Source: Lyngbya sp. HA4199-MV5 (GTDB taxonomy: Bacteria > Cyanobacteriota > Cyanobacteriia > Leptolyngbyales > Leptolyngbyaceae). Taken from it: 55,375 nucleotides of DNA. The translations under genes and the position numbers were made by a program. The notes under the pieces were generated by a model. The model was given only the letters and a program-made list of their open reading frames with translations. It did not search any database and was not told the origin of the DNA. Numbering within the stretch: position 1 is the first letter of the stretch; every line of letters begins with the position of its first letter. Below are positions 1 to 55,375 of this stretch, in pieces. The DNA lies in NCBI GenBank assembly GCA_019359375.1, contig JAHHHL010000045.1, positions 1 to 55,375 on the forward strand. The letters are read 5' to 3'.

Positions 1-56
1 TCTTTGATTTGACGGCTGGTTAACCGCTCTGCTTCCGGGTTTGATGGCAACAGCAT
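1..56 (-). other. possible 5' end of a truncated CDS
   Basis: An ATG on the minus strand at 56 opens a frame that runs off the left edge of the window after 18 codons. The residues are polar and helix-like (Glu-Ala-Glu-Arg, then Ser-Arg-Gln-Ile-Lys). The frame is open for about 13 codons upstream of this ATG, so the true start is uncertain. It lies just downstream of the DUF433 gene. There is too little sequence to assign a family, and it may be chance. Confidence 0.2.
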
Positions 57-192
57 TCGCTCTATAGACCAATTAACTTGTACTACAAGGCGAGATTATA
101 TGGTACTTTCATTCTCGGAAATCACCTAACATCCCGCTGTTTGATGCAGATTCTCACTCAAGTTTTTGATGCGTTTACCCTGTAGCGAACAC

Positions 193-522
193 TCACGATT
201 CTACCTGCTGTCTTTCTGCTTTAGCAGCCATAAGTTTGTGGTACAAAGTAGGATCAGTGCCTTGTAGTGGTTGGGGCATTGCATCAAACGCTACTTCCTC
301 GGCTGTCAAATAAGCGTCAATCTCAGCACGATTCGCTGAGTAGAAGGCGATCGCTCCATAAACCTGTTCAAGGATCAGCAGTGGAAAAGACTGAACAATA
401 TTTTCAGGCGACAACCCTTTTTGAAAGGCATACACAATAGAGTCAAGGGAAATCCGAGTTCCTTCTACCCAATAGGCATCGTTTCGATACTCTACATATG
501 ATTTAGGTGCTAAGACTGGCAT
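193..522 (-). CDS. DUF433 domain protein (antitoxin-like)
   Basis: A 109-residue soluble protein. Residues about 10-70 match the DUF433 pattern as I remember it: a short beta hairpin (Tyr-Val-Glu-Tyr-Arg, Tyr-Trp-Val-Glu-Gly-Thr-Arg-Ile-Ser), then helices containing 'LSPENIVQSFPLL' and 'QVYGAIAFY'. DUF433 proteins have a winged-helix-like fold and often act as the antitoxin beside a DUF5615 (PIN-like) toxin. The next minus-strand frame downstream (before 193) does not look like DUF5615, so this copy may be solitary or have lost its partner. The C-terminal tail (about 80-109) is charged and variable. The family call is fairly safe; the antitoxin role is inference. Confidence 0.75.
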   Translation of the reverse strand: MPVLAPKSYVEYRNDAYWVEGTRISLDSIVYAFQKGLSPENIVQSFPLLILEQVYGAIAFYSANRAEIDAYLTAEEVAFDAMPQPLQGTDPTLYHKLMAAKAERQQVES

Positions 523-629
523 ACTTTTTTAGCTCTCACTACTTCAATCATAAACAGATCTAACAGAGCCGATGAGAGTGCTTGTCCAACTCAGAAACCA
601 TGCTATGCTGCATCAAAATCAGACTGTAT

Positions 630-1157
630 TCAGCTTGCCAGCAACAATTCGTTCAGCTTGTTCTTCAGGCTTGGGGATGTCATGAGCGGATTGTAAATTT
701 CACCTTCGTAAGGCATCCAGATATAGCCAGGACTGAAGGTTCGATAAGCTGAAGACAACGGTAGCTGCTGCCCAATCTCTGTGGCTAAAACTAAGCCTGG
801 AATGGACAACTCAGAAGTATCCTCCAATAACTCGCTGTAAGTCCTGAATTCATCAACTTCAACCCCAACTAAGGCATAACGGAATGCGATCGCCGATCGT
901 AAGTGCTGATAGAAGAAAATTCCCAACTCTGTCATTAAATAGGCACTTTCAGGGGACTCGATTCCAATCTCACTAATATTGCTGGGGCAGACTCGGCACC
1001 ACCAGTTTTCGTCAATGTCTTGAAAGATATCCGATCGGCATTGACATTGGCGACCATTGGAGAGCGTCCAGGTTGCCCCATCAAAATGCTGGGCAAACAG
1101 CCTCGCCTTGCTTCCATCTGAACCGCATTCTGCCGACAGACTAAAGATCCATGCCAT
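630..1157 (-). CDS. hypothetical protein, possible immunity partner of the upstream gene
   Basis: A 175-residue soluble acidic protein with no signal peptide or membrane segment. I do not recognise a named family. The N-terminal part has four cysteines spaced C-x-C (38, 40) and C-x2-C (54, 57), which could bind zinc. The rest is mixed alpha/beta with aromatic residues near the C terminus. It starts 28 bases after the stop of the Tse2-like gene on the same strand, so the two are probably co-transcribed. That position would suit a cognate immunity protein, but this is inference from gene order only. Confidence 0.6.
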   Translation of the reverse strand: MAWIFSLSAECGSDGSKARLFAQHFDGATWTLSNGRQCQCRSDIFQDIDENWWCRVCPSNISEIGIESPESAYLMTELGIFFYQHLRSAIAFRYALVGVEVDEFRTYSELLEDTSELSIPGLVLATEIGQQLPLSSAYRTFSPGYIWMPYEGEIYNPLMTSPSLKNKLNELLLAS

Positions 1158-1185
1158 TGAATAGGCTCCAAGTATCGATGTCAGA

Positions 1186-1632
1186 TTACTCTACCTTTTC
1201 CCAGTCGTTTTGAGTCTTTGCTAGTGCTGCTTCGTATTTCTCTAAAAGCATTGTATCGCTTGGCAAAATGCTAATGTGGGTGGGGCTGTCCTGAACCGCT
1301 TCCAAATCGCCAATAATCTTGTTGTCATCAATTTGCCAAAGCAGATCTCGACTTGTACCACCAAATTTGGCAGGTTTGCGAAACGCTGGCAAGCCCTCGA
1401 TCGAAAGTGAAACAGACATTCCTTTGCCATTTTTGAGAGCAACGGTTACAGTTTCCCCTTCGTACTCCCGTTCAACTTCCGGTTTCAAATAGCCCTGCTC
1501 ATCCACAAATCCACAGGGCACCTGCTCAATGTCAATATCAACGCTGGGTCTGACTCCTAATAGTCGGGCACTTCGTCCAGTCTTTGGTTTGCCGTTTTGC
1601 GCAACCATGCCGCGATAGTAGAGTTTCGCCAT
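1186..1632 (-). CDS. possible Tse2-like ADP-ribosyltransferase-fold protein
   Basis: A 148-residue soluble protein. An 'LYYRG' segment near the N terminus is followed by 'LLGVRPSVDIDI' (about 24-35), 'GKGMSVS' (about 70), a Leu-Pro/Arg-Lys-Pro/Gly-Gly stretch, 'LLWQID' and a C-terminal 'THISILPSDTM...YEAALAKT...W'. This order of conserved pieces (LGVRP..DI, GMSVS, LP..R.P..GG, W, H..I.P, Y..AL..T...W) resembles the Tse2-type toxin family as I remember it. No catalytic residue can be assigned with confidence. It lies 66 bases downstream of the DnaJ-type gene and is followed by a 175-residue gene that could be its immunity protein. An ordinary conserved hypothetical protein is the alternative. 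Confidence 0.6.
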   Translation of the reverse strand: MAKLYYRGMVAQNGKPKTGRSARLLGVRPSVDIDIEQVPCGFVDEQGYLKPEVEREYEGETVTVALKNGKGMSVSLSIEGLPAFRKPAKFGGTSRDLLWQIDDNKIIGDLEAVQDSPTHISILPSDTMLLEKYEAALAKTQNDWEKVE

Positions 1633-1698
1633 CCATCAACATCAATTCAAACCTACCAAATCATCATGCCACTGAAAGGGTAGCGACATAACGACCGT

Positions 1699-2697
1699 TT
1701 ATAGTCGCACATTCTTCAAGCTGCTGCGTGGATCAAAGCTGCGGACAGAGCGAATCTTTTCGTAGTATTCTCGCTCAGTGGCGCTAATTTCTTTAGGCGT
1801 GGCAATGAGCACCTTCACCATTTGATCCGTCCGATCGCCCTTCGGATTCCGCCACCCCTTCCCTTTTAGCCGGAGCGATTGACCAGAGCGAATACCCGCT
1901 GGAACATTTACCGTCACGCTGCCATCGGGCGTAGGCACTTCGATCTGAGCGCCCAGTACCGCTTCATCGGGCGCGATCGCCACTTCACAGGTGAGATTGT
2001 CGCCCTCAAACTGAAAGAACGGATGGGGCGAAATCTCGACCATGAGATATAAATCGCCGCGCTGTCCGGGAGTATAGGCACTGCTGCGACCTTTGCCCTT
2101 AATGCGAATGCGACTTCCTGGTCTTGCGCCCGGTGGAATGCGTACCTCAAACTCTTCGTTGCCCAGGATTAAGCGCTTCTGTGCCCCACGGAACGCATCA
2201 GCCAAGGTTAAAGTAATGCTGGCTTCCGCATCTAACCCTGTGCCGCTTGCGTCATAGCCAGAGAAATCCCCAAAGCCACCAGGAGCACTCCGAGAGGTGC
2301 GGGCACCCGTCCCAGCGCGACCGAACCCCGGCTCGCTGCCCATCCGTCCCAGAAGCTCATTGATGAAATCATCAAAGTTGCGGTATTGCCCAAATTCAAA
2401 GTTCTCAAAGTCAGGATTGGAGTTGCGCGAGTTCGATCGAAATGGTGAGCCACCTTCCCCTGCCTGCTTCCAATATTGACCAAATTGATCGTACTTTTGC
2501 CGCTTTTCGGGATCTGACAGAACCTCATATGCTTCGCTGACTTCTTTAAAGCGAGCTTCCGCTGCCGTATCGCCTGGGTTCATATCCGGGTGATATTTCC
2601 GCGCGAGCTTACGATAAGCCTTTTTCAGCTCATCGGCACTGACAGTTTTGTTCACTCCCAAGATGGCGTAATAATCTTTGAAGTCAGTTGCAGCCAT
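1699..2697 (-). CDS. dnaJ: DnaJ/CbpA-type co-chaperone (type II J protein)
   Basis: A 332-residue cytoplasmic Hsp40 that stimulates DnaK ATPase and delivers unfolded clients. The J domain covers about residues 6-72, with the essential His-Pro-Asp at 36-38. A Gly/Phe-rich linker follows (about 75-150), then the C-terminal beta-sandwich substrate-binding region (about 155-315, with '[19 protein letters not shown]' and '[20 protein letters not shown]' repeats). There are no CxxCxGxG zinc repeats, so it is a type II (CbpA/DnaJB1-like) protein rather than a canonical type I DnaJ. ATG start at 2697. The downstream genes on the same strand are unrelated hypotheticals. The family call is very safe; which DnaK paralogue it serves cannot be told. 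Confidence 0.95.
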
Positions 2698-3097
2698 TAA
2701 TGCCTCTCCTCCGAGGATTCAGCTTGGTTCTCTTAAAACGTTCCCGCATGGGCTTGAGAGTGCGACAGCAGAAGCGATCGTCCTGACCAGGGATAATTTT
2801 CTCCGCCTTCCCTCTACTCTACACCCCGTCTCTCAAGCAGGTTTAGCGCATTGCCGTTGTCGTTACGCCTAATCTATCAAAAATGCCGCCCTCAGTGGGT
2901 TCGGCTCTTGCAAAGCAGCAAGGGGCAATTGCCGTACCTTAGGTTTTAGAGGTCTGTCAACCTAAAAATGGTGAGTGAAGGATGACGCGGAGAGGGGGAG
3001 ACGCGGTGACGCGGGGGGGAATCAGACGGTGCTGCCACCACGTCATGAGCATTCTCCGTGTCTCCGGGTCCCTGTGTCTTCGCGTCAGGTTCACTCA
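2698..3097. other. 400-base intergenic region with an imperfect inverted repeat
   Basis: No convincing gene. The stretch separates the P-loop kinase from the DnaJ gene, both on the minus strand, so it should hold the dnaJ promoter at its left side. From about 2972 to 3097 it contains two GC-rich blocks, one rich in GACGCGG/GAGACGCGG and the other its approximate reverse complement. They form an imperfect inverted repeat of a kind common between cyanobacterial genes. Confidence 0.5.
2972..3097. repeat. imperfect inverted repeat of GACGCGG-type units
   Basis: The left arm (about 2972-3017) begins GTGAGTGAAGGATGACGCGG and continues with further GACGCGG units. The right arm (about 3050-3097) read on the minus strand begins ATGAGTGAACCTGACGCG and continues with AGACACAGGGACCCGGAGACACGG. 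The arms are similar but not perfect and are separated by about 35 bases, so a transcript could fold into a large hairpin. Confidence 0.6.
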
Positions 3098-3592
3098 TTA
3101 GCGTCGTCCATCAATTTTGATAAAACGATCGTACCCATCTGCCAACGCGGGAGGCGCACCCTTTAAACGGCGATGCATCTGTAAGATAACTGGCTCAGGC
3201 ACCTGGCGATCACGATGGCGATTCCGTTTCAAACAGACGCTCAATGGTGTGTTCAACCAGATGGCAATGACCGTGGTAAAGCCGTAAGCACGGGCAAGCG
3301 CGATCGCCCGACAACGATCGCGCCGTACCACATTGGTGGCATCGTAAATTGCTTCAGATACCTCCCCTGCCAGAATTTGCTGGGTTGCCTGCTGAAATTG
3401 CCTGCCAACTTCGCGCCAAACCTTGAGCCAATGCCCCTGGATCGCTTCATCGCCAAAAAGCTGCGATCGAATCGTGTCGGTCGCAATCAACCGTCGTTGA
3501 GGACAATGCCGAAGCAAAGCAGCCGCAAAGGATGATTTACCACTGCCAGGAAGTCCGACTAAGAAAATGAGACGAACTGTCAAGGGTCTCAT
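3098..3592 (-). CDS. P-loop kinase-like AAA family ATPase
   Basis: A 164-residue protein of the polynucleotide/shikimate kinase-like P-loop group. The Walker A motif Gly-Leu-Pro-Gly-Ser-Gly-Lys-Ser is at 14-21. A 'IATDTIRSQLFGDE' segment (about 36-49) matches the substrate-binding Asp and Arg region seen in zeta-toxin/T4 polynucleotide kinase relatives, and 'AIYDATNVVRRDR' (about 81-93) resembles their strand-3 motif. A lid region rich in Arg (Lys-Arg-Asn-Arg-His-Arg-Asp-Arg, about 120-128) follows. Small stand-alone versions are common and mostly uncharacterised; the phosphate acceptor cannot be read from sequence. It is transcribed alone on the minus strand, 122 bases downstream of glgC. 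Confidence 0.85.
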   Translation of the reverse strand: MRPLTVRLIFLVGLPGSGKSSFAAALLRHCPQRRLIATDTIRSQLFGDEAIQGHWLKVWREVGRQFQQATQQILAGEVSEAIYDATNVVRRDRCRAIALARAYGFTTVIAIWLNTPLSVCLKRNRHRDRQVPEPVILQMHRRLKGAPPALADGYDRFIKIDGRR

Positions 3593-3714
3593 CTATGGGC
3601 ATAGAAGGGAGTCAGACATGTAAACTAAGAGCGCCGATCGCACACAGTAGATCACGCTTTAATCTAAACGCATTGACCGGAGCGCGGCAAGTGCAACCCG
3701 CCAAAGCCACTTGG

Positions 3715-5013
3715 CTAAATCACAGTCCCATCTGGAATGACCGCATGTTTTAGAACAACTACAATGCCGCTACGAATGTAGAAGCCTTGCTTTTCGCGCT
3801 CTGCCTCTTCTACGCGATCCTTGTTGATAATCTGTACGTTGCAGCCAATGCGCGCGTTTTTATCCACAATGGCACGGCGAACGACCGTATCTGCACCAAT
3901 ACCCAGTGGTATCTGGCTGTTGTCGCAATCTTCGGTGGATTGGCGTTCGGCAAACGGTTGGTAATAGTCGGCTCCCATAATGAGGCTGTCCTCGATCGTG
4001 CAGCCCGATTCAACGCGCGATCGCACCCCCAGTACCGAATGGGTAATGGAGCAGTTTTTCAGAATGCAGCCTTCACTAATGATCGATTCCCGCACCGCAC
4101 AATCCAGGAGTTTGCTGGGCGGCAAATAGCGCTGACGGGTGTAGATGGGCGCATCTTCGTCGTAAAAGCTAAACGGTGGATGTGGCTGCTGGGTCAACGT
4201 CAGGTTTGCATCGTAAAAAGCTTCGATCGTCCCAATGTCTTCCCAGTAGTCGTTAAACAGATACGCCTGGAGATTGTAATCCTTCGCAGAGCCTGGAATG
4301 ATCTCCTTGCCAAAATCAGTTTGATCAGGGAAATCTCGTAACAGCTTGACCAATGACTCACGCTTAAAAACGTAGATCCCCATCGAGGCAATGTAAGGAC
4401 TCTTTTTCGCGTCTTCTGGATTCAGCCCCAAAATTGTGGTGTCAACCGCCATTGCTGACAGCGCATCCCCTTTGGGCTTCTCGCTGAAATCGACAATGCG
4501 TCCTTCCTGATCAATCTTCATCAAACCAAAATCAGAGGCGCGACGATGATCCATCGGCACAACCGAAATGGTGACATCGGCTCCTGTTTCACGGTGACGA
4601 CGCACAAAGTCGCCATAGTCCATCCGATACAGATGATCACCCGACAAGATCAAATATTCGTCAGCATTCCATTCCTGAAAGAGCCAGAGATACTGCCGCA
4701 CAGCATCCGCTGTGCCCTGAAACCAGTTGGGGTTTTCGGGGGTTTGTTGAGCCGCCAACACTTCAACGAAGCCTTCGGTAAAGCCTGTCGTAAAGTTGTA
4801 AGCCCGCGAAATATGACGGTTGAGCGAGGCTGAGTTGTACTGAGTCAGTACATAAATCTTGAAAATGTCCGAGTTGATACAGTTACTCACCGGGATATCA
4901 ATGAGGCGATATTTACCGGCGATCGGCACAGCAGGCTTGGCACGCAGCTTTGTCAGCGGATAAAGGCGAGTACCAGCACCGCCGCCTAGAATAATGGCTA
5001 AAACTTTTTTCAC
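3715..5013 (-). CDS. glgC: glucose-1-phosphate adenylyltransferase (ADP-glucose pyrophosphorylase)
   Basis: Makes ADP-glucose from ATP and glucose-1-phosphate, the committed step of glycogen synthesis. The N terminus carries the nucleotidyltransferase signature ([12 protein letters not shown]). '[13 protein letters not shown]' and 'FSEKP' mark the sugar-phosphate and catalytic regions, and the C-terminal third is the left-handed beta-helix ending in '[18 protein letters not shown]', typical of cyanobacterial and plant enzymes controlled by 3-phosphoglycerate and phosphate. I chose the GTG at 5013 (432 residues): an AAGAGG ribosome-binding site lies just upstream and family members start Met-Lys-Lys-Val-Leu-Ala. 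An upstream start at 5034 would add seven unusual residues. It appears to be transcribed alone. Confidence 0.97.
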
Positions 5014-5518
5014 AATAAACCTCTTAGCTCCCACTCTGCTCCCACGTCTAGTGTGAGCCTGTATGGTTAAGTTTGCAAGGGCTTGAAGAAAGAGCCTTAA
5101 AAAAGGGGGGATCTGTTGAAGGGATGAGGCTTTGCTGCGATCGCGATCGTGTGTTCTGGCTTACATCGAAGAGGAGGCAGAAGGCAGGAGGCAGGAGGCA
5201 GGAGGCAGGTTGTTAGTTGTTGGTTGTTGGTTGTTAGCAAGAGGCGGAGGGATGAGGGGTGAGGGATGAAAGGATAAGGGATGAAGGATAAAGGATAAAA
5301 AGCTGATAGCTGACCGCTGAAGGCTAGGCAAAAGACCGAAGGCTAAGAAACCGATAGTTGACTCCCTACTCCCCACTCCCTACTCCCTACTCCCTACTCC
5401 CCACTCCCTACTCCTGCCACACTCACACACCCCAACCGAATTCTCTCACCCCATGCGTAAGTCTCATCCAGAATGGGAACACTGAGGCAAAGCCCGCAAC
5501 ACATTAGATCACTTTAGC
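5014..5518. other. 500-base intergenic region rich in heptanucleotide repeats
   Basis: Divergent spacer between glgC (minus) and the Hpt gene (plus), so it should contain both promoters; no clear promoter motif stands out. The centre (about 5170-5413) is low-complexity sequence made of 7-base units described separately. A minus-strand open frame across it is made of repeat-derived codons and is not a gene. Confidence 0.6.
5170..5413. repeat. cluster of heptanucleotide tandem repeats
   Basis: Several different 7-base units stand one after another: AGGCAGG (about 5176-5208), TTGTTGG/TTGTTAG (about 5209-5237), GGATAAGG/GATGAAGG-like purine-rich units (about 5247-5300) and CTACTCC/CCACTCC (about 5356-5413). 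The strict 7-base period fits the short tandemly repeated repetitive (STRR) sequences known from filamentous cyanobacteria. Confidence 0.75.
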
Positions 5519-6538
5519 TTGGACAACGTTAGCACTCTGAGGGATAGGCTCGTGCAGGCGACGAAACAGCAGCAAATTTTGGGTTATTTCATTGAGGAAG
5601 CGAAGGAGCACCTCGATACGATCGAGCAAGGCTTGTTAGATTTACAAGCCACAATGTCAGACACCGAACGCCTGAATGAGATGTTTCGGGCGGCTCACTC
5701 GGTCAAAGGGGGCGCGGCGATGTTGGGCTTCAGCAGCATTCACAAGGTGGGGCATCATCTCGAAGATTGTTTCAAACTGCTGACCGATCATCCCGTCAAG
5801 ATTGATCAGCATCTAGAGAACTTGTTTTTGCAAGGGTTTGACCTGCTGAAAGAGCTGGTGGAGGAACTGCAATCACCCTACGGGCTGCGAGAAGAAGATG
5901 CCGCTCAAACGGTGCAGGCAGCCGAGCCAACCTTTGCAGAACTCCAAAACTATCTCAACCGCTTACTGCAAGGCGATCGCGCTGAAAGCCAGCCTGCAAT
6001 AAACGTGGCACAGACGCTTCCTGCAAACCCAGAATTGGCAAATCGGCTGAATGCTGCCCTCAAGATGATGTTGCAGCTCTTTAAGCAAGGAGATACGCCA
6101 ACTGGTCGCCAGCAACTTGCCACCTTGTGCAGCCGGATGGTGTCATTACATGGCGCGATCGAGTGGCGCAACGTCTTACAGGCAGTGCATACCGCCATTG
6201 CCAACCCTCGCAACAATTATGCGGTGCTGGCTCCACTCATTATTAAAGAGCTGAAACTGGCAGGCGACTTATTGATTGCGGGCAGAGCCAGTGAGCTTGT
6301 GCCCAGTCAACCACTGCGACAATTGATGCCTGCTGCCAAATCGGTTGCACCGCCACCGATCGCGCCTTCGTCTACTCCAGAGGTGATGCACTCTGCGGTA
6401 CGAGAGGCGATCGTACCGAAAGCGAATCAGATTGTCATTCCTGCTGAACCACGAGCGGCTGCACGAGCATTGTTAGAAGCATTCAACAAAGCCCAGCTCA
6501 TTGAGTTAGCCGAATTTTTGATGAAAGCCATTCAGTGA
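5519..6538 (+). CDS. Hpt (histidine phosphotransfer) domain protein, CheA N-terminus-like
   Basis: A 339-residue cytoplasmic signalling protein. The N-terminal Hpt four-helix bundle (about 18-125) contains 'RAAHSVKGGAAMLGF' with the phospho-accepting His at 60, and upstream 'FIEEAKEHLDTIEQGLLDL' as in CheA-type P1 domains. The rest is helical, with a Pro-rich linker (about 270-290). There is no kinase (HATPase) or receiver domain, so it must receive phosphate from another kinase or act as a shuttle. The start is a TTG at 5519; an in-frame GTG 10 codons later would still keep the whole Hpt domain. No partner gene is adjacent. It converges with the deacetylase gene 26 bases away. Confidence 0.88.
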   Translation: MDNVSTLRDRLVQATKQQQILGYFIEEAKEHLDTIEQGLLDLQATMSDTERLNEMFRAAHSVKGGAAMLGFSSIHKVGHHLEDCFKLLTDHPVKIDQHLENLFLQGFDLLKELVEELQSPYGLREEDAAQTVQAAEPTFAELQNYLNRLLQGDRAESQPAINVAQTLPANPELANRLNAALKMMLQLFKQGDTPTGRQQLATLCSRMVSLHGAIEWRNVLQAVHTAIANPRNNYAVLAPLIIKELKLAGDLLIAGRASELVPSQPLRQLMPAAKSVAPPPIAPSSTPEVMHSAVREAIVPKANQIVIPAEPRAAARALLEAFNKAQLIELAEFLMKAIQ

Positions 6539-6564
6539 ATCAGCCGTCAGGAATCAGCGGACAG

Positions 6565-8358
6565 CTAACGCGAAGATACTAGCGCACAGCTTGCGTTCAG
6601 GGTTGTCGCAGGGGGTACGAGTGCTACCACATGGGGCACAGGGCGAGGCGTGTAGGCTACGAGTGAGGCTCCTTTGTAGGCAAGCGACGTGCTGGCGCCA
6701 GAGTCAAGCATGACTGCATCTCGAAAGCCTGCTTTGGCGAGTGCCGCTCCTAAATCCACAGAGCCGATCGGCTCCACAGAAACGCCGATTTGAGGTTGCC
6801 CTGCCTGGTTAATGCCCCAAAACGCACGATGGCGCAGTTCGTTGACGCTATAGAGGCGACCAAAGCGCTCAATGGGTTGGGGCTGTTCATTTTCTACCAG
6901 CCAGCCAGCCGCCACAAACGCATCGGTAACATCAGGCATTTCTGCCTGAATGCCTTCCAGTGTGTTGTGCTTAATGTAGTCAAACGGCACGAACTTGACG
7001 GTGCTAGGACCAATTAGCACAAGCGGGCGGTTCGCAAGGAAGGGGATCTCGCCTCGCTTACCAGGGATAAAGGTGCCTTCAGACTGGCTCAAGATGGGAC
7101 CCAGCATCGCATTGGAGTCCAGAAACTCTAGGGAGAAAAAGCCTCCATCCACAGCGGCGATCGCCTCAGTCCCTTCTAAAATTTTGGGCACCTGATCACG
7201 GGTTTTGGCGTGAATGGTGATGGGTTTGCCACCCGCAATGAAAATGAACGGCGTTTGGTCAATGGTCGTTTCTGTACGAACAACCGGAGACGTAAAGTCA
7301 AAGGACTGGGTAAAGGATGGCAACTTAGGACCGCCCCAGGCAAGATCGACCATCTCAGGCAGACGCGATTGCCCAATGCGCCCGATCGTAAACAAATTGT
7401 CTGATTGCCCTGCCAGTCGCTCATCGTTATCGTCCATCGTGAGCGCGGCGGCATACCCTGCCTGCTTGACAGCTTCGACGGCTTGAGCATCAAACTTTCC
7501 TTCTGGATAGGTAAAGTAGCGTACAGGTACGCCAAGTTCTGTCTCTAGAATGCGCTTTGATTCCTGAGTCTCAACTGCCAGTTCTTGCGGAGTCAACCCT
7601 GCCATCACCTTATGGCTCACGCTATGCGACGAGATCGTGACCAACGGGTCTTTTGCCATTTCCCGGAGTTGCTCCCAGGTTAAGCTCGATCGCCCCAGCT
7701 TTTTGCCGATCTTGGCGGTGTAAACAGCAAAAACAGCCGGGTAGTTGTATTTCTTTAAAAGCGGATAAACATAGGTATAGTGCCCACTGTAGCCATCGTC
7801 AAACGTTAGCAGAATCGGCTTTTCAGGCAAGGGCAGCCCCGTTCGCAAATGGGTGACTAACTGATCCATGCTGATGGGCGTTAAACCCTTCTGCTTAATC
7901 AGTTGCAGGCGTTGCTCAAACTCCTCTGGAGTGACATCAAAAAACACCTGCTTTTCCGGCAGAATATCGTGATACATGATCACAGGCACTCTGGCTAACC
8001 GGGCACGCTGGCTGATCTCTGGGAAGGGAGCCGCATTCAAATACGCCAACATCTGCGGTGCCACGCTTTCTAGCAACGTGCCCATGCCGATCGCGGGTTG
8101 CTCGATCAGCGTTGCCGTTTGGGTGACATTGCTAACGAACTGAGTTAAGCCGCCTGCCTGAGAAGACTGTAGCGGTTGGCAACTACTGATTGGCACGGGT
8201 TCAGTCTGTACCGCTGGCGCTTCAGTCTCAAATTCATACGCCCAGGCTGGGTGGAAGCATCCGATCGAGAGCGGTAGCAGTGCTGCCAACCCACTGATGA
8301 CAAGATTGCAGCGATCGCGGCGTTGAGCACTCATAGCTGCTTTGACCAAAGCTCGCAT
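6565..8358 (-). CDS. secreted polysaccharide deacetylase fused to a phosphodiester glycosidase domain
   Basis: About 597 residues from the ATG at 8358; an upstream ATG at 8427 would add 23 residues before a plausible signal peptide (hydrophobic 'LVISGLAALLPLSIGCFHPAWA'). The first half is a NodB/CE4 deacetylase: 'VPVIMYHDI', the metal-binding 'LLTFDDGYSGHY' and the His-x3-His of 'SSHSVSH', then 'RYFTYPEGKFD'. The second half looks like the phosphodiester glycosidase (NAGPA) family: 'IAAVDGGFF', a central beta-rich region, and the C-terminal 'AVMLDSGASTSLAYKG'. Together these suggest removal of N-acetyl groups and hydrolysis of sugar-phosphodiester caps on envelope or extracellular polysaccharide. 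Domain calls are safe; the substrate is unknown. Confidence 0.9.
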   Translation of the reverse strand: MRALVKAAMSAQRRDRCNLVISGLAALLPLSIGCFHPAWAYEFETEAPAVQTEPVPISSCQPLQSSQAGGLTQFVSNVTQTATLIEQPAIGMGTLLESVAPQMLAYLNAAPFPEISQRARLARVPVIMYHDILPEKQVFFDVTPEEFEQRLQLIKQKGLTPISMDQLVTHLRTGLPLPEKPILLTFDDGYSGHYTYVYPLLKKYNYPAVFAVYTAKIGKKLGRSSLTWEQLREMAKDPLVTISSHSVSHKVMAGLTPQELAVETQESKRILETELGVPVRYFTYPEGKFDAQAVEAVKQAGYAAALTMDDNDERLAGQSDNLFTIGRIGQSRLPEMVDLAWGGPKLPSFTQSFDFTSPVVRTETTIDQTPFIFIAGGKPITIHAKTRDQVPKILEGTEAIAAVDGGFFSLEFLDSNAMLGPILSQSEGTFIPGKRGEIPFLANRPLVLIGPSTVKFVPFDYIKHNTLEGIQAEMPDVTDAFVAAGWLVENEQPQPIERFGRLYSVNELRHRAFWGINQAGQPQIGVSVEPIGSVDLGAALAKAGFRDAVMLDSGASTSLAYKGASLVAYTPRPVPHVVALVPPATTLNASCALVSSR

Positions 8359-8640
8359 CACCAATTTCTGCTTGTTTTGCACAACCCCACCTAACCCACA
8401 CTGGAAACAATAGACAGCTAGCAGCATTCTTCGTCACGATCGGTTGTCCACCCATTTAAGGGCAACTACCAAACTGGCAGCAGCGACCCCGCGTTAACAA
8501 TCCGAAATGCCCTTGCTAGATCTACCCTATTTCAGAACGTTTGTCAGGTTTTTTAGCATACTTCTTTCAGTCAAGAGCCAGCCTTCTCGCCCCAGCCTTG
8601 TCAAGGGTCGGTAGTGCCGTGCTGCTGACCAGTCAGGCGC

Positions 8641-8667
8641 AAAATAAAAGCCTCCCTTGCGGAAGGC
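8641..8667 (-). terminator. rho-independent terminator-like hairpin
   Basis: Read on the minus strand, GCCTTCC and GGGAGGC form a 7-base stem (one G-T pair) around a GCAA tetraloop at 8650-8667. It is followed at once by TTTATTTT (8641-8648). This is a good intrinsic terminator in the orientation of the deacetylase gene, but it lies about 280 bases upstream of that gene's start rather than after a gene. Confidence 0.6.
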
Positions 8668-8922
8668 ATGAGTTATGGTGATTTGACTCTAGGACATGAC
8701 TATACTGGGCGATCGCGGAGTCCTAAAACTGTATCAATGATCGCCTGGTGTAGTTGTTTTGGGAGCAATGAAAGACGTTTGGGTCAGATTGTGCGGCTTC
8801 TCTAACATTTAAGGGTGCAAAGGGTGCAAAGGTCGCTCACCATAAAGGTCAAATTATCGCTGTTTATAAAGATTTTCAACCGATTGATCACCACAGGTTA
8901 GATCTTTTCAGGGCAGGGAACA

Positions 8923-8956
8923 TTAAACCAGAAGCAGCAAGAACTGTCTGGTTTAA
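8923..8956. repeat. perfect 10-base inverted repeat
   Basis: TTAAACCAGA (8923-8932) and its exact reverse complement TCTGGTTTAA (8947-8956) are separated by 14 bases. There is no T tract, so it is not a standard terminator. It lies about 260 bases upstream of the V4R cluster and could be an operator or an RNA hairpin in the leader. Confidence 0.5.
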
Positions 8957-9212
8957 AGCAGATCCGCTCCTGGTGAAAGGTGAAGTTCAGACCTCTAAGG
9001 TAACTGCTTGCAACATGCCTCCCTACATGCGACTGCTCATGCTCATCTGGAGCTGCTGCAAGTAACGTCTAGCGGCTACTTCGGCTTACGTCTCTTTTTC
9101 CCACAATCCTACTTCGCTGCCGCAAACATCTGGGTCTCACTCAGTCAAAAAGTGCTTTTTTTGCAGCTTGCGAGACCACTTTATACCCCTTAGATTTCGC
9201 CGAGAAACGACT

Positions 9213-9896
9213 ATGGTGATTGCAACGCCCCAAGAAAACCCGCTCAAAATGAGAAACCCCAAGAAACACAATCACTACGGGTTTCGAGACTTCTTCCAGT
9301 TTGACCAGAACAATGGCTCAATCATTGATTGGAACGGCAGTCGCAATGTGCTGACCACCGAAGATTTCATCATTGGTCTGGTAGAGGGGCTAGAAGAAGA
9401 GGTGGGTGATGCTTCGGCCGCCACGATGTATACGATCGGCTGCGAATGGGGGCAGAAAGATGCCTTCTTCTTTGAAAAGTGGTTTGAAAAAGAATTCGAT
9501 CGCAACCTCCGTCAAACCAATCTCCTGTTCTTGCTCGAAACCTGGTGGTGGCCCTTCACCTCTCAAGGTTGGGGACGCTGGGAAGTGGATATGGGCGATC
9601 GCAAGCAAGGCTTCATGTTCATCAACGTGTTTGATTCGGCTGTGGCTCGTAGCCTGGGCGATGTGGGTAAACCCGTCTGCTTCTTGTATGCCGGACTCTT
9701 TGCCGGGTTCTTTACCGAAATGGTGAAAAAGCAACTGAGCTGCATTGAGATTCAGTGCTACTCAATGGGCGAAACCTACTGCAAATTTCTGCTTGGCGGT
9801 CAAGACCGCATCGATGCTGCCTCGTTCTGGCTGAATGAAGGAGCCACGGCTAGAGATATTGAGAAACGCTTACGCACAGGAGATTTACTGCGATGA
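9213..9896 (+). CDS. V4R domain protein (Slr0144-like)
   Basis: A 227-residue soluble protein with a V4R (4-vinyl reductase-like) small-molecule-binding domain covering about residues 45-215. Visible family features are 'EDFIIGLVEGLEEEVGDASAATMYTIGCEWG', 'WWWPFTSQGWGRWEVDM' and the C-terminal 'SCIEIQCYSMGETYCKFLLGG'. V4R domains bind hydrophobic or tetrapyrrole-like ligands. I chose the ATG at 9213; the longer frame adds residues with no family character. It is the first gene of a plus-strand cluster whose order matches slr0144-slr0147 and slr0152 of Synechocystis, the 'PAP' operon linked to photosystem II assembly. Its stop overlaps the next start by four bases (ATGA), so translation is coupled. 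Confidence 0.88.
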   Translation: MVIATPQENPLKMRNPKKHNHYGFRDFFQFDQNNGSIIDWNGSRNVLTTEDFIIGLVEGLEEEVGDASAATMYTIGCEWGQKDAFFFEKWFEKEFDRNLRQTNLLFLLETWWWPFTSQGWGRWEVDMGDRKQGFMFINVFDSAVARSLGDVGKPVCFLYAGLFAGFFTEMVKKQLSCIEIQCYSMGETYCKFLLGGQDRIDAASFWLNEGATARDIEKRLRTGDLLR

Positions 9897-10204
9897 GCGC
9901 TCTTACTCTTCCTCAAACCAATGGTGCTAAGGCGGCTCCTGCGATCGAACCGTGGCAGCGGGAGTCTGTGAAAACATTCTTCACGGGCATCAATTGGGAA
10001 AATCATGCGCCTGTGATCCAAGAGATGAAACAGAGCTTAGCGGAAGGTAGCGGCGTGCCTCTAAGCCTGACAACAAGCGTTTGCCAGTTCTTCGCAACGG
10101 TCAATTGGGAAGGAACCGCGATCGCGGCTCCTACTCCGATCCAGGCTGCTCCAACACCTGCGAATAACGACCTGACGTTAGATGATTTCTCTGGGCTTTT
10201 CTAA
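9893..10204 (+). CDS. small conserved cyanobacterial protein in the PAP-like cluster
   Basis: A 103-residue protein. It has two similar segments, 'VKTFFTGINWEN' (about 27-38) and 'VCQFFATVNWEG' (about 64-75), which read like a degenerate internal repeat, followed by a Pro/Ala-rich linker and an acidic C-terminal 'LTLDDFSGLF' tail. No catalytic motif, signal peptide or membrane segment is visible. By position it corresponds to slr0145 in the Synechocystis PAP operon; I cannot confirm homology without alignment. The ATGA overlap with the V4R gene makes co-translation very likely. The function is unknown. Confidence 0.8.
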   Translation: MSALTLPQTNGAKAAPAIEPWQRESVKTFFTGINWENHAPVIQEMKQSLAEGSGVPLSLTTSVCQFFATVNWEGTAIAAPTPIQAAPTPANNDLTLDDFSGLF

Positions 10205-10395
10205 AGGCAAAGGCTCAAGGCTCAAGGCTAGAAGTTACAGCAATTTTCAATCAAGTGAAGTACAGATCCATGCAGGGAGTCAAGGAGTCAAGAGAGTAAG
10301 GTGTATCTTAGTAAATTGGAAAACGCTGTATTTTGTTCTCACCTTTCATCCCTCATCTTTCATCCCTCATTCCTTCTTTATCCCTCATCCTTTTA
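10205..10395. repeat. low-complexity heptamer-type repeats between cluster genes
   Basis: The 190-base gap holds two short repetitive tracts. One, near 10204-10232, has AGGCTCA/AAGGCTA units. The other, near 10342-10392, is pyrimidine-rich and built from TCATCCC/TCATCTT-like units. An open frame extends upstream through the second tract into the next gene, but those codons come from repeat sequence and are probably not translated. Confidence 0.55.
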
Positions 10396-10887
10396 ATGCA
10401 TATGCACCCACAACTTGAAACGATTTTTGATGAAGCTGAGCATCGGTATCTCAAAGCTGAAGAACTGACCGTCATTAACCAGTACGTAAATTCCTTACCT
10501 GAGCGCTTGGAGACCTACCGGGAGTTGCGCGATCGTGAGATGGAGATTATGCAACAAGTCGCCGATCAATTAGAAGCAGCTTTGCCTCAAGAAACCGTTG
10601 AGAATCTGGAGCGGAGTCTGAAAAATGCACTCCTTTTATTGCGCTATTCCGCCATGGGTATGTTGCTGAATGACGAAGCCTTTGTACAGGATCGACTGGT
10701 CGATTGGCTCACAAAAACAATGAGCCTGCACAATACACGAGCGATCGACATGGCGCTTTTTCGCTTGCTGAATCAGCGGTTAATGCAAATACTCACAACC
10801 AAGCACATTAACTTAGTTGGACCCTACATTGCCAAAGTGCAAACAGCCGTTCTGCAAACTCCAACACTCGCAACGGCAGGCTCATAG
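10396..10887 (+). CDS. phycobiliprotein-like protein lacking the bilin Cys (Slr0146 position)
   Basis: A 163-residue all-helical protein of the phycobilisome globin-like family. 'RYLKAEELTVINQYVNSLPERLETYRELRD' matches the N-terminal helices of phycobiliprotein subunits, and 'ALLLLRYSAMGMLLND' matches helix E, where CpcB has 'CLRDMEIILRYVTYA'. Counting back from the shared Leu-Arg-Tyr (82-84), the chromophore Cys is Ser74 and the conserved Asp is Asn77, so covalent bilin attachment at that site is not expected. It is a paralogue of the protein encoded at 27159-27632. I chose the ATG at 10396, with another ATG two codons later. By position it corresponds to slr0146 of the PAP operon. Confidence 0.85.
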   Translation: MHMHPQLETIFDEAEHRYLKAEELTVINQYVNSLPERLETYRELRDREMEIMQQVADQLEAALPQETVENLERSLKNALLLLRYSAMGMLLNDEAFVQDRLVDWLTKTMSLHNTRAIDMALFRLLNQRLMQILTTKHINLVGPYIAKVQTAVLQTPTLATAGS

Positions 10888-10992
10888 AACGTAGTCAAAT
10901 CTCCGTTAATTTGCAGCAGTTAACGTTGCAGTCTTTCGCGTTTTGCCTTCATCGCCAGCCTTTTCTATTCAATCCACTTCTGGTATTGCTCT

Positions 10993-11649
10993 ATGATTTC
11001 TGTTGCTGATCTACTCACGCATAACCGCGTTCCTGGTAACTATTTTGCGATCGATGCCTACGTCAAAGGCGACCTGGAAATGGGCTTATTAGAGAATCGT
11101 CGCGGCGATCGACTCCTGGCACTGCCCGAAACCTTGATTCAAGCCATCTATTCAGGGCTACAAAAAGAAACGGGGCATGCCTCGCGTTTGGTATTGTTTA
11201 ACTGTGGTCGCTGGTGGGGCAAAAACTTTTATACGCGCTTCCGGGAAGAATTAACAGATTACTACGGCACTGCGCTTGCAGATATGTCCATGCTGGAGTT
11301 TATCAATAGCTTGCAGTCCTGCTGGGTTGCCTATGGGTGGGGCAAGATTGAGTTGGATCACGCACACCAGCAACGAGGCTTTTTGCTCGTCAAAACCGTT
11401 GGGTCTCCGTTTGCAAGTCAGGCTCCCAAGGGGGATGTACCTGTTTGCTTTTTAGAGGCGGGTGTTCTCAGTGCGTTCTTCAGTCAACTGACAGGGCGTG
11501 AATTGCACTGCATCCAAACAACCTGTGAATCGTTAGGTGCTGACTGTAATCATTTTCTCTTAGGTTTAAACAGCCGTTTACAACCTGCCGAATTGATGGT
11601 TGAAAACCGCTTAGATCATGATTCGATCATTCAAAAGCTTTGTGTGTGA
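10993..11649 (+). CDS. V4R domain protein (Slr0147-like)
   Basis: A 218-residue soluble protein, second V4R-domain member of the cluster. Family features are 'LIQAIYSGLQKETGHASRLVLFNCGRWWG' (about 50-78), 'WVAYGWGKIELDH' and the C-terminal 'LHCIQTTCESLGADCNHFLLG', parallel to the same region of the gene at 9213. The two V4R proteins are clearly paralogous but diverged, as slr0144 and slr0147 are. It is expected to bind a hydrophobic or tetrapyrrole ligand and, by cluster context, to help photosystem II assembly. It starts at ATG 10993, 105 bases after the phycobiliprotein-like gene. Confidence 0.87.
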   Translation: MISVADLLTHNRVPGNYFAIDAYVKGDLEMGLLENRRGDRLLALPETLIQAIYSGLQKETGHASRLVLFNCGRWWGKNFYTRFREELTDYYGTALADMSMLEFINSLQSCWVAYGWGKIELDHAHQQRGFLLVKTVGSPFASQAPKGDVPVCFLEAGVLSAFFSQLTGRELHCIQTTCESLGADCNHFLLGLNSRLQPAELMVENRLDHDSIIQKLCV

Positions 11650-11730
11650 TCTAACGTTAGAACTCTAGTTTGTTTGTGGACTTCTCATTGCAAGCAACTA
11701 CCGCATTGAAGTAAAGATTAAACAGTCGGC

Positions 11731-12279
11731 ATGGAAGTCATTTATCACATCAAAGAGAAAGATGTTTTTGCAGGTAGACGGTTGATGCGAAAGGTCTCGC
11801 CCGCTACAAAACGTATCAACCGTACAGCAATGTTCATCGTCGCATTAGCGCCTTTCACTCACTTTCTCTTAAGGCAACAATTCTCTCTGTCTCGTGTTAT
11901 TCAAATGCTAGTTGAGATACTATTAATTACTTTTGCTTATAAAATTTTTTCTATAGTCTTTAATCCAGTGTTTGACAAACAAGCAATTGCGCTATTAAAG
12001 CAGCAAAATGGTGGTGTTCTTGGAGAACACAAAATTGTCATTACTGACGAAGCATTAACTGAAACAACGTCCGTTAATGAATCTTGCCAAAGATGGACTG
12101 GAATCGAAGGGATTTACGAGAACGAGGAGTATATTCTTGTAATGCTTGGGAGCCAGCACGGGCATATTATACCTAAAAGGGCTTTTATCAATAGTGATTC
12201 TGCGAAGCAATTCTACTGCCAAGCACAAAGTTATTATAAAAAATCGCAGATCTTTCAACAGAAAAACTCTGCCATGTGA
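11731..12279 (+). CDS. YcxB-like membrane protein inserted in the PAP-like cluster
   Basis: A 182-residue protein. Two hydrophobic helices (about 33-50 and 58-78) are followed by a cytoplasmic domain that matches the YcxB-like C-terminal domain as I remember it: 'LGEHKIVITDEALTETTSVNES...WTGIEGIYENEEYILVML...HIIPKRAF'. The function of the family is unknown. The gene is noticeably richer in A and T than its neighbours and has no HIP1 octamer. It stands where the Synechocystis operon has slr0148-slr0151, so it looks like a replacement or insertion. It ends 32 bases before the kinase gene. Confidence 0.75.
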   Translation: MEVIYHIKEKDVFAGRRLMRKVSPATKRINRTAMFIVALAPFTHFLLRQQFSLSRVIQMLVEILLITFAYKIFSIVFNPVFDKQAIALLKQQNGGVLGEHKIVITDEALTETTSVNESCQRWTGIEGIYENEEYILVMLGSQHGHIIPKRAFINSDSAKQFYCQAQSYYKKSQIFQQKNSAM

Positions 12280-12311
12280 GTTTTGGCTTTAGAACGATCA
12301 GTTAATGGAAG

Positions 12312-14360
12312 ATGATCGTAAACAAAAGACTAACACTACAAACCAATCATTATTTCCATAATGTGTCATACCTTCTTGCCAAAGAGCTGAAGCGCTCCAA
12401 ATATCGGCTGCTAGGGCTTGTAGGGCAGGGACAGTTTGGGCGCGTCTATTGTGCCAGCCACCGCAAGACAGGTCGTTTAGTAGCGCTCAAAGAGCTTGAT
12501 AAACAACGCTTTCCAACGCATAAGTTCCTGCGTGAACTGCGCTTTTTACTGAGTTTGCAGCACGCCAATATTGTGACCTGTCATGCGCTGGAGCATACCC
12601 CAACCGGGCGCTATCTCGTGATGGACTATTGCGAGGGTGGTACGTTGCGCGGGCTAATGGAAGACGATGTGCGCTTGCATCCAGTGCAGTGCCTCAATCT
12701 GGTTGTTGATGTGCTGCTGGGGTTAGACCATGCTCACAGTCGCGGCATCGTCCATTGCGATATCAAGCCCGAAAACATTCTGCTGACGCTACAGGCAGAC
12801 GGATGGACGGCTCGCGTCTCAGATTTTGGCATTGCCCGGTTGCACCAAGAAAGCACGGATGGCGACAGCAGCAACACAGGGTCGCCTGCCTACATGTCGC
12901 CAGAGCGATTCTATGGTCAGTACGCTGCGACTTCTGATTTGTATGCGGTCGGTGTGCTGTTGTTTGAATTGCTAGCGGGTTATCGACCCTTCTCTGGCGC
13001 GCCTATTGACATGATGTCGGCGCATCTAAATAGCCCAGTTAAGATTCCTGACATCATTCCAGCGGCGCTTCATCCAGTGATTTTGACCGCCTTGCAAAAG
13101 CTGCCAGCACGTCGTTTTCAATCAGCGGCGCAAATGGTGATAGCGGTTCAGGCGGCGGCAGCAGCTATGCCTGTTGGGCAAGCTTGGTCGGATGCCAGAT
13201 TATTACGATCGCCCGTCCCTATATCGACGGGTGTGGGCAAATATGCTCAGCAGGAAGTGCTACAGGCTGAAGTACAGCAATTGGTGGCAGTTTCACTACC
13301 GAGCTCTCAGGTATCTCAGGATCAGACCGAGGCGATCGCGGCTGTCATGCCAATGCTTTCTGCGCCTGCCTTGACGGGGCGAGAGGAGCATGTGTATCAG
13401 CTTTGTGGTCACTACATTGGCTGTCGGCGTTATGCAGAGGGGTTATTAGAGATTGAAGCCGCTCTACGGGAGCATGAAGCACGATCGCAGCTTATCTCTG
13501 TCCGATTGCCCAAGGCGGTGAAGGCGCTATTGGTACGACCGCAAGGATGCTTTGCGCTGACCCAGCGATCGATCTATCGCCTGTCAAGCAATCTCTTTCA
13601 GCAGAGCATCGCTCAGCAGCCACCTGATGTTCACCGCGCTCCATTTCAGCCTGCCGTACCAGAATTGATAGCTGAATTCAGTCGGGATTTTCTCGCCACG
13701 ATTGAGACAAAAGGGCGATGGATGGCAGTAGCGGTGCTAGAGCCAGATAAAGTCACCAGCAGGTTGAGCTTTTGGAATCTGCTGCGGATGCAGTCGATGA
13801 AGCCAGATGGGCGTTATGGTCGTGTCGCTAAAGCACCTCGATCGACAGCACAGTTGTTTCATCTGGCGATGGTCGATTCACGCTATGTTGTCGCTTTCTC
13901 ACATCTGGTCGATCGAGGCACAAATTCTTATATTACTGGGGTGCTGCTAGAAATCTTTACCCGTCGGGGCGATCGAGTCAGTAGCTTCAGCCTCCCTGTG
14001 CCTCTGCGTCAAGTCATGAGCAGTAAGCTACCGTATCAGTTCTTAGCGCTGGAGCCAGGGCAGTCTCATTCAGCTTTGCTCATCGACCTTAAGCCCCTCA
14101 GAATGGTACGCATTGGGTTAGAAATTGTGCCTGTGCTTTTAGCAACGGCATCGTGGGGCTACATTTTAATGGCAGCGAATGGGCAATTTGTCGTCTTAGA
14201 CCGCTATGGGTTAGCGCTTGGGCACATTGTAGGACCGACGAATCCAACGGCGATCGTGGTACTTGAGCCGTATAGTTTACTCATTGCTACCTGGAACGAT
14301 GGGCAGGGAGATCTATACACGATCGATCTGCGGCAAGCCAATATAGGGCTGGTCTTTTAA
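12312..14360 (+). CDS. spkG: serine/threonine protein kinase, SpkG-like
   Basis: A 682-residue protein with an N-terminal Hanks-type kinase domain (about 31-290). Gly-rich loop 'GQGQFGRVY' (38-46), ATP-binding Lys60, catalytic loop 'HCDIKPEN' (148-155, with Cys in place of the usual Arg), 'DFG' (171-173) and activation segment 'GSPAYMSPERF' are all present, so it should be active. The HxD residue change marks it as a non-RD kinase. The remaining 390 residues have no recognisable domain; the last 230 are rich in beta strands and could be a propeller-like sensor region. No transmembrane helix is obvious. Placement at the end of the V4R cluster matches slr0152 (SpkG) in the PAP operon. Confidence 0.88.
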   Translation: MIVNKRLTLQTNHYFHNVSYLLAKELKRSKYRLLGLVGQGQFGRVYCASHRKTGRLVALKELDKQRFPTHKFLRELRFLLSLQHANIVTCHALEHTPTGRYLVMDYCEGGTLRGLMEDDVRLHPVQCLNLVVDVLLGLDHAHSRGIVHCDIKPENILLTLQADGWTARVSDFGIARLHQESTDGDSSNTGSPAYMSPERFYGQYAATSDLYAVGVLLFELLAGYRPFSGAPIDMMSAHLNSPVKIPDIIPAALHPVILTALQKLPARRFQSAAQMVIAVQAAAAAMPVGQAWSDARLLRSPVPISTGVGKYAQQEVLQAEVQQLVAVSLPSSQVSQDQTEAIAAVMPMLSAPALTGREEHVYQLCGHYIGCRRYAEGLLEIEAALREHEARSQLISVRLPKAVKALLVRPQGCFALTQRSIYRLSSNLFQQSIAQQPPDVHRAPFQPAVPELIAEFSRDFLATIETKGRWMAVAVLEPDKVTSRLSFWNLLRMQSMKPDGRYGRVAKAPRSTAQLFHLAMVDSRYVVAFSHLVDRGTNSYITGVLLEIFTRRGDRVSSFSLPVPLRQVMSSKLPYQFLALEPGQSHSALLIDLKPLRMVRIGLEIVPVLLATASWGYILMAANGQFVVLDRYGLALGHIVGPTNPTAIVVLEPYSLLIATWNDGQGDLYTIDLRQANIGLVF

Positions 14361-14505
14361 GAAGCGTGTCGTTTGCGCTAGACAAACCCGTGAGGGGAAA
14401 GATGAAGAAGCGCCGAGAAAGCATTAGATAATGAACGAGTGAGCATCTTTGGTACTCAACCTGCTCGTTCTCAGACGCTCTTTTCTTTACGGTGATCTTC
14501 TTCCT

Positions 14506-15219
14506 ATGGTTTTCGACTGGTTAACGCCGAGTCATTTGATTGTGCTGGGCTTGTTGCTGTGCTTTGCGATCGCCCATAGTGGTCTGGCGGCGCTGCGTCC
14601 CTGGGGCGAACAACGAATCGGACCGCGACTGTACCGGGTTATGTTTGCGCTGGTGAGCTTGAGCTTGGCAACGGTACTCATCATTTACTTTTTTAATCAC
14701 CGCTACGATGGGCGACAACTTTGGCAAGTTCAGGGAGTACCAGGTGTCCAGACGATCGTGTGGAGTCTGTCTGCGCTTTCGTTTCTTTTTCTCTATCCAG
14801 CAACATTTAATCTGTTGGAAGTTGCAGCGCTCCAAAAACCCGCCGTGCATCTGTACGAAACGGGCATCATTCGCATCACGCGACATCCACAAATGGTGGG
14901 GCAAATCATCTGGTGTATTGCTCACACGCTATGGCTAGGCACATCGTTTATGGTTGTCACGTCGATTGGTTTGATTGCCCATCATCTGTTTGGGGTCTGG
15001 CATGGCGATCGTCGCTTGCTGTCTCGCTATGGTGAGGCGTTTGAAGCCGTCAAAGCGCGAACATCAGTGGTGCCCTTTGCGGCGATCGTCCAGGGTCGCC
15101 AGTCTTTTCGCTGGCAGGAATTTATTCGCCCTGCCTACTTGGGTGTGGTTGGATTTGTTCTGCTTTTTTGGTGGGCACATCCCCTTTTGATTCGTGCAAC
15201 AAGTAGCGTTGACTGGTAG
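14506..15219 (+). CDS. NnrU/Z-ISO-family integral membrane protein
   Basis: A 237-residue membrane protein with about six hydrophobic segments. The start 'FDWLTPSHLIVLGLLLCFAIAHSGLAALRP' and the central 'ETGIIRITRHPQMVGQIIWCIAHTLWLG' with 'LIAHHLFGVWHGDRRL' carry the conserved His residues of the NnrU family. Plant Z-ISO (15-cis-zeta-carotene isomerase, haem b-dependent) belongs to this family, so carotenoid isomerisation is a reasonable guess, but a denitrification-related role has also been used for the family name. I chose the ATG at 14506, which gives the usual N terminus; a TTG at 14449 would add 19 residues. The thioredoxin gene follows after 55 bases on the same strand. Confidence 0.85.
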   Translation: MVFDWLTPSHLIVLGLLLCFAIAHSGLAALRPWGEQRIGPRLYRVMFALVSLSLATVLIIYFFNHRYDGRQLWQVQGVPGVQTIVWSLSALSFLFLYPATFNLLEVAALQKPAVHLYETGIIRITRHPQMVGQIIWCIAHTLWLGTSFMVVTSIGLIAHHLFGVWHGDRRLLSRYGEAFEAVKARTSVVPFAAIVQGRQSFRWQEFIRPAYLGVVGFVLLFWWAHPLLIRATSSVDW

Positions 15220-15274
15220 GATGATCCCAAGGCAAATATTAAGCATTTAAATAACAAGGAACTATAGATGTGCA

Positions 15275-15634
15275 ATGGGTGAGCAAACCTTTGTAGAAGA
15301 AGTTTTGGAATCTCCTATCCCTGTTGTCGTTCATTTTGGTGCTCCCTGGTGTGGACCCTGCAAAATGATCGAGCCGCTTTTGACGCGCTTTCAGGCGGAA
15401 TGGGGCAAGCGGTTTAAGCTGTTTGGCATCAACGCTGACGAGAATCTCAAGTTATCCAGTCGCTATCGCATTAAGACCCTGCCCACCATTCTTCTCTTTG
15501 AGGGCGGGAAGGTGGTGCATCGATTGGAAGGGTTAACTCGCCGCGATGATCTTTGGTCAGAGTTGCAGAAAGTGCTAATTCAACCGTTGCAGACAGATGC
15601 ACAGCCTGAGGTGATGCCGTTCGATCGCGGCTAG
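15275..15634 (+). CDS. thioredoxin family protein
   Basis: A 119-residue cytoplasmic thioredoxin. The active-site motif Trp-Cys-Gly-Pro-Cys-Lys is at 25-30, with Cys26 and Cys29, and the cis-proline lies in 'KTLPTILLFEGGKVVHRLEG' (about 68-87). It has a full thioredoxin fold plus a short C-terminal extension of about 12 residues. It reduces disulphides using electrons from ferredoxin- or NADPH-dependent thioredoxin reductase. It follows the NnrU-family gene closely and may share its transcript. The isoform class cannot be fixed from sequence alone. Confidence 0.93.
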   Translation: MGEQTFVEEVLESPIPVVVHFGAPWCGPCKMIEPLLTRFQAEWGKRFKLFGINADENLKLSSRYRIKTLPTILLFEGGKVVHRLEGLTRRDDLWSELQKVLIQPLQTDAQPEVMPFDRG

Positions 15635-16307
15635 CTGAGACGTGGAATCGATCGCTATCTAATCGTTAGTCAATCAGCGAATCTAAAGACACATGGCAAG
15701 AGAGAGGTGCTTTGTAACCTCACTCATGTGCGATCGTGCTTCTGGTTTTTACAGTTTGTCTTACAGCCGATTTCACCTGGGTGAGCCACCGTGCGTCAAG
15801 CCTGACGGTAGGCAAGAAACGTGCAGCGAGTGCTTTGCACTCACAATTTGCTCGCGTGCGTGAGCGAGACGCTTACACTCAGTTGATGTGGCTGATGCAA
15901 ACGAAACTTGCTGTGAGAGAAGAGTTCTCGCCTAAATTCCTCCGCTAGAACTTTAATAATCCGTTGTCGTGTGCAACACAGCCCTTATCTGAGTCAATCA
16001 AATACACTCAGCTCTGTGTGGAAGGCATCGTCTTTAGCTTGGACAACCAGTCGGCATGGAATTCTGAAGCGCATGAAAAGCAGCCTTTTTAGACACCCTA
16101 ACGCTTCAACAGAAACCCGTTTTAGCTCAAAATTTTGAGCAGACCTTACCTTTTTGCAGATGCAGCCGCCCCGGTTTTTGGGAATGCTAAACCGCAGAAA
16201 CACCGGAATGTTGTGTTCGCACCTGACAGTTTCCTGTTAAGCGTGTGTCACAATGTAAACGGTTTTCCCAACCACGTAAAGAAGAACATTAACCATAGGC
16301 ATGAGCA
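15635..16307. other. 670-base intergenic region upstream of ndhF
   Basis: No gene is supported; short open frames here have no family character. The stretch should hold the ndhF promoter and leader. I see only weak inverted repeats, such as GCGTGCGTGAGCGAGACGC near 15853-15872, and no reliable regulatory motif. Confidence 0.4.
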
Positions 16308-18389
16308 ATGGAAGCGATTTATCAGTACGCCTGGCTGATTCCAGTCCTGCCGCTGGCTGGTGCAATGATTGTCGGCTTGGGGCTGATTTCTTTTAACAAA
16401 ACGACAAATCAGCTACGGCAGGTTAATTCAATTTTCATCGTTTCGCTGATTGGTGCAGCACTGGTCTTTTCTGTGGCACTGCTTTGGAGCCAGTTCAACG
16501 GTCATGCTCCCTACACGCAGATGATTGAGTGGGCATCCGCAGGCGATTTTCATCTCAGTATGGGCTATACGATCGACCATCTCACCGCGTTGATGTTGGT
16601 CATTGTGACGACGGTTGCCTTTCTCGTCATGATTTATACCGATGGCTACATGGCACATGATCCCAGCTATGTACGCTTTTATGCTTACTTGAGTTTATTC
16701 AGCGCTTCTATGCTTGGACTGGTCGTCAGCCCAAATCTGGTGCAGGTCTACATCTTCTGGGAACTGGTAGGGATGTGTTCTTACCTGCTGATCGGGTTCT
16801 GGTTCGATCGCAAAGCCGCAGCGGATGCCTGTCAGAAAGCGTTTGTCACCAACCGGGTAGGCGACTTTGGCTTGCTGTTAGGTATTTTGGGACTGTACTG
16901 GTCAACCCGCAGCTTCGACTTTGTGACGATCGGCGATCGCCTGCAAGATCTGGTGCAAACAGGTGCCCTGAGTGGTGGGCTGGCGGCTCTCTTTGCCATT
17001 CTGGTCTTTTTGGGACCCGTCGCAAAATCGGCTCAGTTTCCCCTCCATGTCTGGCTACCCGATGCGATGGAAGGTCCGACTCCGATTTCAGCACTCATCC
17101 ACGCCGCAACGATGGTGGCAGCCGGAGTTTTCCTCATCGCTCGTATGTTTCCCGTGTTTGAAGGCATCCCGGTTGTGATGGATGTGATTGCCTACACGGG
17201 TGCGTTTACAGCGTTTTTAGGGGCATCGATCGCCATTACCCAGAACGACATTAAAAAGGGATTGGCTTACTCCACAATGTCGCAGCTAGGCTACATGGTC
17301 ATGGCAATGGGCGTTGGGTCCTACAGCGCCGGGATGTTTCACCTGATGACCCACGCCTATTTCAAAGCGATGCTCTTTCTCGGTTCCGGTTCCGTCATTC
17401 ATGGCATGGAGCATGTGGTGGGACACGATCCAGCCTATGCGCAGGATATGCGGCTCATGGGAGGGCTGCGGAAGTACATGCCCTACACGGGGATCACGTT
17501 CTTGATTGGAACGCTGGCAATTTCTGGCATTCCACCCTTTGCGGGCTTCTGGTCGAAAGATGAGATTTTGGGGAATGCGTTTGCTGCCAATCCGGTGCTG
17601 TGGTGCGTAGGCTACCTCACTGCCGGGATCACTGCCTTCTATATGTTCCGGATGTATCTCTCCACCTTTGAAGGCGGCTTCCGGGGTAATGATGCGGCTC
17701 TGCGCCAAACGATCAAGGTGGAGCAACTGCAATTACAGGGAGCCTCGATCGGTCCCGGTGCGATGAATCCCCAGGAACTAACGCTAGAAGCCGCTCACGG
17801 TCATGCAGAGGAGGAGCATGGTCACGATGAGCATCACAGTGAGTTTCCCCATGAGTCTCCCTTCACAATGACGTTGCCGCTGCTGATCCTGGCGGTGCCC
17901 TCCATCTTGATTGGGTTAGTGGGTACTCCTTTTGCGAACTACTTTGAGTCCTTCATTCACGCTCCGGGTGAAGCGGTAGAGCTGGCAGCAGAAGGCGGCG
18001 AAAATTTGGGTGAGTTTGTTGTAATGGCGGGTAGCTCGGTTGGCATTTCGCTGATTGGCATCTCGCTGGCAATTTTGATGTATGCCCAGAAGAAGATTGA
18101 TCCCGCCGCGATCGCAGCCAAAATCCCCGCGTTGTACCAGCTCTCCAAGAACAAATGGTATATCGACGACATCTACTACGACGTGTTTGTCGTGGGCAGC
18201 CGTCGGTTAGCACGGCAGGTACTAGAGGTAGACTCCAAGGTGGTAGATGGGGTGGTCAACCTGGCAGGTCTGGTCACTCTATTTACTGGAGAAGTGCTGA
18301 AATACTTTGAAAATGGACGTGCTCAGTTTTACGCGCTGATTGTCTTTGCGGCGGTACTGGGTCTGGTGATCTTCTCAGGCATAGCTTAA
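16308..18389 (+). CDS. ndhF: NAD(P)H-quinone oxidoreductase subunit 5 (NdhF)
   Basis: A 693-residue proton-pumping membrane subunit of the thylakoid NDH-1 complex, used in respiration and cyclic electron flow. The first 430 residues carry the antiporter-like fold: 'FWELVGMCSYLLIGFWFDRKAA', 'PLHVWLPDAMEGPTPISALIHAATMVAAGVFLIAR' and 'HAYFKAMLFLGSGSVIHGMEH' contain the conserved Glu, Lys and His residues. A His-rich loop (about 485-505, 'HGHAEEEHGHDEHH') precedes the C-terminal helices and lateral-helix region. Pairing with a following ndhD is the arrangement of ndhF1-ndhD1 (NDH-1L); the CO2-uptake form would have cup genes nearby, and none are here. Confidence 0.97.
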   Translation: MEAIYQYAWLIPVLPLAGAMIVGLGLISFNKTTNQLRQVNSIFIVSLIGAALVFSVALLWSQFNGHAPYTQMIEWASAGDFHLSMGYTIDHLTALMLVIVTTVAFLVMIYTDGYMAHDPSYVRFYAYLSLFSASMLGLVVSPNLVQVYIFWELVGMCSYLLIGFWFDRKAAADACQKAFVTNRVGDFGLLLGILGLYWSTRSFDFVTIGDRLQDLVQTGALSGGLAALFAILVFLGPVAKSAQFPLHVWLPDAMEGPTPISALIHAATMVAAGVFLIARMFPVFEGIPVVMDVIAYTGAFTAFLGASIAITQNDIKKGLAYSTMSQLGYMVMAMGVGSYSAGMFHLMTHAYFKAMLFLGSGSVIHGMEHVVGHDPAYAQDMRLMGGLRKYMPYTGITFLIGTLAISGIPPFAGFWSKDEILGNAFAANPVLWCVGYLTAGITAFYMFRMYLSTFEGGFRGNDAALRQTIKVEQLQLQGASIGPGAMNPQELTLEAAHGHAEEEHGHDEHHSEFPHESPFTMTLPLLILAVPSILIGLVGTPFANYFESFIHAPGEAVELAAEGGENLGEFVVMAGSSVGISLIGISLAILMYAQKKIDPAAIAAKIPALYQLSKNKWYIDDIYYDVFVVGSRRLARQVLEVDSKVVDGVVNLAGLVTLFTGEVLKYFENGRAQFYALIVFAAVLGLVIFSGIA

Positions 18390-18620
18390 GAAGTTGTTAG
18401 TTGTTAGTTGTTAGTTGTTGGACGCAGATACAATCTTCTTGCAACCGATCGACTAACGCTGGCGACGACTATACGGGTCTGTCAATGGCTGACTAGCGCT
18501 CAAGCCAGTCAGAATATTAGGTTTCAACACTTGAGTGTTTAACCTTATTAAAGCAAATCGCTTTAGCATCCTGACCCTTTAAACCCTGAAAACGAACAAC
18601 GAACTACTCACTGGTGGCTG
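18390..18620. other. ndhF-ndhD spacer with a heptamer tandem repeat
   Basis: The 231-base gap begins with a tandem repeat of TTAGTTG units (about 18391-18421, four copies). The remainder has no visible gene. The two ndh genes may still be co-transcribed, though the gap is long enough for a separate ndhD promoter. Confidence 0.55.
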
Positions 18621-20225
18621 ATGCTTACTGCTCATTTCCCCTGGCTTACGACTAGCATCCTGTTCCCGATCGCAGCCTCGCTGTTGATTCCGTTTATCCC
18701 CGATAAAGACGGTAAGACGATTCGGTGGTATGCCCTGGTGATTGGGCTGATCGACTTTGCGCTGCTGGTGTACGCCTTTTACAGCTACTACGACTTCTCT
18801 AGCTCCAAGATGCAGCTCTTTGAAAGCTATACCTGGGTGCCTCAGCTTGACCTGAGATGGTCGGTAGGGGCAGATGGGCTGTCGATGCCGCTCATCTTGC
18901 TGACAGGGTTTATCACCACGCTGGCAACGCTGGCGGCCTGGCCTGTCACCTTGAAGCCACGACTGTTCTACTTCTTGCTGTTGACCATGTATGGCGGACA
19001 AATTGCGGTCTTCGCTGTGCAGGATATGCTGCTGTTTTTCCTGTCGTGGGAATTGGAGCTGATTCCCATTTACCTGTTGCTCTCCATTTGGGGTGGGAAA
19101 AAGCGTCAGTATGCGGCGACGAAATTCATCCTCTATACCGCTGGGGGATCGCTGTTTATTCTGCTATCTGCTTTAGCGATGGCGTTTTACGGTGATACCG
19201 TAACGTTTGACATGCAGTCGCTGATGCAGAAAGACTTCCCCCTAAAGCTTCAGCTTTGGCTCTATACAGGCTTTTTGATTGCCTATGCGGTGAAGCTGCC
19301 TATTATTCCGCTGCACACCTGGTTGCCCGATGCTCACGGCGAAGCAACGGCTCCTGTCCATATGTTGCTGGCAGGCATTCTGCTGAAAATGGGCGGATAT
19401 GCGCTGATTCGGATGAATGCGGAGATGCTCCCAGCAGCGCATGCGACGGTGGCACCCGCGCTGATTATTTTGGGGGTGGTGAACATTATCTATGCCGCTC
19501 TCACCTCCTTTGCTCAGCGCAATTTGAAGCGTAAGATTGCCTATTCTTCGATTTCCCACATGGGCTTTGTGCTGTTGGGTCTCGCATCGTTTACCGACCT
19601 GGGGTTGAGTGGTGCTGTCCTGCAAATGGTATCCCACGGCTTGATTGGCGCGAGCCTGTTCTTCCTGGTGGGGGCAACCTACGATCGCACCCATACCCTG
19701 ATGCTGGACGAAATGGGCGGCGTGGGTCAAAAGATGCCCAAGATCTTCTCGATGTTTACCGCGTGTTCTCTCGCGTCTCTGGCGTTACCTGGGATGAGTG
19801 GGTTTGTTGCAGAACTCATGGTGTTTGTGGGGTTTGCCACGAGTGATGCCTATGCGCCACCGTTTAAGGTACTGGTAGTCTTGCTGGCAGCGGTTGGCGT
19901 GATTCTGACTCCGATTTATTTGCTGTCGATGCTCCGCGAAATCTTTTACGGACCTGAGAATAAAACGCTCACGTCCCATGAAGTGCTGGCAGATGCCGAA
20001 CCGCGTGAGGTGTTTATCATTGCAGCGCTGCTAGTGCCCATTATTGGCATTGGGCTCTATCCCAAGCTGCTAACCCAGATTTATGATGCGAAAACCCAGC
20101 AGGTAACGGCTCGCTTGCGAGAGCAAGTACCATCTCTGGCACAGGCGACTCAGGCGAAGCCAGGAATCCTGCAATCGTTGCAACCCACGGTGTTAAAAGC
20201 ACCTGCCATTGAGCAACTTTTTTGA
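18621..20225 (+). CDS. ndhD: NAD(P)H-quinone oxidoreductase subunit 4 (NdhD)
   Basis: A 534-residue antiporter-like proton-pumping subunit of NDH-1, with about 14 transmembrane helices. Family markers are '[37 protein letters not shown]' (conserved Glu), '[40 protein letters not shown]' (conserved Lys and the [11 protein letters not shown] signature) and '[13 protein letters not shown]'. It follows ndhF on the same strand, as in other filamentous cyanobacteria. The paralogue is probably NdhD1, judged from pairing and absence of CO2-uptake genes. The C-terminal 40 residues are polar and variable. Confidence 0.96.
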
Positions 20226-20366
20226 TCCGCAAGGCAATCAGCAGAGACATTCGACACAACGATTTCGCTCATCTCTAGCAAGGTGACTGACTCGATCGAG
20301 CGCACAGGTCAAAGATTTTTGATTCGTTGCGAAACAACTGCTTACAGGACGATCGCTATCGATATG

Positions 20367-20472
20367 ACTTACGCCTTTTGACCAAAACTTTTGGTCAAAA
20401 CTTCGGAGGTTTAAGCCACTACGTGAGTCACGATGCTCGCTGCTTGGTTAAAACCTCCGAGGTTGGCGTAAG
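20367..20472. repeat. palindromic repeat element, copy 1
   Basis: A 106-base element with near-perfect ends ACTTACGCC and GGCGTAAG. It contains an exact 25-base palindrome (20376-20387 pairing with 20389-20400, TTTTGACCAAAA arms) and AACCTC-C-GAGGTT near the right end. Read in reverse complement it aligns along its whole length with the element at 26224-26317. It sits between convergent ndhD and lptC, so it could serve as a two-way terminator. It looks like a small non-autonomous mobile repeat. Confidence 0.75.
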
Positions 20473-20512
20473 ACCCGATAGAAAATCGTGTGCTTCCTCA
20501 ATGGCATGAGCT

Positions 20513-21694
20513 TTAAGGTACAAACTCTGTCACCACTCTGCCGCCGCCGACTAAAATGTTTTGGTCACGAAGAGTGCCTGTGGCTCTAGGTCCTGCTAAA
20601 TTCAGCGGTGGTTGCCCCTGCTGATATTTGACGTTCCCATCCGCTTCAAACCGTTGGGTGACGATATTCCAGTTCAGTCGATCGGAGTTGAGCTGGGATT
20701 GGTTTTTTGCGCCAACACCGCGCACGTCTCCCTCCAGATAAAGCATTTTAGACTTGAGGTCAATGCGTCCCTGGTTGCCGCTCAGCGAGACCTGCTGCTG
20801 TTGGTTGTTGATCGTCAGCAGTTCTTCAGAACCAACCGTTTGACCTTGCAAATCCCAAACTAAATTGTTGCTGGCAAGCTGGGTGGGTGGGTCAGCCAGG
20901 GCGATTTGGGCATTTTGCTTCAGCGTAATGGTTTTAGCCTTGAGGTTGGCTACGCCCTGATTTGCCGTTGCCCGATCGGTCAGCACTGTTTTGTTAAAGC
21001 GATCAATCTGCAAGGGGCGATCGCTGGCTAAGGTCTGCTGCTTAATTTGCCAAATCAGGTGCTCAGATTGAAAATTCAACGTCGGATTAGTAGCTTTTGC
21101 CGTCACCCCTCCCTGCAACTCTAACCGTTGGGTGCGGGTAAACAAACGCCCTTCTTTTGCCGCAACTTTGAGCTGCCGATGTGTTCCAGTCAAATTGTTA
21201 CGCACAATCACGAGATCCTTGCGAGGCTGCCATTCCAGCTCATCCCCCTTCATGACTAGACCATCGCGTGTGTCAGTTGCCACAATCTTGCCGCGCAAGA
21301 AAATAGTTTGACCATTTTGCTGCACCTCGCCCTGTTGCCCTTTGACCTGCAACACTGACTTACCATCCTGAAAAAACTCTCCTGTTGGCTGCTGCAAGCG
21401 AGCAATCTTTTTATCTTTGCTGTAGCTTGCCTGTGCCGCTTTTACCTTCCACCACAGCCGCCCCTTGTTATCAAATTCCTCCAGGGTGACGGCATTAAAG
21501 GTCAGGCTGTTGTCAAAATCTTCAGCTTGTTTGCTATCTTGAGCAATTTTTTCGGCAGTAAGGTTGCGGTTGCCGCAGGCTGTCACAGTGCTAAGCAAGC
21601 CAAAGCACACGATCGATAGCACTAAACCAGTTGCGTACAGGTTGTAACCTGTCTGCCGTGTGTGCTTGCGCCGGGAAAGGAACAAAATGGGCAT
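20513..21694 (-). CDS. lptC: LPS export periplasmic lipoprotein LptC
   Basis: A 393-residue lipoprotein. A hydrophobic signal segment (about 20-36) ends in a lipobox, 'STVTAC', with the lipidated Cys at 40. Downstream, 'LTFNAVTLEEFDNKGRLWWKVKAAQASYSKDKKIARLQQPTGEFF' is the typical LptC start, followed by repeated beta-jellyroll strands of the OstA/LptA type (for example 'QGEVQQNGQTIFLRGKIVAT' and 'LYLEGDVRGVG'). It passes lipopolysaccharide from the LptBFG transporter to LptA. It is about twice the length of E. coli LptC, which is normal in cyanobacteria, where the LptA-like domain is included. It is transcribed alone. Confidence 0.9.
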   Translation of the reverse strand: MPILFLSRRKHTRQTGYNLYATGLVLSIVCFGLLSTVTACGNRNLTAEKIAQDSKQAEDFDNSLTFNAVTLEEFDNKGRLWWKVKAAQASYSKDKKIARLQQPTGEFFQDGKSVLQVKGQQGEVQQNGQTIFLRGKIVATDTRDGLVMKGDELEWQPRKDLVIVRNNLTGTHRQLKVAAKEGRLFTRTQRLELQGGVTAKATNPTLNFQSEHLIWQIKQQTLASDRPLQIDRFNKTVLTDRATANQGVANLKAKTITLKQNAQIALADPPTQLASNNLVWDLQGQTVGSEELLTINNQQQQVSLSGNQGRIDLKSKMLYLEGDVRGVGAKNQSQLNSDRLNWNIVTQRFEADGNVKYQQGQPPLNLAGPRATGTLRDQNILVGGGRVVTEFVP

Positions 21695-21877
21695 AATACC
21701 AATTACTGACCCCGTGAAGAGCAGAGCGAAAGACTGTCCCTTAGTCTACAGCCCCATGTTTAACGCCTGAAGGTCAGGACGCTGACTGCATTCGTTGCGT
21801 TCCAGCATTGATCAACGCTACACCGCGATCGTCCCACCTCTGCAATCCAATATCCGCTTCGGACGTAGGTTGTTCGC

Positions 21878-22483
21878 TTAATCATCTTCGGGTTCGTCCA
21901 TCAAGCCCACGGTGGATAAGGGTCGATAGGTATAGCTACGCGCTGTTTTCTGGATATCTTCTTTAACGTTGTCCAGGTCAATATAGCGATCGGCTACGTT
22001 GATGAGACTGTCGCTGGTCATCGATCGCAGGCTCACCACTTCAACTCGCACGCCGCGATAGCTGACCGCATTCACGGCATAGGCAAGATCCCCATCGCCA
22101 CTGACCAGCACAGCCGTATCGTAAGAACCCACGAGCGACATCATATCAACGGCAATTTCCACATCCAGGTTGGCTTTTTTAGACCCATCAGGAAGCTGCA
22201 CCAGATCTTTGGAGATCACCCGATAGCCGTTTCGCCGCATCCAGAGTAAAAACCCCTGCTGCTTTTCGTTGGTGCGATCGACCCCTGTATAGAAAAAGGA
22301 GCGCAACAGCCGCGAACCCGCTGTAAGACGGCAGAGCAGCTTGGTGTAGTCAATTTCAATCCCTAACTGGAGCGCCGCGTAAAATAAATTGGAACCATCA
22401 ATAAAAATGGCAACCCGTCCTCGATTTTCAAGGACTTGCTCCTGGGTGAAAACAGATTCATGATCGAAGTTATTACTTAACAT
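21878..22483 (-). CDS. LabA-like NYN domain protein (DUF88)
   Basis: A 201-residue protein with a PIN-like NYN nuclease fold covering about residues 22-170. The acidic active-site residues are visible in 'VAIFIDGSNLFYAAL' (about 24-38), 'KANLDVEIAVDMMSL' and 'AVLVSGDGDLAYAV'. LabA proteins of this family lower the amplitude of KaiC-dependent clock output in Synechococcus; others are RNases. Which role applies here is not visible. It lies 73 bases downstream of metG on the same strand and may be co-transcribed with it. Confidence 0.9.
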   Translation of the reverse strand: MLSNNFDHESVFTQEQVLENRGRVAIFIDGSNLFYAALQLGIEIDYTKLLCRLTAGSRLLRSFFYTGVDRTNEKQQGFLLWMRRNGYRVISKDLVQLPDGSKKANLDVEIAVDMMSLVGSYDTAVLVSGDGDLAYAVNAVSYRGVRVEVVSLRSMTSDSLINVADRYIDLDNVKEDIQKTARSYTYRPLSTVGLMDEPEDD

Positions 22484-22556
22484 GAGTGTTATGCCTCGGT
22501 TTTAAGAGTAGGACGGTTAAATTTAACGATCACAGGCTGAACGAGCCTTGGGGCGT

Positions 22557-24164
22557 TCAGGGTGAAACAGCTTCTAAAAGTTCTAAACGTTGAAAAACAG
22601 GTTGAGGGGTTCCCAATGGCTGCATGGGAGGCAGTGTGCCCCAAGCCGCGTGGGAGGCAAACGGGGCTGTACGATTAATTAAAGCCTGATCATTAAAATC
22701 GATGCCAAAGCCTAACTGTTGATAGATGGTGGTACTGAGCGTTGGAGTGATCGGCGCTAAGAGATACGCCGCAAGTCGGACAGATTCTAATACAGTGTAC
22801 AAAATTTGTTCGACTGCCTGCTCGTGCCCTTGCTTGTGCAATGACCACGGAGCCTGGTCATCAATGTATTTATTGCCTGCTTTGACGAGATTCAAAATCT
22901 CTTCACACGCTTGGCTGAACGCAAGTGACTGGTAAGCTTGGGCAACGCGATCGCCCAAACCCCGCCCGATCGTCGCCAGCGTATTATCTGCCTGAATCGC
23001 CTCACTTGAAAGGCGTGGTACAGAAGCCCCACAGTACTTGTGTGCCATCTTCAAAGTACGATTGAGCAAATTACCCAAATCGTTCGCCAAATCCGCATTC
23101 AGAATGTTGACAAAGCGAGTTTCATTAAAGTCGCCATCGCGTCCAAACTCAATTTCTTTAAGAAAGTAATAGCGCACAGCGTCAGATCCATACCGTTCCA
23201 CCAGCGCAACAGGATCGAGTACATTCCCCAATGTTTTACCCATTTTTTGTCCATCTTTGGTCAGATGACCATGCCCAAAAACCCTTCCTGAAAGGGGCAA
23301 ACCAGCAGATATCAGCATTGCAGGCCAATACACCGCATGAAACCGCAGAATGTCTTTGCCAATCAAATGGGTATCAATCGGCCACCAATGGCTCAACGCA
23401 TTTGCCAAGATTGGTTCACTACTGGGATCAAGGAGTGCGGTCACATAACCCAAAAGCGCATCAAACCAAACGTAAATCGTATGTTTGGGATCAGAAGGGA
23501 CGCGAATGCCCCAATCCAGGTTGACGCGAGAAATGGAAAAGTCCTGCAATCCCTGGCTCACAAAGCTCAAGACTTCGTTGCGACGCGCTTCCGGCTGAAT
23601 AAAATCGGGTTGCTCGGCGTAAAGTGCTTCTAGTTTGCCTTGATACTTTGATAAGCGAAAAAAGTAATTCTCTTCATTGCGCCATTCTGCTTCACGATTC
23701 GTGTGGATCGAGCAGCGGTGATTGTCTAACAAATCGCGCTCTTCCTTAAACTCTTCGCAAGAGAGGCAGTACCATCCCTGCTGTCGTCCAAGGTAAATGT
23801 CGCCCTGATCCCAAACACGCTGAAAGAACTCGTTGACGATCGCTTCATGGCGGGGATCAGTCGTACGAATGAAGCGATCGTAACGAATGTCATACTGCTT
23901 CCAGAGCGCTTTGAAGGTTGCTGCAATTTGATCGCAATGTTCTTGAGGCTTCAAGCCTCGGCTCTCAGCCGTGCGTTGAATATTCTGACCATGTTCATCA
24001 GTACCCGTGATCATGAGCACCGATTTGCCATAGAGCCGCTGAAAACGTGCTATCGCATCAGCCGCGATCGTAGGGTACGCGCTACCCACATGCGGTAAAC
24101 CATTGACATAGTAAAGCGGTGTCGTGATGGTAAATATACTGCTATTTACAGAGCTAGAATTCAT
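22557..24164 (-). CDS. metG: methionyl-tRNA synthetase
   Basis: A 535-residue class I synthetase that charges tRNA-Met. The HIGH motif appears as His-Val-Gly-Ser at 25-28 and the KMSKS motif as 'KMGKTLGN'. A zinc-knob-like insert has 'CLSCEEF' and a later Cys-x2-His pair. The anticodon-binding helical domain fills the C-terminal third, and there is no C-terminal EMAP/Trbp111 dimerisation domain, matching the short bacterial form. It starts at ATG 24164. The unusual Gly for Ser in KMSKS is tolerated in some enzymes. Confidence 0.96.
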   Translation of the reverse strand: MNSSSVNSSIFTITTPLYYVNGLPHVGSAYPTIAADAIARFQRLYGKSVLMITGTDEHGQNIQRTAESRGLKPQEHCDQIAATFKALWKQYDIRYDRFIRTTDPRHEAIVNEFFQRVWDQGDIYLGRQQGWYCLSCEEFKEERDLLDNHRCSIHTNREAEWRNEENYFFRLSKYQGKLEALYAEQPDFIQPEARRNEVLSFVSQGLQDFSISRVNLDWGIRVPSDPKHTIYVWFDALLGYVTALLDPSSEPILANALSHWWPIDTHLIGKDILRFHAVYWPAMLISAGLPLSGRVFGHGHLTKDGQKMGKTLGNVLDPVALVERYGSDAVRYYFLKEIEFGRDGDFNETRFVNILNADLANDLGNLLNRTLKMAHKYCGASVPRLSSEAIQADNTLATIGRGLGDRVAQAYQSLAFSQACEEILNLVKAGNKYIDDQAPWSLHKQGHEQAVEQILYTVLESVRLAAYLLAPITPTLSTTIYQQLGFGIDFNDQALINRTAPFASHAAWGTLPPMQPLGTPQPVFQRLELLEAVSP

Positions 24165-24563
24165 GCATTTTGAATGAGAATGTACATCACAGAAGTAAGC
24201 ATAGACTTACCTGTAGACAAAGCTGAATACTAGCCTTAAAGGACTTCAAGGAATAATGGCTTCATCATCTAGTCAGCAGTTACATCTAAAGATCTAAAAG
24301 ATTAAGAAAACTGTTTTTCAACTGCTTAAGAAATACGCCTTTTGCTAATTCTAGCTACAAAACGCATTCCAACAGCTAAGAAAAGCTTAAGTTAGTCATC
24401 AGCCTGACTAAACCTTTCTCTCTTTTCAGTGTCGATATGCTTTCATCGCGCCCTGTGTTTGGCACGACCGCTTTCCTATGAAAGACCCCCGACTTTCGAT
24501 GAAAGATGTAAAGTAATATTAACACTCTACTTGCAAGATTGCTCTTCGACATTGCCTCGCCTC
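24165..24563. other. 400-base AT-rich divergent intergenic region
   Basis: Separates metG (minus) from the acyltransferase gene (plus) and should hold both promoters. The metG side (about 24165-24420) is clearly AT-rich, with runs such as AAAGATCTAAAAGATTAAGAA. An open frame extends upstream of the acyltransferase ATG, but its residues have no family character. Confidence 0.45.
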
Positions 24564-25286
24564 ATGCCTTCAGACCAACCACTCTACCTTTCACGCTTGC
24601 TGCTCGCCACGTTAGGGACCCGTCTTCATACTCACTATCAAGATCGCATCCCGCACACGGGTCCTGTACTGATTGTGAGCAACCACCGTAGCTTTTTAGA
24701 TGCTCCCCTGCTGATGGCTGCGATCGACCGCTCCATTCGCTTTGCCTGTCATCACTACATGGGGCAGGTGCCCGTCATGCGAGACATCGTGGAGAAAATG
24801 GGGTGTTTTCCGCTCTCACTACCAGAGCAGCGACAGCAAACCTTTTTTGACCAGGCCGCCCAGCTTTTGCACACGCAGCAAGTCGTTGGGCTGTTTCCTG
24901 AAGGTGCGGAGCCAATGGTTAAGCGCACGCTGCCAGAACAAGTTGGCGTGTTTCAACGCGGATTTGCACATCTGGCGTTGCGTGCGCCCGTGCAAGATTT
25001 AGTCGTGCTGCCAGTGGCGATCGCGTCAGATACAGAAGCCGTCAATGCAGCCTTTCCGTTGCGCCTGTTGAGCTTGTTTGACCCTTCAGAGCCGCTGTTC
25101 TTGCAAGATGGCTGGCATCCGATGGTGCTCTATCAGCGTGTCAACGTGTTGATTGGTCGCCCGTACTGGATCCGCCCTATGCACCGCGAACATTACCAGG
25201 GGAAGCAAGCCAAAGCTCTGGTGACGGAGCTAACCCAGCAGTGCCGTACCGAAATCCATGCGTTGTTACAGCAAGGAAGCTATTAA
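24564..25286 (+). CDS. lysophospholipid acyltransferase-family protein (PlsC/PES-like)
   Basis: A 240-residue glycerolipid acyltransferase-fold protein. The catalytic HX4D motif is 'NHRSFLD' with His41 and Asp46, and the acceptor-binding motif is 'FPEGAEP' (about 113-119). I chose the ATG at 24564 because it gives a family-like N terminus; the longer frame adds 45 odd residues. The next gene, 41 bases downstream, is an alpha/beta hydrolase. Plant phytyl ester synthases carry these two domains in one chain, and cyanobacterial relatives make phytyl esters and triacylglycerol. Plain 1-acyl-glycerol-3-phosphate acylation is the alternative. Confidence 0.88.
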   Translation: MPSDQPLYLSRLLLATLGTRLHTHYQDRIPHTGPVLIVSNHRSFLDAPLLMAAIDRSIRFACHHYMGQVPVMRDIVEKMGCFPLSLPEQRQQTFFDQAAQLLHTQQVVGLFPEGAEPMVKRTLPEQVGVFQRGFAHLALRAPVQDLVVLPVAIASDTEAVNAAFPLRLLSLFDPSEPLFLQDGWHPMVLYQRVNVLIGRPYWIRPMHREHYQGKQAKALVTELTQQCRTEIHALLQQGSY

Positions 25287-25327
25287 GTTTTCACTAGTTA
25301 CGTTCTATCCTTTAACGCCGTTTTGCC

Positions 25328-26155
25328 ATGCTTAACGTCCAAAGCCGTCCCTGTTTTCTCACGCCAGAACGGCTGCAACCAGAGTTACCATTGTTTGTGT
25401 TTTTGCCAGGAATGGATGGCACAGGTCGGTTACTGAGAACTCAAACAGTCGGGCTAGAACCAGCGTTTGATGTGCGCTGTCTGGCGATTCCGCCGGATGA
25501 TTTGACTAACTGGCAAATGCTCACCGAGACCGTTTTGGCGCTCATTGAAGCAGAGCTAAAGCAAGGAGCCGATCGCCCGGTGTATCTTTGTGGCGAATCC
25601 TTTGGCGGCTGTCTGGCGATGAAAGTTGCGCTCGCCGCTCCCCACTTGTTCGATCGTTTGATTTTGGTCAATCCTGCCTCCTCGTTTCGCCGTAAACCAC
25701 TGATTGCGTGGGGATCACAAACGACGCGTTGGCTACCAGAAGTGTTCTACCGCCTCTCGTCGATCGCCCTCATGCCGCTTCTGGCACACTTGGGGCGGAT
25801 GACCGATCGCGATCGACAGTCGTTTTACGAAGCAGTCTTATCCGTGCCACAAAAAACGTCTATCTGGCGGCTGTCATTGCTCAACGACTTTGATGTGGTG
25901 GATGAGCAACTGTCGCAGCTACAACAACCCGTTTTGCTGCTGGCGAGTGCGGCCGATCGCTTACTGCCCTCCCTGGCAGAAGTACAACACTTAGAGCAGT
26001 TCTTGCCGCATGTGCGAACGGTTGTGCTGCCATCCAGTGGTCATGCCTGTTTACTGGAAGCGGGCGTAAATCTTTATGAAATTATGAAAGCCCAGACGTT
26101 TTTGACGGAGCAAAGCCAGACGGTAGTGCGATCGCAATGCGGCGGCGAGCAATAG
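25328..26155 (+). CDS. alpha/beta hydrolase (phytyl ester synthase N-domain-like)
   Basis: A 275-residue hydrolase-fold protein. 'FVFLPGMDGTGRLL' (about 23-36) is the oxyanion-hole strand, the nucleophile elbow is Gly-Glu-Ser-Phe-Gly-Gly with Ser91, and the catalytic His lies in 'SSGHACLLEAG' near the C terminus. An acid residue is expected in 'LLASAADRLLPS'. The 'LPGMDGTG' start is typical of plastid/cyanobacterial esterases related to plant phytyl ester synthases. It lies 41 bases after the acyltransferase gene on the same strand, suggesting joint action on acyl lipids or phytol. The substrate is inferred. Confidence 0.87.
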   Translation: MLNVQSRPCFLTPERLQPELPLFVFLPGMDGTGRLLRTQTVGLEPAFDVRCLAIPPDDLTNWQMLTETVLALIEAELKQGADRPVYLCGESFGGCLAMKVALAAPHLFDRLILVNPASSFRRKPLIAWGSQTTRWLPEVFYRLSSIALMPLLAHLGRMTDRDRQSFYEAVLSVPQKTSIWRLSLLNDFDVVDEQLSQLQQPVLLLASAADRLLPSLAEVQHLEQFLPHVRTVVLPSSGHACLLEAGVNLYEIMKAQTFLTEQSQTVVRSQCGGEQ

Positions 26156-26223
26156 TAGAAGAGGCAGAAGGAGCAGGGAAGGCAAGGGAAGCAGAGGGAG
26201 CAGAGGAAGATAAGTTAATTGGG

Positions 26224-26317
26224 ACTTACGCAAACCTCGGAGGTTTTGACCACGCATCAAGCACCGTAACGAATGTAGTCGCTTAAATCTCCGAGGTTTT
26301 GGTCACAAGGCGCAAGT
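26224..26317. repeat. palindromic repeat element, copy 2
   Basis: A 94-base element bounded by ACTTACGC and GCGCAAGT. It contains AACCTC-G-GAGGTT near its left end and CTCCGAGGTTTTGGTCA near its right end. It aligns end to end with the reverse complement of the element at 20367-20472, apart from a shortened right-hand palindrome. It lies between the convergent hydrolase and linker genes, the same kind of site as copy 1. Confidence 0.75.
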
Positions 26318-26327
26318 TCTGTTGATG

Positions 26328-27071
26328 TTAATCGATCGCCCGACGTAGTAACGCTTTATGCTCAGTTGATAACGCCGCCAATGCTTTTTCTGGCTGAGGT
26401 GACTGCAAGACTTCCAGCAATTTCGCCAGATCCCCAGTCGGCAAGTTGGACTCTACGACCTCATCGGCTTCAGGGTAACGGCACACTCCGCTTTCACAGG
26501 TTAAGCCCAGTTGATGCCAGTAGATGGTTGGGATCGATCGACCCCGCTGTCCAATATGCTCCTGATTGAGCAGGTGTGATTCTGTGTATGCCTTCGGCGA
26601 TTCGTAGCAGGGCAGTTCACGGGGGTACGGTACAGTAAAGCAGCCAAACGCCTTGCGATATTCTTCGGAGTCGAGAATCGCGGTGATTAAAGCCGTGACC
26701 CCCTCATAGATCATGATGTCGCAATAGCATTTGATCTCTTGAGCCAATGGCGCTCGCCCTAGAAAGTGCTTGAAGCACAATTCTAGAAATTTCATGTTAG
26801 AAGAATTGTAGTAAAAGGCATTGAGATACACGTCAGAGTGCCCTAGCTCACTCAGAAACCGCTTCACCCCAATTTTGTCCGTGAGAAAATCTTTTTCGGC
26901 TTTTGCCAAAAGCTCGCGCTCAGAGCTGTAGGGCTGTCGTTGAAGCACTTGACGATAGATCTGATAGAGCGCAGCTTGGCGTTCGTCCAGAGACGATCGC
27001 CGATTGACGGTCAGTGGTTGTTCGTCCAGAGACAGTCGGCGATCGGCGGTCAGTGGTTGGAAGCAGTTCAT
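26328..27071 (-). CDS. orphan phycobilisome linker-domain protein
   Basis: A 247-residue protein with a phycobilisome linker polypeptide domain (PF00427 type) at about 32-150: 'ALYQIYRQVLQRQPYSSERE', 'FLSELGHSDVYLNAFYYNSSNMKFLELCFKHFLGRAP' and 'ITAILDSEEYRKAFG' are diagnostic. The C-terminal third has a 'RGRSIPTIYWHQLGLTCESGVC' segment with a Cys pair. The N-terminal 30 residues come from two 39-base direct repeats and may not be original coding sequence. It follows the phycobiliprotein-like gene by 87 bases on the same strand, as a linker follows its subunit. No cpc, apc or other linker genes are nearby. It probably joins or binds the neighbouring protein. Confidence 0.87.
   Translation of the reverse strand: MNCFQPLTADRRLSLDEQPLTVNRRSSLDERQAALYQIYRQVLQRQPYSSERELLAKAEKDFLTDKIGVKRFLSELGHSDVYLNAFYYNSSNMKFLELCFKHFLGRAPLAQEIKCYCDIMIYEGVTALITAILDSEEYRKAFGCFTVPYPRELPCYESPKAYTESHLLNQEHIGQRGRSIPTIYWHQLGLTCESGVCRYPEADEVVESNLPTGDLAKLLEVLQSPQPEKALAALSTEHKALLRRAID
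26982..27059. repeat. two 39-base direct repeats inside the linker gene
   Basis: Units 26982-27020 and 27021-27059 start alike (TTCGTCCAGAGAC) and end alike (CGGTCAGTGGTTG). They encode two 13-residue repeats (starting Gln-Pro-Leu-Thr and ending Ser-Leu-Asp-Glu) near the protein N terminus. The unit resembles intergenic CTGACCGCTGA-type repeats seen at about 5301 and 51040. Confidence 0.7.
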
Positions 27072-27158
27072 ACAGTGTCCTCAACGGATGGATGATGCAT
27101 CTGAGGAAACGCGAGGGCAGCGTAGCGAAGTGCTCATTGCTCATGAGACAAGGCACAG

Positions 27159-27632
27159 TCAGGCATGAGACTGTAGCGACTGGGTCACAATTTCAAAATA
27201 AGGGCGTGTAAGGGTTACATCTTCTGCGGGTAGGGCAGCGGCGATCGCGTCTTGCAAGAACCGATAGGCGGTCATACAGTGTGCGGTTTTCTTATGGGCG
27301 AGCAAAATGGTATCTAACCAGGACATCATTTGTTCCTTAAAGAAGGTCTCGTCATTCCGCAAGATCGAGAGTGCGATATAGCGCAACACCTCAGTCATGT
27401 CATATTTGCAGCGTTGACCGTGCTGTTGAATGAGCTCTGGATAGGTTTGTGCTAGTTTGCGGAGCGCTTGAATGACTAGCGCGTCGCCACCATCGCGCAA
27501 CTTTTGGTAGGTCTGGAGTCGCACTGCATAGCTTTGCGCGTACTGCTCCAGAGAAGAAAGCTCCTGAGCGTTGAGGTAGCGCCCATCAGCCTCTAGAATG
27601 CTTTTTTCCAGGGTGTGATTAAGAGTATGCAT
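27159..27632 (-). CDS. orphan phycobiliprotein-like subunit retaining the bilin Cys
   Basis: A 157-residue all-helical protein of the phycobilisome family. The N-terminal 'GRYLNAQELSSLEQYAQSYAVRLQTYQKLRD' matches helices X/Y/A of CpcB-type subunits, 'TYPELIQQHG' matches the loop before helix E, and 'CKYDMTEVLRYIALSILRND' aligns without gaps to the CpcB helix 'CLRDMEIILRYVTYA'. Cys75 thus sits at the universal chromophore position and Asp78 at the bilin-contact Asp, while the usual Arg is Tyr77. It is a paralogue of the Cys-less protein at 10396-10887. It leads a two-gene unit with the linker-domain gene. Covalent phycobilin binding is plausible, not proven. Confidence 0.87.
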   Translation of the reverse strand: MHTLNHTLEKSILEADGRYLNAQELSSLEQYAQSYAVRLQTYQKLRDGGDALVIQALRKLAQTYPELIQQHGQRCKYDMTEVLRYIALSILRNDETFFKEQMMSWLDTILLAHKKTAHCMTAYRFLQDAIAAALPAEDVTLTRPYFEIVTQSLQSHA

Positions 27633-28038
27633 AGTGAAGCAGTGTTTGGAGTGTACACCGACAGTAGGACGGTCTGATTGGTTTAACGGCGAGATCCTAA
27701 GAGCAAGCGCTCCATCAGTTGGGCAACCCTGATGAGAGCGATCGTCCGTGTGCTCATGTCTTCTCTAAGGTGCCCATCGCAAAACGGCTCAAATCAGGTC
27801 GCAGCGATTTGCAATATACCGAATTATTTCTTTACAAAAAGTGGCATTCCAGCGTCACAGATGGGTGAGCGGCTGATCCATGCTGCTGGTAAGGCTGCTG
27901 CCTGCTTTCTGCGAACCACCAGGATGGTTTTCTGGCAACACCCCAGACCGTGTGAGGATACCCGTACTTACCACGTTCTGGTATCAACGCGGTAGCTTAG
28001 AAAGAGAGACCAGTAGAGTATTGTCGTGGGCTAGTGCC
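27633..28038. other. 400-base divergent intergenic region
   Basis: Lies between the phycobiliprotein-like gene (minus) and a small membrane protein gene (plus), so both promoters should be here. Open frames on the plus strand extend from 27732 and 27880 but lack family features before the ATG at 28039. No clear regulatory motif is visible. Confidence 0.4.
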
Positions 28039-28521
28039 ATGAGTCAGATTTGGAGCAAGGTTGGAAAAGTTGTGGGTGCGCTGTTCTTGTATGGAGGTGG
28101 CACGCTTTCACTTGCGATCGTGACAGCAATTCTCACTAGCCATGCGACTGGTATTGCCTTCACGTTACTGGCGATCGCGCTGATTTTGTTTGGCTTAGCG
28201 CCTGCCTCGTTGGGTGCCTGGTTTCTTCACGCCAGCGCTAAACTTCACCGACAGGCTCTGAGAGAACGCTTTTTTCAAGTCCTTCAGGCAAACCAGGGTC
28301 GAGTATCTGTGTTGGGTTTTGCGGCGGCTGCCCGGTTGGAGCCAGCGATCGCCCGCCAGCACTTAGACATTTGGGCTAAAGAATTTTCAGCCACGTTTGA
28401 TGTCAGCGAAGAAGGCAACCTTTACTATATCTTCACCGAAGAACCGCTTTCGCTGCCTGAAACTGGCAGCATGGGTGCGTGGAGCCAAACGATTCGCCAA
28501 TGGCTTCAGTCCACTGTGTAA
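28039..28521 (+). CDS. membrane protein with C-terminal winged-helix-like region
   Basis: A 160-residue protein. Two transmembrane helices (about 10-30 and 33-58) are followed by a cytoplasmic region, 'RERFFQVLQANQGRVSVLGFAAAARLEPAIARQHLDIWAKEFSATFDVSEEGNLYYIF', that looks like a small winged-helix domain: helix, short strand, helix, then a beta hairpin. Similar two-helix plus winged-helix proteins are common in cyanobacteria; their function is unknown to me. The ATG at 28039 gives a normal N terminus. It appears to be a single-gene unit. Confidence 0.75.
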   Translation: MSQIWSKVGKVVGALFLYGGGTLSLAIVTAILTSHATGIAFTLLAIALILFGLAPASLGAWFLHASAKLHRQALRERFFQVLQANQGRVSVLGFAAAARLEPAIARQHLDIWAKEFSATFDVSEEGNLYYIFTEEPLSLPETGSMGAWSQTIRQWLQSTV

Positions 28522-28964
28522 GGGTTTTGAGGCGAGTAGATTTACACCCGTAGTTTCACAGTAGTCACTGAGTCAGACTCCTAGTAAATTCAGAAGTAAT
28601 TCGTGTTAGTACTGAGATTGGCTTGGGCATACTCTTATTACTAAAATCATCGGGGGCTGGACAACCGATCATGCTTATCCCACGTTTTAGGCGCGCTTAG
28701 GGAGAGGTGATTGGTTATGTAAGTGAACCACAAATGGCACAAATCAGCACAACTAAGTTGCTTAGGAATAGGAATAAACTAACTTCGATTTTTTCTTGTA
28801 TGGGTGAACGGTCGTTCGCCCCTTCAGAAGTCTAAATTTTTGATCTTATTCAATCCGCGACTCTTAGCGATCTAAGCCTGAGCATCGCTGGTGTCATACT
28901 TTTTACTCAAACTTTTTTCTAGAATTCCAGTGCTCACAGTCAATACTTTGCTCTGGCTAATGCT
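28522..28964. other. 440-base intergenic region upstream of the hybrid sensor kinase
   Basis: No gene, repeat or clear hairpin is visible. It is slightly AT-rich near 28730-28920 and should contain the promoter and leader of the PAS/GAF histidine kinase gene. Confidence 0.4.
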
Positions 28965-31900
28965 ATGAAACCTGAACATCTTGAAAGCTTACGCAAATGC
29001 TGCCAGAGTGATGTTGCTTTTGAGCAGATGCAGCGAATCTTACTAGCAGCAGAGTCCGAGCGTCAGCAGATGGAGTTAAAAACGCTCTGCCAATCGCTGC
29101 TCAGTCAGCCGATTCGCAGCGCTGGTGCCTCTGCGAATATCAATCGTAACCATTATCTCAAATCGCTTGAGGAGCTGATCTTAGAGCGGACGGCTGATTT
29201 ACTCAACACAAACGGTCGGTTGCGGCAAGAAATTGTTGAGCGGCGGCGGGCTGAAAAAGCGCTTCAGGAGAGTGAGCAACGCTTTCGATCGCTCATCGAA
29301 AATGCCACCGATATCATTGTTGTCCTCGATCGCAAGGGCATCTTTCGCTATTGCAGTCCCTCGGCTGCGAAGGTTTTAGGGTATACCATTCAAGATGTCG
29401 TGGGTTACAGCACCGCTGAGTTTGTGCATCCAGACGATATTTCGATCATCGTGGATGTGCTTGAACAAGCGATTGAACATCCTAAAACGAGCCAGCCGAC
29501 GATCGAATATCGAGTACGCAACCGTAACGGCTCCTGGTGCTTTTTTGAGGCGGTCGCTACGAGCCTGCTGGATGTACCAGCCATTAATGGTGTTGTCATT
29601 AACTGCCATGATATTACCGAGCGCAAACGAGCAGAAGAGGCGCTTCTCATTGCCAATCGGCAGACGGTCAACATCCTGGAAAGCATTACGGATGCCTTTA
29701 TGTCGCTCGATCGACAGTGGTGTCTGACCTACGTGAATCAACAGGCTGCGCAATTGTGCCAGCGATCGCGCGAAGAGCTTATAGGGCAAAGCCTTTGGGA
29801 AGTATTTCCTGACATTGTTGGCTCAGTCTTTGATCAGGAATATCACCGGGCGCTGGAACAGCAGGTATCCGTTACCTTTGAAGAGTTTCATCCCTCCCTC
29901 AATGCCTGGTTTGATGTCCGACTCTTTCCTTCTGCTGATGGCGTGTCCCTCTTTTTCTTAGATGTGACTGAGCGCAAGCAAGCACAGGCAGAATTGCTAG
30001 AAATGAGTACAGCCCTTGGCAATGCGGTGGAGGGCATTGCCCGGTTGGATATCAACGGTCACTATATTGCCTTAAACCGGGCGTATGCAGCGTCTCTTGG
30101 CTATCAACAAGAGGAAATGATTGGACTCTCCTGGCAGCAAACGGTGCACCCGGATGATCTAGGTATTGTCACTGCCGCTTACCAGCAGATGATGATTGAA
30201 GGAAAGGCTGAAGCCGAAGCAATGGGCTTACGCAAAGATGGCTCAACGTTTTACAAAGAGATGGTGATGGTGGCTGCGTATGATTGGCACGATCGTCTCA
30301 TTGGGTATCACTGCTTTACAAAGGACATTACAGAGCGTAAGCAAGCAGAAGCTGACCTTCTAGAGAGTCAGGAGCGGCTCAAGCTCACCTTGGAAACCAC
30401 TCAAATGGGTATTTGGGACTATGAGCCACACCGAGATACGGTGAAGTGGTCTGATAGCTGTGAGCAGTTGTACGGGTTTGAACCAGGCGCATTTGCGGGT
30501 ACGAAAGCAGCCTTTCTAGAGTGTGTTCACCCGGACGATCGTGCTGCTGTCACTCAACACACCACCCAGCAAACGCGACAGGCTACCAATTACAGCAAAG
30601 AATTTCGCATCATCCGCCAGGATGGTGATTTGCGTTGGATTTCAGAGCGCAGCCATACCTTTCATGACGAGGCGGGCAACCCGGTGCGCACGCTGGGCAT
30701 TTCAATGGACACCACTGATCGCAAGCGGTTTGAAGAAGCCCTCAGCCAGCAAGCAGAACGAGAACGGTTAATGGGCGCGATCGCTCAGCGCATTCGTAAC
30801 TCGCTCGATCTGGAAGAAACACTGAATACGACCGTTTCAGAAGTTCGGCAGTTCTTAAAAGCCGATCGCGTGGTTCTGTTTGCCTCAGAGCAAGCAAGCA
30901 GTGGTTTTATTACCGCCGAGTCTGTTGATGTGAGCTGGCTGTCAATGCTAGGGGTCAAAATAGAGGGCGACTGGGTTCAGGAGCGCCATGATGAACATCA
31001 TGAAAGTAAGAACGTGGTCATTGCCAATATTCAAACCATCGACTCGCTCAATACGTTCCGGCTGTTTCTGGAGGAGTGGCAGGTCAAAGCGGTTTTGGCA
31101 GTACCCATCTTTCAGGGCAACGCCATCTGGGGGGTTCTCGTTGCCCACCAATGTTCAGCCGAGCGCCACTGGGAGCCGTTTGAAATTGGTCTGCTAGAAC
31201 AACTGGCAACGCAGGTGGCGATCGCCATTCAGCAGTCAGAGTTGTATCGTCAAGTCCAGCAACTCAACACGGCCTTAGAAGCTCAAGTGCATGATCGCAC
31301 CGCGCAACTTCAGCAAGCACTGCGGTTTGAAGCGACGCTAAAGCGCATTACCGACTCTGTGCGCGATAGTTTAGATGAAGACCGCATCTTACAAACGGCA
31401 GTGCAGGAACTGGCATCCGGGCTTGAAATCATGGGCTGCGACGCTGCCCTTTACGATCTAGACCGCCGCACCTCTACCATTTGTTACGAACACATTCTTT
31501 CAGACCTGCCCAAAGCGAATGGTCTGACTGTGAACATGCCGGATCTGGCTGAAGTTTACGACTGGCTCTTACGGGAGCAATGCTTTCAGTTTTGCCGGAT
31601 TCACTCCAATACCCCGCGCTTGTTGCGAAAGCAGCATGCTGTCCTGGCATGTCCAATGGTTGACGACCAGGGTGTTATGGGCGATTTGTGGCTTTTTCGC
31701 CCTTCTGGGGATGCGTTTACCAGCCAGGAAATTCGGTTAGTGCAGCAAGTTGCCAACCAATGCGCGATCGCCATTCGTCAGGCGCGGCTCTATCAGGCTG
31801 CTCAGGCACAGGTCGCCGCGTTAGAAGAACTCAACCAGCTCAAAGACGACTTTCTCAGCACGGTTTCTCATGAATTGCGGACACCCATGTCTAACATGAA

Positions 31901-32567
31901 GATGGCGATTCACATGCTAAAAACCGTTTCGACACCCGAACGGCAGGCGCGCTACCTGGACATTTTGCAGTCGGAATGTTCGCGCGAGATTGAGCTGATT
32001 AATGACTTGCTTGATCTTCAGCGCTTAGAGGCTTCAGCCTACCCCGTCTCATTTGAGACCGTGAATTTGCACACCTGCCTGACAACCGTTATTGAGCCGT
32101 TCTACTCGCGAGCGAACGATCGCCAGCAGTCCTTGACGGTACACCTTCCCACCCATTTGCCGTCCATGACGACAGACAAAGCAACCTTACAGCGAGTTGT
32201 GGCAGAGTTGCTCAATAACGCCTGCAAATACACCTCACCGGGTCATGCCATTACTCTGACAGTTGGCTACGAGTCGCTGCCTTTAGAGAGTGCTGCGAGT
32301 CAGGCGATGGCACAAATGATCATTACCATTGGCAATCAGGCAGAAATTCCTGTAGCGGAGTTGCCACACCTGTTTGAAAAGTTCTATCGGGTTCCCAATG
32401 CAGATCCCTGGAAACAGGGTGGAACAGGACTGGGGCTGGCTCTGGTGCAGCGTCTCATCAGCCAGCTTGAAGGCGTAATCCGGGTCGAGAGCCGCAATGG
32501 GTGGACACATTTCTCGATTCAACTGCCTCTACCAGTACACGCGCTTATGCCAGTACTCTCTGCTTAA
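28965..32567 (+). CDS. multi-PAS, double-GAF sensor histidine kinase
   Basis: A 1200-residue soluble histidine kinase without transmembrane helices. After an N-terminal coiled region (about 1-95) come four PAS domains (about 100-215, 230-340, 345-465, 475-600; several end in the 'DITERKxAE' PAC signature), two GAF domains (about 615-770 and 800-955), HisKA with 'STVSHELRTP' (phospho-His 969) and a HATPase domain ending in 'GGTGLGLALVQRLI'. GAF1 resembles phytochrome/CBCR GAFs ('VKAVLAVPI...VAHQC..RHW'), but Thr stands where the chromophore Cys would be. No cognate response regulator is adjacent. The signal is unknown. Confidence 0.94.
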   Translation: MKPEHLESLRKCCQSDVAFEQMQRILLAAESERQQMELKTLCQSLLSQPIRSAGASANINRNHYLKSLEELILERTADLLNTNGRLRQEIVERRRAEKALQESEQRFRSLIENATDIIVVLDRKGIFRYCSPSAAKVLGYTIQDVVGYSTAEFVHPDDISIIVDVLEQAIEHPKTSQPTIEYRVRNRNGSWCFFEAVATSLLDVPAINGVVINCHDITERKRAEEALLIANRQTVNILESITDAFMSLDRQWCLTYVNQQAAQLCQRSREELIGQSLWEVFPDIVGSVFDQEYHRALEQQVSVTFEEFHPSLNAWFDVRLFPSADGVSLFFLDVTERKQAQAELLEMSTALGNAVEGIARLDINGHYIALNRAYAASLGYQQEEMIGLSWQQTVHPDDLGIVTAAYQQMMIEGKAEAEAMGLRKDGSTFYKEMVMVAAYDWHDRLIGYHCFTKDITERKQAEADLLESQERLKLTLETTQMGIWDYEPHRDTVKWSDSCEQLYGFEPGAFAGTKAAFLECVHPDDRAAVTQHTTQQTRQATNYSKEFRIIRQDGDLRWISERSHTFHDEAGNPVRTLGISMDTTDRKRFEEALSQQAERERLMGAIAQRIRNSLDLEETLNTTVSEVRQFLKADRVVLFASEQASSGFITAESVDVSWLSMLGVKIEGDWVQERHDEHHESKNVVIANIQTIDSLNTFRLFLEEWQVKAVLAVPIFQGNAIWGVLVAHQCSAERHWEPFEIGLLEQLATQVAIAIQQSELYRQVQQLNTALEAQVHDRTAQLQQALRFEATLKRITDSVRDSLDEDRILQTAVQELASGLEIMGCDAALYDLDRRTSTICYEHILSDLPKANGLTVNMPDLAEVYDWLLREQCFQFCRIHSNTPRLLRKQHAVLACPMVDDQGVMGDLWLFRPSGDAFTSQEIRLVQQVANQCAIAIRQARLYQAAQAQVAALEELNQLKDDFLSTVSHELRTPMSNMKMAIHMLKTVSTPERQARYLDILQSECSREIELINDLLDLQRLEASAYPVSFETVNLHTCLTTVIEPFYSRANDRQQSLTVHLPTHLPSMTTDKATLQRVVAELLNNACKYTSPGHAITLTVGYESLPLESAASQAMAQMIITIGNQAEIPVAELPHLFEKFYRVPNADPWKQGGTGLGLALVQRLISQLEGVIRVESRNGWTHFSIQLPLPVHALMPVLSA

Positions 32568-32637
32568 ATGAAACGCTCATTGTGTACTCTCTTTCTATGT
32601 TCATTTTTAGACAACTCAAGTTTGACCACGGCATAAA

Positions 32638-32841
32638 CTAATCAACCACTTGTAACAGTCCCATCCGCAGGCGATCGAAGACATTTCGTACCTGATTCTG
32701 CTCTTCATGGCTCAGCGGCGTGTTAGCAACCATTGCACGCATAAAGTACGCTTCATCGACGCGGGTAATTCTGCCAGAGTGAACAATTCGCTCAATCACC
32801 TGGGCGATCGTCAAGGAGGATGAGTGATTGGGCAATAACAT
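32638..32841 (-). CDS. small conserved cyanobacterial protein
   Basis: A 67-residue helical protein. It has the pattern I remember from many small cyanobacterial proteins of unknown role: 'VIERIVHSGRITRVDEAYFM' followed by 'LSHEEQNQVRNVFDRLRMGLLQVVD'. I chose the ATG at 32841; one at 32856 would add five residues. It is convergent with the kinase gene, 70 bases away. No function can be proposed. Confidence 0.7.
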   Translation of the reverse strand: MLLPNHSSSLTIAQVIERIVHSGRITRVDEAYFMRAMVANTPLSHEEQNQVRNVFDRLRMGLLQVVD

Positions 32842-33093
32842 TGAGGCACCTCTCATAGGATATGAAGCGTTGGCTGATGAAATGAAGGGCGAGTCAGCTC
32901 ATTCCTTCATCGGCTCTTCACCTTCATCGGCTCTTCATAGAGAAAGTGTCGCTTACTTTATCGCTGTCTTACTCCACCCAGAGGAGTCATCCAATCAGGT
33001 GAACTGCATATTTTCAATCGAGCCACGATTGGGCTTTTAGAGTGGTGATCTTGTGGAGCGGCTGAGATGATGACTAAACGCTCGATCGACCCT

Positions 33094-33402
33094 CTAAGCA
33101 GTATGCAAGCGCTGAGATTTTTTGGTCGCTTTGCGGGTTGATGTTCGATACACTTCTTCTTGGGCAAAACAAACCGAGAGGCGTGTTGCACCCACCACTA
33201 CCCAGGCATACCAGCGCAGTTGGTCAACTTCACTTAAAAGCTGATCGACAATCCAGGGTTCAGAACAGTGAATCTTTAGTGTGCTATTTTTATCAAGGTG
33301 CAAAAAACATTTTGCCAGGGAATCGGCAAAGAAGGAGCGAAGACGCTCAAGACGATGTTTTTCGAGCATGAGCGAATCTTCAACGGTTAATTCTAGAGAC
33401 AT
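33094..33402 (-). CDS. hypothetical protein
   Basis: A 102-residue protein from the ATG at 33402. The N-terminal half is helical ('LMLEKHRLERLRSFFADSLAKCF') and the centre is amphipathic beta/alpha ('LKIHCSEPWIVDQLLSEVDQLRWYAWVVVGATRLSVCFAQEEVYRTS'), with a basic C-terminal tail. I do not recognise a named family, but composition and codon use look like real coding sequence. It stands alone between a small conserved gene and the PfkB gene. Confidence 0.55.
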   Translation of the reverse strand: MSLELTVEDSLMLEKHRLERLRSFFADSLAKCFLHLDKNSTLKIHCSEPWIVDQLLSEVDQLRWYAWVVVGATRLSVCFAQEEVYRTSTRKATKKSQRLHTA

Positions 33403-33729
33403 AGCGGCAATCCTCAAGCGAAGATGTCCTGATTTAACTCCATGGATAGAATTCCTCCCTACGGTAGATCCTGGGATTTTGGTGCATCCCTGCTAGAGTT
33501 GTCTACGAGAAGTTACGGAGCCTTTGAAGCGCTTGAGCAATTTGTTTCTGATGCAGCAAGCTTTCTGGTGAAAGAAATTATTATTAAAGCGTGGCAAGCC
33601 GAGAGAGTAAGGGTCACACACTGGTTGCACAAATCTTTACGATTCCGGCACCTTCATGTACCAGTCAGATGATGAGAACTCTACTCAGTGGTCTGATACG
33701 CTGCTATTAGTCTGTAAGGGATTGACATT
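33403..33729. other. 330-base intergenic region
   Basis: Divergent spacer between the hypothetical gene (minus) and the PfkB kinase (plus). Short open frames here have no family features. I see no repeat or regulatory motif. Confidence 0.4.
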
Positions 33730-34713
33730 GTGAGCCAGCCACGCGTTCTTTGTCTCGGTGAAGTGCTGTATGACTTTTTAGCGGATCAACCAGGAGTACC
33801 GCTTGAGCATGTGCAATCCTGGACACCTTATCCAGGGGGTGCCCCTGCTAACGTTGCCTGTGGGTTGGCAAAGTTAGGAACCCCCACTGGATTCGTCGGC
33901 TGTGTTGGTCACGATGCTCTAGGAACTGAATTGTTAACGTTGATGCAGTCGATCGGTGTGGATGTGACCGGAGTTCAGCGTCATCCTACCGCTCCTACCC
34001 GCGCAGTTTATGTGGTGCGATCGCTAACGGGCGATCGGACGTTTGCCGGGTTTGGCGATCGTGACACGGCTGAATTTGCCGATACGCATCTTCAGGCTGA
34101 TCAACTGTCAGTCGCTCAGTTTGAAAACGCCGCTTTCCTGGTTTTGGGCACCCTGGAACTTGCCTATCCAGACAGTCGAGCGGCGATCGGACGCGCACTC
34201 CAATTAGCAAACCAGCACTACGTCAAGATTTTGGTTGATGTCAACTGGCGACCCGTTTTTTGGCACGATGAAGCGGCTGCGTTACCGCTGATTCACGCCC
34301 TCATCCAACAAGCTGATTTTCTCAAGCTTTCTGAAGAAGAAGCAGAATGGCTCTACAGTACGGTCGATCCTGGTGTGATTGCTCACCGTCTGGGCAGTGT
34401 GGAAGGTGTGCTAGTAACCGCTGGTGAAAAGGGCTGCTCCTATTCTTTGGGTGGCAACGAGGGCAATATTCCTGCGTTTAAGATTGAGGTAGAAGATACA
34501 ACGGGTGCTGGTGACAGCTTTGTCGCAGGCTTGTTACATCAACTTTGCCAGCATGGGCTGAAACCCTTAACCGACCCGGATGTTGCAAGACATATTGTTA
34601 GCTATGCCAGCGCGATGGGTGCCCTAACGACAACTCGCCCAGGCGCGATCGCCGCTCAGCCAACTGCCGCTGAAGTCGAAGCGTTCCAGTATTTGCAACA
34701 GCAGGCAGGGTAG
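33730..34713 (+). CDS. PfkB-family carbohydrate kinase (fructokinase-like)
   Basis: A 327-residue ribokinase-fold sugar kinase. The N-terminal signature is 'CLGEVLYDFLADQPG' then 'PGGAPANVACGLAKLGTPTGFVGCVGHDALG' (about 33-63). The C-terminal PfkB signature 'DTTGAGDSFVAGLL' holds the catalytic Asp and anion hole. It phosphorylates a sugar with ATP; the 'GEVLYDF' and 'GGAPANVA' wording is typical of fructokinases. The start is GTG at 33730. It is followed by the CYTH gene 114 bases downstream. Confidence 0.92.
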   Translation: MSQPRVLCLGEVLYDFLADQPGVPLEHVQSWTPYPGGAPANVACGLAKLGTPTGFVGCVGHDALGTELLTLMQSIGVDVTGVQRHPTAPTRAVYVVRSLTGDRTFAGFGDRDTAEFADTHLQADQLSVAQFENAAFLVLGTLELAYPDSRAAIGRALQLANQHYVKILVDVNWRPVFWHDEAAALPLIHALIQQADFLKLSEEEAEWLYSTVDPGVIAHRLGSVEGVLVTAGEKGCSYSLGGNEGNIPAFKIEVEDTTGAGDSFVAGLLHQLCQHGLKPLTDPDVARHIVSYASAMGALTTTRPGAIAAQPTAAEVEAFQYLQQQAG

Positions 34714-34739
34714 TGATGTAGAAAGGGTAAAGGCTAAAA

Positions 34740-34820
34740 GCTGAGTACTCAGTTGACTCAAAACTTTGCTTACTCCTCACTCCTCTCCCCTTACTCCTCA
34801 CTCCTCTCCCCTCTCCTCTT
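34740..34820. repeat. pyrimidine-rich heptamer-like repeat
   Basis: ACTCCTC/CCCTTACTCCTCACTCC units stand directly upstream of the CYTH start codon. An upstream start for that gene would translate the repeat as Ser/Leu/Pro-rich residues, which argues for the later ATG. Confidence 0.55.
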
Positions 34821-34827
34821 ACTCTCG

Positions 34828-35307
34828 ATGCCTACTGAAATTGAGCGGAAATTTCTTGTTAAAGGCGATGCGTGGCGATCGTCCGCGATCGGCACTGCTT
34901 ACTGTCAGGGCTACATTACCTCAGCCGTGGAGCGCACAGTGCGTGTACGGGTTGTGGGGACTCAAGGTTACTTAACCATTAAAGGAGCGACAGCGGGCAT
35001 CTCGCGGGCAGAGTTTGAGTATCCAATTCCTGTAGAAGATGCACTGGAACTGTTGAGTACGTTGTGCGAACCACCGCTGATTCAGAAAAAACGGTACAAG
35101 ATTGAGCACGCAGGTTTGGTTTGGGAGGTGGACGAGTTTGAAGGTGAGAATCAGGGCTTGATTGTGGCAGAAGTGGAACTGCGGGATGTTGATCAGGCGA
35201 TCGTGCTACCTGACTGGATCGATCGTGAAGTCTCCGACGATCCCCACTACTTTAATGCAAATCTGGCAAAGCATCCGTTTAGTCAGTGGGTGAGGGGTGA
35301 GGGATGA
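34828..35307 (+). CDS. CYTH domain protein (inorganic triphosphatase-like)
   Basis: A 159-residue CYTH (triphosphate tunnel metalloenzyme) protein. The N-terminal ExExK motif is Glu4-Ile-Glu6-Arg-Lys8, and the tunnel strands include 'RTVRVRVVGTQGYLTIKGA', 'RAEFEYPIP', 'KKRYKIEH', 'WEVDEFEGENQGLIVAEVEL' and 'DPHYFNANLAKHPFSQW'. Members hydrolyse inorganic tripolyphosphate or act as class IV adenylate cyclases; short bacterial versions are mostly triphosphatases. The ATG at 34828 is the family start. It faces gntK across a repeat element. Confidence 0.92.
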   Translation: MPTEIERKFLVKGDAWRSSAIGTAYCQGYITSAVERTVRVRVVGTQGYLTIKGATAGISRAEFEYPIPVEDALELLSTLCEPPLIQKKRYKIEHAGLVWEVDEFEGENQGLIVAEVELRDVDQAIVLPDWIDREVSDDPHYFNANLAKHPFSQWVRGEG

Positions 35308-35330
35308 AGAAGTTGTTGGTTGTTGGTTGT

Positions 35331-35459
35331 TAGGGCGTGTCATCAATTAGCCCCGAAACCTTGCAGTATCAGCAGTGTCACGCCCGTCCCAACACATCAG
35401 GCTAGGGGCTGGAACCCTTGCTGTAAGTAATGTGTAGTCGTAATTGATGACAGCCCCTA
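35331..35459. repeat. TA-flanked MITE-like element, full copy
   Basis: A 129-base element with 19-base terminal inverted repeats: TAGGGCGTGTCATCAATTA on the left and, on the opposite strand, TAGGGGCTGTCATCAATTA on the right (two mismatches). The terminal TA on both sides would suit a TA target duplication as left by IS630/Tc1-mariner elements. It has no coding capacity. Its right 79 bases recur at 43656-43734. It lies between the convergent CYTH and gntK genes. Confidence 0.75.
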
Positions 35460-35530
35460 GTGCATGAGCCGCTCTTGACTCCTTCTAAAAACTAAAAACC
35501 AAAAACTAAAAACTCCCTCGCCTTCTACCT

Positions 35531-36013
35531 TCAAACCATCAGCGCCTTTCTAATGTCTGCCACGATCGCCTCTGGAGGCTGGGTAATGTCTATCTGAAGA
35601 GCATCTTCGGGTTCTTCCAGGGTGTCAAACTGGCTTTGCAGCAGGTCTGCTTTCATGTAGTGCCCCTGGCGTTGTTGCAAGCGTTGCTGAATGAACTCAA
35701 ACGAGCCTTTAAGATAGACTGGCTTGACCTGCGGTGAGAGACAGAGCATCTGCCGATATTCAGACTTGAGCGCAGAACAGGCAAGCACGGCGTTGGTGTG
35801 AGTTCGCAGCCATCCCGTGATCGCCTGTTGTAGCGCCATTAACCAGGGCAGTCGATCGACATCGCTTAGCGGGATGCCCTGGCGCATCTTGTCAATATTG
35901 GCGGCTGGATGAAAGGTGTCTGCATCATAAAACGACCAGTGCAAACGCTCTGCTAATCGGCTGCCGATCGTCGTTTTGCCAGAACCAGAAACCCCCATCA
36001 CCAAAATAATCAT
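35531..36013 (-). CDS. gntK: gluconokinase
   Basis: A 160-residue P-loop kinase that makes 6-phosphogluconate from gluconate and ATP. The P-loop Gly-Val-Ser-Gly-Ser-Gly-Lys-Thr is at 7-14, followed by the family pattern 'FYDADTFHPAANIDKMRQGIPLSDVDRLPWL' (about 28-58) and 'LACSALKSEYRQML'. I chose the ATG at 36013; a GTG three codons upstream is possible. It is transcribed alone on the minus strand and divergent from cysT, 152 bases away. No gluconate transporter is nearby. Confidence 0.94.
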   Translation of the reverse strand: MIILVMGVSGSGKTTIGSRLAERLHWSFYDADTFHPAANIDKMRQGIPLSDVDRLPWLMALQQAITGWLRTHTNAVLACSALKSEYRQMLCLSPQVKPVYLKGSFEFIQQRLQQRQGHYMKADLLQSQFDTLEEPEDALQIDITQPPEAIVADIRKALMV

Positions 36014-36165
36014 TGCTGGCACTCTATTCTCATGACTCTATTCCACCAGAGGAACGGTTCATGTATGATAAATACGGTATTCCTACTTTATTATCGTAGA
36101 TTCTATAATGAAGTCTTCTTTAAGCTTTGCACCTTTCAACGACGATTAGTCGCTACTTCCCGCTT

Positions 36166-37083
36166 ATGACTGCTACATCTTCTCCTGTTACTCTTTTGCG
36201 GCAATGGCTCGGTGTCAGTGCACGCTTACCCTGGATCTGGATTCTGCCGACAGCATACCTTTTCTTCATGCTGCTTTTGCCGACGATCGCGCTGTTACTC
36301 AAGGCAAGCACTGAAGGACCTGTGCGCTTTTGGACGATTGCGACCAGCCCGATCGCACTGGATGCTTACCGAGTAACCTTTGGTACTGCTCTGGTGACTG
36401 CTGTGATTAACGGCATTTTTGGGTTGTTGATTGCCTGGGTTTTGGTGCGCTACGAGTTTCCGTTCAAGAAGGTCATTGATGCAGCGGTTGACTTACCGTT
36501 TGCGCTGCCCACCTCGGTGGCAGGCTTAACACTGGCGACGGTTTATAGCGGAAACGGTTGGATTGGCTCCATAGTTGCACCAGACGGCTGGATTAATGCC
36601 CTGCTTGCATATCTACACCGCTACATTAAGCTAGACATCCTCAACACTAGGCTAGACATTAAGATTGCGTTTACGCAATGGGGGGTGGCGATCGCCATGT
36701 TGCTCATTTCGCTCCCTTTTGTGGTACGCACCGTGCAGCCTGTCTTAACCGACTTAGAACGGGAAATTGAAGAAGCAGCCTGGTGTTTAGGAGCCAGCAA
36801 ATTTCAAACCTTTTGGCGTGTGCTCTTGCCGCCGATTATGCCTGCGGCGCTAACTGGAATTGCTTTGGGTTTTTCACGGGCAGTTGGTGAGTATGGTTCA
36901 GTTGTGATTGTCTCATCGAATACGCCTTACAAAGATCTGATTGCGCCTGTTTTAATTTTTCAACGGCTAGAGCAGTATGACTATGCTGGGGCAACGGTGA
37001 TTGGGGCTGTGCTCTTAGGTCTTTCGCTAGCGCTGTTGGTGTTGATCAATCTACTTCAAGCTTGGGGGCGACGTTATGGTTAA
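36166..37083 (+). CDS. cysT: sulfate ABC transporter permease CysT
   Basis: A 305-residue inner-membrane permease with about six transmembrane helices. 'DLPFALPTSVAGLTLATVY' and the EAA loop 'EREIEEAAWCLGASKFQTFWRVLLPPIMPAALTGIALGFSRAVGEYGSVVI' are diagnostic of CysT/CysU. With CysW and an ATPase it imports sulfate or thiosulfate. I chose the ATG at 36166; an in-frame TTG at 36127 would add 13 residues. Its stop overlaps the cysW start by eight bases. Confidence 0.94.
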   Translation: MTATSSPVTLLRQWLGVSARLPWIWILPTAYLFFMLLLPTIALLLKASTEGPVRFWTIATSPIALDAYRVTFGTALVTAVINGIFGLLIAWVLVRYEFPFKKVIDAAVDLPFALPTSVAGLTLATVYSGNGWIGSIVAPDGWINALLAYLHRYIKLDILNTRLDIKIAFTQWGVAIAMLLISLPFVVRTVQPVLTDLEREIEEAAWCLGASKFQTFWRVLLPPIMPAALTGIALGFSRAVGEYGSVVIVSSNTPYKDLIAPVLIFQRLEQYDYAGATVIGAVLLGLSLALLVLINLLQAWGRRYG

Positions 37084-37963
37084 TCTTGGTCCATCTATCA
37101 AAGCCTCTAGCCTTCAATCCTCAGAGGCTGATCAAGCGACAGGCGTGAAGCCGCGCGATTGGTCGAAAATTGGGCTGATCATGCTGGCAGTGTTCTATCT
37201 CACCCTCATTCTCTTCATCCCGGCACTCAACGTATTTGTCCAGGCTTTCAGTAAGGGCATAGCACCATTTCTGTCTAACTTGACTGAACCAGCGTTCCAA
37301 AATTCGGTAAGGTTGACGTTTATTATCGCGGCGATCGCAGTGCCAGTAAACACCATCTTTGGTCTCTGTGCAGCCTGGGTGATTGCGCGTAAACGCTTCC
37401 GGGGACGTGCTTTTGTCATCAGTATTCTGGATGTGCCGTTTTCGGTGTCTCCGGTCGTTGCCGGCTTGATGATTGTGCTGCTCTACGGGCGCAATGGCTG
37501 GTTTGGTCCCTTTCTGGAAGCCCACAACATCAAGATCATTTTTGCACTGCCCGGTATGATTCTGGCAACGGCATTTGTCACCATCCCCTTTGTGGCACGC
37601 GAAGTTATCCCGGTGCTAGAAGAAATTGGTACCGATCAAGAAGAAGCAGCGCAAACATTAGGCGCAAACAACTGGCAAATCTTCTGGCGTGTGACCCTAC
37701 CCAGCATTCGATGGGGTTTGCTTTATGGGGTATTGTTGACCAACGCCAGAGCGATGGGTGAATTTGGTGCGATTTCAGTTGTTTCTGGCAACATTGCAAG
37801 CAAAACCCAGACACTTCCTCTCTTTGTAGAGGAGGCTTATAAGCAATACCAAACTGAAGCTGCATACTCTGCGGCGGTTTTGCTAGCGCTTTTAGCCGTT
37901 GTAACCCTTGTCCTCAAAGAAATTTTAGAGCGTAAAACTCGGATCAAAGAGGTTAAGGAGTAG
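37076..37963 (+). CDS. cysW: sulfate ABC transporter permease CysW
   Basis: A 295-residue partner permease of CysT, with six transmembrane helices. 'SILDVPFSVSPVVAGLMIVLLYGRNGWFGPFL' and the EAA loop 'GTDQEEAAQTLGANNWQIFWRVTLPSIRWGLLYGVLLTNARAMGEFGAISVVSG' identify it. The 8-base overlap with cysT shows translational coupling. A NIL-domain gene follows after six bases. No sulfate-binding protein (sbpA) or ATPase (cysA) gene is in the window; they must be encoded elsewhere. Confidence 0.94.
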   Translation: MVNLGPSIKASSLQSSEADQATGVKPRDWSKIGLIMLAVFYLTLILFIPALNVFVQAFSKGIAPFLSNLTEPAFQNSVRLTFIIAAIAVPVNTIFGLCAAWVIARKRFRGRAFVISILDVPFSVSPVVAGLMIVLLYGRNGWFGPFLEAHNIKIIFALPGMILATAFVTIPFVAREVIPVLEEIGTDQEEAAQTLGANNWQIFWRVTLPSIRWGLLYGVLLTNARAMGEFGAISVVSGNIASKTQTLPLFVEEAYKQYQTEAAYSAAVLLALLAVVTLVLKEILERKTRIKEVKE

Positions 37964-37969
37964 GCATAA

Positions 37970-38314
37970 ATGGCAACCGGAAGCCCCTCTGAGGAGTCGC
38001 TGCCAGCAACGCAACTGGATGATGTCGTCCCACTTAGCAACAAAGACGATATCCGTCCAACGCAAACGCGCCTGCGGATTCGGATCCCCAAAAACTATCA
38101 CGATGAACCAGTCATTTCTCGGCTCATCTCTCATCATGGCTTGACGGTTAACATTAACGCTGCTTTGTTGGGGGCAAATGCTAGAGATGATGGCTGGTTT
38201 GATCTTGAGCTTCGCGGCACTCGTGAGCAAATTCGCTCTGCGCTTCTCTACTTCAACGACCTCGATCTAGAAATCTGGCGCGACGGTACGGAGGCACAGA
38301 GCGACGGTTGGTAG
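37970..38314 (+). CDS. NIL domain protein in the sulfate permease operon
   Basis: A 114-residue soluble protein. After about 30 polar residues, a NIL-type ferredoxin-like fold covers about 32-108: 'TRLRIRIPKNYHDEPVISRLISHHGLTVNINAALLGANARDDGWFDLELRGTREQIRSALLYFNDLDLEIW'. NIL domains occur at the C terminus of methionine ABC ATPases (MetN), where they bind substrate and inhibit transport. Here the domain stands alone six bases after cysW, so it may sense a sulfur compound and control the sulfate transporter. The domain call is firm; the regulatory role is inference. Confidence 0.88.
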   Translation: MATGSPSEESLPATQLDDVVPLSNKDDIRPTQTRLRIRIPKNYHDEPVISRLISHHGLTVNINAALLGANARDDGWFDLELRGTREQIRSALLYFNDLDLEIWRDGTEAQSDGW

Positions 38315-38558
38315 CAGAAAGGCACGATCGTGCATCGCGTTCAGGCGGGTAATGTCTCGCAGCAATGGTGGTTTCTAAGATGGCATCAGTATGGTGTAGT
38401 GGTAGGACAGTTAAAAAAATGTCCAGTACTAAACTGATAAGGCTGATTCTCTATATACCTTAAGGCAAGGATGTGAGCACAACTGGTTGAGTTGAAGCGC
38501 CACATCGTTGCATGAGAAACCGCCAATCTATTTGGGCGATCGAGGAGAAAGCAGAACC

Positions 38559-38942
38559 ATGAAGTGTTCGCTTCACGCAGCCGCGTTAACCCCTGACAAA
38601 CAGCAGCGGCTCAAGACCCTGACGGCGCTGCTAGTCAAGGCAAAAGCTTTTCAAGATGCCTCTGTACGAGTGGTGCATCACTACACCCAGCAAGAGTGGG
38701 AACAGGACTTTACGTTTGAATCGTTCGCGTGCGGCAAGCAGAGCTACATGCGGGGGCGTGGTGGTGTCATTCGGCGAGGTGACCATATTGTTTTGCAAAA
38801 TGGCGCTCATGCAACCCGCTATCATGTGGATGAGATTGACTACGATGCAACGCCATCCAAGTTCTGGATCGCATTATTGCAGCCGTGCTCTGATTTGGTT
38901 GCCGATCGCCGCTTTTGGATGCAGCCCGTAGACGAGGCGTAG
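38559..38942 (+). CDS. hypothetical protein
   Basis: A 127-residue basic soluble protein with no signal peptide or membrane helix. 'VVHHYTQQEWEQDFTFESFACGKQSYMRGRGGVIRRGDHIVLQNGAHATRYHVDEIDYDATPSKFWIALLQPC' suggests a small beta barrel. The ATG at 38559 is preceded by a good GAGGAG ribosome-binding site (38541-38546), which is why I prefer it to the longer frame. I do not recognise the family; it stands alone between the sulfate operon and the response regulator. Confidence 0.65.
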   Translation: MKCSLHAAALTPDKQQRLKTLTALLVKAKAFQDASVRVVHHYTQQEWEQDFTFESFACGKQSYMRGRGGVIRRGDHIVLQNGAHATRYHVDEIDYDATPSKFWIALLQPCSDLVADRRFWMQPVDEA

Positions 38943-39199
38943 CAATTCATGAAGCTGAGTCTTGACCAAAACGACCCTGAAATCTTTTAGAACTGGCTTC
39001 AGGCTTTTTGCCCTGACCCGTCGTTGAGGGTACGGCTTATACCAATTCCTTAAATAACTGCTATCACTACTGCAAGGGGATAGCTTACGTAGTTTCTCTT
39101 CAAGAATCTACCCCATTGATGCCGTAGTGCAAGCGTCTCGCTTGCGACGCGGACAAGATACCCGCGCTACGTTGGCTCATTTCTTTTGTAGAAATCGCC

Positions 39200-39847
39200 T
39201 TACGCCATGCTATTTTCGATCGCCCAACGAGCCAGTTCGGTGCGGTTGTGCAGTCCAGTCTTGCCGAGCATATTGCTGACGTGACTTTCGATCGTCCGTT
39301 GGCTGACGTTTAACTCATCCGCAATTTCACGATTAGCCATCCCACGGGCGACAAACTGTACCACTCGCAGTTCTGTTGGTGTGAGTTCAACATCAAACGG
39401 TACTTGAATTTTGGGTCCGCTATCGTTGCCTTTGCCGGGGCGATCGGCAATGCGCGCCGCCTGCTTCAGGGATGACTCTACCTGCGCGACTAACTCTTCG
39501 GGTTCAAAGGGCTTGACCATGTAAACGTCTGCCCCGGTGTTTAAACCTTTCACTCGATCTTGACTTTGCCCTTTTGCCGACAAAAACAGTACGGGTACCC
39601 AACTGGTGCGGGGATCTTCTCGGACATGCTTCACCAGGGAATAACCGTCCATCTCAGGCATCATCACATCACAAATGATCATGTCTGGGATTTCTTGCTC
39701 CAACACTTCCAGAGCTTCCCGTCCATTCTCAGCGGTGACTACTTCATAGCCCCGAAATTCCAGGTAGTCCTTAACGAGTAGGATTAGGTTGGGATCATCG
39801 TCAATCAGCAGCAGTCGCTTATGATTACCCACGCTGGTTTCCTTCAT
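39200..39847 (-). CDS. LuxR/NarL-type response regulator (Ycf29-like)
   Basis: A 215-residue two-component regulator. The receiver domain (about 10-128) has the acidic pair Asp16/Asp17, the phospho-acceptor Asp60 in 'IICDVMMPEMDG' and the switch Lys in 'VYMVKPFEP'. The C-terminal LuxR-type helix-turn-helix (about 150-212) reads 'LTPTELRVVQFVARGMANREIADELNVSQRTIESHVSNMLGKTGLHNRTELARWA'. The layout and 'GNHKRLLLIDDDPNLILLVKDYLEFRGYEV' start resemble chloroplast/cyanobacterial Ycf29. It is not next to a sensor kinase. The DNA targets are unknown. Confidence 0.92.
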   Translation of the reverse strand: MKETSVGNHKRLLLIDDDPNLILLVKDYLEFRGYEVVTAENGREALEVLEQEIPDMIICDVMMPEMDGYSLVKHVREDPRTSWVPVLFLSAKGQSQDRVKGLNTGADVYMVKPFEPEELVAQVESSLKQAARIADRPGKGNDSGPKIQVPFDVELTPTELRVVQFVARGMANREIADELNVSQRTIESHVSNMLGKTGLHNRTELARWAIENSMA

Positions 39848-40316
39848 GCTGTGCTACTCACTATTCCTGGGTCGATATCGTCCGTGTGGATGCTGAACTC
39901 TTTGCTGAACTTTTAAAGGGGGATGCCTATGTCTGCTACGGGCTGCTACAACGGTGACTAGCCTGTGCAAACCAGAATGGCTCTGGGCATTTGAAACATT
40001 ATTGTAGGCAGCATCGGGGGAATCGCTGAAATCTCAATAAATCTAAATACTGGTTGAATATTAGTTGAATGCCCGGTAAAAACACCAATTTATTGTCAGA
40101 TTTTACTGTGTCATTATATAGCTTCCTTGAAAGTATAGCCTTCTTCAGGACGTTGCCTTTAGACAAAGGCAATTGTCTTGCGGCATGGTGAGAGGAGTCT
40201 GTCTTTGTTGATGTCGTGAGAAGGGGTGGGAATGGCAGCGTTGAAGTCAGTTTATGATTAAATTTTAGCAGCAATAAATTTTAACCATCCAATTGGGATG
40301 ACTTGCTCAAATCAGG
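39848..40316. other. 470-base intergenic region
   Basis: Spacer between two minus-strand genes. It should hold the promoter of the response regulator. It is AT-rich near 40000-40130 and contains an imperfect inverted repeat, CCTTTAGACAAAGG, near 40157-40170. An open frame at 39999-40274 has no family character. Confidence 0.4.
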
Positions 40317-40802
40317 TTACTCAACGTCCGCTGAGGGAAGGGGCGATCGAATCGTTGAGGCTGTCTGTCTATCAGAAGGTTGCGGGAGGGGATGCACTAA
40401 AAAGACATGGCTCTGTACGATCTGATTGGCAAGCAGATGTTCTTGAATGATCCGTTCAATGACGGCAGGTGTGACGCTGTGATACCAGACCCCGTCTGGA
40501 TAGACGACCAGGATAGGACCCTGTAGGCAAACGCGCAGACAGTTTGCTTTAGTGCGAAAAATACAGTTGGGTGCTGCGTCAGTCGGGCGATCGAGTCCCA
40601 GTTCTTTCAGGCGACGCTTGAGATAGTCCCACGCTTCTAAGCCAGCTTCTTTGGGGCAGCATTTGGGGTTGGTCTGGTCGGCACACAGAAAGAGGTGGCG
40701 TTGAATGTGCGGTAATCCAAGTGCTTGCACACAGACAGAGAAGGGATTGGCAGTAGATTCTGAGAGGGAACAAGTTTGGCTATCTTCGGCAGACATAGAC
40801 AT
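40317..40802 (-). CDS. thioredoxin-like [2Fe-2S] ferredoxin domain protein
   Basis: A 161-residue protein. The core (about 33-128) is a thioredoxin-like [2Fe-2S] ferredoxin as found in NuoE relatives: '[20 protein letters not shown]' provides the first Cys residues and '[37 protein letters not shown]' provides the Cys-x3-Cys pair. It is expected to carry electrons; the partner is unknown. The N and C termini (about 30 residues each) are polar and variable. Single gene on the minus strand. Confidence 0.88.
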
Positions 40803-40985
40803 TACTTAAAAAGACAATTCATGGGGAAACGGTAACGCCCAGCAGATAGGGGGCAGTATTGTGATGGTACATTGCCAATCTGGGCATGGCTGAGAAGCGG
40901 TATGAATGCACGTTGCTCGTTCTCTTTGGCTCCTGGCAGCAGTAGCTCCAATCTAATCTAAAGCCCAATCTAATCCAAAGCTTAG

Positions 40986-43610
40986 ATGACCCATCCTGAA
41001 TTCTCAGTGCATCGTTCCGACTCTAGCGCTGGCAGGGCGACTCAAGGCAATTTGCTTGGGGTGCTGACAGCCGCCTTCTACGGCTTGTTTACGCTGCTGC
41101 CAAACAGTAATAGCTTGATAGTAGCGTGGCCCTGGGTGTTTATCTGGCAAGTTGGCTTGGTCTGCCCTGTGCTGTGGCTGCTGGGTCTTCTGTGGCAGAG
41201 ACAGTTACGCTGGTTGGGGCAACAGCTTGATTGGCTGGCTGGGCTATTGGTGGTGGGGCTGATCCTTTCGGCGGGACTGGCTGCCTTCCCCATGCAGGCA
41301 CATTGGTATAGTTGGGCGACGTTTTGCTTTCTGGCGGGGCTGTATGCCTTGAGTAGCTGGCTGGCTGTACCGGAACGTCGATCGCGCCTTCTAGTGGCTC
41401 AGGGCTATTTGAGTCTCGCGTTTATTCTGGTGAGCCTGACGCTGTGGGGCTATACCACGCTGTTGCCTGAGCTGGCTCGCTTACAGTCATGGCAGCAGTA
41501 TGGCGTGTCGCTGCCCTTTGATTTTTCAATTGTGGAGCTGCGTAATTGGGCACCGATCGGGCACCAGAATTATGTGGCGGGCTATTTAGTGCTAACACTG
41601 CCGCTGTTGCTGGGGTTGGGGCTGAGCCAAACAGGGTGGCGGCGATCGCTCTGGCTCCTGGGCTTTGGTCTGGGACTGCTGGATCTGTATACCACCAGTT
41701 CACGAGGAGGGTGGCTAGGCGTGTTGACGATGGCGATCGTCGCGCTTGGGGTGTTGCTGTGGCGAGGGCGAATGTCTCGTCTTTGGCTGGCTGCAAGTGG
41801 CGCGATCGGGCTTGCCGCATTGATCTTGCTGGTGCTGACGAACAATCGCTTACGGTCTCTGACAGCAGGCGTTTTGAGCGGTCAGGCGGGTGGCGAGGTG
41901 GCGTATCGGTTGATTACAACGACGATCGGCTGGTTGATGGGTTGGGCGCATCCGTTCACAGGGATTGGTCCTGGTGGTGTGCCGTTGCTGTTTCAGCAGT
42001 ATCGCCCGGGGTGGGCTGGGCATCAGGCAGAGTGGGCTTACCAGTTGCACAATACTCCGGCTCACCTGTGGGCAGAGTTGGGGTTCTGGTCAGTGGTAGT
42101 GAGCATTGGGGCGATCGCCTTGCTGGGGTGGATGGCGATCGCCTGGTTGCGTCACGGTGCGACTGCTGATCATCTCTCACCGCTGCTGATCGGGTGCTTG
42201 TTTAGCAGCTTGTTGGGCTACGGCGTTGTGAGTTTGACAGATTATCAGCTTGATAACGTCTGCCTTAGCGGGACGCTGGTTGTCTTTTTGGCTACACTCA
42301 CCGCCGAATTTCGCGATCGCCAGAGTCTCAGCAATCAGGCAACGGGCGATCGGGCGATCGTGGAGTCAGTTACCGCAGTGCCTCAGCTGTTCACGCCTTT
42401 GCTGTTGCATCCCCTTCCCTTTCTGCCGCTCATGGGGCTTGGTATCCTCATCGCTGCCCTTATCTGGTTGATTCCGGTGCATCGTGCATGGCTTCTTTCC
42501 AGTCAAGGGTTTGCGGCGCTGAGTCGAGAGGATGTGCCGACCTTCGTGCAGCGCTTGAGCCAGTCGCATCAGTTAGCCACCTGGGAACCTTACTATGCTT
42601 ACCAGTTAGGGTGGAACCTTGGCAACCTGGCTCTAAAAACCAGCGACCCCAAACAGCGGGAGCAGCTACTAGAAGAAGGCAGTTCGTGGTTGAAGCAGGG
42701 AATACAGAGTTCACCCAATCAGGAATTTGGTTACACCAGTTTGGGATGGCTGTTGCTCGATCGCCAGCCGCAAGAGTCCAGTCGTGCCTTTGCTCAATCT
42801 GCCAAATTGGTTCCGGCAAAGCGGGGTGTTTTCTATGGATTGGGCTTAAGCCTTCTGGCACAGGGAAAGTCGAATCTGGCAATCACAGCAATGGTGCTAG
42901 AAGCGCTGCGCGATCCCCTGTTCGTCACCAGCCCGATCTGGAAGCTGCCGACTCTGAAACCACTCTACAAGCCAGTGACCCAAAGGCTTGAAGCCGAATT
43001 AACCACCTTGCTGGCAACGGCAACGGTAAACCCTCTGGTCGCGCAGTTGCATCAAATGCGGGGTGGGTTGCGCTGGTGGCAGGGCGATCTTGCCGATGCA
43101 CGGCGCGATCTCTCGACGGCTGGTACGGCGTTTAGCCAGCAGGTGCTTGACTTGGCAGAAGGCAAACCAGTGACCTCGCCCCTGATGACATCCTGGGGCA
43201 CTGATGGAGCAGCCACTAGCCGCAGTGGAGCACGGGCGATCGCAGCATGGCTTGAGCCAGCCGATCGTCAGAGGTTACTCCAGCAAGCGTGGATTTTTGC
43301 CACGCACACCGATCCGCCAACGAACCTGATCTCTCAGCTAGGGGAAACGATGGCGCGTTCAGCTACGTTTGACCAATGGCTCAAGCAAAACGCTCCCAGT
43401 CAAACGTATCGGCGCGAACGATCGGGCTTTGGGGTACTCAGCCGCCACATCGACGGTTCGATTCCCGTTGATTTTATGACAGTGGTAGATAACCTTCCCA
43501 TCGCCCAGTTTTGTCAGGATCTCATGGTGTCGTTTGACTACGCTCCGGAGTTGGATAGGGTGCTGCAAGCCAAGCGTGATGCTCTGCTACAAGCGGTCTT
43601 GAAGCCTTGA
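40986..43610 (+). CDS. O-antigen ligase-family membrane protein with TPR-like C terminus
   Basis: An 874-residue protein. The first half has about 12 transmembrane helices with the Wzy/O-antigen ligase pattern: the periplasmic 'WAPIGHQNYVAGYLVLTLPLLLGLGL', 'YTTSSRGGWLGVL' (conserved Arg) and 'AHPFTGIGPGGVPLLFQQYRPGWAGHQAEWAYQLHNTPAHLWAELG' with the conserved His. After the last helix (about 475-495) a helical, TPR-like region covers about 500-870. It probably joins or polymerises envelope or extracellular glycan; the TPR part would lie outside the membrane and bind partners. It is a single gene with no neighbouring glycan genes. Confidence 0.88.
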   Translation: MTHPEFSVHRSDSSAGRATQGNLLGVLTAAFYGLFTLLPNSNSLIVAWPWVFIWQVGLVCPVLWLLGLLWQRQLRWLGQQLDWLAGLLVVGLILSAGLAAFPMQAHWYSWATFCFLAGLYALSSWLAVPERRSRLLVAQGYLSLAFILVSLTLWGYTTLLPELARLQSWQQYGVSLPFDFSIVELRNWAPIGHQNYVAGYLVLTLPLLLGLGLSQTGWRRSLWLLGFGLGLLDLYTTSSRGGWLGVLTMAIVALGVLLWRGRMSRLWLAASGAIGLAALILLVLTNNRLRSLTAGVLSGQAGGEVAYRLITTTIGWLMGWAHPFTGIGPGGVPLLFQQYRPGWAGHQAEWAYQLHNTPAHLWAELGFWSVVVSIGAIALLGWMAIAWLRHGATADHLSPLLIGCLFSSLLGYGVVSLTDYQLDNVCLSGTLVVFLATLTAEFRDRQSLSNQATGDRAIVESVTAVPQLFTPLLLHPLPFLPLMGLGILIAALIWLIPVHRAWLLSSQGFAALSREDVPTFVQRLSQSHQLATWEPYYAYQLGWNLGNLALKTSDPKQREQLLEEGSSWLKQGIQSSPNQEFGYTSLGWLLLDRQPQESSRAFAQSAKLVPAKRGVFYGLGLSLLAQGKSNLAITAMVLEALRDPLFVTSPIWKLPTLKPLYKPVTQRLEAELTTLLATATVNPLVAQLHQMRGGLRWWQGDLADARRDLSTAGTAFSQQVLDLAEGKPVTSPLMTSWGTDGAATSRSGARAIAAWLEPADRQRLLQQAWIFATHTDPPTNLISQLGETMARSATFDQWLKQNAPSQTYRRERSGFGVLSRHIDGSIPVDFMTVVDNLPIAQFCQDLMVSFDYAPELDRVLQAKRDALLQAVLKP

Positions 43611-44233
43611 AGGAGGTAGAGTTGGGCGGCGATCGTAAACATATCGGCATGATCGCGCCCGTCCCAACATACCAGGCTAGGGGCTGGAACCCTTGCTGCA
43701 AGTAATGTGTAGTTGTAATTGATGACAGCCCCTAGCAGCAGAATGAAATAGCCCTGGTAAACGACTCAAGGCTTGCCGACTTCTTTCTAAAAGGCTGTCA
43801 ACCAAATCTGGAACTATTTCGGGCGCTAGAAGGTCAGTGAGAGAGGTCGGGAGACTGCATTCGGGTGCCTTTGTGTTGATCAAAATGAGCGGCGATCGTG
43901 CGGGTTCAATGGTGCGATCGTGATATACATTGAGCCGTTACATCGGCACGCTCTCACCAAAGCTTTTAAGCGCTACAATCACTTTCTTGATACCAGCCAC
44001 AATTGTGCTGAAGGTGCGACTCGTAAACGTTAGAATGGGCGCTGCACAGCGTCAGTTTCTCTCTAAATCGTCATGATTGCTATCTTTATGCCGATTTTAC
44101 AAATCGCCCTAGATGCATCAAAATGGGTAGGCAATTAAGCGCTGTAGAGTGTAATCGCCTCGCTGTTCACCTGGATAAAGATCTCAATCCATTTATCCAT
44201 AACCTTTTTGCCGTTTTAGTGCCAGGAGCAGTC
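43611..44233. other. 620-base intergenic region with a repeat copy
   Basis: Lies between two plus-strand genes and contains the partial MITE-like copy at 43656-43734. A minus-strand frame (43677-43883) reads partly through this repeat and probably is not a gene. The Tic22 promoter should lie at about 43950-44230. Confidence 0.45.
43656..43734. repeat. MITE-like element, partial copy
   Basis: These 79 bases match 35381-35459 without gaps and with four differences. They include the right terminal inverted repeat (TAATTGATGACAGCCCCTA). The left terminal repeat is missing, so the copy is truncated and should not be mobile. Confidence 0.75.
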
Positions 44234-45031
44234 ATGAAATCATTGGTTCGCTGGAGTGCAACCGCTGGGCTAGTTGGAAGCGCTCTTCTAGGGTCGTTTT
44301 TAGCTGGCACCCTGCAAGTGCTTGCCATTCCCCAAGAGCAAATTATCCAAAAGCTTCGCCCCGTGCCTGTTTTTACCATCGCCAACGCGCAGGGTGCTCC
44401 GCTGGTAGCCTCTCCCCCGACTGGGCAGAAAGGTAAAGCCGTGGCAGGTGTATTCATTAGCCAGAAAGACGCTCAGGACTTTCTCAATAACCTCAAGACT
44501 AAAAACCCCGACCTTGCCAAAAATGTGAAGGTTGTGCCCGTTTCGCTGGCAGAGGTGTATCAGCTCAATCAAACCAACAAAGGCAAACCAGAACAGCTTG
44601 ATTTTGCCTACGTTCCTTCTAAGCAGCAGGTTGATACGGCTGTCGCGCTGTTGAAACAGCAGGGTGGACAACAACCGCAGCAGTTTAACGGCACACCGCT
44701 CTTCGTCGCGCGTGGTGGCAAAGAGAAGGGCTACCTGACGATTCAGCAGGATGGCAAGTCGATCATTCCCATGTTCTTTAACAAGGAAGAGCTGCAAGGA
44801 TTGCTCGACCGCTTTAAGCAGCAACAGCCTGACATGTCAACGAGTGTCGAAATTCAGGTGCTTAACCTGGAAGGGTTGATGGAGATTCTACGAACCAAGA
44901 ACGATCCTCAACTCGATCAGATTGTGCTGGTACCCCCACAGCAGTCGATCGAGTTTGTGAAGTCGATCTCGCCTCAACAGGGTGCGCCTGCCACGAATAA
45001 GCCTGCTGCCGCTCCTGCACCGAAAAAATAG
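44234..45031 (+). CDS. Tic22-family protein
   Basis: A 265-residue periplasmic protein. A signal peptide covers about 1-33 ('LVGSALLGSFLAGTLQVLAIPQ'). The mature protein has the two related halves of Tic22: 'LRPVPVFTIANAQGAPLVA...VAGVFISQKDAQDFLNNLKTKNPDLAKNVKVVPVSLAEVYQL' and 'TPLFVARGGKEKGYLTIQQDGKSIIPMFFNKEELQGLLDRFKQQQPDMSTSVEIQVLNLEGLMEIL'. Cyanobacterial Tic22 helps outer membrane protein biogenesis as a periplasmic chaperone. The tail is Pro/Ala-rich. I chose the ATG at 44234, directly before the signal peptide. The prmC gene begins at or just past its stop. Confidence 0.93.
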   Translation: MKSLVRWSATAGLVGSALLGSFLAGTLQVLAIPQEQIIQKLRPVPVFTIANAQGAPLVASPPTGQKGKAVAGVFISQKDAQDFLNNLKTKNPDLAKNVKVVPVSLAEVYQLNQTNKGKPEQLDFAYVPSKQQVDTAVALLKQQGGQQPQQFNGTPLFVARGGKEKGYLTIQQDGKSIIPMFFNKEELQGLLDRFKQQQPDMSTSVEIQVLNLEGLMEILRTKNDPQLDQIVLVPPQQSIEFVKSISPQQGAPATNKPAAAPAPKK

Positions 45032-45044
45032 CGTGCAGAGTGGG

Positions 45045-46004
45045 GTGAATTCTAAGGACGATTCAGATAGCCTCTCGTCTCTGTCACAGGGGCGGGAGGT
45101 TTGTGTTTCTGGGCAAGCCCTCTGGCAATGGCGCGTCACCACTCGTCAGCAGGCGATCGCGGCTCAAATTCCGACAGACGAAGTGGATTGGCTGCTGCAA
45201 GATCTGGCTGGACTCGATCGCCTGTCGCTACGGCTAGAAACCTTTAAAGACAGGGCAGAGATTTCACTGGCGCGATCGTTGTCAGACTTAACGCTCCTCT
45301 GGCAGCGTCGGCTTCAAGAGCGAGTGCCTGTGCAGTATTTAACCGGAGTGGCTCCCTGGCGACAGTTTGCGCTAACTGTTTCCCCAGCCGTCCTGATTCC
45401 ACGCCCCGAAACAGAATGCTTAATTGATCTGGCGATCGCCGCCGTCCGCCCTACACCCCACACCCCACACCCCACACCCTTTACTCATGGACATTGGGCC
45501 GATCTCGGCACTGGCAGCGGTGCGATCGCCATCGGGTTGGCAATGGCGTTTCCAGCGGCGACGGTTCATGCCGTTGATCGGAGTGCAGCAGCGTTGGCGA
45601 TCGCGCGGTTGAACGCTGAGCAGCTTGAGTTGGTCGATCACATTCAGTTTTATGAAGGTTCGTGGCTGGAGCCGCTGGAGTCTCTCAAAGGTCAGCTTAG
45701 CGGCATGGTTGCCAATCCACCTTACATTCCCAGTGGGATGATACCCACCTTACAGCCAGAGGTATCCCAGCACGAACCGCACCTGGCACTCGATGGCGGT
45801 GTCGATGGGTTGGATTGCGTTCGGCATCTCGTAGCAACGGCTCCTGACTATTTGCAGCCTGAAGGGGTTTGGCTAGTAGAACTGATGGCAGGGCAGGCAA
45901 GTACCGTCGCAGCCTTACTTCACGCCCAGGGAAGCTACCACCAGATTCAGATTTATCCCGATTTGGCGGGGATCGATCGCTTTGTCTTGGCATATCGTCT
46001 CTGA
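45045..46004 (+). CDS. prmC: release factor glutamine methyltransferase
   Basis: Methylates the Gln of the GGQ motif in release factors RF1 and RF2 using S-adenosylmethionine. The start region 'VSGQALWQWRVTTRQQAIAAQIPTDEVDWLLQDLAGLDRLSLRLE' is the PrmC N-terminal domain. The methyltransferase domain has 'LIPRPETECLIDLAI', the SAM loop 'WADLGTGSGAIAIGLA' and the catalytic Asn-Pro-Pro-Tyr at 45714-45725. The start is uncertain: GTG at 45045 (chosen) or 45033, while an ATG at 44982 would overlap the Tic22 gene by 50 bases. A heptamer repeat inside the gene inserts a Pro/Thr/His-rich stretch just before the SAM motif. Confidence 0.93.
   Translation: MNSKDDSDSLSSLSQGREVCVSGQALWQWRVTTRQQAIAAQIPTDEVDWLLQDLAGLDRLSLRLETFKDRAEISLARSLSDLTLLWQRRLQERVPVQYLTGVAPWRQFALTVSPAVLIPRPETECLIDLAIAAVRPTPHTPHPTPFTHGHWADLGTGSGAIAIGLAMAFPAATVHAVDRSAAALAIARLNAEQLELVDHIQFYEGSWLEPLESLKGQLSGMVANPPYIPSGMIPTLQPEVSQHEPHLALDGGVDGLDCVRHLVATAPDYLQPEGVWLVELMAGQASTVAALLHAQGSYHQIQIYPDLAGIDRFVLAYRL
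45453..45479. repeat. heptamer tandem repeat inside prmC
   Basis: Nearly four copies of ACACCCC within the coding sequence. They encode a Pro-Thr-Pro-His-Thr-Pro-His-Pro-Thr-Pro stretch in a surface loop ahead of the SAM-binding motif. The reading frame stays open. Confidence 0.8.
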
Positions 46005-46034
46005 GCAAATCTTATGAAAGGTTAATTGGCTGCG

Positions 46035-48497
46035 TCAATTGTTCTGCTGCAACGCATTGGCGCGATCGATTGCCTCTTTTTGCTGTGCTTCCTTGCCCTG
46101 GGTTTGGTAATACCTTGCAGCCGTCTGAAAGCTGTTGATTGCCGCCGCACGATCGTTCAGCGACTGCTGCGCTAAGCCTAGATTGTAATAAGCATCCGCA
46201 TAGTCTGGCTGTAGCTTAATCGCCTGGTTGTAGTCACGAATGGCTTCTTTGGTGCGCGTCTGGGCAAACTGGGCATTCCCGCGATTGCTGTAAGCTCCAG
46301 CTTGAATAGCAGTGGCGGGTCTCAGCGCAATCGCCCGGTTGTAATCCTGTATGGCACCCTCATAATCTCCTTGCTTAGACCGGGCGTTGGCAAGGTTGAT
46401 GTGTGCCTGGGCAAAACTGCCGTTCAGTGCCACAGCCCGGTTCCCTTCCTCCAACGCCTTATCGTAGTTCTGGCGATCGTAGTAGGCATAGCTAAGATTA
46501 CTGTGTAGCAAAGCCGTTTGCTCAGCCGTCTGAGGAGTCAGCTTCAGCGCTTGCTCGTAGTCTCCGATCGCGGCGCTTGTATCACCCAGCCGATGGTAGG
46601 CAGCCCCGCGATTGGTATAGGCTGAAACGTCATTCGGATTTTTCTCGATCGCCTGGGTGTAGTCAGCGATCGCCTCTTTGGTGTAACCCCTCTGCGCTTT
46701 GAGCAGTCCTGCACTGTTGAGCTGTTGAGCTGCGGCTAGATCAACTGGCGTTTGCTGCCCAAATTTAAACCAGTTGGGACGGTTGGAGAACGGCATAATA
46801 GCCGCTAGTATCCCCAGAATCGCCGCCAACAGGATGCCTGGAACGATCAGAGCTTGGTAATTAGACGTAGAGCGACGAATTCTATCCATGAAATTTGGCT
46901 GAGCACTCGGCTGGATCGGCGATGGGGCTTCTTGTACAGTAGTGATTGGGCTGGGTGGAGGAACCGGAGTTGGCAGCGGTTCTGACGGCAGAGGATTTGG
47001 CTCGTTGAGGTTGAACAACCGTTGCATAACGGCTTCTTTGGCGCGCGAGTCATCTGGAGGAAGGGAGGCAGGCGGCTCTGGTGAAGGCGTTTCGGCGAGA
47101 GGTAGGGGCGGTTGATGGTTAAATCGGGTTCCTTCTGGCACCTGGGCAGGGTTGGGTTGACTAACAGGCTGAGTGCTGGAAGGCGCGGCTGCTTCTACCT
47201 CTGGTTCTACGTTGGTGCGATCGTCATCCGCTACAAATTGCTTTGCCTGAGCCGTAAGCTGGTCTTCAAGCGCCTGTACGTCCTCGTTTCCTAAGTGTAA
47301 TGTCTGTTGCAGGCGATGGAGCATGGCACGATCGCGCTCTTGCAGGGGAAACTGGCGTTGCATTGCTCCCAGCAAAACCTGTTGATAGTGCGCCAGGTTT
47401 CCTTGATACTGAGCGTGCTGGTGCTGTTGAAGGGCAAACGAGGGGGCGATCGTGATCATTGCCACGTCCTGATCCTTCAGGTAAAGAGCCTGCTGGAGTT
47501 GCTTCCATGTTTGGCGACGCTGCTCCAGTGGGACATCGGACGATCGGGCGCTTTCTGCAACCGTTTCCCGATACATCGTCAGGCGCTGGTGATACTCCTG
47601 CTGTGGGCGCAAAACCTGCGCTTCCAACAACGCCGCGTCTCGTGGTGACAACTCCAAGCGATGCCGGATGTCATTTAGCAGCGATCGTCCTTCCAGTACT
47701 GGGGTGCCTGCTGCATCAGTGGCGATCGGCGTGGCTTCAAGCACCTTGCGGTAATGTAGCTGTGGGTTGCTTTGGGGTACCTCTAGTAAGGGAATCTCAG
47801 CCATTTCAGCACTGCCAGCTAGGTGAGTTTCCAGGGAGGGTGCCGCTACGTGCAGCTTTTTTGACGCATAGCGATGCAACGCCGCTGCCGTTAGCAACCC
47901 CTTATCCCCCTCATCCGCTGCACCGCTCTCAATCCCTTCTGTGAAATAGCGGATGTATGTCCACCCATCAAATGCGTCTGTGACGACTGGTTGAGCCACA
48001 TTTGCCGCGGTTAAAACCACCCGTCCTGTGCCTTCCAGAGCAGTGGCTAACGCGTCCTTAGAGGCAGCAACAGCGGGTTGATTCGATACTTGCTGGCAGT
48101 AGCTGTTTACAATAACCACTTGCTGTCTGGCAGGGCTGCTATTCATCGCTTCCTGAATGGTGGCAGCGGGAATGAGTTGTGCTTTGACAAGTTCGCCTCC
48201 CACTGGCAACGTTGTACAGGGAGCGGCGAAGTACAGTCTGCCATCTGCATCCTGCAACGTATGACCGCAATACACAAAGATGATTTGGTCATCGCTGGCT
48301 CGCTGCTTGAAGAATAGCTCAATGGTTTCCTGCATCTTTTGCAAGGGGCGATCGCACAAGTCCAGCACTGGCTCAACCTGAAATTGCGGCTGTTTCAGCA
48401 CGCGCTTCATCACTTCCACATCTTTTTGAGCACTCGGTAACAGGGCTAACCCCATGCCATACCGACTTACCCCCATCAGTAGCGCTACCCTGGACAT
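46035..48497 (-). CDS. orthocaspase-like protein with TPR C terminus
   Basis: An 820-residue protein. The N-terminal caspase-fold p20-like domain (about 1-230) has 'ALLMGVSRYGMGLALLPSAQKDVEVMKRVL' and 'IIFVYCGHTLQDADGRLYFAA' with catalytic-type His79. The Cys motif is altered: 'VVIVNSYCQQ' stands where 'VVILDCCxSG' is expected, placing Tyr133 at the catalytic position and Cys at 134. Two helical modules (about 270-420, 'L-LSPRDAALLEAQVL' style) follow, then a Pro-rich linker, one transmembrane helix (about 565-590) and about six TPRs to the C terminus. It may be a pseudo-protease or have a shifted nucleophile. Confidence 0.85.
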   Translation of the reverse strand: MSRVALLMGVSRYGMGLALLPSAQKDVEVMKRVLKQPQFQVEPVLDLCDRPLQKMQETIELFFKQRASDDQIIFVYCGHTLQDADGRLYFAAPCTTLPVGGELVKAQLIPAATIQEAMNSSPARQQVVIVNSYCQQVSNQPAVAASKDALATALEGTGRVVLTAANVAQPVVTDAFDGWTYIRYFTEGIESGAADEGDKGLLTAAALHRYASKKLHVAAPSLETHLAGSAEMAEIPLLEVPQSNPQLHYRKVLEATPIATDAAGTPVLEGRSLLNDIRHRLELSPRDAALLEAQVLRPQQEYHQRLTMYRETVAESARSSDVPLEQRRQTWKQLQQALYLKDQDVAMITIAPSFALQQHQHAQYQGNLAHYQQVLLGAMQRQFPLQERDRAMLHRLQQTLHLGNEDVQALEDQLTAQAKQFVADDDRTNVEPEVEAAAPSSTQPVSQPNPAQVPEGTRFNHQPPLPLAETPSPEPPASLPPDDSRAKEAVMQRLFNLNEPNPLPSEPLPTPVPPPSPITTVQEAPSPIQPSAQPNFMDRIRRSTSNYQALIVPGILLAAILGILAAIMPFSNRPNWFKFGQQTPVDLAAAQQLNSAGLLKAQRGYTKEAIADYTQAIEKNPNDVSAYTNRGAAYHRLGDTSAAIGDYEQALKLTPQTAEQTALLHSNLSYAYYDRQNYDKALEEGNRAVALNGSFAQAHINLANARSKQGDYEGAIQDYNRAIALRPATAIQAGAYSNRGNAQFAQTRTKEAIRDYNQAIKLQPDYADAYYNLGLAQQSLNDRAAAINSFQTAARYYQTQGKEAQQKEAIDRANALQQNN

Positions 48498-49121
48498 CTA
48501 ATCGTTTCCAAGACTCCTCGGCACCAGTGAAATTGTCAGACGGGTAAGTTTTGGTTCACTTACTCAAAGCAACTTCAAAAGACTCCCGCTCATTTGCCTT
48601 ATAGCTTTTGCCACACAAGGTTGGGACAGTGGAATCCCTGCACCTCGTCCTAACCAAACTGGCTATAGCTATACATGCCATTCAGAGCGCATCAAACGAA
48701 TCTATGTAAGGATACTGAATCCTTTGCTAAATGAAACATTAATTGCAAGCGACTCCTAACAGCCACCCCGATGTTGTTATCCCGCGTCCAGTGGCGATCG
48801 TCTCCCTTAGTTTCGGTGATGTGACGGATTGAGATGCCCTACTTCAACCGTTAAACTCAAGGGCATTGGGCGCTTAGGACGACATCTGCCTGCCAACGCA
48901 CGATGCGATCGCAAGGCAAGCAGGGGCAGTTTAGATGCTGCTGGTGTCTATGCGATGCGGGTTCTTCATACGGATCACGTCCGTAAACTGCCTTTCAGCA
49001 CGCAGGACAAAGAATCCTACCAAAAGCTACAGTAAGCATCAGCCGCCCTAGTTAAACGTCGTTGTGTTGTTTGAAGGCTTGATGCGTTCATGTTCATTCC
49101 TGGCTTGATGCGATCGCAACC
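48498..49121. other. 620-base divergent intergenic region
   Basis: Lies between the orthocaspase-like gene (minus) and the C39 peptidase gene (plus) and should hold both promoters. A short plus-strand open frame (48829-49035) has no family character. No repeat or clear regulatory element is visible. Confidence 0.45.
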
Positions 49122-50165
49122 ATGCTGCTAGAAATTGTCGCTACATTGCTGCTGGGTGGTCTGTGCTTTCGGTGGGGCATGCGCTTTGGTACATTGCTGC
49201 TGCGCAAAGGGTCAACCGCCAACGATTTATTTAAAGGTAAAACCTCCCTTTCACTCCTGTTTCTTGGGCTTTACATTGGACTTATCCTCTTGGCGCTCAA
49301 TGTGCCGCAAATGCAGTTTTTGCCCCTGGAGTGGCGCGTTTACGGGATGCGGATCACCTGGACGATTATGCGGGCTGTGCTGATGGGGTTTTGCGGACTG
49401 GCATACGTTATCAGTTGGCAGACCGCACGGCTACAGGTGTTTGCAGTGGTACTAATTGGTGTCCTGGGTATCACTGGGTTCAGCGTTGCCGAAGGCTATT
49501 TTCTGGCTCCGATTTATACCTGGCTGCACAACAATTTACAGCCGAATGGGGTCTACAAGCAGACTTCGATGAGTAGCTGTGCCCCTTCTGCTCTGGCGAC
49601 CGTTTTACGACGCTGGCAAATGGATGCAACCGAGTCGGGAGTGGCACGATTGGCAGGTACCAGTCGGTTGGGTACATCAATGCCGCAACTGATTGTGGCA
49701 GCGCGGGAGCTGGGTATGGATGGGGTGGAGCTATCGTCAACCTGGGAGCAAATGCAGCGCATCAATCGTCCTGGAGTGCTGGGTGTCTGGCTGATTGATG
49801 GCGGACGCAAGCTACCCCATGCAGTTGCTCTATTGGAGATGAATAGTGAGCAGGTGGCGATCGGCGATCCGGCGCGGGGCAAAATTTATGCTCTGGATCA
49901 AGCTCAGTTTGCGACGATTTGGCGACAGCAGTATGTGCCGATTTTTCGAGCCAGCGATCGCACATTATCGACTGAGCAAGCCGCCGACTATCTACAGCGT
50001 CTCGGTTATCTGAACCAGCCTTCTCAGGATCTTAGCAAGGCAATCCGTCGCTTTCAAACAGCGGTTGGTATTCCAAACACAGGCGAACTAGATGTGCAAA
50101 CCGTTTTGTTATTGACAGGCTCTTTCCTGGAGGGTGTGCCAACGTTAGCGCCGAAACCGCTTTGA
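49122..50165 (+). CDS. membrane-anchored C39-like peptidase with peptidoglycan-binding domain
   Basis: A 347-residue protein. Four hydrophobic helices (about 1-20, 43-60, 80-100 and 105-125) are followed by a cysteine-peptidase domain: 'QTSMSSCAPSALATVLRRW' (catalytic Cys), 'LPHAVALLEM' (His) and 'VAIGDPARGK' (Asp), the order seen in C39 bacteriocin-processing peptidases. The C terminus (about 283-335) is a PG_binding_1-like domain, 'DYLQRLGYLNQPSQDLSKAIRRFQTAVGIPNTGELDVQTVLLL'. It is not fused to an ABC transporter, so it is a stand-alone envelope protease. The substrate is unknown. Confidence 0.85.
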   Translation: MLLEIVATLLLGGLCFRWGMRFGTLLLRKGSTANDLFKGKTSLSLLFLGLYIGLILLALNVPQMQFLPLEWRVYGMRITWTIMRAVLMGFCGLAYVISWQTARLQVFAVVLIGVLGITGFSVAEGYFLAPIYTWLHNNLQPNGVYKQTSMSSCAPSALATVLRRWQMDATESGVARLAGTSRLGTSMPQLIVAARELGMDGVELSSTWEQMQRINRPGVLGVWLIDGGRKLPHAVALLEMNSEQVAIGDPARGKIYALDQAQFATIWRQQYVPIFRASDRTLSTEQAADYLQRLGYLNQPSQDLSKAIRRFQTAVGIPNTGELDVQTVLLLTGSFLEGVPTLAPKPL

Positions 50166-50262
50166 GCACGGCTGAAAGGAGCGGCGATCGACAAAACGTG
50201 AAAAAGGCATCTGTTTCATCCAGCCTACCTTTCGGGAAGCAAGCTACATCCTTTATCCTTCT

Positions 50263-50649
50263 TCATCCCATCAACGGACTGCCATGATGATGTATCAGAT
50301 ACCATTTCTGCCCCATCCGCTCAAACAGGTTCGTTGCCATTGATTGTGCTTTGCTTTGCCGTCTGCCTGTCACTTGCAGCACGGTTTCAAGCAACACGAC
50401 ATACGCCAGATCACCACTCACGTCTACGCGCACGATTTCTGTCTCAATTTCCAGGTAGCTGGTGTTGCGAAAAATCGCCTCCCACGACGATCGAATCCCC
50501 TCCCATCCCTGAATCGCGTTTCGCCCTGGGTGAATGCACAGGCTACTCGTACCTTGCGACCACACCGCCGTCATCGCTTCAAGGTCTTTTTTCTCAAAGG
50601 CGCGATAAAACGTCTCGTTCGTCGCAAGAACTGCTTGGTCTGGAGTCAT
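50263..50649 (-). CDS. SnoaL/NTF2-like protein (DUF4440-type)
   Basis: A 128-residue protein with the nuclear transport factor 2 fold. 'ATNETFYRAFEKKDLEAMTAVWSQGTSSLCIHPGRNAIQGWEGIRSSWEAIF' is the typical helix-strand start with the pocket His and Trp, and 'VVLLETVLQV...ATNLFERMGQKWYLIHHHGSP' forms the closing strands. Members are small enzymes or ligand-binding proteins. The ATG at 50649 is the family start; the longer frame reads through low-complexity sequence. The ligand is not identifiable. Confidence 0.88.
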   Translation of the reverse strand: MTPDQAVLATNETFYRAFEKKDLEAMTAVWSQGTSSLCIHPGRNAIQGWEGIRSSWEAIFRNTSYLEIETEIVRVDVSGDLAYVVLLETVLQVTGRRQSKAQSMATNLFERMGQKWYLIHHHGSPLMG

Positions 50650-51093
50650 GGGTGGGAGTGGGGAGTGGGGGAAGCAGAGGGCAGGAGGCAGAGGGTGGAA
50701 GAGGCAGAGGATGCAGGGGGAGCAGAGGATGCAATTCAAAACTCAAAACTTTCACTCCTGGCTCCTGACTTCTCCTAAAACTGAACCTAAAACGCTGCCT
50801 CATTCCCTGCTGACAATTGCAACACAACGTAACGAAAGACGTGAGTAAGGGACAACGGATCGTTTTAGACTTTTAAAGCTATTAGCGTACAGCCGTCAGC
50901 GTTCAGCTTGAGTGAGATCCGCTTTGAGCTTCACAGTTTGAAGCAAAGCACTGATTGTTTGTTATTAACACCCCTTCCTCGCATCATTCAATGTTGCCTG
51001 CTGTAGCTTGCTTCCCGTAGGGTTAGCTGACCTCTGGCCGCTGACCGCTGATAGTTGACCGCTCCTCCCTTATCCTCTCGTCGCATCACTCCT
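50650..51093. other. 440-base divergent intergenic region with repeats
   Basis: Separates the NTF2-like gene (minus) from hemB (plus). The left part (about 50651-50760) is purine-rich low-complexity sequence with GGAGGCAGAGG-like units; near 51034-51063 there are CTGACCGCTGATAGTTGACC units of the same kind as at 5301 and in the linker gene. The hemB promoter should be near 50880-51060. Confidence 0.5.
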
Positions 51094-52077
51094 ATGTTTC
51101 CAAACCAGCGTCCTCGTCGCCTTCGCAGCCATCCCCAGCTTCGTCGGATGGTGCGCGAAACCGTTCTCACCACCAACGATCTCATCTACCCATTGTTCGC
51201 GGTACCGGGTGAGGGGTTTGCCAAAGAAGTACGATCGATGCCGGGTGTGTTTCAGTTGTCGATCGACAAAATTGTAGAAGAAGCGAAGGAAGTCTACGAT
51301 CTGGGCATTCCTGCGATCATTTTGTTTGGTATTCCAGCGGAGAAGGATACCGACGCAACAGGTGCATGGCACGATCACGGCATTGTGCAAAAAGCCGCGA
51401 CAGCCGTTAAACAAGCGGTGCCTGACCTGATTGTGATTGCCGATACTTGCCTCTGTGAATACACGTCTCACGGTCACTGTGGCTATCTGGAAGTGGGCGA
51501 CCTGACGGGACGGGTGCTGAATGATCCCACCCTGGAGCTACTGAAGAAAACGGCCGTTTCCCAGGCACAGGCAGGAGCCGATATCATTGCACCCTCTGGC
51601 ATGATGGATGGCTTTGTACAGGCAATTCGCACGGGGCTGGATGCGGCAGGGTTTGAAGACACGCCGATCATGTCCTACGCCGCGAAGTATGCCTCGGCGT
51701 ACTATGGTCCGTTTCGGGATGCTGCCGATTCTGCCCCTCAGTTTGGCGATCGGCGCACCTATCAGATGGACCCTGGCAATGCCCGCGAAGCCATCAAAGA
51801 AATTGAGCTAGACATTGCAGAAGGGGCAGACATGCTCATGGTGAAGCCCGCTCTGGCATATATGGACATCATCTGGCGCGTCAAAGAAGCGACCAATCTA
51901 CCTGTTGCCGCCTACAACGTCTCTGGCGAATATTCCATGATCAAAGCCGCTGCGCTGAATGACTGGGTTGACGAACAGCGTGTCGTGCTGGAAACCCTGA
52001 CAGGCTTCAAACGGGCAGGAGCCGACATGATTCTGACCTATCACGCGAAAGATGCCGCTCGCTGGTTGGGAGCATAG
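51094..52077 (+). CDS. hemB: delta-aminolevulinic acid dehydratase (porphobilinogen synthase)
   Basis: A 327-residue enzyme that condenses two 5-aminolevulinate molecules to porphobilinogen for haem, chlorophyll and bilin synthesis. The metal-site region '[14 protein letters not shown]' has the three Cys of zinc-type enzymes. The two active-site lysines lie in '[17 protein letters not shown]' and '[15 protein letters not shown]' (Schiff-base Lys). I chose the ATG at 51094, which gives the family start '[18 protein letters not shown]'. It is transcribed alone on the plus strand and convergent with rutB. Confidence 0.97.
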
Positions 52078-52153
52078 CTCCGTTTAAATGATGGTGGGTG
52101 GAGACGAGAAAGCAGAAGCTAGAAGCCAGAATCAGGTAAATGGTTCTGTCTCT

Positions 52154-52870
52154 TCAGATAATGGTCTGCGGCTGGAGGCTTTCGACTGCCGGGTTGTTGA
52201 GTGCGCTTAAATAAGCCTGCGTGGTTGTCACCCAGCCAAAGAACTTTTCAATGTTGAAAAGCGTTGCTTCCTGAATGGCAGGTGAGCCGATGTGGTAGGT
52301 TGCGTCGGCAAGGGCGATCGCAAAGTATTCCAAAAAGAACGCATCGCGCAGGGTCGATTCCACACAGACGTTGGTGGCGACCCCTGCAAAAACCAGATTG
52401 CGAATGCCCTTTCCTCGCAAAAACATATCCAGGTTGGTGCCAAAAAAGCCGCTGTAGCGAGGTTTCTGCACGATGTAATCTTCGGGCTGCGGCTGAATGG
52501 CATCAATAAAGTCGTAGTCCCAGGTGCCTTTAATCGTCAGCTTGCCCTGCAAATCGGGATTTTCGCGCATTAGCCGCATGGCATTGGATTTGTGCCAGTG
52601 AGGTGAGGCAGGAGAACCCGCTTCGTGCAAACTGGCGCTCCACCCGTTTTGTAGAAACACGATTTGCATTCCTGCCCGACGAGACGCGGCGATCGTCCCC
52701 TGAATCGCCTCCACCACCGCTGCCATACCCGACAGATCAACGCCCAAGATATCTAAATAGCCACCCTTTGACGCATAGGCATTTTGCATATCGACCACAA
52801 TTACCGCCGTTTCACGGGGATTGATGGCGATCGCCTCTGGTTTTGCCGGAATGGTAATCAGTGATGACAT
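52154..52870 (-). CDS. rutB: RutB-like isochorismatase-family amidohydrolase
   Basis: A 238-residue cysteine hydrolase. 'TAVIVVDMQNAYASKGGYLDILGVDL' holds the catalytic Asp27, 'KGTWDYDFIDAIQPQPEDYIVQKPRYSGFFGTNLD' the Lys region, and 'GVATNVCVESTLRDAFFLEYFAIALADATYHIG' the nucleophile Cys. These stretches resemble E. coli RutB (ureidoacrylate amidohydrolase of pyrimidine degradation), including 'NGWSASLHEAGSPASPHWHKSNAMRLMRENPDLQGKL'. No other rut gene is in the window, so it may act on a different ureido compound. ATG start at 52870. Confidence 0.9.
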   Translation of the reverse strand: MSSLITIPAKPEAIAINPRETAVIVVDMQNAYASKGGYLDILGVDLSGMAAVVEAIQGTIAASRRAGMQIVFLQNGWSASLHEAGSPASPHWHKSNAMRLMRENPDLQGKLTIKGTWDYDFIDAIQPQPEDYIVQKPRYSGFFGTNLDMFLRGKGIRNLVFAGVATNVCVESTLRDAFFLEYFAIALADATYHIGSPAIQEATLFNIEKFFGWVTTTQAYLSALNNPAVESLQPQTII

Positions 52871-53091
52871 ATTGGCACTATGAAGGTACTGGTGTTAACT
52901 TTCTGCTTCTCTCCAACTCCTAGTCTCTTCTAAAGTCATTAGCTCCTGCGTTTGTTGAGCCATTCCTAACGATGAAGCTAACGGCGGCAGATAACCTTTG
53001 GAACACCACCGAGATCTGTGTTCCGTCCGTTGCAGCGCAGTGTTAGGTTGCCAATTGCTAGCAATTGCGTGAACTCTAGTTCTGGGTACTA

Positions 53092-54096
53092 TCAGGCTGC
53101 AAGACGTAAGGAATTGGCAATAAGCAAATAATCCCTATGAGGGCGATCTGATGTGGATGGAGGAAGAAGAATTAAAGCTCTCAGAGCTTCAGTGAATTCT
53201 TCTAACCCTTCATCGTGTGATATTGCGCGAAGTTTGCTGACCTTCCTTTCATTTAGTTCAATTGAGTAGTCCTCATCCACGAATACAAGACCGCGATCAT
53301 AAGCGTAGTGATGCAATGCACATAACGCCATCCCGTTAGAAGTGTGATCAGTTCCGTTCTCATGGCTTACTGGTACAATATGGGCTGCTTGTACTAAATC
53401 AAGCTGCACGCCACACATGGCGCATCGGTAGTTATAGGCGGTTAAAACCCGATCTTGGAAACTGGAATCTCTTAATCTCTTCTTGACAGTCTGAATCACT
53501 GTTTGACGATCCCAGCTAGTTGATTCAATTTCTGTATCATTTACTGTATAAGGGTTTTCAGCTACAGTTTCAAGAACACCGAGATCATATTCAGATTCTC
53601 CGAAACCGTGTAGAGATTCTAAATCTCTAACATATTCAGTAAAGAAGCTAGGCTTAAATGCAATTGCTATTTCTTCATTTCCTTTGTCACAGGCAGAAAA
53701 CCCATTAATGTGGGCATTGCGAAGGTATTGTTCACGGATCTGGATTGAGGGTGAAGATCCTAGTATTCCAGAATGCTTGTTATAGTCAAAACCTGCAAAA
53801 ACTCCAACTTCATCCCACCAACCAAGAATTAAAGTTTTACCCCCAATTTCAGGCTCAAAATAGCTAGTAGGTAAGCCTGTAATTTGGATGCGGTATTCGC
53901 TTCTAGGTCTTGCCGATCCTCCTCCATGAGTCAAATTCCAAATATAGATACGAAGTCGATAGCTTTCATCATTTCTGTATATTTGTAGCCTAAAAGGATG
54001 AGTAATTGGACTTTCTAAGTAAAGAATACTCCAACTACACTCTGAAACAGAGCGTGTAATAATACTGAGAAGATCATCCTTGGTAAGTCTAGGCAC
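53092..54096 (-). CDS. HNH endonuclease, probable restriction enzyme
   Basis: A 334-residue protein. Residues about 1-200 form an unrecognised alpha/beta region, probably for target recognition. The HNH domain is at about 221-270: zinc-type Cys225 and Cys228 in 'YNYRCAMCG', 'AAHIVPVSHENGTDHTSNGMALCALHHYAYDRGLVFVDED' with His239, Asn254 and His262/263 (PF13391-like). It starts 18 bases after the methyltransferase stop on the same strand, which strongly suggests a type II restriction partner. Both genes are AT-rich and lack HIP1, unlike their surroundings. The alternative is an HNH nuclease with a non-restriction role. Confidence 0.85.
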   Translation of the reverse strand: MPRLTKDDLLSIITRSVSECSWSILYLESPITHPFRLQIYRNDESYRLRIYIWNLTHGGGSARPRSEYRIQITGLPTSYFEPEIGGKTLILGWWDEVGVFAGFDYNKHSGILGSSPSIQIREQYLRNAHINGFSACDKGNEEIAIAFKPSFFTEYVRDLESLHGFGESEYDLGVLETVAENPYTVNDTEIESTSWDRQTVIQTVKKRLRDSSFQDRVLTAYNYRCAMCGVQLDLVQAAHIVPVSHENGTDHTSNGMALCALHHYAYDRGLVFVDEDYSIELNERKVSKLRAISHDEGLEEFTEALRALILLPPSTSDRPHRDYLLIANSLRLAA

Positions 54097-54114
54097 AATT
54101 TACCTCCAGCCAAA

Positions 54115-55062
54115 TCACTCCTCAAAACGATATTGGCTTCCGATCAAGTATTCCTCGTTCAACTCAAAAGCCATCCATCGCCTTTGTAAATTTTCTGCAA
54201 CAAACCCCGTTGTGTTTGAACCTGCAAATGGATCTAGCACAAGATCATTTTTATCAGTTAAAAAATTAATAAAGAAATCGGCAAAAGATGCAGGGAACCG
54301 TGCTGGATGAGGTTTCATTCCTGATTCTTTGCATTTGCGTAGATAAGAGCTATTCGATTCCGTATTTGCTGCTTCAATCAGATTAGGTGGGATCGCTCCT
54401 GAGTTATCTTTTTGAAACTTAGTAGAAATATCGTGACCGCTGGGGCGTAATTTAGCTTTATAGCCATTCTTCAAAAGCTGTTTCATGCTTTCACTGTAAG
54501 GCTTCAAAACCTTCCTATTGTCAGCTTTTGGATTCTCGGTTTTTGATAGCCACCAAACAGTATTAACAGAATCTTTTACTCGAATACGCCTAACAGTGAC
54601 CCATTCCGCAGGTGTAGGAAGCCTAGCAGGATTGTAATGATAAAAATCTTGAGCCAAGAAAAAACCAACTTCCTTACAAAGCCTAACTAGCAATTCATAT
54701 TGATAGATACTACGTACCGGATTACCGGGAAGATAAGCCCCCCCCAAATCAACTACAAATGATCCATCTTCAGTAAGCACTCTCTTAAATTCATATGCAA
54801 ACGGAAGAAACCAATTTACGTAAGTTTCTGCACTCTCATTCCCATATTCCTTTTTGCGGGTAAGTGCAAATGGGGGTGATGTCAAAATTAGGTTGACACT
54901 GCTATCTTTAAGATTTTTTATAAGGTCAAGGCTATCTCCTAAGTACGCTGCTCCACAGGTTTGAGTGTAATAAGGCTGAGTGTTGACTTCTGATTGCCTA
55001 GTTATTTTTTGCTTCTGAAATAACCCTAACTGTCTGGAGCCTGCTTGAGCCATGCTTTTCAA
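54115..55062 (-). CDS. PvuII-like DNA methyltransferase (probable N4-cytosine)
   Basis: A 315-residue modification methylase of the beta class. The catalytic motif Ser-Pro-Pro-Phe is at 62-65, the SAM motif 'DPFAGSNTTG' at 277-286, so the catalytic motif comes first. It resembles M.PvuII as I remember it along most of its length: 'TSPPFALTRKKEYGN', 'DGSFVVDLGGAYLPGNPVRSIYQYELLVRLCKEVGFFLAQDFYHYNPARLPTPAEWV', 'RPSGHDI', 'IPPNLI' and 'HPARFPA'. SPPF/SPPY enzymes of this group usually make N4-methylcytosine; CAGCTG is a guess for the target. It is the first gene of a pair with the HNH nuclease. Confidence 0.93.
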   Translation of the reverse strand: MKSMAQAGSRQLGLFQKQKITRQSEVNTQPYYTQTCGAAYLGDSLDLIKNLKDSSVNLILTSPPFALTRKKEYGNESAETYVNWFLPFAYEFKRVLTEDGSFVVDLGGAYLPGNPVRSIYQYELLVRLCKEVGFFLAQDFYHYNPARLPTPAEWVTVRRIRVKDSVNTVWWLSKTENPKADNRKVLKPYSESMKQLLKNGYKAKLRPSGHDISTKFQKDNSGAIPPNLIEAANTESNSSYLRKCKESGMKPHPARFPASFADFFINFLTDKNDLVLDPFAGSNTTGFVAENLQRRWMAFELNEEYLIGSQYRFEE

Positions 55063-55375
55063 TAGTAAGTGCGTACTTTTATACTACCTCGACAGCAACG
55101 ATAGCACGGATCGAACCCGTTTTCTCATCCAAACCTATCCAAAAGAAGCTCTCTTAACTCCTAAACAAGAAAATCAAGCCTTTGTTACCGTCGATCCCCA
55201 TGTCGGCGGATCAAGCGGCAGTTTGACAGTTTGTGTAAAATTTCCAATCTCGACTTTAGCCATTTGGAGGAAGAGGGACAAGGTATAGAAGAATGGGGTG
55301 AGCGGAACAAAGTCCATCTCACCCCTGAAAAGTTGTGTTTACTATACCAGAACCCACTGCGGCAATCTTGAGTTG
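55063..55375. other. right-edge region with a possible decayed plus-strand gene
   Basis: Upstream of the methylase, so its promoter should be here. On the plus strand, one frame is open from about 55052 to 55288 and another from 55165 to a stop at 55369-55371. The second frame ends in coding-like residues ('NLDFSHLEEEGQGIEEWGERNKVHLTPEKLCLLYQNPL'). A frameshift near 55200 would join the two, so this may be the 3' end of a broken gene. I do not recognise the family. Confidence 0.25.

Follow-up and report, generated by a model that had tools for sequence, protein, structure and literature searches.

A BBAG-type globin paired with a one-domain phycobilisome linker as a conserved two-gene module in filamentous cyanobacteria

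Introduction

A 55,375-nucleotide stretch of DNA from Lyngbya sp. HA4199-MV5 (the window) holds a small gene for a phycobiliprotein-like globin followed by a gene for a phycobilisome linker-domain protein. The locus raises the question of whether these two genes form one unit, from which branch of the bilin-binding globins the first is drawn, and what such a unit might do for the photosynthetic apparatus.

A setting for the question is given by Rockwell et al. (2023), who described globins of this kind under the name BBAGs (bilin biosynthesis-associated globins) in V4R/Fe-S/globin gene clusters such as slr0144-slr0149 (PMC10151467). In the portion of that account available to us, the BBAGs tested bind bilin, in E. 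coli, those measured are weakly fluorescent with yields of 3-7%, and, where this is stated, they are photoinactive or photoinert (PMC10151467). The Slr0144-Slr0149 proteins are described in the text accessible to us as interacting with one another, sitting on thylakoids and acting mainly in photosynthetic repair (PMC9880817), a role for which PMC6002478 is also cited, and the slr0144-slr0152 operon has been classed as associated with PSII assembly (PMC9145668).

Results

Two open-reading frames encode a phycobiliprotein-fold globin and a linker

Both open-reading frames were found exactly where the original prediction had placed them (Table 1). The globin matches the phycobiliprotein family PF00502 with 78 bits (E 1e-21) and the linker matches PF00427 with 122 bits (E 1.9e-35); both scores lie above the Pfam cut-offs and agree with the predicted folds, placing the two products in the phycobiliprotein fold superfamily and among the phycobilisome linkers, respectively. 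The genome contains 20 PF00502 matches, of which only the globin and its paralogue at 10396-10887 are on this contig. Since no PF00502 gene in the window lies closer to the globin than this paralogue, the globin is without an alpha/beta operon partner, and the description of an orphan subunit outside any cpc or apc operon holds, no cpc or apc gene being near it in this genome. An Rfam scan of the window gave 0 matches and a promoter scan gave hits at chance level. Where dS was computable, in 8 of 25 comparisons (the other 17 being saturated), dN/dS came to 0.04-0.07 (globin) and 0.03-0.07 (linker), which indicates purifying selection on both genes in these comparisons.

Table 1 Features of the globin-linker locus and of the V4R cluster on the same contig
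Feature	Position	Strand	Remark
Globin gene, 157 aa	27159..27632	-	Phycobiliprotein-fold, BBAG-type; signature R74-C75-x-Y77-D78-M79
Linker gene, 247 aa	26328..27071	-	One-domain phycobilisome linker; adjoins globin gene
Globin-linker gap, 87 bp	27072..27158	-	No terminator-like site within the gap
PBS_linker_poly (PF00427) domain	26619..26990	-	Profile score nearest ApcE repeat domains
Linker C-terminal C-x4-C (Cys192, Cys197)	26481..26498	-	Low-confidence part of the linker model
Cys75 codon, predicted bilin attachment site	27408..27410	-	Aligns with Cys84-type Cys
Tyr77 and Asp78 codons	27399..27404	-	Tyr in place of the Arg of C-x-R-D
Cys119 codon, second family-specific conserved Cys	27276..27278	-	Kept in 66/69 members
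V4R, 103-aa ORF, globin (Ser/Asn at bilin site), V4R	9168..11649	+	PF02830 twice and PF00502; ~15 kb from the pair, same contig

The bilin site is kept with a family-specific motif

Alignment with the Cys84-type site confirmed that the bilin position is intact, with Cys75 and Asp78 both in place, Asp78 aligning with the Asp of the C-x-R-D motif of allophycocyanin and phycocyanin chains. The ungapped alignment claimed for the protein stands for the chromophore helix; compared with phycobiliproteins, the loop that leads up to Cys75 lacks 6-8 residues. A CpcB-type motif was not found, as the site reads C-x-Y-D and not C-x-R-D. All 69 aligned members, the window protein and its 68 named relatives, have Cys75, Tyr77 and Asp78, and 66/69 have Arg74, in a sample biased by the presence of the Cys75 motif in one of the two patterns used to retrieve these relatives. 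A protein search without the motif pattern, a less biased sample, found the Cys, the Tyr and the Asp invariant in 16/16 genomes. Loss of the cysteine among homologues had been named beforehand as counting against a bilin-bearing protein, and the cysteine is present in every one of the aligned members. Retention of Cys75 by chance was rejected, given that a cysteine at the bilin site is kept in 16/29 and lost in 13/29 rows of cluster (BBAG) globins and lost in 0/69 pair globins. Cys119, nearly constant in the family (Table 1), occurs in 5/29 BBAG rows and 0/15 phycobiliprotein rows. At the position of Tyr77, 15/15 phycobiliprotein and 18/29 BBAG rows have an Arg. The presence of Tyr for the Arg of C-x-R-D in all members suggests that bilin geometry or binding may differ in this family. 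The globin also keeps an acid at position 16 and Arg84, which we take to be alpha-beta interface residues in phycobiliproteins, together with the N-terminal X/Y helices in the predicted model; Arg84 is replaced by Cys in 9/69 members.

The globin probably groups with BBAG-type globins

The closeness to CpcB that had been proposed was not borne out, and descent as a diverged CpcB was rejected on the best PDB sequence matches, which are allophycocyanins (with phycocyanin beta chains close behind), on the trees and on signature residues. The solved folds nearest to the predicted globin fold are likewise allophycocyanins, far-red forms included. Trp105, Tyr42 and Tyr123 of the window globin are shared with 28/29, 27/29 and 26/29 cluster globins, respectively, and with 0/15 phycobiliproteins. 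Trees were built with the window globin and 26 of the 68 named globins. In the 72-row tree, the phycobiliproteins split off at 100/96 and the pair globins lie on the side of the V4R-cluster globins, forming one group with the globin of locus L072 at 100/98; the group without L072 has 74/41. An AU test did not reject a tree joining the pair globins with phycobiliproteins (p-AU 0.195), and the position of the pair globins among the cluster globins is not fixed by the tree. In a quick tree with three long rows left out, the ApcE bilin domain grouped with the phycobiliproteins, and the nearest non-pair globins were that of L072, followed by those of the clusters in genomes G332 and G177. On residues and trees, the pair globin appears to sit with the BBAG-type globins, in a placement that is not fully decided.

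Several further PF00502 genes were noted. The L072 globin (7989-8450; G170:C8), with the motif C-K-R-D, is a second globin of a genome carrying the pair, and no linker was found beside it. At L167 (G010, from another class of the phylum), V4R-globin-V4R genes occur together with a separate 268-aa PF00502 protein. In the window's own genome, locus L082 on contig C85 encodes phycobiliprotein-like proteins of 197 aa (15549-16142; C-W-R-D, N-terminal extension) and 203 aa (12822-13433; C-L-R-D, C-terminal extension), both near a region with cpcBA, a bilin reductase gene and a CpeS-type gene, and a 193-aa protein similar to these is encoded at L175 (12482-13063). The C-terminal part of a 369-aa ORF at L020 / L084 (own genome, contig C5, ~15281) matches PF00502 partially.

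A V4R cluster on the same contig points to a probable origin of the pair

The paralogue at 10396-10887 was confirmed by alignment to have Ser and Asn at the bilin-site positions, as predicted. It had been considered without its context, and is flanked by two V4R genes in an arrangement that fits the described BBAG clusters. The second V4R gene is followed by a YcxB-like gene and then a protein kinase gene, and the 103-aa ORF of the cluster has no Pfam match. By gene content and alignment, the region 9168-14360 corresponds to a cyanobacterial BBAG cluster, with a globin from which the predicted bilin Cys has been lost.

V4R genes (PF02830) were found in 59 of 386 genomes of the phylum, and all 16 genomes with the globin-linker pair are among these, a nesting with a chance of 1.3e-14 if genomes are independent. 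A linker search at E <1e-28 recovered 14 of the 16 pair genomes together with G177 and G332, two genomes of one genus in which a relative of the linker adjoins the Fe-S gene belonging to a V4R-globin-V4R cluster. This relative is 39% identical to the window linker and joins the pair linkers at 99/99. In 7 of the 68 named loci, of Oscillatoria/Laspinema type, the pair is ~5-6 kb from an Fe-S gene, and three of these seven (L113, L132, L133) also have V4R and cluster globin genes. The V4R cluster, represented on this contig by 9168..11649, is the probable ancestral context of the pair. The data suggest that the linker joined the V4R cluster first and that the pair separated from it later, an order of events that we infer.

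The globin and linker genes are conserved together

The 386 genomes are an even draw from a larger group, one per species. The same 16 of them, from 9 family codes and 12 genera, carry both the globin (E <1e-35) and the linker (E <1e-35), the linker line having been fixed before the search and the globin line chosen after seeing the gap in E-values between the last pair member (6.6e-36) and the next match (1.1e-28). The chance of this overlap is 1e-28 if genomes are independent; the genomes are related. The linker adjoins the globin in 15/16, the exception being L037 (genome G060, with the linker on another contig). Co-occurrence in other genomes had been named as a check on the pairing, and the finding of both genes in the same genomes, mostly side by side, bears out that the linker is genuinely paired with the globin.

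The 68 named loci come from Leptolyngbyaceae, Oculatellaceae, Pseudanabaena, Oscillatoria, Planktothrix, Arthrospira, Laspinema, Roseofilum and others. At 52 of them the linker gene is adjacent to and downstream of the globin gene on the same strand, with a gap of -120 to 454 bp, the negative values of which may reflect start-codon choice. The linker is elsewhere in the genome for 6 of the other 16 (L085, L089, L097, L108, L110, L145); the contig of L145 ends close to the globin, so this separation is perhaps a contig-break artefact. An intact linker is missing in the remaining 10 of the 68, 8 of which are MAGs by title. Two of these have broken linker remnants beside the globin (L093, 5997-6452; L118, 8562-8812), and in the genomes of the other eight (L095, L096, L098, L107, L109, L137, L147, L150; 6/8 MAGs by title) a linker was not found. 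The globin can therefore persist without a linker. A larger conserved operon was rejected, as neighbours besides the linker vary between lineages; the next commonest neighbour cluster, of mixed kinases and response regulators, is found at 25/68 loci, scattered and on both strands. Eight Oscillatoria/Laspinema-type loci (L113, 7104-7817, and seven others) share a further gene on the upstream side of the pair, and the L113 copy, the only one of the eight scanned, is GvpL/GvpF-like (gas vesicle). A PDB search with the Arthrospira pair returned homologues only, in one case among the best 60 of 69 matches. The globin and linker genes make up a two-gene module whose conservation extends over many filamentous cyanobacteria.

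The linker leans toward the ApcE/CpcG side of its family

Rod linkers (CpcC/CpeC) typically have a C-terminal CpcD domain. No CpcD-type domain was found in the window linker or in the families listed for the 45 aligned members (the window linker and 44 of 52 others, two-domain linkers being left out). Against single domains, the profile of these 45 linkers scored 119 bits for 2ky4, an Anabaena phycobilisome linker domain that we presume to be an ApcE repeat, 113 bits for the 3ohw ApcE repeat and 114 bits for repeat 3 of Anabaena ApcE 7eyd; repeat 2 of 7eyd scored 69 bits, so that ApcE repeats vary widely. The best rod-type score was 108 bits, for a red-algal rod or rod-core linker; scores were at most 99 bits for cyanobacterial rod linkers, 91 for CpcG and 81 for CpcL. 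In the domain tree, the pair linkers form a clade with ApcE repeats and CpcG (a long branch) against rod linkers at 97/95, which also places the window linker outside the eight rod linkers of its own genome. On CpcG models the window linker scored 56-60 bits against cut-offs of 420-440, while the CpcG of the same genome scored 180-240, also below the cut-offs, and a rod linker 88-106; it is the contrast with the genome's own CpcG, and not the missed cut-off, that indicates the linker is not CpcG. A VIA-align comparison of the linker model brought rod and core linkers out close together. Domain tree and profile scores thus lean toward an ApcE/CpcG kinship of the linker.

The tail of the linker carries a motif of its own, with Cys192 in 44/45, Gly195 in 43/45 and Cys197 in 44/45 members, and Pfam gave nothing consistent for it among the 45; the cysteines may serve metal or bilin binding or a redox function. 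Linkers of 432-450 aa lie beside the globin at eight loci, mostly of Pseudanabaena (L112, L114, L116, L122, L125, L126, L128, L151), and each of the three that were split (L112, L114, L128) contains two linker motifs.

Five linkers separated from the globin (L172, L175, L176, L177, L178) form one clade at 100/97. In three of these five genomes (L172, L175, L177), the linker gene precedes cpcB-cpcA-cpcE-cpcF and shares their strand, and at L175 a CpeS-type gene and two bilin reductase genes intervene; the phycocyanin and CpcE/CpcF proteins scanned at these loci pass the NCBIfam cut-offs. The other two separated linkers have no antenna-query match within 18 kb. The three cpc-located linkers group together at 100/99, so their position may reflect a single event. 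In Stenomitos rutilans (L085), a globin 94% identical to that of the window occurs with a linker of the separated-linker clade, indicating that the linker was probably exchanged.

Discussion

Given these results, we see roughly an even chance that the two genes encode one unit, in which a BBAG-type and probably bilin-carrying globin is docked on phycobiliprotein discs by its dedicated one-domain linker. PF00427 linker-family proteins are known to bind phycobiliproteins, and the domain of the window linker would sit in an allophycocyanin- or phycocyanin-type disc like other PF00427 domains. The globin, with its retained X/Y helices, acid at position 16 and Arg84, may join or cap that disc. The bilin would be attached at Cys75, and this attachment may need no lyase, as has been reported for other BBAGs. 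Such a layout would resemble an ApcE cut in two, with a globin that does not descend from the ApcE bilin domain.

The pair can be set beside four known systems. It resembles the cyanobacterial BBAGs (slr0149 and relatives) in the fold and the Trp105/Tyr42/Tyr123 residues of its globin, in the single gene without an alpha/beta partner and in its occurrence in V4R genomes, and differs from them in the R-C-x-Y-D-M motif, the extra Cys119, the always-kept Cys75, the dedicated linker and a location usually outside the V4R cluster; the part of the BBAG account available to us mentions no linker partner (PMC10151467). It is like ApcE (LCM) in the order of a bilin-type domain and then a PF00427 repeat, and in a linker profile closest to ApcE repeats, but it consists of two proteins with one repeat (two in the three split Pseudanabaena linkers), and the ApcE bilin domain is not the source of its globin. 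No ORF of at least 250 aa holding both globin and linker parts was present among the loci searched. With the rod-core and PSI linkers CpcG/CpcL, the pair linker shares one PF00427 domain followed by a unique C-terminal part, whereas its low scores on CpcG models, its own clade and the C-terminal C-x4-C set it apart. The globin has the fold, Cys84-type site, acid at 16 and Arg84 of the light-harvesting phycobiliproteins (ApcA/B/D/F, CpcA/B, CpeA/B), unlike which it has C-x-Y-D, a short loop before the Cys, no operon partner and a separate group in the best tree.

Other explanations have to be weighed against such a unit. The globin might be a minor but ordinary light-harvesting subunit that replaces one alpha or beta chain in a linker-held disc and passes energy on like ApcD or ApcF. 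A phycobiliprotein fold with X/Y helices, the likeness to allophycocyanins, the linker on the ApcE/CpcG side, its place beside cpc operons in three genomes and a p-AU of 0.195 for a clade with phycobiliproteins are all consistent with this, but we consider it unlikely, as the best tree puts the globin outside the phycobiliproteins, the BBAG signature residues are present, the Arg of C-x-R-D is lost, and the gene is restricted to 16/386 genomes nested in those with V4R. Alternatively, the pair could be a PSII or phycobilisome assembly or repair factor whose pocket takes up a different ligand, or a bilin only transiently, and which does not serve to absorb light. This would fit the nesting in V4R genomes, the placement in several lineages close to or directly beside V4R/Fe-S clusters, and the thylakoid repair and PSII assembly roles assigned to Slr0144-Slr0149 and slr0144-slr0152 in the accessible text of those reports (PMC9880817, PMC9145668). 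The conservation of Cys75 in 69/69 pair globins against 16/29 cluster globins points instead to a covalent ligand. The binding of phycobiliproteins by linker-family proteins, which PDB matches also illustrate, likewise speaks against such a factor, which seems to us unlikely.

A photosensor, in which a bilin globin would signal through the linker, is suggested by a PAS/GAF histidine kinase gene (1200 aa, 28965-32567) that lies upstream of the pair and on the opposite strand, by a similar kinase gene that in 7 close relatives is 1-4 genes away from the globin, and by the presence of a member of the kinase/response-regulator cluster within 8 kb at 25/68 loci. These signalling genes are scattered, on both strands and of several kinds, so that they look like a shared neighbourhood in one lineage plus chance, and they lent no specific support to the sensor reading offered in the original prediction. 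The pair also has no output domain in Pfam, and the tested BBAGs were photoinactive or photoinert where the available account states it; a photosensor is extremely improbable. That the two genes share a neighbourhood and a lineage and form no complex is very improbable as well, even though the linker is away from the globin in 5 genomes, has apparently been exchanged in one for a member of another linker clade beside a 94% identical globin, and was not found intact for 10/68 globins. Against mere neighbourhood, both genes are kept even where they are unlinked (in G060 and in the genomes of L085, L089, L108 and L110), and the remaining neighbours differ from one lineage to another.

For the docked globin-linker unit, a role in the assembly or repair of the antenna or of PSII is favoured by the nesting of the pair in V4R genomes together with the repair reports on Slr0144-Slr0149. 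The unit would be a minor accessory that ties phycobilisomes, or assembly and repair intermediates, to the V4R/Fe-S/globin complex, and by analogy with the measured BBAGs its bilin, weakly fluorescent, might trap energy or signal occupancy. A bolder version, which we offer tentatively and regard as improbable in its full form, is a split, miniature ApcE-like device: an ancient bilin globin of the photosystem-maintenance (V4R/Fe-S) cluster, given its own linker, would plug into allophycocyanin or phycocyanin discs and drain or report excitation while phycobilisomes or PSII are assembled and repaired. It would be a pigment-based checkpoint, in contrast to the OCP, which relies on a carotenoid. 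Literature searches, which covered open-access papers, returned no paper on the globin-linker pair. The kinds of components are known; their combination and the globin motif are apparently new.

Conclusions

If the linker bridges the globin and the antenna, clusters of the slr0144-slr0149 type would gain a link to the antenna, none being clear in the literature consulted. The pair offers a testable bridge from the light-harvesting antenna to a poorly understood photosystem-maintenance cluster. It further illustrates a way for bilin globins and linkers to enter into new combinations, which bears on the origin of the phycobilisome.
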